Shown here: positions 1 to 25,809 of the stretch, piece by piece | How positions within the stretch are numbered: position 1 is the stretch's first letter | Layout: each line of letters starts with the position of its first letter | Virus record (IMG/VR): IMGVR_UViG_3300047510_001209 | Span: 1 to 25,809 of that record | Origin: a virus | DNA: 25,809 bases | Direction: 5' to 3' (one strand) | Notes under the pieces: model-generated | Told to the model about the DNA's origin: nothing | Seen by the model: the letters and a program-made list of their open reading frames with translations, nothing else | The model's database searches: none | Translations under genes and position numbers: made by a program

Positions 1-402
1 GGCTATTTTTTCTTTTACCATAGTTTCGTCAAATTCTTCTACATTTTGAATATCACTATAATCAATATCAGACGATAGAATTGATGAAATATATTGTAAA
101 TTGGATTTACCCAAAGTCATAGACAAGAAGTAGTAATCTTTATTACCAATCATTTGCTCTAATTCATTGATTAATTCAGTTGGGAACTTACCACTTTCTT
201 TCATTTTTGAATATACTTTATTACCAATTGAAAGTAGCATTTCTTTATCCTCTTTTGTTTTATATGGAAGTTGTTCACTTAATAGGTTTTTTGCAAACTC
301 CCATTCTTCATTTGAGTTAAGTTTAACATAATGCATTGGTTTAGCATTTGTATTTTTAATACCTTTACTTTGTAATCTTTGTTGTCTTTTACTTTGTTTC
401 AT
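1..402 (-). CDS. Hypothetical protein, C-terminus beyond the window
   Basis: An open leftward frame runs from an ATG at 402 to the window edge without a stop (134 codons seen). The product starts MKQSKRQQRLQSKG, is charged and mostly helical in look, and has no signal peptide or membrane segment. I recognise no family. The start lies 3 bases after the stop of the gene at 406-648, behind an A-rich leader, so the two are probably co-transcribed leftwards, away from the structural genes. Early-region or regulatory function is possible from position alone. Reality of the gene is supported by length, tight spacing and AT-rich third positions like those of its neighbours; function is unknown. Confidence 0.75.
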   Translation of the reverse strand, partial: MKQSKRQQRLQSKGIKNTNAKPMHYVKLNSNEEWEFAKNLLSEQLPYKTKEDKEMLLSIGNKVYSKMKESGKFPTELINELEQMIGNKDYYFLSMTLGKSNLQYISSILSSDIDYSDIQNVEEFDETMVKEKIA

Positions 403-405
403 AAC

Positions 406-648
406 TTATTTTTTTAATTGTTTACCACTGTTGTATTTCTCAATTTCTTTTTTAGAAGCAACATCAAAACTTAAATGATAATATACATTACCATTTTCAT
501 CTTCTACTTCTACACACGCCAATCCATTTCTATAATAACTTTCTGCTTCATTTGCAGCATCTTCAACATTGTCAAAATCTTCAATGTCAAATGATAATCC
601 TTCGTTTCTACATTGTTCGGTTTCCCAACCTTTAATTGTGTAATTCAT
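406..648 (-). CDS. Small acidic hypothetical protein (80 aa)
   Basis: An 80-aa leftward gene with an ATG at 648 and an AT-rich leader. The product is acidic (ends of helices rich in D and E: DIEDFDNVEDAANEAESYY) followed by a short beta-like stretch (ACVEVEDENGNVYYHLSF), which suggests a compact alpha-beta fold. No catalytic or metal motif is visible and I do not recognise the family. It is the first gene of the leftward unit; a TATCTTTG sequence about 46 bases upstream could be its host-type -7 promoter element. The acidic character would suit an early host-takeover or DNA-mimic protein, but that is only a guess. Confidence 0.7.
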   Translation of the reverse strand: MNYTIKGWETEQCRNEGLSFDIEDFDNVEDAANEAESYYRNGLACVEVEDENGNVYYHLSFDVASKKEIEKYNSGKQLKK

Positions 649-693
649 ATTATAATTTTTTTATATATCCTCACCTTCATTGGTAGGAATAAC

Positions 694-701
694 CAAAGAT
701 A
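694..701 (-). promoter_or_regulatory. Possible host-type -7 box for the leftward genes
   Basis: On the minus strand the sequence reads TATCTTTG, matching the Bacteroidota primary-sigma -7 consensus TAnnTTTG. It lies about 46 bases upstream of the ATG at 648. I see no clear TTTG -33 element at the expected 19-21 base spacing, so support is partial. Confidence 0.3.
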
Positions 702-754
702 CGACAATATATCGGTCTGGCCATACCTTTTTGGAACTATTTTTGGGGTTTTTC

Positions 755-806
755 ATAACTCGTTGATAATCAATAAGTTATAAATCATTGAAAATCAATG
801 AGTTAT
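755..806. repeat. Pair of 27-bp palindromic repeats (possible operators), first cluster
   Basis: Two 27-base copies, 755-781 and 780-806, start 25 bases apart. The first is a symmetric palindrome with arms ATAACT, two bases, TTGAT, central A, ATCAA, two bases, AGTTAT. The second keeps the right arm (ATCAA-TG-AGTTAT) exactly and part of the left. The symmetry and pairing on the helix suggest binding of a dimeric regulator, such as a phage repressor or Cro-like protein, between divergent genes. Iterons of a replication origin are the main alternative. Confidence 0.6.
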
Positions 807-871
807 GCAATATTACATGAGTGGTAATTAGGCTTGATAAGTGGTAAAAATTAAGGATAAATGGTATATTC

Positions 872-925
872 ATAACTTGTTGATAATCAATGAGTTACAT
901 AATTGACTGAAAATCAATGGTTTAG
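872..925. repeat. Second pair of the 27-bp palindromic repeats
   Basis: Copies at 872-898 (ATAACT, TG, TTGAT, A, ATCAA, TG, AGTTAC; only the last base breaks the symmetry) and 899-925 (degenerate left arm, ATCAATGG right arm) follow the same design as the cluster at 755-806, about 117 bases further right. A further half-site, ATCAATGAGTTAT, is at 930-942. The whole group ends about 20 bases before the TATGTTTTTA element at 962-971, a position suited to regulating rightward transcription. Confidence 0.6.
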
Positions 926-1143
926 GCATATCAATGAGTTATGTATGATAATTTTTTGTATTATGTTTTTAAGAAATAATGATAACTATATTTGGTAGTT
1001 TAATATATTTGTCGTATATTACACATATCAAACAAAAAATATACAATGTGAGATATTGTATTAAAGATAAGCAATTAATTGCAAAACAAACCCTGGCGAA
1101 TTATGAAATCTCACTTCATAGTTCAAAAGGGTTTTTTAATTTT

Positions 1144-1605
1144 ATGAATACTATTATTTACAAAACGCATTTTGAGTTAATGAATACATTGACAGATGCA
1201 CAAGCAGGTTTACTGATTAAAGCAATTGGAATATATTGTAGTGGAGTAATGCCAACATTTAATGACCAATTAGTTCAGGGTATCTTTTTAGGTTTAAGAC
1301 ATGACTTTGATACTCAAGCTGAAAACTATGAAAAGAAAGTTAAAGCAAATAGAGAAAATGGTAAGAGTGGTGGTAGACCAAAGAAACCCACAATAACCGA
1401 AGATAACCCACAAAACCCAATGGGTTATTTGGAAACCGAAGAAACCCAACCTAACCCACAAAACCTTAAAGATAAAGATAAAGATAAAGATAAAGATATA
1501 GAGAAAGATATAGCTAATAGTACTGGTAGCATATTAACTAATAAAATAGCTAGACAAGATAATCTTTCTGAAATACTTGATAATATATTTGGAAATGAAA
1601 AATAA
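1144..1605 (+). CDS. DUF6291-like phage protein, possible replication accessory
   Basis: The product (153 aa from ATG 1144) has the pattern I associate with DUF6291: an N-terminal stretch MNTIIYKTHFELMNTLTD, then AGLLIKAIGIYCSG, a GIFLGLRHDFDTQAENYEKK segment, and the typical NRENGKSGGRPKK turn. After about residue 82 it becomes a disordered N/P/E/K/D-rich linker with five KD repeats and a short C-terminal helix (LSEILDNIFGNEK), the shape of replication-initiation or helicase-loader accessories beside DnaD-type proteins. Biochemical function of the family is unknown to me. An in-frame ATG at 979 would add 55 residues, but these do not fit the family, so 1144 is preferred. The palindrome array lies upstream. 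Confidence 0.7.
   Translation: MNTIIYKTHFELMNTLTDAQAGLLIKAIGIYCSGVMPTFNDQLVQGIFLGLRHDFDTQAENYEKKVKANRENGKSGGRPKKPTITEDNPQNPMGYLETEETQPNPQNLKDKDKDKDKDIEKDIANSTGSILTNKIARQDNLSEILDNIFGNEK
1468..1497 (+). repeat. Hexanucleotide tandem repeat, (AAAGAT)x5
   Basis: Five perfect AAAGAT units lie in frame inside the 1144-1605 gene and encode alternating Lys-Asp. Gain or loss of units keeps the frame, so the disordered linker can change length without breaking the protein. Confidence 0.9.
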
Positions 1606-1608
1606 ATT

Positions 1609-1637
1609 AACTATATTTAAATCATAATATGTTTTTA
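1609..1637 (+). promoter_or_regulatory. Phage-type bipartite promoter motif before a putative small RNA
   Basis: AACTATATTT, exactly 9 bases, then TATGTTTTTA. The arrangement and spacing match the motifs at 7056, 12510, 14959 and 21315. No protein-coding start follows closely; instead a two-hairpin segment with a terminator follows, so this promoter would drive a short RNA or a leader of the GIY-YIG gene. Confidence 0.5.
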
Positions 1638-1747
1638 TAAAAGACAGGATTAAAAAATACTTTATCGCTATTCAGCATTACATTATAAAGTTCCTGTTCA
1701 ACATATTATAGGTCAGGAGCGAGTGCCATCGGTTCCTGGCCTTTTTT
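1638..1747 (+). ncRNA. Putative two-hairpin small RNA or attenuator leader
   Basis: Between a promoter-like motif and an intrinsic terminator lies a structured non-coding segment of about 110 bases. Hairpin 1: ACAGGA (1644-1649) pairs with TCCTGT (1692-1697), and ACTTTAT (1659-1665) pairs with ATAAAGT (1685-1691), with a 9-base bulge on the 5' side. Hairpin 2 is the terminator at 1711-1741. TCCTG (1692-1696) could instead pair with CAGGA (1714-1718), which would break the terminator, as in an attenuator. The terminator loop (1724-1734) is complementary over 11 bases to 1827-1837, covering the ATG of the next gene. No known RNA family is recognised. Confidence 0.45.
1711..1747 (+). terminator. 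Intrinsic terminator upstream of the GIY-YIG gene
   Basis: Stem GGTCAGGA (1711-1718) pairs with TCCTGGCC (1734-1741), 8 bp with one G-T wobble, a 15-base loop, then six T (1742-1747). It would end the transcript from the motif at 1609 before the gene at 1832. Confidence 0.8.
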
Positions 1748-1752
1748 ATGCG

Positions 1753-1781
1753 TTTCATTTTTTTTCTTATACTTATATTTG
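1753..1781 (+). promoter_or_regulatory. Possible host-type promoter for the GIY-YIG gene
   Basis: TATATTTG (1774-1781) matches the Bacteroidota TAnnTTTG -7 box; TTTC at 1753-1756, 17 bases upstream, is a poor match to the TTTG -33 box. It lies after the terminator and 50 bases before the ATG at 1832, so the endonuclease gene could have its own promoter. Confidence 0.3.
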
Positions 1782-1831
1782 GTAATATCAGAAATTATTA
1801 CTATATTGTATAAACACAAAACATAAAACCG

Positions 1832-2359
1832 ATGGCAAATCAAAAAAAATGTAAATGTTGTGGTAAAGTAAAAGACACCACACAATTCAGCAAATGTAAG
1901 TCAAATAAAGATGGTTTACAATTCAAATGTAAACACTGCAATTCAAAAGACAATCATAAGTTTAGAACTGAAATCAATCCTGAACACCATGCAAAGTGGC
2001 AAACTAGTAATTGGGATAGGTTTATGAATTATATGAGAAAGTATAGAAAGGCTGACAAGAATGGTATTATATATTCAATAACAAATCCAGAAGGTGAAGT
2101 TTATATTGGAATGTCAGAAATGTTTTTGAAAGTTAGAATGATTGAACATAGAAAACATTATAGACAATACAAAGAAGGTAAAAGAGAATCACTTCCAGGT
2201 CTGCATGATAGTTTTGACAAGTATGGTATTAAAAATCATAAGTTTCAAACTATATTTGAATCAGAAGTCATTGATAGAAAACAATTAGAATATATAGAAA
2301 GAAGTTTTATTGAAGCAGTAAAACAAACAGGCAAATCATTAAATAAAAGACATTGGTAA
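1832..2359 (+). CDS. GIY-YIG endonuclease with N-terminal zinc finger
   Basis: The 175-aa product begins with a zinc finger of CxxC type (C7/C10 and C33/C36, with the DGLQFKC spacing common in phage nucleases). From residue 78 it has a GIY-YIG nuclease domain: GIIYSI (78-83), VYIG (90-93), the KVRMIEHR helix carrying the catalytic Arg (R102), SFDKYGIKNHKF, a conserved Glu in YIERSF and a C-terminal SLN. This is a free-standing nuclease of the homing-endonuclease type, cutting DNA near a recognition site; some such enzymes act in exclusion of other phages. It sits behind its own terminator and a possible promoter, which suits a mobile gene. Its start region is complementary to the upstream terminator loop. 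Target unknown. Confidence 0.85.
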   Translation: MANQKKCKCCGKVKDTTQFSKCKSNKDGLQFKCKHCNSKDNHKFRTEINPEHHAKWQTSNWDRFMNYMRKYRKADKNGIIYSITNPEGEVYIGMSEMFLKVRMIEHRKHYRQYKEGKRESLPGLHDSFDKYGIKNHKFQTIFESEVIDRKQLEYIERSFIEAVKQTGKSLNKRHW

Positions 2360-2361
2360 TT

Positions 2362-2556
2362 ATGAAAAGAATTAAATTAGGAGACTACGCAGAAGCATTG
2401 ATACATGTTATCACTTTTGGATTTGGTGGTCGTATTGCAGTCTTTATTGCAAAACAAATGGGATATCAGTCATGTGGTTGCTGCGAACGCAAACAATGGC
2501 TTAATCGATTAACAGATAAAACTTACGATGGTGAGTGTAATACTATAAAATTATGA
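2362..2556 (+). CDS. Small phage protein with CGCxxRKxxLN motif
   Basis: 64 aa from ATG 2362; an alternative in-frame ATG at 2353 would overlap the preceding gene by 7 bases. The N-terminal half is a hydrophobic amphipathic helix (YAEALIHVITFGFGGRIAVF), and the C-terminal part has SCGCCERKQWLNRL. From memory, small phage proteins with a GLGD-like helix followed by CGC-x2-R-x2-LN occur near terminase genes in Bacteroidota and marine phages; their role is unknown. The Cys cluster could bind metal. The stop overlaps the next ATG (ATGA), so the two are translationally coupled. Confidence 0.7.
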   Translation: MKRIKLGDYAEALIHVITFGFGGRIAVFIAKQMGYQSCGCCERKQWLNRLTDKTYDGECNTIKL

Positions 2557-2789
2557 TAGAGAGTATAAAAGAAATTAGACCTGATTGGTACCTGATACAT
2601 TTAGAAGGTACAAGATATTATCAAATTTGGAATAAGTGGGATTTGTTTGACTTATTATTACAGGCAACAAACATAGATTTAAAAACACCTAAACCACGAT
2701 TGACACTATGGGATGAAGATTTCCCAATGCCGTATGAGAAATTAGAAAACATAGTAGACGATTTAATCAATATAAAAAACAAAAAATAA
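2553..2789 (+). CDS. Hypothetical protein (78 aa)
   Basis: Starts in an ATGA overlap with the previous stop, a sign of a real, coupled gene. The protein mixes short beta-like stretches (WYLIHLEGTRYYQIWN) with helices and ends in a Lys-rich tail. No Cys motif, membrane segment or known family is recognised. It belongs to the densely packed rightward run from 2362 to 3269. Confidence 0.65.
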   Translation: MIESIKEIRPDWYLIHLEGTRYYQIWNKWDLFDLLLQATNIDLKTPKPRLTLWDEDFPMPYEKLENIVDDLINIKNKK

Positions 2790-2794
2790 AAATT

Positions 2795-3058
2795 ATGGGT
2801 ATTAGTTACGCACAACAACCAAAAGAAGTAGAACAATTAGTAGATGAGAACGCAGTATATATGGTAGACTGGTCAAAGATGACATCAGTAAACGATATGA
2901 TTTTAATTTTAGCAAGTATGGCTATTGGATTTCCAGGCAACCATCCAAACATTGAACAATTAAAACCATTCTTAAATTTAGAAACACCTATTAAAAGAGA
3001 ACCACAACAACCTGCAAAAGTAGATTTAAAGATGCCTAAATTGAAAAAAATTAAGTAA
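2795..3058 (+). CDS. Hypothetical protein (87 aa)
   Basis: Begins 5 bases after the previous stop behind an A-rich leader (aaaaattATG). Residues about 20-60 look like a folded helical unit (NDMILILASMAIGFPGNH), followed by a Pro/Lys-rich tail (PIKREPQQPAKVDLKMPKLK) that is probably disordered and basic. The hydrophobic helix is short and broken by Gly/Pro, so a membrane segment is doubtful. Family not recognised. Confidence 0.65.
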   Translation: MGISYAQQPKEVEQLVDENAVYMVDWSKMTSVNDMILILASMAIGFPGNHPNIEQLKPFLNLETPIKREPQQPAKVDLKMPKLKKIK

Positions 3059-3059
3059 T

Positions 3060-3269
3060 ATGGAATTAACCGAAGTACAATTAGAAGAACTAAAAAGTGA
3101 GTTATCACAAATTAGTACAAGACTTCCAGAAAACAAAGCACATTACATTTGGAATACATTTAATCATATAAGAGGTGAAAGAGAACCAATGCCGTGTATG
3201 TGTGGAAGTAGTGGAGCACATTGGAAAAGAGCAGTTGACTTTCTTAATGATTATGTAAAAGGTAAGTAA
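3060..3269 (+). CDS. Small protein with MPCMCGSS motif (69 aa)
   Basis: One base separates it from the previous stop, and the next gene starts directly at its stop. The protein is helical (ELTEVQLEELKSELSQIS), then YIWNTFNHIRGEREPMPCMC, then a second helix with W and A (HWKRAVDFLNDYV). The layout of a Trp-containing helix, a P-C-x-C turn and a second Trp helix recurs, from memory, in small proteins of Bacteroidota phages just upstream of sigma-like or terminase genes. Function unknown; the paired Cys may bind a metal with a partner. Confidence 0.65.
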   Translation: MELTEVQLEELKSELSQISTRLPENKAHYIWNTFNHIRGEREPMPCMCGSSGAHWKRAVDFLNDYVKGK

Positions 3270-3818
3270 ATGATAGATTCAGGTAGTATACAATACATTG
3301 AGTGTGAACAAAGACTAACCAATCTATATCTGGATTCAAATCATTGGTTAATCAAACACGCAACAAAGATTACTAAAAGTAAAGAAGAAGGTGAAGATTT
3401 AGTACAAGAACTTTATGAGTATCTACATAAGAAATGTAATCCAAAGATATTTTGGGGTAATGCATACAATATGTTTTATTGTTATCGCTTTTTAGAAAGC
3501 AGATGGATTAATAAGACAAAGAAGTTGAATAGAGTTGTATACAAAGAAGAGATGCCTGAAGAAGTAGTTGAAGAAGAATATGATATAGAAAGAGATTTGG
3601 AATTGCAGAATGCACATAATGAAGTAGTAGGTGAATTAAAAAAATTAGCAGTAACTAAACTATGGCCGCAAGCCAGAATCTTTGAACTATATTGGATGTC
3701 GGACAAAACGCTTGACGAAGTTGCAAAAGATATTAAGATAAGTAAGAGTACTGTATTCCTTTCAGTTAAGAAGATAAGGAAATATTTAGAAGAAGTTATA
3801 GATAATCCATTCGTATAA
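3270..3818 (+). CDS. Sigma-70-like / late transcription factor
   Basis: 182 aa. Residues about 25-85 resemble sigma region 2 (LIKHATKITKSKEEGEDLVQ, then a helix with FLESRWINKTKK), followed by an acidic linker (EEMPEEVVEEEYDIERD) and a C-terminal helix-turn-helix like region 4 (FELYWMSDKTLDEVAKDIKI, then SKSTVFLSVKKIRKYL). This is the build of small phage-encoded sigma-like proteins that redirect host RNA polymerase or control late genes. It directly precedes the packaging and structural block, where a bipartite motif with constant spacing recurs before transcription units; it is the best candidate in the window to read that motif. The link is inferred. The start abuts the previous stop (taaATG). 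Confidence 0.75.
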   Translation: MIDSGSIQYIECEQRLTNLYLDSNHWLIKHATKITKSKEEGEDLVQELYEYLHKKCNPKIFWGNAYNMFYCYRFLESRWINKTKKLNRVVYKEEMPEEVVEEEYDIERDLELQNAHNEVVGELKKLAVTKLWPQARIFELYWMSDKTLDEVAKDIKISKSTVFLSVKKIRKYLEEVIDNPFV

Positions 3819-3839
3819 AATACATTTAATAAGTAAGTT

Positions 3840-4289
3840 ATGGCAGGTTTGTGGAATAAAAAGTTTGACAAAAAGAATGGAGAGAAAAGAGAATGTAGAA
3901 CATGTGGTACAACATTTCATGCAAAGAAACCTATATGGAAATGTACAAAGTGTGTAAATGCATCACAAAGGATAATTGAAGAAGCTAAGAGAGCTAAATA
4001 TCCAAAGAAAGACCGTTACCCTTTTAATAATAGAACGAATGAAGCAGGTAGTAGATTTTGTAGTATAAGAACTGCTTTGAGTAATGCATGGAAAGAATAT
4101 AAAAAGACAGGCGATAGAAATGTAATAACTGCACATTATGATAAACAATTGAAAGAGATACAAGAGAATGGTATAATGCATTGGATATTAGATAGAAGAG
4201 ATATAGAAACTCTAAGAGAAAATAAATTAAAAACAAGAAACGTGATTACCAAAGAACTGCCTGACACTCGCGGATATCACGAATACTAA
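3840..4289 (+). CDS. Zinc-ribbon protein (149 aa)
   Basis: Residues 19-38 hold a zinc ribbon, CRTCGTTFHAKKPIWKCTKC (two CxxC pairs about 13 residues apart). The rest is basic and helical, with a tract YPFNNRTNEAGSRF, an amphipathic region SNAWKEYKKTGDRN and a C-terminal helix rich in charged residues. Such a build suggests DNA or RNA binding. It stands between the sigma-like factor and the small terminase, so a role in late regulation or packaging is possible. Not an HNH nuclease: no His-Asn-His pattern is visible. Family not recognised. Confidence 0.7.
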   Translation: MAGLWNKKFDKKNGEKRECRTCGTTFHAKKPIWKCTKCVNASQRIIEEAKRAKYPKKDRYPFNNRTNEAGSRFCSIRTALSNAWKEYKKTGDRNVITAHYDKQLKEIQENGIMHWILDRRDIETLRENKLKTRNVITKELPDTRGYHEY

Positions 4290-4290
4290 A

Positions 4291-4479
4291 ATGAAGAATA
4301 GAGAACCAATCATAACGAAACAATTAGAACTATACTTTGACTGGTCTTATTGCAAGTATATAGATATGGTATTGGTTTCGGATGATGAGTTAGATTACCA
4401 TATGTTTATGATATACACAAAGCAAGGTGAGTTATTGCATGGTTATCACATAGAACGAATATACAATGAAAGAAAATAA
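4291..4479 (+). CDS. Hypothetical protein (62 aa)
   Basis: Starts one base after the previous stop and overlaps the following small gene by 14 bases in a different frame. The product looks beta-rich, with pattern YCKYIDMVLVSDDELDYHMF then MIYTKQGELLHGYHIERIY. No motif is recognised. Spacing and overlap support that it is translated. Confidence 0.6.
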   Translation: MKNREPIITKQLELYFDWSYCKYIDMVLVSDDELDYHMFMIYTKQGELLHGYHIERIYNERK

Positions 4480-4609
4480 AAAAGGGCTGGGATTAATAAG
4501 TCGAATACAAAAATTTATTGATAGCATAGATGAAACATATACTCTCATTCTTGCATATCTCCTCGCCATTGGATTATTATTGTGGTGGAGTACAAATGTA
4601 TCCCTTTAA
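4466..4609 (+). CDS. 47-aa single-pass membrane protein
   Basis: An ATG at 4466, inside the end of the previous gene, opens a 47-codon frame ending in TAA at 4607-4609. The product has a charged N-terminus (MKENKKGLGLISRIQKFIDS) and one strong membrane segment near residues 25-45 (YTLILAYLLAIGLLLWWSTN). The 14-base overlap suggests translational coupling. Small single-pass proteins of this sort can be holin-like, spanin-like or superinfection-exclusion proteins, but no lysis genes are beside it, so no function is assigned. Its stop overlaps the promoter-like motif before TerS. Confidence 0.6.
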   Translation: MKENKKGLGLISRIQKFIDSIDETYTLILAYLLAIGLLLWWSTNVSL

Positions 4610-4636
4610 CTACAAACATTGCATATGGGTGTTTTA
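4608..4636 (+). promoter_or_regulatory. Weak copy of the phage bipartite promoter motif before TerS
   Basis: AACTACAAAC, ten bases, then GGTGTTTTA followed by TAGTATACAAATC. The left half matches only in AACTA and the T run is one shorter than elsewhere. The distance to the TerS ATG is about 41 bases instead of 16-20. Weaker than the others, but placed where the packaging operon should start. Confidence 0.35.
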
Positions 4637-4676
4637 ATAGTATACAAATCGAATAAATATCGACAACAAAACGACA

Positions 4677-4976
4677 ATGGCAAAGTTTGAAATAGGAAAT
4701 AAATTAGGTGGTAGAAAGCCAGGTTCTCTTAATAGGAGTACAGAACAAATGAAGTTAACTATTGCTCGTGCAGTTAATAGTACACTCAATACAATACAGG
4801 AAGATTTAGAAGAGATAAAGAAGAGAGACCCAGAGAAAGCAATGGACCTGGCATTGAAGTTAATGGAATATGCTTTACCTAAATTGAGTAGAACAGAAAT
4901 GAAAGCAGAGATTGAACAAAGGATACAGCAGATTAGTATTAATGTAAATAGAAAAGATATTGGAACTAACGATTGA
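4677..4976 (+). CDS. terS: Terminase small subunit
   Basis: The 99-aa product begins with the small-terminase signature FEIGNKLGGRKPGSLNR followed by a helix-turn-helix-like stretch (STEQMKLTIARAVNSTLNTI), then a charged helical region used for oligomerisation, and a beta-like tail (QQISINVNRKDIG). It would bind the phage DNA and hand it to the large subunit. It overlaps the large terminase gene by 17 bases. It is short for the family but complete. Confidence 0.8.
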   Translation: MAKFEIGNKLGGRKPGSLNRSTEQMKLTIARAVNSTLNTIQEDLEEIKKRDPEKAMDLALKLMEYALPKLSRTEMKAEIEQRIQQISINVNRKDIGTND

Positions 4977-6126
4977 TACAACGATTACATTTGAACATCT
5001 ATTAGATAGTAAACATAGAGTTACACACCACATAGGAGGAACGCGTAGTGGTAAGTCTTATGGTATCTTGCAGTATCTTATTGTTGAAGCATTAAAACAA
5101 CCATTCACCATTACTATTGTAAGAAGAACTATACCAAGTTTAAAGAGAACTGTTATAAAAGATTTCACAGATATACTTAAATCGCTGGGTATATTCAACG
5201 AAGATAATTTCAATGTAAGTGATAGAACTTATAAGTTGCAAGATACACTAATACAATTTATCAATTCCGATGACCCTGAAAAGTTAAGAGGATTAAAATC
5301 AGATATTCTATTCATTGACGAAGCAAGTGAAATAGATGAAGAAAGTTATTTTCAGCTAAGTATTAGAACCACAGGTAAGATAATACTGGCATATAACCCT
5401 ACGGTGTCACCATATCATTGGTTAAGACAGATGCAGGATTGTGAACGATATACAACTAACTATGCTGATAATCCGTATATCCCCAAAGAGATGGTTAAAG
5501 CAATTGAAGATTTACAATACACTAATGAAAAGAAATGGAAAATATATGGTAAGGGTGAGTTTGCTCCAAACGATAAAGCAATTTTTCAATTTGAGTTATG
5601 TAATGATTATGACGCTGACTTTGTGGGTTTTGGGCTTGACTTTGGGTTTAGTAGTGACCCCACTGCTCTTGTTGCTGTTTATAAAAGTGGTGATAGAATC
5701 TACTTGGAAGAATTACTTTACGAAAAAGGATTGGTAACAAACGACATAATAAATAAACTAAAAGAGTTAGACATACAAAAGAGTGAAGAGATATGGGCAG
5801 ATAGTGCAGAACCGAGATTGATAGAAGAGTTATATAGAAGTGGATTTAATATTAAGCCTGTTGTAAAAGGAAAGGATAGTATTAAGTTTGGTATAGGTGT
5901 AATGCAAAATCATAAGATATTCATACATAACAAATCACAGAACTTAATCAATGAGATGTATGCTTACCAATACGCAACTGACAAATACGGATACACTACT
6001 GACAACCCTGAAGGTGGATTAGACCACTTAATAGATGCAGCAAGATATTGTTGTATGATGAAGTTATCACAAAAAGCACAAAAGAAAGGAACATATGCAA
6101 TCAGTATCGGACAATACAAATACTAA
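4960..6126 (+). CDS. terL: Terminase large subunit (ATPase and nuclease)
   Basis: 388 aa with all main motor parts: Walker A GGTRSGKS (residues 26-33), Walker B ILFIDE (116-121) and the coupling motif AYNP (144-147) in the ATPase domain; then an RNase H-like nuclease domain with the first acidic residue in GFGLDFGFSSDPTA (D227), a second in IWADSAEP and a third in GGLDHLIDAARY. It powers packaging into proheads and cuts the DNA. No ATG exists before the Walker A motif; the best start is TTG 4960, overlapping TerS by 17 bases (ATT 4957 is the alternative), which indicates coupled translation. The next gene overlaps its end by 32 bases. Confidence 0.92.
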   Translation: MELTIDTTITFEHLLDSKHRVTHHIGGTRSGKSYGILQYLIVEALKQPFTITIVRRTIPSLKRTVIKDFTDILKSLGIFNEDNFNVSDRTYKLQDTLIQFINSDDPEKLRGLKSDILFIDEASEIDEESYFQLSIRTTGKIILAYNPTVSPYHWLRQMQDCERYTTNYADNPYIPKEMVKAIEDLQYTNEKKWKIYGKGEFAPNDKAIFQFELCNDYDADFVGFGLDFGFSSDPTALVAVYKSGDRIYLEELLYEKGLVTNDIINKLKELDIQKSEEIWADSAEPRLIEELYRSGFNIKPVVKGKDSIKFGIGVMQNHKIFIHNKSQNLINEMYAYQYATDKYGYTTDNPEGGLDHLIDAARYCCMMKLSQKAQKKGTYAISIGQYKY

Positions 6127-6322
6127 TAGAGTATGGGATGAAGAAGAGATTAGGGAACTAATACTCTATGCAAAATCATTACAGCAAGAAGTAGATGATA
6201 AGTCTGCACAATTGATTATGATGAATGCTAAATTAGAAAACGAAGAAGCAAAGAATAGAAAATTAAGTAACATAATAAAATTATTATATGGTCAAGGAAA
6301 TAACACTAACTATTCCAACTGA
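6095..6322 (+). CDS. Small coiled-coil protein (75 aa)
   Basis: Starts at ATG 6095 inside TerL (32-base overlap) and overlaps the next gene by 35 bases. Residues about 14-65 form one long charged helix with heptad-like Leu/Ile/Met (LILYAKSLQQEVDDKSAQLI, then NAKLENEEAKNRKLSNIIKLL), so it is probably a dimeric or trimeric coiled coil. Position between terminase and tail-chaperone genes suggests a packaging or assembly accessory. No family recognised; the long overlaps at both ends and lack of another start keep confidence moderate. Confidence 0.65.
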   Translation: MQSVSDNTNTNRVWDEEEIRELILYAKSLQQEVDDKSAQLIMMNAKLENEEAKNRKLSNIIKLLYGQGNNTNYSN

Positions 6323-6962
6323 TTGGAGTGGTGTAACATTAAAGAAGTATCTAACCCTGCAAAAAGATATGAAGAACTATGGTGATGACGAAGAAGCACA
6401 AACTGCTTTGATGTTATCGCATCTATGTGGATTGAATGCAGAGTATATCAACTCTTTATCTATTGAGGATTACAATACAGTGCGTCTGACATTAGAAGGA
6501 TTTATAAACAATACTGAATATCCCTTGCAAAAAATAATTAACATCAATGGCAAGGAGTATGGATTTGAACCTAACTTATCGCAGATGTCTTATGGTGCAT
6601 ATGTTGATATCAGTAAGTTTGGACAATTAACTATTGATGATAACTGGCCAAAGATAATGTCAATACTATACAGACCTATCGTAAATAAGAAAGGTGATAT
6701 GTATACAATAGAAGGATACAAAGGAGATATAGATGATAAGTTATTTTTAGGAGTTACTATGGATGTACAATTTGGAGCCTTGTTTTTTTTTGTCAATTTG
6801 TTAACGGACTTGTTGAGCGCTACCCTGAAGTATTTGAAGGTGACGGGACTCCCACCCAACATCAAATCAATTTTGGAAAAAAGTGGGGAAATTACCAAAC
6901 GCTTATTGAACTTGCAGACGGAGAGTACGGCCGCATCGATTGGGCAACAGAACAACCCTTAG
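6288..6962 (+). CDS. Tail assembly chaperone-like protein, frame-0 product (224 aa)
   Basis: A globular domain (residues 1 to about 165: MVKEITLTIPTDWSGVTLKK, then helices, INGKEYGFEPNLSQMSYGAY, DNWPKIMSILYRPI, MDVQFGALFFF) resembles, from memory, a protein of Bacteroidota phages encoded just before a second reading frame, like lambda gpG. At residues 166-168 three TTT codons form a T9 run. Frame 0 continues for 56 codons to a TAG at 6960-6962. The -1 frame is open much further and encodes a more convincing protein (see the 6288-7057 entry). The 224-aa form would be the main product and the frameshift form the minor one, as in G/GT. The chaperone role is inferred; no tape-measure gene follows here. 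Confidence 0.7.
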   Translation: MVKEITLTIPTDWSGVTLKKYLTLQKDMKNYGDDEEAQTALMLSHLCGLNAEYINSLSIEDYNTVRLTLEGFINNTEYPLQKIININGKEYGFEPNLSQMSYGAYVDISKFGQLTIDDNWPKIMSILYRPIVNKKGDMYTIEGYKGDIDDKLFLGVTMDVQFGALFFFVNLLTDLLSATLKYLKVTGLPPNIKSILEKSGEITKRLLNLQTESTAASIGQQNNP

Positions 6963-7057
6963 AGAAATGTTTATTGTATCTAGCGTTTAGAGCAGACGAG
7001 AATGCATTAAAGAACTTGCTACATAGAGAGGCAGTTAAAAAACAGCAAGGGTCATAA
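6288..7057 (+). CDS. Tail assembly chaperone-like protein, -1 frameshift product (256 aa)
   Basis: Joining 6288-6791 to 6791-7057 (one T read twice) gives 168 residues of the frame-0 protein plus 88 from the -1 frame. That extension is protein-like: FVNGLVERYPEVFEGDGTPT, then FGKKWGNYQTLIELADGEYG, RIDWATEQPLEKCLLYLAFR and a charged helical end. The -1 frame is open from 6740 to the TAA at 7055-7057 and has no ATG before the T run, so it is reached only by a shift. It ends where the next promoter motif begins. A ribosomal -1 shift on T-TTT-TTT, or polymerase slippage adding one T, would both produce it. In lambda the equivalent extension binds the tape measure protein. Confidence 0.75.
6783..6791 (+). 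promoter_or_regulatory. T9 slippery site for -1 frameshifting
   Basis: Nine T (codons TTT TTT TTT then GTC) fit the heptamer X-XXY-YYZ as T-TTT-TTT. Re-reading one T enters the 88-codon -1 frame; losing one T instead gives a stop five codons later (TTG TCA ATT TGT TAA). The direction of the useful shift is therefore clear. Confidence 0.75.
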
Positions 7058-7084
7058 CGATTTTTTAGGTTATTAGTGTTTTTA
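7056..7084 (+). promoter_or_regulatory. Phage-type bipartite promoter motif before the fibre operon
   Basis: AACGATTTTT, 9 bases, AGTGTTTTTA, then ATAAAATACAATTC and an ATG at 7100, 16 bases downstream. Same layout as the copies at 12510 and 14959. It argues for a start at 7100 rather than a GTG at 7076, which lies inside the motif. Confidence 0.6.
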
Positions 7085-7099
7085 ATAAAATACAATTCA

Positions 7100-7378
7100 A
7101 TGGCTGGTAAATGGAGCAATAGTAGAAATGGTAATTTGAGATATTCTGTCAATAGAGAGAATAATAGTGGCATATACCTAGGGCCAACGAAAGGATTATC
7201 CAGTCCAAAGAATAGTAGACAAGGATGCCTTTGTTTAGAAAGTAACACTTACGATGTAAAATGTTGCAAAGGTTTTCTTATGAACCAAGGTATCGGACAA
7301 ATACAATCTCCTACAAGAACGAAAGGTGGTGGTTTTTCAGACGGATATAGTGAAGGTTTCGACATAATATTAGACTAA
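7100..7378 (+). CDS. Small Cys-rich virion-associated protein (92 aa)
   Basis: From ATG 7100 the product reads MAGKWSNSRNGNLRYS and carries a central Cys cluster, QGCLCLESNTYDVKCCKGFL, followed by MNQGIGQIQ. The pattern GCLC-x4-7-TY-x3-CC-x-G-L-x3-QGIG recurs, from memory, in proteins of Bacteroidota phages, often beside or fused to structural proteins. The four Cys may bind a metal or form disulphides. The tail is Gly/Ser-rich. It is the first gene after a phage promoter and lies 18 bases before the fibre gene, so a fibre or tail role is likely but unproven. Confidence 0.65.
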   Translation: MAGKWSNSRNGNLRYSVNRENNSGIYLGPTKGLSSPKNSRQGCLCLESNTYDVKCCKGFLMNQGIGQIQSPTRTKGGGFSDGYSEGFDIILD

Positions 7379-7396
7379 TAAATAATTTAAAATAAC

Positions 7397-10300
7397 ATGG
7401 CTGAAATTTCAAAACAGGCATTACAGGTTGATAATAATCAATCTTTCCCAAATAATAACGCAGGTGCGATTACTCCATCTGACTTGAGAGCATTTAATGT
7501 AAATATGATTGACTCTTTGGTTGATGAGATTACTTATAATCAAGATAGTGCAAGTTGGAATCAATCAATAGATGCGTTAGAAGCATTTACATCTTCTCAA
7601 CAACCTACATTCAATGCGTTAAATCAATTTACTGCATCTCAATTGGTAATCAATTCAGGTGTTAATGCATTTACACAATCTGCTGATGCAAGATTAGATG
7701 CGTTAGAAAGTGAAACACAAAATTTAGAATTATTCACTGCATCGGTAAATGAGATTAGTGATAATGGTATTGTACAAGGAACTTCTACAAGATTACATTT
7801 CTACGGATTAGTATCAGCAAGTATTGTACCAAATGTAAACGGAGCTATAGCTTCTATTAACATTGAGCAAGATGGAACTAAATTAAATTCTGCTTCATTC
7901 AATTCTTATACTGCATCTACTGATTCTGATTTAGATTCAATACACCAAACAACTCAATCGTTAAATAACTTCACAGCAAGTTTAACAACTGCGTTTGTTA
8001 GCACTGCATCTTTCAATGCATATACTCAGTCTATTAATTCATACACATCGTCTAATGATGCAAAAGTAAATTCTTTAATTAACGCAACTGCAAGTTATGC
8101 AACATCTGCAATAACTGCAAGTTCATTAGTAACTGCAAGTGTAAATTTAAATACAATTACATTTACAAAGGGTGACTCAAGTACATTTAATATTACAGTT
8201 AACACAGGTAGTGGCGGTGCAACAACAGATATTACATCTTTAAACGCATTCACTGCTTCACAAGATACAAAGAATACAACTCTTGCAAATGTAACTGCAT
8301 CATTGAATGCATCAACTGCATCTCAACAATCACAAATAGATAATTTAATTGCAGCAACTGGTAGTTACGCAATAAGTAGTTCAGTAGCAGCGGTAGATGC
8401 CGGACAACAATCTCAAATAGATGCATTAATTGCAGCTACTGGGTCTTACTCAACATCTTCTTCTGATATAACTTCATTGAATGCATTCACTGCTTCACAA
8501 GAAACAAAGAATAGCACATTAGCTACATACACTGCATCGGTTGATACAAAGTTCTCTACATTGGGAACTCAATCAGGTAGTTGGATTACTGAAAGTGAAA
8601 CTGCTTCATTTGCAAGAACGAATGTTGACAATAACTTTACAGCAAATCAAACATTCACAAACATAACAGCAGTATCTGCATCATTCCAATATGTTCAAAC
8701 AACTTATGAAACCAGTAGCGTAATTTATTCTAGTGGTTCAAATCAATTCGGTGATGCATCAGATGATGTACAAACTCTATACGGAAGTGTAAGAGTAGTA
8801 AACGAATTAACTGCAAGTGGATTAAATTATCCTAATGCTGACAATGGTGCTAAAGCATTCATGCAAACAGACGGAGCAGGTAATTTATCTTTACAATATG
8901 TAGATGCAATGTTTGAAACCGTTCGTAATATGAGTGGTGTTGCATTAGACAAAGGAACACCTGTTTATATTTCAGGTAGTACGGGAGATAATGGAAACGC
9001 ATATGTTGCAGACGCATCAGACTTAGCAAAGATGCCAGCAGTTTATATATTAGGTGAAGACTTAATAGATGGTGCAACAGGTATAGCTTTGGTAGGTGGT
9101 TTGATTGAAGGAGTTGACACAACTGGATATCCTGCAGGAACAATTATATATGTTGCTGAGGGTGGTGGTTGGTCAGACGTAAGACCATCAGGTAGTACAT
9201 CAATAGTACAAGTATTAGGTGTAGTACAAAAAGAAGGAGTAGGTGGACAAGGTGTTGTAATAAATCAATTAGAAGCAACTCTACCAAATATACAAACAGG
9301 ATATGCATGGGTTGGTAACGGAAGTAATCAACCAGTACAAGTTGCAACAAGTTCATTTGGAACACCGGTTGACTTAACTTCATTGAACGCATTTACTCAA
9401 TCACAAGATACAAAGAATACTACATTAGAAAATGTAACTTCTTCTTTACAATCTTATACCGCATCTCAAAATACAATCAATACAGATGTATCTGCATCTG
9501 CAAGTATTTATGAAGCTAAATTTGATACAATAGGTACTCAATCAGGCTCATGGGTTGGTTCAAGTATTGATACAGGTAGTTTTGCAACAACAGGTAGCAA
9601 TATATTCGTAGCTGACCAAATAATAACTGGGTCTGCTGGATTTTTATATTCAAATGGTACTTCAACAAAATTAAGATTAGGTACTTCTGAAAATTTACAA
9701 AACTTTGATTTTAGAGTTACTGGTAGTGGTTTAGAACAACAACTATGGTTAATTGAAAATCAAGGTGGTGTATGGGGTAACTCATTCTTTAATAGAATGT
9801 ATGTTGACTCAAACTTAAATGTAAACTCAACATTCACTGCATCTTTACAAGAAGGTTATGCATGGGTTGGTAATGCAAGTGGTAAAACATCAACTGTTGC
9901 AACTTCATCATTCGGTGGAGCTAGTTTACCTTCTGGTTTATTATCATCGTCTGTGACAAACTTTACAGATTATTCTGCATCAGTTGATACGAGAATAAAT
10001 AATATAGTAACAGGTACTGGATTTGCAACAACAGGTAGTAACACATTCACAGGTGACCAAAATATATTAGGAACACTTACTGCATCATTACAAGAAGGAT
10101 ATGTATGGGCAGGTGGAGTAGGAAACATATCTACATTAGTTGCTACATCTTCTTTTGCAGGAGGTGGTGGTACAATATCAGTACAAGACGAAGGAACAAT
10201 ATTAGGAAATGCAACATCATTTGACTTTAATGGTGCAGGTGTAACTGCTACATTAACGGCAGGTACTGCATCGATAACAATACCTGGTGGAGGTGGAAGC

Positions 10301-12136
10301 ATTGACACAGGTAGTTTCGCAACAACTGGCAGTAACACATTTACAGGTGACCAAACACTTATTGACGCAAGTGGTAACTTCTTTACAATATCAGATGCAT
10401 CGGGTAGTATGATGTTAGTTGCTAAAACATTTACTTCTGCTTCTGCACACTTAACTGCATCAGTAGGTGGTAAAGTCAATATAATATTCAAAGATAATAA
10501 TAATACTGCTGATACAATTATAAGTGGGTCAAATAACATATTTGTTAATCCAGCAGCACCAACTGCCGGATTTAAGAGATATGTAGGTACAAATAACATA
10601 TATAACTCAACTGGTTTACCACAAATAAGTCAGTCAATGGCATTCCCAGTAACTATGACCGGTAATATTGGACCAGGTTCGGTTACAATGAGAGGGCCTG
10701 TTAGTTCTTCTGCATGGACTATTAATAATAATAACCTAATAGGAAGTATTAATGTGGGTATCGGTGCATTAAATAGAGCTGAAAGAATAGTTAGTGGATT
10801 GACAATGTCTGGAAACTCAATACAAGGAAGTTTATCAGTAATTGCTCAACAAAATGACCTTACTTCATCTGTTATTTTCTCTAATAATAGTATGAATGGT
10901 TTCCTTTCATTAAATTTAAATTCATCATCAGCTAATATCCAAAATAATATTATAAATGATAATAATCTTACTATCACAAATAACTATTATACTGGAAGTG
11001 AAGGTAGAGGACAAATTACGGTATCTAGAAATACCATAGGTGGACAAACTAATACAATATTAGTAACTGGTATAGGAGATGCTGGTACATCTGCACCATT
11101 CTTTACTAATAATACAATGGGTGGTCAGAATAATACAATATTTTCAAACTCAACAGGTGCAGGTAGTAACACATCTGCAATTGCAAATATAATTTTTGGT
11201 AATACTTTAATTGTAACCGGTTCTAATGGTGGAACAACTTATGGTTCTGCTTTCTTTGGAAGATTTAATGCAAATGATGGTATACGAAATAAAACATCAG
11301 ATGTTGTACTTGCAGTAGGTACAGGTACAAATGGTACAACAGGTAGAAAGACTGGTTTCTTAATTGACTCAAATAGTAACACATTCGTAGAAGGTACATT
11401 GAATGTATCTGGTAGTACAATATTAACCGGTAGTATAATATCAGTAGATAGTAGTGGTAATGCAACTAATACAATAATTGGTTTGAATGCATTAGGTATG
11501 GGTTCAGCTGGTGCTAGTCCATTAGCAGTAGGAAATACTATATCAATAGCAATCGGTAATGGTGCAATGAGATTTGCAAGTGGGTCTTCACAAAACGTTG
11601 CGATTGGTAACAATGCGTTAGCACTTACAACCGGGTCATTAAACTTTGCATTAGGTAGTGAGTCATTGACAAACAATACAACAGGTACTTCAAACGTTGC
11701 AATCGGTGTTAATAGTTTAAATTCAAACTCAACTGGTAATTCAAACGTATCAATAGGAAATAACTCAGGATTTAGAGCAAACGGAAATAACAATACTTAC
11801 ATTGGTGAGTCTGCTGGTTATAATATTACAGGTAGCAATAACCTTATATTAGGTAGATATCAAGGAAGTAGTGGAGAAGCATTTGATAATAATATTATAC
11901 TTGCTGATGGTAGTGGAACGATTGAAGCAAGATTTGATGGTGATTGGCAATTTTATGACAATGTAAATGTAACCGGCTCAATCAATGTAGTATCAGGGTC
12001 TCTTACAGGACAAGCAGTTACAAACATAACTCCTGAATCATCATCGTTATCACCAATATTAAATATTGTAACTTTGACAACTGCCGAATACGCATTGATA
12101 ACACCAAATTCACAAACCTTATATGTAATAGTATAA
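7397..12136 (+). CDS. Large modular tail fibre / receptor-binding protein (1579 aa)
   Basis: The N-terminus (KQALQVDNNQSFPNNNAGAI, then a DLRAFNVNMIDSLVDE helix) is a conserved-looking attachment segment in Bacteroidota phage fibres. Residues about 45-440 are low-complexity S/T/A/N-rich repeats of the form SLNAFTASQ-TKN-TL, with heptad spacing that suits a trimeric coiled coil. About 441-480 is an SSGSNQFGD-type module; about 505-640 a beta module (SGVALDKGTPVYISGSTGDN). FATTGSNTFTGDQ units follow, then beta-helix-like repeats rich in N-N-T, and from about 1395 to 1500 YadA-head-like repeats (NVAIGNNALALTTGS, SNVAIGVNSL, SNVSIGNNSG). It ends in LTTAEYALITPNSQTLYVIV. No signal peptide or enzyme motif. 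It would form trimeric fibres for host-surface adsorption. Confidence 0.85.
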   Translation: MAEISKQALQVDNNQSFPNNNAGAITPSDLRAFNVNMIDSLVDEITYNQDSASWNQSIDALEAFTSSQQPTFNALNQFTASQLVINSGVNAFTQSADARLDALESETQNLELFTASVNEISDNGIVQGTSTRLHFYGLVSASIVPNVNGAIASINIEQDGTKLNSASFNSYTASTDSDLDSIHQTTQSLNNFTASLTTAFVSTASFNAYTQSINSYTSSNDAKVNSLINATASYATSAITASSLVTASVNLNTITFTKGDSSTFNITVNTGSGGATTDITSLNAFTASQDTKNTTLANVTASLNASTASQQSQIDNLIAATGSYAISSSVAAVDAGQQSQIDALIAATGSYSTSSSDITSLNAFTASQETKNSTLATYTASVDTKFSTLGTQSGSWITESETASFARTNVDNNFTANQTFTNITAVSASFQYVQTTYETSSVIYSSGSNQFGDASDDVQTLYGSVRVVNELTASGLNYPNADNGAKAFMQTDGAGNLSLQYVDAMFETVRNMSGVALDKGTPVYISGSTGDNGNAYVADASDLAKMPAVYILGEDLIDGATGIALVGGLIEGVDTTGYPAGTIIYVAEGGGWSDVRPSGSTSIVQVLGVVQKEGVGGQGVVINQLEATLPNIQTGYAWVGNGSNQPVQVATSSFGTPVDLTSLNAFTQSQDTKNTTLENVTSSLQSYTASQNTINTDVSASASIYEAKFDTIGTQSGSWVGSSIDTGSFATTGSNIFVADQIITGSAGFLYSNGTSTKLRLGTSENLQNFDFRVTGSGLEQQLWLIENQGGVWGNSFFNRMYVDSNLNVNSTFTASLQEGYAWVGNASGKTSTVATSSFGGASLPSGLLSSSVTNFTDYSASVDTRINNIVTGTGFATTGSNTFTGDQNILGTLTASLQEGYVWAGGVGNISTLVATSSFAGGGGTISVQDEGTILGNATSFDFNGAGVTATLTAGTASITIPGGGGSIDTGSFATTGSNTFTGDQTLIDASGNFFTISDASGSMMLVAKTFTSASAHLTASVGGKVNIIFKDNNNTADTIISGSNNIFVNPAAPTAGFKRYVGTNNIYNSTGLPQISQSMAFPVTMTGNIGPGSVTMRGPVSSSAWTINNNNLIGSINVGIGALNRAERIVSGLTMSGNSIQGSLSVIAQQNDLTSSVIFSNNSMNGFLSLNLNSSSANIQNNIINDNNLTITNNYYTGSEGRGQITVSRNTIGGQTNTILVTGIGDAGTSAPFFTNNTMGGQNNTIFSNSTGAGSNTSAIANIIFGNTLIVTGSNGGTTYGSAFFGRFNANDGIRNKTSDVVLAVGTGTNGTTGRKTGFLIDSNSNTFVEGTLNVSGSTILTGSIISVDSSGNATNTIIGLNALGMGSAGASPLAVGNTISIAIGNGAMRFASGSSQNVAIGNNALALTTGSLNFALGSESLTNNTTGTSNVAIGVNSLNSNSTGNSNVSIGNNSGFRANGNNNTYIGESAGYNITGSNNLILGRYQGSSGEAFDNNIILADGSGTIEARFDGDWQFYDNVNVTGSINVVSGSLTGQAVTNITPESSSLSPILNIVTLTTAEYALITPNSQTLYVIV
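8231..9440 (+). repeat. Intragenic repeats encoding SLNAFTASQ-TKN units
   Basis: Three near-identical copies begin near 8231, 8470 and 9372, each encoding (I/L)TSLNAF-T(A/Q)SQ(D/E)TKN(T/S)TL. Related, more diverged copies occur earlier in the gene (near 7620 and 7950). They are protein repeats in one frame with unequal spacing, not a CRISPR array. Confidence 0.75.
9571..10360 (+). repeat. Intragenic repeats encoding FATTGSN-FTGDQ and EGYAWVGN units
   Basis: FATTGSN(I/T)F units occur near 9580, 10022 and 10317, and EGY(A/V)W(V/A)G units near 9299, 9850 and 10092. A copy of the first module (YATTGSNTFAGNQ) is also in the second fibre gene near 18974, so the units are shared between two genes 9 kb apart. 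Confidence 0.7.
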
Positions 12137-12137
12137 T

Positions 12138-12491
12138 ATGAGTATAAAAATTGGAAGCAGTGATGCAACTTTAAAAGTTGGTTCAACTGATGTAATTGAA
12201 ATAACAAAAGGTGGAACTAGAATATATCCAGGTCCAGTAACCTCATATCAGTATTGGATAGTTGAACCATGTGGAGGCGGTGCACAAACTTATTTACAAA
12301 TAGACTCAACTGCAACATTAACAGCAGGACAGGCAATTAGGCCTGTCACAGAACCGGGTGGTACAACACCGATACCAGGATACGAAAGTCCTATATGTTG
12401 GACATTAATTGGAAATGCACCAACTGGTACTGGAACGTATTGTGGTATAAGAGCACCGGCAGCTGATTGTACACAAGCTGTATGTTTGTAG
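12138..12491 (+). CDS. Small fibre-associated protein with C-terminal Cys module (117 aa)
   Basis: Starts one base after the fibre stop. The N-terminal 35 residues are a beta module (IKIGSSDATLKVGSTDVIEI, TKGGTRIYPG) that resembles a short domain common at the ends of phage structural proteins. The C-terminal 75 residues hold a Cys-containing module: YWIVEPC, LTAGQAIRPV, PGYESPICWTLIG, and paired end Cys ADCTQAVC. A similar pattern occurs in the C-terminal part of the protein at 17194. The gene probably encodes an adhesin tip or decoration protein that partners the fibre. The promoter at 12510 follows its stop, so it closes the 7100-12491 unit. Confidence 0.65.
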   Translation: MSIKIGSSDATLKVGSTDVIEITKGGTRIYPGPVTSYQYWIVEPCGGGAQTYLQIDSTATLTAGQAIRPVTEPGGTTPIPGYESPICWTLIGNAPTGTGTYCGIRAPAADCTQAVCL

Positions 12492-12509
12492 ATTAAATAA
12501 ACTAAAAAT

Positions 12510-12538
12510 AACTATTTTTTAAACATAAGGTGTTTTTA
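12510..12538 (+). promoter_or_regulatory. Phage-type bipartite promoter motif before scaffold and capsid genes
   Basis: AACTATTTTT, 9 bases, GGTGTTTTTA, then CCTTACAAAC, with the ATG 20 bases after the motif. Both halves are identical to those at 14959 with the same spacing. AAGGT/ACCTT around the T run (12527-12542) could also form a small hairpin. Confidence 0.65.
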
Positions 12539-12557
12539 CCTTACAAACAATTATAAT

Positions 12558-13265
12558 ATGAACTCAAAAACAGTATTAAATAAGATAATGTCACTTTTAT
12601 CAAAAGAAGAAGTTGAATTAACTTATGCAAAATTAGCAGACGGAACAATTGTTGAATCTGCAACATTCGATGTAGGTGAAGACCTATTTGTAGTTTCAGA
12701 AGATGGAACTAAATCTCCAGCTCCAAACGGATTTCACGATTTAATGTTGAAAGACGAAGAAGGTAACGAAACACTTTTGAAAGTAAAATCAGAAGATGGT
12801 AAAATCGTTGAGAGAGAGAATGTAGAAATGGCTGATGTTAAAGTAGAAGAAATTCCTCAAGCAGGAACTTATACAGAAGATGACAAAATGCCAGAAGTTG
12901 CAGGTGAAATTAAATCAGGTACATTGAAGATGGAAGAAGAAACTGATGAAGTAGAAACTTTACCAGAAGATGCAACCAAAGAAGATGAAAAAGAAATCGA
13001 AATCGAATTAGGTAAGAAAATGGAAGAAATGGCTTACAGAATCGAAGAGATGGAAAAGAAAATGATGAAGATGGAAGAAGCAATGAATCCACCAGTAGAC
13101 GAAGAAGTTGACGAAGAAGTTGCTATGGAAGAAGAAGAGTTACCAAAATTAGATGGTGCTCCAACAGATGAAGCTACTAAATTCTCAACTGAATTAAACA
13201 GAAAAAATTATGGTAAGAAATCAAAAGATGCACAATCTTCATTCTTATCTAAACTTTATAAATAA
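12558..13265 (+). CDS. Capsid scaffold-like protein (235 aa)
   Basis: N-terminal residues about 20-85 form a beta domain (TYAKLADGTIVESATFDVGE, FVVSEDGTKSPAPNG, ETLLKVKSEDGKIVE). The middle is very acidic, with E/D-rich disorder, and residues about 142-178 are a Met/Glu/Lys coiled coil (KKMEEMAYRIEEMEKKMMKM). The end is basic (FSTELNRKNYGKKSK, FLSKLYK), as scaffold proteins use to hold the capsid shell. Directly upstream of the major capsid gene, this is the expected scaffold position. I see no Ser-His or other protease signature, so a protease-scaffold fusion is not supported. It is transcribed from the motif at 12510, with the capsid gene 30 bases downstream. Confidence 0.75.
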   Translation: MNSKTVLNKIMSLLSKEEVELTYAKLADGTIVESATFDVGEDLFVVSEDGTKSPAPNGFHDLMLKDEEGNETLLKVKSEDGKIVERENVEMADVKVEEIPQAGTYTEDDKMPEVAGEIKSGTLKMEEETDEVETLPEDATKEDEKEIEIELGKKMEEMAYRIEEMEKKMMKMEEAMNPPVDEEVDEEVAMEEEELPKLDGAPTDEATKFSTELNRKNYGKKSKDAQSSFLSKLYK

Positions 13266-13295
13266 AATTATTATAAACTCATTTAAATTAAAAAA

Positions 13296-14264
13296 ATGAA
13301 AGCAAAACAAAATTTCGCACTTCCTACTATTACGACTACCTACGCAGGTGAGGCAGCTAGTGGTTACATCGCAGCAGCGTTGTTAAGTGCAAACACTTTG
13401 GATAAGAAGCTTGTAACTATCATGCCAAACGTGAAGTTCAAATCTGTAATCCAAAAATTAGACGTGAGTGGTATCGTACAAGATGCTTCATGTGATTTCG
13501 TAACATCAGGTAGCGTTGCTATTTCTGAGCAAGTATTAACTCCAAAAGAGTTACAAGTTAACTTACTTTTATGTAAGCAAGAATTCGTAGATTCATGGGA
13601 AGCTTTACAATTAGGTTTCTCTGCATTCGATGAAATTCCAAAGAACTTCAACGACTTCTTAATCTCTTATGTAGGTGGTAAAGTAGCAGAAGCAACTGAA
13701 ACTTCAATCTGGCAAGGTTCAACTGCATCTAATGGTGAATTCGGTGGTTTCCAAACAGCATTCTCTGCTTCAATCGCAGCAGGTGGTGCAGGTGCAGTAT
13801 TAGCAGCTAAGAGTGGTTCAGTAGTTATCTCTGGTAGTGTAACTTCTGCAAACGTATTAGACGTATTAAATTCAGTAGTTAATACTATCCCTGATACAGT
13901 ATATGGTAAGCCTGATGTATTGTTGTATGTTTCTACAAACGTAGCAAAAGCATACCAACAAGCTTTAGCAGGTGGTGCTATCGGTGCTAACGGATGGAAC
14001 AACCAAATGAACGTAGGTGAAAAACCTTTCAACTTCAATGGTATTGAAATCGTATGGTGTCCAGGTATGAGTGCATCTAAAATCGTTGCAGCTCAAAAAT
14101 CAAACTTATTCTTCGGTACAGGTTTATTATCTGATTACAACGAAGTAAAAGTTATCGATATGGCTAACATTGATGGTTCTCAAAATTACAGAATTGTAAT
14201 GAGATACACAGGTGGTACTCAATTCGGTATCGGTCAAGACATCGTATACTACGGAGCTTACTAA
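13296..14264 (+). CDS. Major capsid protein (HK97-like fold expected)
   Basis: 322 aa starting MKAKQNFALPTITTTYAGEA. It has the features I associate with Bacteroidota phage major capsid proteins: YAGEAASGYIAAALLSANTL, the IMPNVKFKSVIQKLDVSGIV stretch, a CDF beta segment, then LTPKELQVNLLLCKQEFVDS, WEALQLGFSAFDEIPKNF and VAEATETSIWQGS, and the C-terminal MRYTGGTQFGIGQDIVYYG. The leader is A-rich (attaaaaaaATG). Codons here end in C more often (ATC, TTC, AAC, TAC) than in neighbouring genes, which suits very high expression. An intrinsic terminator follows 16 bases after the stop. Confidence 0.85.
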   Translation: MKAKQNFALPTITTTYAGEAASGYIAAALLSANTLDKKLVTIMPNVKFKSVIQKLDVSGIVQDASCDFVTSGSVAISEQVLTPKELQVNLLLCKQEFVDSWEALQLGFSAFDEIPKNFNDFLISYVGGKVAEATETSIWQGSTASNGEFGGFQTAFSASIAAGGAGAVLAAKSGSVVISGSVTSANVLDVLNSVVNTIPDTVYGKPDVLLYVSTNVAKAYQQALAGGAIGANGWNNQMNVGEKPFNFNGIEIVWCPGMSASKIVAAQKSNLFFGTGLLSDYNEVKVIDMANIDGSQNYRIVMRYTGGTQFGIGQDIVYYGAY

Positions 14265-14280
14265 TAAAAACTAATTAAAG

Positions 14281-14306
14281 GGTGGGTCTCAACACCCACC
14301 TTTTTT
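14281..14306 (+). terminator. Intrinsic terminator after the major capsid gene
   Basis: GGTGGGT (14281-14287) pairs with ACCCACC (14294-14300), a 7-bp GC-rich stem with a 6-base loop, then six T. It may be partial, since no separate promoter motif is seen before the next gene at 14332. Confidence 0.85.
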
Positions 14307-14331
14307 AATAACAAAACTAAAAAATTAATAT

Positions 14332-14895
14332 ATGCCTTGTTCATTAACTCTTGGAAGAAACGAAGTATGTAAAGAAAGCATCGGTGGTTTACAGGGTGTT
14401 TACTTTATCAATTATACAACAGGTTCTTTCGCAGAAACAGCAGCTCAAACAGCAACTCCGTCAGGATTGTTGACAGGTGTTCCTTCTGGCTCGATTTTGT
14501 ATTACTACGAATTGAAAGGAACTAGTGCATATACTGAAACTGTTAACACTTCTAGAGAAAACGGAACTACATTCTTTTCACAAGAATTAACTCTAAACTT
14601 AAAGAAGTTAACAAACGAGATGACTACTCAATTAAAGCTTATGGCTTATGGTAGACCTCAAATAATCGTTTGGACTAACAATGGTGATGCATTCCTAGTA
14701 GGTAAAAAAGAAGGTGCCGATATGACCGGTGGAACAATTCAAACTGGTGGAGCTTTAGGAGACCTTTACGGATACTCTTTAACTTTCACAGGACAAGAAC
14801 AATTCCCTGCTCAATTCTTATCTGGAAGTACTACTGCTGATGCATTAGGCGGATTAACTGCAAACTACACAGTAGTTTATGGTTCTCCTGCATAA
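14332..14895 (+). CDS. Virion structural protein, probable major tail (tube) protein (187 aa)
   Basis: Begins MPCSLTLGRNEVCKESIGGL and continues with GVYFINY, a YYYELKGTSAYTETVN stretch, NGTTFFSQELTLNLKKL, GRPQIIVWTNNGDAFLVGKK and GYSLTFTGQEQFPAQFL. This order matches, from memory, a protein placed right after the capsid gene in many Bacteroidota phages and taken as the tail tube protein: mostly beta, one per virion ring, about 190 aa. A capsid decoration role is the main alternative. Terminators stand on both sides (14281 and 14926), so it may be made by read-through from the capsid promoter. Confidence 0.65.
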   Translation: MPCSLTLGRNEVCKESIGGLQGVYFINYTTGSFAETAAQTATPSGLLTGVPSGSILYYYELKGTSAYTETVNTSRENGTTFFSQELTLNLKKLTNEMTTQLKLMAYGRPQIIVWTNNGDAFLVGKKEGADMTGGTIQTGGALGDLYGYSLTFTGQEQFPAQFLSGSTTADALGGLTANYTVVYGSPA

Positions 14896-14925
14896 TATCA
14901 TTCGGTATAAACACTATAAAATATT

Positions 14926-14954
14926 AACCCTACTCTTCGGAGTGGGGTTTTTTT
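14926..14954 (+). terminator. Intrinsic terminator with a TTCG tetraloop
   Basis: AACCCTACTC (14926-14935) pairs with GAGTGGGGTT (14940-14949), one T-G wobble, closing the stable C-TTCG-G loop, with seven T at 14948-14954. The next promoter motif starts 5 bases later, so the two units are cleanly separated. Confidence 0.9.
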
Positions 14955-14958
14955 ATTT

Positions 14959-14987
14959 AACTATTTTTATGTAAGTTGGTGTTTTTA
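14959..14987 (+). promoter_or_regulatory. Phage-type bipartite promoter motif before the portal unit
   Basis: AACTATTTTT, 9 bases, GGTGTTTTTA, then ATATATAAATCAAG and an ATG at 15005 (18 bases after). It follows a strong terminator by 5 bases, so a transcription start is needed here for the portal operon. Confidence 0.7.
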
Positions 14988-15004
14988 ATATATAAATCAA
15001 GATA

Positions 15005-15370
15005 ATGCTAGCATATTACATAAGCCAGTCTAACTCATACGTGATAAGAACACAGATAACAGGTAGTAATGAATTTACTATGAGTTTACAGGATATGATG
15101 GGATTAAATACATTAACTGCTTCTATTACATCTGCTTCCTATACTCCATACGAAAGTTTACTATCGTTTACTGCAAGTATAAGTGGAACATTTGTAGCAG
15201 ACGAATATCGTGCAGTATTATACAACCAATCAGGAAGTGCATCGATAGATATTTGGAATGGTAGTTTACAAGTATATGCATCTCAATCAATAGACAAATC
15301 AGTATACGAAAATAAAAATACACAATATGTTTCTCACGAAAGCGAGAACAAATATATCATAATGGATTAA
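15005..15370 (+). CDS. Small virion protein, S/T-rich beta protein (121 aa)
   Basis: First gene after the terminator-promoter pair. The product begins MLAYYISQSNSYVIRTQITG and alternates short beta strands with S/T/A turns (TLTASITSASYTPYESLLSF), ending EKYIIMD-like in SHESENKYIIMD. It contains no Cys, signal peptide or membrane segment. Its place just before the portal, with one base between the genes, suggests a head or neck structural protein, for example a beta-sandwich decoration protein. I do not recognise the family with certainty. Confidence 0.65.
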   Translation: MLAYYISQSNSYVIRTQITGSNEFTMSLQDMMGLNTLTASITSASYTPYESLLSFTASISGTFVADEYRAVLYNQSGSASIDIWNGSLQVYASQSIDKSVYENKNTQYVSHESENKYIIMD

Positions 15371-15371
15371 T

Positions 15372-16667
15372 ATGAAAGGACAACAAAAATTCTCAATAGT
15401 TAATGTAAACAATAACTCTCTTCCTATAATTCAGGAAGATACTAAAACTCGTTATCCATTCGTTCCATTTGGTGTGTATGGTAATGACGATTTCTTTGAT
15501 GCAGTTACAACTGCTTTCAATGTTAGTACAACTAATGCAGCATCTATCGAAGGTATTGCTGATTTAATATTTGGTAAAGGTTTATATTCCAAAGACCAAG
15601 TATTCAATGAGACTTTACAAAGAATGATTCCGCAAGAAGAAGTTAAGAGAGTTGCATTTGACTTAAAATTATTTGGTAATGCAGCATTCCAAGTTTATTG
15701 GGATGATACACATACAAAGATTAAAAAGATGTACCATGTACCTGTTCAGTTATTAAGAGCAGAGAAGTTAGGCACATCTCCAAAGATAGAAAATTATTAC
15801 TATTGTACCGATTGGAACGACCAAAGAAAGGTAAGAGATAAAAAGAAAATACCTGCTTTTGAAACCAGTAATGAGAAGATGGAAATACTTTACATCAAAC
15901 ATTATTGTCCAGGTTTGTATTACTATTCTTTACCTGATTGGGTATCTGCTTTACAATTAGCAATGGCAGAAGGTGAGATAAGTAATTTACACTTTAATAA
16001 TATTGTGAATGGTTTCTTACCAGCGGTGATGTTAAACTTCAACAATGGAGTTCCTGCACCTGAAGAAAGACAAACTATCGAAGATTTAGTACAAGCTAAA
16101 TTCACAGGTACGGATAACGCAGGTAGATTTATGTTGTCATTTAACGATGACCCATTAACGAAACCTACGATTGATATAATTGATATTACAAACTTACATG
16201 AGAAGTATGACTATGTTGCAGAATACACACAGGATAGAATCCTTGTAGCACATAGAGTAACATCTCCTTTATTGTTTGGTATCAGAACAAAGAATAATGG
16301 TTTCTCTTCACAATCAGAAGAAATGAAAACTGCATTTAGTATCTTACAAACAATGACTATTGCACCTTTCCAAAATATTATCTTAAATACTTTGGATTAT
16401 GCATTAACTTGTTCTGGATATACTGAAGCTGAATTATACTTTGAACAATTAACTCCATTAGTAATCTTATCACAAACAGCAGAAGAAACTGGTAAAACAA
16501 TTGACCAAGTTGAAGATGAAACGAATGATAGTATGGAAAATCCAGCAACAACAGAAGATACTGCTGACCAAACTCCATTAGAACCAATACCAGGCAAAGA
16601 TGAGGTATTAGAGAAGTTTACAATGCCAACATCATTAAGTAAAGAATACGAAATATATAAAAAATAA
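15372..16667 (+). CDS. Portal protein
   Basis: 431 aa. Features of phage portals: an N-terminal segment YPFVPFGVYGNDDFFDAVTT followed by IADLIFGKGLYSKD, a wing with FDLKLFGNAAFQVYWDD and YHVPVQLLRAEKLG, YIKHYCPGLYYYSLPDWV, the clip and stem region ISNLHFNNIVNGFLPAVMLN, then VAHRVTSPLLFGIRTKNNGF and a final ILQTMTIAPFQNIILNTLDY helix. The tail after about residue 370 is acidic and probably disordered. The portal forms the dodecameric ring through which DNA passes. It is encoded after the capsid genes rather than next to TerL, which is less common. Three bases or fewer separate it from both neighbours. Confidence 0.85.
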   Translation: MKGQQKFSIVNVNNNSLPIIQEDTKTRYPFVPFGVYGNDDFFDAVTTAFNVSTTNAASIEGIADLIFGKGLYSKDQVFNETLQRMIPQEEVKRVAFDLKLFGNAAFQVYWDDTHTKIKKMYHVPVQLLRAEKLGTSPKIENYYYCTDWNDQRKVRDKKKIPAFETSNEKMEILYIKHYCPGLYYYSLPDWVSALQLAMAEGEISNLHFNNIVNGFLPAVMLNFNNGVPAPEERQTIEDLVQAKFTGTDNAGRFMLSFNDDPLTKPTIDIIDITNLHEKYDYVAEYTQDRILVAHRVTSPLLFGIRTKNNGFSSQSEEMKTAFSILQTMTIAPFQNIILNTLDYALTCSGYTEAELYFEQLTPLVILSQTAEETGKTIDQVEDETNDSMENPATTEDTADQTPLEPIPGKDEVLEKFTMPTSLSKEYEIYKK

Positions 16668-16669
16668 AT

Positions 16670-17188
16670 ATGTCATACGCATTATTCATAAATAGAAACG
16701 ATATCATAAAGAACTCTCCGTTGCAAGGTGCAATTGATGCAGATGCTTTATTACCGTTTTGTAGAACTGCACAAGATAAGTACTTAAAGAATTTATTAGG
16801 AACTGTCCTATTCGATTACTTACAGGCACAAATCACTGCAAACACATTTGGTTCATTGAGTTCTTATTATCAAGACTTAATGGATGACCATATTAAATAT
16901 ACTTTATTGTGGTATGCATGTGTTGAGTATATTCCATTTAGTTCGGTTCAATTCAAATCAAATGGTGCAGTAAAGCAACAAAGTGAACAAGGTATAGCAC
17001 CTGCTAAATCTGAAATTGATTATCTTTTAAACAAAGCTCTAAACAATGCAGATTACTACGCATTGAGATTACAGAATTACTTAATTGCATATTCTCAAAA
17101 CATACCTCAATATTTAGAAACAGTTGGTAATCAAACACAAATATATCCTGACCAAAGTAATCAATATTTTGGTGGTATACAATTATAA
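16670..17188 (+). CDS. Head-tail connector-like protein (DUF6712-like)
   Basis: 172 aa, mostly helical. The pattern FINRNDIIKNSPLQGAIDAD, CRTAQDKYLKNLLGTVLFDY, YQDLMDDHIKYTLLWYACVE, YIPFSSVQFKSNG and a C-terminal Tyr-rich end fits DUF6712, a phage family placed right after the portal that I regard as the head-tail adaptor (gp6/gp15 role). It would sit under the portal ring and gate DNA. Position between portal and tail-completion protein supports the call. Confidence 0.7.
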   Translation: MSYALFINRNDIIKNSPLQGAIDADALLPFCRTAQDKYLKNLLGTVLFDYLQAQITANTFGSLSSYYQDLMDDHIKYTLLWYACVEYIPFSSVQFKSNGAVKQQSEQGIAPAKSEIDYLLNKALNNADYYALRLQNYLIAYSQNIPQYLETVGNQTQIYPDQSNQYFGGIQL

Positions 17189-17193
17189 TAACT

Positions 17194-18060
17194 ATGGCTC
17201 AACAAATCGTTCATAATACAGGTGTAAACTATACTCTTTATTACAATGCTTTGAATTATTTCAAAACAATAATGAGTAACCATCCGTCTATTGCAGCAGT
17301 CACACAAGGTGATATTACAAAGATAGATGTGAATCAGTTTCCTGCGTATCCATTGGGAAATATCCTAATAACTGAAAGTAATTTTGGTAGTAACATAACC
17401 AACTACACAATTCAGTTGACGGTTGCTGATAAAATTAAAAATAAGAATAACGAAAGTAATGAAAGAACTAATGCACAGACCGTTCCGTTTTATGGAGTGG
17501 ATGATGTAGTAGACATTCATGCAAATACATTGGGTATCTTAAACGACTTAACTTCATATACGCAAAGAGGAGTTGCAGGATTTGAGATAAACGGAGACAT
17601 AAATTGTACATCATTTTCTGACCAATTTAATAATGGATTGGCCGGATGGGTTGCAACCTTTGAGTTAACTACCCACAATGATAAAAATCGTTGTCTTTTT
17701 TTTTTAATTAATCCGTCGGGTAGTGGATATATAATTGAAAATTGTGTAACGGAAGAAAGATATAAAGCTGTAATGGCTGAGCCTGTACAAGTAGGACAAG
17801 TGTTTTCAACAAAAACATTTCCAGTTTGGACACCATCATTACAAAATTATACAGGATTAAGTTGTTTCACAGTTGTAGATACTTTTGAAGGAGAAGATGA
17901 TTATAACTATGTTAATTTGCAAGTGTTAGATTTACCATACGCAGATTACCAAACATGTGATAATTGTATTTTGTGGATTAATCCAAAAGTATGGTCAACT
18001 ACACCGGAGAAGTGGGGACAAGGAACAGATGTTGCATTTAGACAATGGCAATTTGAATAA
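17194..18060 (+). CDS. Tail-completion/terminator-like protein with C-terminal Cys module
   Basis: 288 aa in two parts. Residues 1 to about 170 look like a tail terminator: TLYYNALNYFKTIMSNHPSI, YPLGNILITESNFGSN, TIQLTVADKIKNKNNESN, VDIHANTLGILNDLTSYTQR, GLAGWVATFELTTHND, ending NRCLFF. A T10 run (17696-17705) sits exactly at that end. Frame 0 then reads through to a C-terminal module (GYIIENC, VGQVFSTKTF, SCFTVVDTFEG, TCDNCI) resembling the end of the 12138 protein. A slip of one base either way stops translation at once, giving a protein of about 170 aa. Two products of one gene are therefore possible. Confidence 0.75.
   Translation: MAQQIVHNTGVNYTLYYNALNYFKTIMSNHPSIAAVTQGDITKIDVNQFPAYPLGNILITESNFGSNITNYTIQLTVADKIKNKNNESNERTNAQTVPFYGVDDVVDIHANTLGILNDLTSYTQRGVAGFEINGDINCTSFSDQFNNGLAGWVATFELTTHNDKNRCLFFLINPSGSGYIIENCVTEERYKAVMAEPVQVGQVFSTKTFPVWTPSLQNYTGLSCFTVVDTFEGEDDYNYVNLQVLDLPYADYQTCDNCILWINPKVWSTTPEKWGQGTDVAFRQWQFE
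17696..17705 (+). promoter_or_regulatory. T10 run, candidate slippage site at a domain border
   Basis: Reading CTT TTT TTT TTA in frame. With one T fewer the frame meets TAA immediately; with one T more it reads TTT AAT TAA. Both truncate the protein right after the tail-completion domain. It is the longest T run I noticed in the window. Confidence 0.5.
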
Positions 18061-18078
18061 AATAAAATAAAAAATAAA

Positions 18079-19380
18079 ATGGGTAGTTTAAGTAATTTAT
18101 ATGTTTCTCAATCTTATCAATCTCTATTACATTTAGGGACTGATACTTCATTTTTTCCAGTAGGTCAGACTGCACCACAAGGATATATAAATGTTGAAGA
18201 TGGTTTAGGATATAATGCAGGATTTGCAATATCTTCTTCTGGTGATATGTATTTTTCACATTCAGTTGAAGTAAACGAAAATTTAAGTGTTAACGGAAAC
18301 TTTGATGTAGATGGTAATTTTATTGTATCAGGTACATTCGATATAGAAGGTAAGGTAACAGTAAATGATAATGTAAGAATAAATGGTAATTTAGAAGTTA
18401 GTGGAGCAACATCTTTAACTGGAAGTTTAGTAGTATCAAATGCAATTACTGCATCTAATATGTCTATCCAAAATGATTTAAATGTTGGTGGAACTTTATT
18501 TGCAAATAAGGTTGTAACACTAATTGAGTCATCATCTATTATATTCTCATCTGGGTCTAATATTTTAGGAGATGAAACTTCGGATACACAAACCCTTATC
18601 GGATTGGTTAGAGTGTCAGGAAGCAGTCAATTAACGGGTTCTATGGGTATTACAGGTAACTTAAATGTATTAGGTAATATTTCATCATCAACAATTAGTG
18701 GAATTGGTAATGTAACTTTATATTCTCAATCAGTAGATAGTAGATTAGACTTTTTAGAAGGCCCGTTTAGTACATCTGTTGATTTAAGATTAGATGAATT
18801 AGAGAATTTTAGTTCATCATTAGTAGCTACATTTGCAACAAATGCTCAATTAACTCAAACTGCATCTTTATTACAAAATAATATTAATACAAAATTAAAC
18901 ACTTCTTCGTTTAATGCATATACACAATCGAATGACAATAGAATAAATGTATTGTCATCATTTACAGGAAGTTATGCAACAACTGGAAGTAACACATTTG
19001 CAGGTAATCAAACTATTAATGGAACTTTATTAGTAAGTTCTTCAATGGTTTATTCAGGAAGTGTAAGAGGACAAGTATTCCCAATTACAATTAGTTCTAA
19101 TACTGCAAGTATAGATTGTAGTAAAGGTAATTTCTTTACATTATCATTACCTGCAGGAACAACAAGATTAGAAGCAACAAATGTATTACCAGGTGAAACT
19201 CTTTCATTGAGAATATTTAATGAGACAACATCATCGGCAGTTACTACTGGCACATCTGTTAAATTCCCAACAGGATTTACTTATATACCTACCGCAGTAT
19301 CTAGCTCTACTGATATTATAACATTTTTATCATTTGACAATTCATCAATCTTTGCAGTAGCTGCAAACTATTTCGCATAA
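18079..19380 (+). CDS. Second tail fibre-like protein (433 aa)
   Basis: A modular receptor-facing protein. Residues about 1-65 (NLYVSQSYQSLLHLGTDTSF, then GYNAGFAISSSGDMYFSH), then short repeats of the VNGNFDVDGNFIVSGTFDIE type that look like a beta-solenoid, then an SSIIFSSGSNILGDETSDTQ module shared with the large fibre, a coiled-coil-like stretch (VDSRLDFLEGPF, VDLRLDELENFSSSL), a YATTGSNTFAGNQ unit, and a C-terminal beta domain of about 105 residues (VFPITISSNTASIDCSKGNF, FTLSLPAGTTRLE, FNETTSSAV). The end domain is of a type I associate with phage fibres of Bacteroidota. Start chosen at ATG 18079 after an A-rich leader. Confidence 0.75.
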   Translation: MGSLSNLYVSQSYQSLLHLGTDTSFFPVGQTAPQGYINVEDGLGYNAGFAISSSGDMYFSHSVEVNENLSVNGNFDVDGNFIVSGTFDIEGKVTVNDNVRINGNLEVSGATSLTGSLVVSNAITASNMSIQNDLNVGGTLFANKVVTLIESSSIIFSSGSNILGDETSDTQTLIGLVRVSGSSQLTGSMGITGNLNVLGNISSSTISGIGNVTLYSQSVDSRLDFLEGPFSTSVDLRLDELENFSSSLVATFATNAQLTQTASLLQNNINTKLNTSSFNAYTQSNDNRINVLSSFTGSYATTGSNTFAGNQTINGTLLVSSSMVYSGSVRGQVFPITISSNTASIDCSKGNFFTLSLPAGTTRLEATNVLPGETLSLRIFNETTSSAVTTGTSVKFPTGFTYIPTAVSSSTDIITFLSFDNSSIFAVAANYFA

Positions 19381-19381
19381 T

Positions 19382-20917
19382 ATGTATATACCATTAACTT
19401 TTGAAGGAGCATTACAAAAATGTTTATTTGCATCAGGTGGATTAGAAGGATTTTTTATATCTGGAAGTCAACAATGGAAATACCATATGTTTACTGGTGC
19501 TGCCGATTTAGTAGTTCAAAAAGGAACTATTGATAATGTACAAATTTATGTTATTGGTGGAGGTGGTAGTGGTGCAAGAGGAACTGCAAATACGGTGCCA
19601 GCTGGCGGCGGAGGTGGAGGTGGTACAAACTTTACAATGAATGCAAGATTGTTTCAAGGAACATATAACATTATAGTTGGAGAAGGTGGTGCTGTACAAG
19701 GTATACTAAATTCAAACGGATTTTCAGGCTCACAATCTTCTATAATAGGTGCAGACTTAAATTTAGTTGCAAAAGGTGGAGGTGGTGGTACATGGGGTGC
19801 ATCTGGTAGAGGAGGAGTATCTGGAAATGGATTTAATGGTGGTGCATCAAATGCTGAAAATGGTGGAGGCGGTGGTGGTTCAACTGCGGTTGGAGATAAC
19901 GCAACTTTAATAAAAGCAGGTAATGGTGGAGCTGGTAACACTTTTTATATTGCAGAATATGCATTTGGATATGGTTGCGGTGGAGGAGGTTATGCAAGGT
20001 CTACGGCCGATGAACAAGGATTTAGTTGTAGTGGTACAATATATGGTGAAGGTGGTGAAGGTAACAATGATTCAAGTGCGGGTGCTAATAGATTTGGTAT
20101 GGGAGGTGGAGGCGATGGTAATAGCGGTTCAGCAGGAGGTAGTGGTAGTGTAATGATTCAATATCCAATATATGATTATTGTTCAAACTATTTTAATGAA
20201 ACAGGAAGTTGTGGATGTAGACAAGTAACATTTGATATTAGTGACCCATCTAATTATCTTCCAGATTTATTTGGAAATTATTTGTATACACCATGTGGAA
20301 CTAATGAATTTGTATCAGGAAGTATATTAGCATATCAACCTGTAACAGTATGTGCAGCTAGTAGTTCTTTTTATTGGGTTAATAGTAATAGTAGTTATGG
20401 TAATTCAAGTGGTACACTTATTTCATCAGGCCCTCAATGTATAAGTGCAAGTTATGGTGTAGAAACATGCGTAACTCAATCTTTCCCTCCAACATGTAGT
20501 GGTTCTTTTGTATTTTATAAAGGTGGAACTTCTTCAACATTTTATTATATTCCTACTAATAGTTCATCACTTTCTTATAGTCCGATTGCAAATAATAATG
20601 TAAGTTTTAAATGTGTATCTTCAGGAAGTTTTAGTGGTATAGGAGGTTATCCATATGGTTTGACAGGTGCAGGTGCAGCTATATCAACTTCATCAATTAC
20701 TTTTTGTACAAGTTATTTATTTACACCAGGAAGTGGTACACAAACTGCAACTTATTATGAATGTTCAACTGATACTTTGGTTTCAGTTGCAATTTCAACA
20801 CCTACAAGATTTTGTACAAGAAATGGTAGACCAAGAACATTATCAGGTATTGGTTCAACAATTGTTGCAGGAGGTGGGTGTGTTACCGGAGGTAGTGGTA
20901 GTTGTGGATGTCCTTAA
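19382..20917 (+). CDS. Glycine-rich adhesin with Cys-rich C-terminal half (511 aa)
   Basis: Residues about 30-50 form a beta entry (QQWKYHMFTGAADLVV), then residues about 55-265 are packed with Gly runs (GGGGSGARG, AGGGGGGG, KGGGGGTWGASGRGGVSG, GGGGGGS, GCGGGGYARS), as in the polyglycine-II sandwich of T-even gp38-type adhesins. From about 268 on, the sequence is S/T/Y-rich with many Cys in repeating spacing (CSNYFNETGSCGCRQVTF, YTPCGTNEF, VTVCAASSSFYWV, ETCVTQSFPPTCSG, CTSYLF, YYECSTDTLV), ending GGSGSCGCP. Likely a receptor-binding tip, perhaps partner of the fibre directly upstream (one base between genes). Sequence similarity to gp38 itself is not claimed. Confidence 0.7.
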   Translation: MYIPLTFEGALQKCLFASGGLEGFFISGSQQWKYHMFTGAADLVVQKGTIDNVQIYVIGGGGSGARGTANTVPAGGGGGGGTNFTMNARLFQGTYNIIVGEGGAVQGILNSNGFSGSQSSIIGADLNLVAKGGGGGTWGASGRGGVSGNGFNGGASNAENGGGGGGSTAVGDNATLIKAGNGGAGNTFYIAEYAFGYGCGGGGYARSTADEQGFSCSGTIYGEGGEGNNDSSAGANRFGMGGGGDGNSGSAGGSGSVMIQYPIYDYCSNYFNETGSCGCRQVTFDISDPSNYLPDLFGNYLYTPCGTNEFVSGSILAYQPVTVCAASSSFYWVNSNSSYGNSSGTLISSGPQCISASYGVETCVTQSFPPTCSGSFVFYKGGTSSTFYYIPTNSSSLSYSPIANNNVSFKCVSSGSFSGIGGYPYGLTGAGAAISTSSITFCTSYLFTPGSGTQTATYYECSTDTLVSVAISTPTRFCTRNGRPRTLSGIGSTIVAGGGCVTGGSGSCGCP

Positions 20918-20926
20918 AATTAAATT

Positions 20927-21310
20927 ATGCCATCATTACAAGACATAGCAAAACAGATTAGTTCTCTTGCACAACTAAATCTACAAAGACAACCTACCCG
21001 TGCAATTAAAACTGGTAACTTACTTAAAAAGGTTAAGTCTGCAAATACTCCTGCCAAAATGGTAAAGGAGATAAAGACAAAAGATAATTACTCTTTTGAA
21101 ATAGAATTAGATTATGCACCACCAGGAGCAGAGTATGGACAATTTGTAAATGATGGTACATCTAAAATGGCTGCAAGACCATTCGCAGATAATGCATTAA
21201 ACGACCCAACCGTTACAGCAATGTTAGACCAATACTATGAAGATATGGTTGATAAAATGATAGTAGGAAATATAGCAGCAGAGTTAGACAAATTCGAAGC
21301 AGAGTATTAG
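20927..21310 (+). CDS. HK97 gp10-like neck/tail-component protein (127 aa)
   Basis: The product starts with a helical stretch (MPSLQDIAKQISSLAQLNLQ), contains RAIKTGNLLKKVKS, a beta segment YSFEIELDYAPPGAEYGQFV and the tell-tale NDGTSKMAARPFADNAL motif of the HK97 gp10 family, in which Y-x-x-F-(V/E)-x-G-T-x2-M-x-A-R-P-F is typical. Such proteins act at the head-tail junction. Length is normal for the family. It is encoded apart from the other neck genes, after two adhesin genes, so the neck set is interrupted. Stop is TAG at 21308-21310. Confidence 0.75.
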   Translation: MPSLQDIAKQISSLAQLNLQRQPTRAIKTGNLLKKVKSANTPAKMVKEIKTKDNYSFEIELDYAPPGAEYGQFVNDGTSKMAARPFADNALNDPTVTAMLDQYYEDMVDKMIVGNIAAELDKFEAEY

Positions 21311-21314
21311 TATC

Positions 21315-21343
21315 ACATACTTTTATTGAAAAGGTGGTTTTTA
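21315..21343 (+). promoter_or_regulatory. Phage-type bipartite promoter motif before the tail operon
   Basis: ACATACTTTT (7 of 10 matches to the left half), 9 bases, GTGGTTTTTA, then TATAAACATAATAC and an ATG 18 bases after the motif. The spacing is conserved even though the bases have drifted. No strong terminator is visible just upstream. Confidence 0.5.
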
Positions 21344-21360
21344 TATAAACATAATACATA

Positions 21361-22527
21361 ATGGCCTTATCATTATTACAGAATCCTGCAAGTTGTTCAT
21401 TTGCACAATCACCAATTATATTTTCTATTGATGAAAGCAATACTGCTACATTAACATCATCTTCATTTCAATATGTAGGTGATTTATATTATTGGCAAGG
21501 TGCACCAAATGCATCTTCTTCGGTAGCAGATTATACAATTTCTAAATTTCCAAATACTTCTGGTGTAGGTTTGTTTGATTTAAATAGAATAATCAATTCA
21601 ACACTTACAGATTACGCACAAGCGAATACTTCAAATGTAATTTACTTTGCAGTAGATTTCTATTGGCAATATTATAGTGGAACGGCATATGTAACTGGCT
21701 CACATATAAAATCAGAAACATATAAAGCAGTAGATGGATATGGAATATTTCCTGAAACGATTGGTCAGCAAATGCAGACTACAACTCCATACTGGCCATT
21801 GTTAACAGATGGGCCGGCAACACAATCTGCATTTTTAGATAATAGAGGATATAGTGGAGTTTATGGTGGTGATTTAGGTACACCTACACCAACAAAAATA
21901 GTTTATACAGGTAATACAGGTACCGCAGATTATACACTAACAGCAAATGTAAGTTCTTCTGGACAAATACAACAATATCCAATAGGCCCATCTCAAAGTG
22001 GTTTCCCTCTTTCAACAACTGGTCTAACTTATTTTACAGTTCAAGCATTCAATGGTGCAGCTGCATTAGGAACACCAATAAGATATAATATCGATTGTGA
22101 ACAAAAATATCCAAATGTAAGAATCAAATGGAAAAATCGTTTTGGACAATTTGATTGGTTAAACTTTTATATGGTTAGCAAACAATCGTTTACAACTGAA
22201 AGAAAAACTTATCAACCACAATTAGGTACATGGGAAAGTTCTACTCTATCATATCAAACTTATGATACTGCAAATTCTGCATACATCGTAGATTCTAAAC
22301 AAGGTTTATCAGTTAATACATTTTGGTTGCCTGAAAGTTATAATGAAATCTTAAAGCAATTATTAGTAAGTGATGAAATCTATTGGATTTACAATGAAGC
22401 AACAGGTGCATTAAGACCTATGACAATTGTATCTCAAAACATTTTATTTAAGACAGGTGTCGTAGATAAATTAATTCAATATCAATTTGAGTTCCAATAT
22501 GGTCAACCTTATAAATTAATTATGTAA
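21361..22527 (+). CDS. Tail structural protein (388 aa)
   Basis: S/T/Y/Q-rich, beta-dominated protein. N-terminal SLLQNPASCSFAQSPIIFSI, middle NVIYFAVDFYWQYYSGTAYV, and a conserved-looking stretch NVRIKWKNRFGQFDWLNFYM preceded by CEQKYP. The pattern (K/W)NRFG-x-(F/W)D is, from memory, typical of tail-tip or distal-tail proteins in Bacteroidota phages. The C-terminal part (QLLVSDEIYWIYNEATGALR, YQFEFQYGQPYKLIM) is compatible with a beta-sandwich end. It is first in an operon with the larger tail protein, whose ATG overlaps its stop by one base (TAATG). Function beyond virion assembly is not clear. Confidence 0.7.
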   Translation: MALSLLQNPASCSFAQSPIIFSIDESNTATLTSSSFQYVGDLYYWQGAPNASSSVADYTISKFPNTSGVGLFDLNRIINSTLTDYAQANTSNVIYFAVDFYWQYYSGTAYVTGSHIKSETYKAVDGYGIFPETIGQQMQTTTPYWPLLTDGPATQSAFLDNRGYSGVYGGDLGTPTPTKIVYTGNTGTADYTLTANVSSSGQIQQYPIGPSQSGFPLSTTGLTYFTVQAFNGAAALGTPIRYNIDCEQKYPNVRIKWKNRFGQFDWLNFYMVSKQSFTTERKTYQPQLGTWESSTLSYQTYDTANSAYIVDSKQGLSVNTFWLPESYNEILKQLLVSDEIYWIYNEATGALRPMTIVSQNILFKTGVVDKLIQYQFEFQYGQPYKLIM

Positions 22528-24536
22528 TGGGTATTATATCAACACAAGCGTTTACATTCAGGTTAATAGCAAACGGAACGCAATTAGACATATTTGATGA
22601 CGAAGATATAAAAATATCTAATAATGTAACAGGTCTCTTTGATATAGGAGTTTTACCTGCAACATTCACTCGTCAGATAAGTATACCTGGAACGAAAGTA
22701 AATAACGCATTTTTCGAACATGTTTACGATATTAGTATTGATAACCCTTTTCTATTTGCGACCAATATAAAGGTTCCTGCATACATTGATTTCGATTCTG
22801 TATACCTTATTGAAGGTTATATACAATTGAATAAAGTAAATGTCAAAGCAAATAAGTTTATTGAAAGTTATGAGATTACTTTATATGGTACTCTATCTTC
22901 GTTTGCAAGAGATACAAATAGATTATACTTAACGGATTTAAGTTCACTAGCACAATACAATCATACTTCATCTTACGAAAATATTTCAGCAAGTTGGGGT
23001 GGTAATTTATTTAGTGGAGATATAGTTTATCCACTTGCAGATTATGGTAGTGCATACGCATTCACACCAGGTGGCCTTGAATTATTTGGTATGGATGACC
23101 AAGATGGTGCATTGTCAGTTCAAAACTTTAAACCTGCAATCAGAATTAAACCTGTATTAGATGCAATCTTTGAAGAAGCAGGATATACATACTCATCATC
23201 TTTTATGGCTAAACCATTTATTGATGATATCTATATGGTTTGTAATAATGCATTAAAATATCCTGAATATAGTGGTGTTGATTTGGAAACATATGGTAAA
23301 ATAAAAGTAGGTGCAATTAGTGGCAGTGGTATGACCGATATAACCCTTGCATCAGGTAGTTGGGTAACTTTACCATGGTATAATGACTTATCCGACCCAT
23401 CGTATTTTTATAATAATGGTGCATATAGAGTAGACAAACAAACTAACTTATCAGGTATACTAAATATAAATGTAAATGTAAGTTGCTCGGTAAATAATAT
23501 GCCAGGTACACTTTCAGCAAATGGAACATGGCAGTTAAGAATGTTGGAGACAGGTAGTTCTACACCTTATTCAACTCGTGCACTTCAATCGTATATATTT
23601 TTCTTTGACCAACTACAACAAAGTAGAACTGGTGGTATCAATACAACATATCAATTAGCAACAGAGTTTGTAATGAATGATATACCAACAGGTAGTTATT
23701 ATTTTCAATTAAGACAATCTCCTAATGACCCACCACCCACTGCACAACCTTTGGTTAAATTAGACCCAGTTGGAACAACTAAATCTTTTTTACAAATTAA
23801 AGAAGTTAAGCAAGCAGCTGATGGTAGAGTTTTAGACATACCTTCTAATATGCCGTATGGTACAACAGGTATCAAACAAATTGACTTTATATTAGGATTA
23901 CAAAAGAAATTCAATTTAGTAATTTATCCTAATAATACAAAATCAAGTGAATTTATAATTGAAACATTTAATGAATGGTATAAAAGAGGACAAGTAAAAG
24001 ATTTTAATCAATACATTAATTTAGATGACAATATAGAAGTAATACCTGCAAACAACCTTGCAGTTAATAAATTAAACTTTGGTGATACATTAGACCAAGA
24101 TTATATTTCACAACAATTCAGTAAGGAAGCAAATAGAGAATATGGTAAAACATATTATATAGATACAACCAATTTTTATTCACAAGGTGAGTTTAATGTT
24201 AAGACTACATTTGCATCCGACCCATTAATTAGAATAGCAGGTACTGGTTTATCAGGTAGTGTTAGTGGTATTAATCCACCAGAAGTTACATTCTTTGCAG
24301 GTAGTTGTAAATTCTCAGCACAATCAAATCCAATTTATGTATGTAGTTCACCTATTACAATTGATGTATACACAATCGATGGTACACTAACACAGGGTAA
24401 TATAATGTTCTATGATAGGTACGCTCAATCACGTATAACTGGATTTAAAAACTTCCTTCCTGGACCTGGCGTAAACATAACAGGTGTAGATAGTATTACG
24501 GGAGAAATAGAAACTGCTACATTCTTTAGCTGCTAA
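22527..24536 (+). CDS. Large tail/baseplate protein (669 aa)
   Basis: N-terminal FRLIANGTQLDIFDDEDIKI, then FDIGVLPATFTRQISIPGTK and NNAFFEHVYDISIDNPFLFA form a beta domain that I know as the start of the large tail-tip proteins in Bacteroidota phages (pattern L-D-(L/I)-F-x-(D/E)-E-x-I and a FT-x-x-(I/F)-x-(I/V)-P segment). Further features are YIQLNKVNVKANKFIESYEI, AIRIKPVLDAIFEEAGYTYS (a typical mid-protein helix), IKQIDFILGLQKKFNLVIYP and FNEWYKRGQVKDFNQYINLD. It is probably part of the baseplate hub or tail tip. The end has a Cys-containing beta module (FFAGSCKFSAQSNPIYVCSS). It overlaps the previous gene by one base. Confidence 0.75.
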   Translation: MGIISTQAFTFRLIANGTQLDIFDDEDIKISNNVTGLFDIGVLPATFTRQISIPGTKVNNAFFEHVYDISIDNPFLFATNIKVPAYIDFDSVYLIEGYIQLNKVNVKANKFIESYEITLYGTLSSFARDTNRLYLTDLSSLAQYNHTSSYENISASWGGNLFSGDIVYPLADYGSAYAFTPGGLELFGMDDQDGALSVQNFKPAIRIKPVLDAIFEEAGYTYSSSFMAKPFIDDIYMVCNNALKYPEYSGVDLETYGKIKVGAISGSGMTDITLASGSWVTLPWYNDLSDPSYFYNNGAYRVDKQTNLSGILNINVNVSCSVNNMPGTLSANGTWQLRMLETGSSTPYSTRALQSYIFFFDQLQQSRTGGINTTYQLATEFVMNDIPTGSYYFQLRQSPNDPPPTAQPLVKLDPVGTTKSFLQIKEVKQAADGRVLDIPSNMPYGTTGIKQIDFILGLQKKFNLVIYPNNTKSSEFIIETFNEWYKRGQVKDFNQYINLDDNIEVIPANNLAVNKLNFGDTLDQDYISQQFSKEANREYGKTYYIDTTNFYSQGEFNVKTTFASDPLIRIAGTGLSGSVSGINPPEVTFFAGSCKFSAQSNPIYVCSSPITIDVYTIDGTLTQGNIMFYDRYAQSRITGFKNFLPGPGVNITGVDSITGEIETATFFSC

Positions 24537-24547
24537 AATAAAATATT

Positions 24548-25809
24548 ATGAGTCAAATTATTCCTATATACATACCAACATTTATTAGTGACGCTGCCTA
24601 TTCACCATCAAGAGTTTTACCACATATTTACTTTTATAATGGAATGATAAATTGTGAGGAATGGTGGTTTGAAGGTGGTACTTTGACAACCGCTGGTGTA
24701 GGATATGCACAAACTGCATTTCCTTATTTTGACAATTATAATGTAGTAACTGGTAGTTTTCCTACAACAGATTCACTTTCATTACTTTTTAATAATGAAG
24801 GTGCATCATATGGAGAAGTACCAACAGGTAGTCTTTATACAACTTATTGGGAAAATTATATATCTTTACTTTATAATCCTAAAACAAGATTACTTAATTG
24901 TTCAGCAATTATTCCATTGAAAGATTATTTCACTATGGAACTGAATGATATTGTAAATTTCCGCGGGAATTATTATCACCTTCGTGCAATCAACGACTAT
25001 TCTTTAAAAGATGGTTCATGTACTTTACAATTATTAGGGCCTATTATTGCAGATACATTTAGTAGTGTATTTCCAGAGCCTGAACCAGTACCAACAGCTA
25101 GTGGTGATTTTGCAACTGCCTCAATTAATTTGAATGAATTAAATTCAGGTAGTATATTCATAGATGGCAATATAATTGTATCTGGTAGTCCTTATTATTT
25201 TAGTGGTAACTTTACACAATATGTAACAGGTGGAGTAGTTGCTGATGTAGTAATGGAAGGTAAAGATGGTGGTTCAACTGTATGGGGTGGATATACAACG
25301 GCATCTGCAACATTAGCAATTTTAGATAATGGAACACCGGTAACAAGTTCGACACAATATATTTATTCTGGTAGTGGTGATACGGTAATAACATTCCCGA
25401 CAACATTCCCAACAGGTCACATAATTACTATATCAGGTAGTACGGCAGTAGTGGGTGACCCTACTCCACCACCAACTGCAAGTTTAACATTTACAGTAGA
25501 CAATCCAGGAACATTCCCTTATCCTATAACCGCAGGTATGGGTAGTGCAAGTGGAACTTTAATCAATAATACAGGTAATACTATATATGTTTATACTTGG
25601 TTTAATAGTGGTGGAAATACATCAGGAAATACTGCAAGTGATACTGGACAATTTTCAGGTGGTAACCCATTAGATATACCATTTACAACTGTTTCAGGCA
25701 GTGGACAAACGGTTTATTCTACCGATTATGAAACTATTATAAGTGATAACACTACAAAGTTTTGGACTTTAAGTAAAAATGATAACTTAACTAGTGGTGC
25801 AACTTTAAG
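24548..25809 (+). CDS. Tail protein with adhesin-like C-terminal repeats, cut by window end
   Basis: ATG 24548 opens a frame that runs to the window edge (420 codons). It begins MSQIIPIYIPTFISDAAYSP, then WWFEGGTLTTAGVGYAQTAF, and residues about 108-175 contain LYNPKTRLLNCSAIIPLKDY, FTMELNDIVNFRGNYYHLRA and SCTLQLLGPIIADT. From memory this last set is the C-terminal domain of larger single tail proteins in related phages, so the baseplate protein may be split here between this gene and 22527-24536. After about residue 180 the sequence is G/S/T-rich with beta and Ig-like patterns (SGSPYYFSGNFTQYVTGGVV, TLAILDNGTPVTSSTQYIYS), suggesting a surface-binding extension. The end is not seen. Confidence 0.75.
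   Translation, partial: MSQIIPIYIPTFISDAAYSPSRVLPHIYFYNGMINCEEWWFEGGTLTTAGVGYAQTAFPYFDNYNVVTGSFPTTDSLSLLFNNEGASYGEVPTGSLYTTYWENYISLLYNPKTRLLNCSAIIPLKDYFTMELNDIVNFRGNYYHLRAINDYSLKDGSCTLQLLGPIIADTFSSVFPEPEPVPTASGDFATASINLNELNSGSIFIDGNIIVSGSPYYFSGNFTQYVTGGVVADVVMEGKDGGSTVWGGYTTASATLAILDNGTPVTSSTQYIYSGSGDTVITFPTTFPTGHIITISGSTAVVGDPTPPPTASLTFTVDNPGTFPYPITAGMGSASGTLINNTGNTIYVYTWFNSGGNTSGNTASDTGQFSGGNPLDIPFTTVSGSGQTVYSTDYETIISDNTTKFWTLSKNDNLTSGATL

Follow-up and report, generated by a model that had tools for sequence, protein, structure and literature searches.

Does the gene that starts at position 6288 of the virus record IMGVR_UViG_3300047510_001209 encode two tail chaperones from one start, and is it the ribosome or the RNA polymerase that switches between the two reading frames? 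Among the textbook examples of recoding by the ribosome is the frameshift in tail chaperone genes. The initial annotation of this locus had postulated a G/GT-like -1 shift on T-TTT-TTT. In the analyses described here the whole stretch of 25,809 nucleotides (in the following referred to as the window) was compared with its relatives. The sequence data are best explained by two chaperones which would be made from one start with a T run as the switch, and slippage of the RNA polymerase on this run is probably, and of all readings most likely, the mechanism in operation.

The gene contains three TTT codons in frame 0, and this T9 was found exactly at the expected positions 6783-6791. A TAA at 7055-7057 closes the -1 frame, which is open from 6740 onwards and has no ATG, GTG or TTG ahead of the run, in agreement with the initial annotation. 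After residue 168 this frame adds 88 residues, which would extend the product to 256 aa as compared to the 224 aa encoded in frame 0. From the single start at 6288 both proteins would be synthesized, the longer one with a C-terminal domain read in the -1 frame, in the manner of lambda G/GT. The frame-0 product of the window is eight residues longer (6939-6962) than the 216 aa found in most of the close relatives, because their stop codon has been lost in the window. The features of the window and of its relatives are summarized in Table 1.

Table 1. Features of the two-frame chaperone gene, its genomic surroundings and the second slip site. Positions refer to the window unless another record is named.
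Feature	Position	Strand	Evidence
Terminase large subunit, upstream neighbor	4960..6126	+	Pfam Terminase_3, E=2e-22; PHROG 2, E=3e-35
Frame-0 ORF, 224-aa tail-chaperone-like protein (G-like product)	6288..6962	+	PHROG and Pfam matches; frame-0 tail kept open in relatives
T9 slip site (candidate), TTT TTT TTT in frame 0, contains T_TTT_TTT	6783..6791	+	T9/T10 in 199/199 loci; length never below nine
-1 frame extension, 88 residues and TAA stop, putative 256-aa GT-like product	6791..7057	+	open and homologous in relatives; substitution phase
288-aa gene, tail-terminator-like domain (about residues 10-161) and C-terminal domain	17194..18060	+	Foldseek; 63 homologs
Conserved RNA hairpin, 8-bp stem ACAAUGAU/AUCGUUGU, AAAA loop, ends 1 nt 5' of T10	17675..17694	+	codon bias, folding
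T10 run, second slip site (candidate), CTT TTT TTT TTA in frame 0	17696..17705	+	T10 in 63/63 homologs
P12024S gene with T9 shift	L052 (JQ823122), 14013-14707		T9 and extension
P12024L gene with T9 shift	L053 (JQ823123), 2501-3195		T9 and extension
Tape-measure-like gene in relative L054	5481-7256	-	far end of structural block
Tape-measure-like gene in relative L061	2268-4343	+	far end of structural block

The assignment of the gene to the tail chaperones is based on remote family matches. The N-terminal part is matched by the tail protein family PHROG 166 (E=2.8e-6) and by PHROG 32199 (E=2.2e-9). The Pfam family Phage_TAC_7 scored 20.7 bits and thereby stayed below its cut-off of 25; seven of 22 members reached E<=0.1. 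With the structure model of the chaperone no match was obtained in the PDB, and the matches in BFVD were mainly uncharacterised phage proteins, including gp38 of phage P12024S, together with one weak match to a named chaperone. From the family matches combined with the two-product architecture and the analogy to G/GT we infer that the gene probably encodes a tail chaperone pair of the G/GT type.

The chaperone gene directly follows the gene of the large terminase subunit and does not occupy the usual position just before a tape measure gene. That no tape measure gene follows, as noticed initially, is true inside the window. The structural block of 32-kb relatives runs on beyond the point corresponding to the window's 3' end, up to a gene of 590-690 aa with weak matches to tape measure families (PHROG 167, E=9e-6; PHROG 9483, E=2e-4). 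In relatives G001 and G006 such a gene marks the far end of the block (compare L054 and L061 in Table 1). The tape measure is missing from the window because the window ends too early. Downstream of the chaperone gene, positions 7397-12136 encode a repetitive protein of 1579 aa with FTASQDTKNTTL-type repeats, which is highly variable between relatives and probably represents a fibre or another protein of the virion surface. A sigma-factor-like protein is encoded at 3270-3818 (PHROG 1740, E=4.5e-8), and at a comparable location P12024S carries a protein with sigma-70 region 2. Judged by this similarity, these phages may redirect the host RNA polymerase.

For the comparison of the slip site across the family, a protein search in IMG/VR yielded 50 relatives and two alignment searches, one with the head of the gene before the run and one with the -1 extension, added many more. 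The searches were keyed on the peptides of head or extension and not on the T run. The resulting set comprises 199 fetched loci in which gene start and head are complete and at least 330 nt of downstream sequence are present, corresponding to 109 distinct sites after removal of duplicates. All 199 loci possess the run, as T9 in 186 and as T10 in 13 cases, each with a detectable homologous -1 extension. The extension is open and homologous over 82-94 aa counted from the run, and homology in the -1 frame starts right at the T run. A search begun with the isolate phage P12024S provided 63 relatives. Of these, 34 were examined, with identities down to about 25-33%; T9 was present in 33 of them and T10 in one, and their -1 extensions are conserved and carry a KWGWY-type motif. 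A search for relatives of the extension among phage proteins and for the same run in related phages, both proposed along with the initial annotation, was thereby positive throughout. Relatives of the chaperone head were not found in GTDB contigs. Apart from this run, 614 kb of the fetched loci contain no other T9 and a single other T10.

Two cultivated representatives, the Nonlabens (Persicivirga) phages P12024S and P12024L, carry the T9 run together with the -1 extension. Their annotations show only a 175-aa protein and an internal stub of 55 aa (hypothetical protein), just as expected from the earlier statement that a standard gene call misses the extension. PHROG 38404, with a length of 55, appears to be the stub of P12024S.

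The run is conserved in its length and variable in its register. Most frequent is T9 as TTT TTT TTT (98 sites), followed by T9 as NTT TTT TTT TNN, found at three sites of the 109 and at 33 sites of the remote set. T10 occurs as NTT TTT TTT TTN (eight sites) and as TTT TTT TTT TNN (one site). On a tree built from the gene part before the run the configuration changed at least six times; four of the changes involve the T10 form, and none led to fewer than nine T. A T7 or T8 version was not seen in any of the 199 loci and 34 remote relatives. In register 0, all 98 sites have T as the ninth base, the residue that begins there in the -1 frame varies between C, Y and S, and TTC accounts for 31% of the Phe codons in the same genes.

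The substitution pattern was used to determine which of the two frames is maintained. Before the run, pairwise differences at frame-0 codon positions 1, 2 and 3 amount to 0.37, 0.27 and 0.53 and are thus highest at position 3. After the run the corresponding values are 0.21, 0.37 and 0.29 within the overlap and 0.21, 0.47 and 0.35 beyond it. The maximum now lies at frame-0 position 2, equivalent to the third position of the -1 codons, and the phase switches exactly at the run. In simulations in which the -1 peptide was fixed and its codons were redrawn, the frame-0 tail stayed open for at least 48 codons in 0.2% of the cases; in the reverse simulation, with only the frame-0 peptide constrained, the -1 frame stayed open through the overlap in 0.7%, percentages that gauge constraint and are not formal probabilities, as the related sequences are not independent. 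None of the 91 ungapped relatives has a frame-0 tail open for fewer than 38 codons, and the median is 48. Since the substitution phase switches and simulated open frames are rare, both products appear to be kept by selection. A lack of relatives together with a lack of constraint in the -1 frame had been named beforehand as the outcome that would speak against the extension; the homologous extensions, the substitution phase and the simulations indicate the opposite. The postulated pair of 224- and 256-aa products is consistent with the conserved run, the homologous extension and the constraint on both frames.

With respect to the mechanism, the RNA polymerase would slip on the nine or more T's and add one U to some of the mRNAs. 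From these, the -1 extension would then be read by ordinary translation, whereas mRNAs with one U lost would meet a stop after a few codons. For bacterial RNA polymerase, nine A or T are sufficient for efficient slippage, which is near the length of the RNA-DNA hybrid (PMC5009743), and many genomes avoid runs of nine within genes (PMC1088944). The run of the chaperone gene shows the characteristics of such a site, namely a homopolymer of at least nine A/T and a length kept independently of the codon register. Polymerase slippage is preferred because a length of at least nine is retained across register changes, for a ribosomal heptamer needs only seven. The invariance of the ninth T points in the same direction, since E. 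coli ribosomes perform the -1 shift equally well on U_UU.C and U_UU.U (PMC4066793).

Programmed -1 ribosomal frameshifting on T_TTT_TTT would produce the same two proteins from one mRNA by tandem slippage of Phe-tRNAs. We consider it possible and clearly less probable than polymerase slippage. The heptamer is present in register at every site, and heptamers of the type H_HH.U_UU.Y are all efficient and among the most efficient ones in E. coli (PMC4066793). Moreover, for tail chaperones the ribosomal mechanism is established, in some cases without stimulators (PMC5009743). However, a ribosomal shift leaves unexplained why the length of at least nine persists through changes of register, why the ninth base is never C and why T7, T8 or other heptamers are absent from such a wide family. 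A downstream stem was rejected as a stimulator, as pseudoknot-free folding of three members revealed no excess stability of the RNA downstream of the run (z = 0.57, 0.00 and 1.67). A Shine-Dalgarno stimulator was rejected as well: SD-like tetramers lie upstream in 81 of the 109 sites, they also encode conserved residues, and none is located directly ahead of the run in P12024. A hairpin 5' of the chaperone run was not detected either (z 0.09 upstream). Taken together, the sequence comparison favours polymerase slippage over ribosomal slippage. Of the initial G/GT proposal the productive -1 shift and the tail chaperone pair have been retained, and its ribosomal mechanism is the less well supported one, because length and not register is conserved, the ninth base is always T and the downstream RNA revealed no stimulator.

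In the case of phase variation, replication slippage on the run would generate a phage population with genomes for either form. A high mutation rate through replication slippage is likely for homopolymers of this length (PMC1088944), but none of the 199 loci and none of the 34 remote relatives exhibits a combination of length and register that fuses both frames in the DNA, and this reading is accordingly rated as very improbable. Even less credit is given to a separate gene with an internal start in the -1 region, as annotated for the 55-aa gp39 of P12024S, which begins at an internal ATG in the -1 frame; homology in this frame begins right at the run, and the extension of the window does not contain any Met codon. 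An error in sequencing or assembly, with a true run of T8 or T10 and one single ORF, is conceivable since some sequencing methods are error-prone on homopolymers, but for practical purposes it is refuted by independent records, since the same configuration occurs in many independent metagenomes and two isolate genomes and constraint also acts on the frame-0 tail, so that its probability is negligible.

The only other run of at least nine T in the window is the T10 at 17696-17705, located in a gene for a tail-terminator-like protein. A Foldseek comparison of the part before the run with the PDB resulted in matches to the terminators of phage Mu, lambda (gpU) and T5, the SaPI1 neck and other terminators (E 1e-4 to 1e-2). 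On the basis of a structure model of moderate confidence (mean pLDDT 62), this part is predicted to adopt the tail-terminator fold. All 63 distinct homologs having the C-terminal domain contain T10 in the same register. Of 58 sequences, 55 use CGT and three use CGC for the Arg residue encoded in the 3' arm of the preceding hairpin, compared to a CGT use of 1% in these genes, and the hairpin folds at -4.7 kcal/mol or below in 91% of the sequences as opposed to 0.4% of the codon-shuffled versions. One U fewer (+1 frame) leads to an immediate stop in 58/58 sequences, and one U more (-1 frame) to a stop at the fifth codon, with CTT as the first, in 56/58. Because stops follow directly in the shifted frames, slippage at T10 would release a complete short terminator of about 170 aa beside the 288-aa protein.

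A wider search identified 47 homologs which end at this place and have no T run, as well as ten with the C-terminal domain, and these ten possess hairpin and T10. Seven further homologs (L383, L412, L418, L432, L434, L436, and L437), in which long Thr-rich linkers lead to different C-terminal domains, lack T10; the linkers are another way of extending the terminator protein. An alternative for the second site is a weak intragenic intrinsic terminator or attenuator, which a hairpin followed by U10 resembles. In the simplest reading, which relies on the analogy to Thermus dnaX, fusion of the C-terminal domain came with a slip site that would still release the short terminator.

Chaperone pairs of the G/GT type are described for many tailed phages (Xu, Hendrix and Duda, 2004, as cited in PMC3711429; reviewed in PMC5009743). 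In the gene described here, as in lambda gpG/gpGT, two products would originate from one start by a -1 shift, which takes place close to the end of the first ORF and leads into a second, overlapping one; further similarities are the putatively chaperone-like N-terminal part, the additional C-terminal domain of the longer product and the conservation across relatives. In contrast to lambda, the gene lies beside the terminase gene and not just before the tape measure gene, its sequence does not detectably belong to the lambda G family, and the slip site strictly consists of at least nine T in varying registers, which points to polymerase slippage. Transcriptional slippage sites of 9A/9T are known from dnaX of Thermus thermophilus, from IS elements and from type III genes of Shigella (PMC5009743; PMC1088944). 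With the dnaX-type sites both candidates share a homopolymer of at least nine A/T within a coding region and, as predicted here, productive shifted products, whereas the genes concerned here are phage tail genes. The second T10 site in particular would truncate its product, as in the formation of gamma and tau from Thermus dnaX. Its closest counterpart in arrangement is the IS630 element of Roseiflexus (PMC5009743, Fig. 18), with a hairpin directly 5' of the tract and placed for the RNA exit channel (17675-17705 in the window). The tract is T10 here and T5C5 there, and in the T10 both insertions and deletions are possible with truncation as the outcome. One structural gene with two C-terminal lengths generated by a shift is also found in Listeria phage PSA and in Ig-extended capsid and tail proteins (PMC5009743). 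In those cases the protein is lengthened by a ribosomal shift, whereas the second site encodes the long form in frame 0 and a shift would shorten it.

It is about evenly balanced whether both sites operate as proposed, with tail assembly in a widespread lineage of aquatic tailed phages controlled by slippage at T9/T10, which would lengthen the chaperone, and by hairpin-assisted slippage at T10, which would truncate the fused terminator to its short form. A literature search whose coverage mostly excluded subscription journals yielded no paper on slippage of the polymerase in tail chaperones or tail terminators of phages. Two-product tail chaperones and transcriptional slippage are each known; their combination as well as a slip-truncated terminator are, as far as found, new.

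Gene callers overlook the -1 extension. The isolates P12024S and P12024L make the chaperone half of the proposal directly testable, and the terminator site offers a compact cassette of hairpin and T10 for the study of hairpin-stimulated slippage. If the proposal is true, these phages run a structural program by transcriptional slippage in place of ribosomal frameshifting. The switch would then have moved to the polymerase with both products kept, and the mechanism would be interchangeable, as it is between dnaX of E. coli and that of Thermus.
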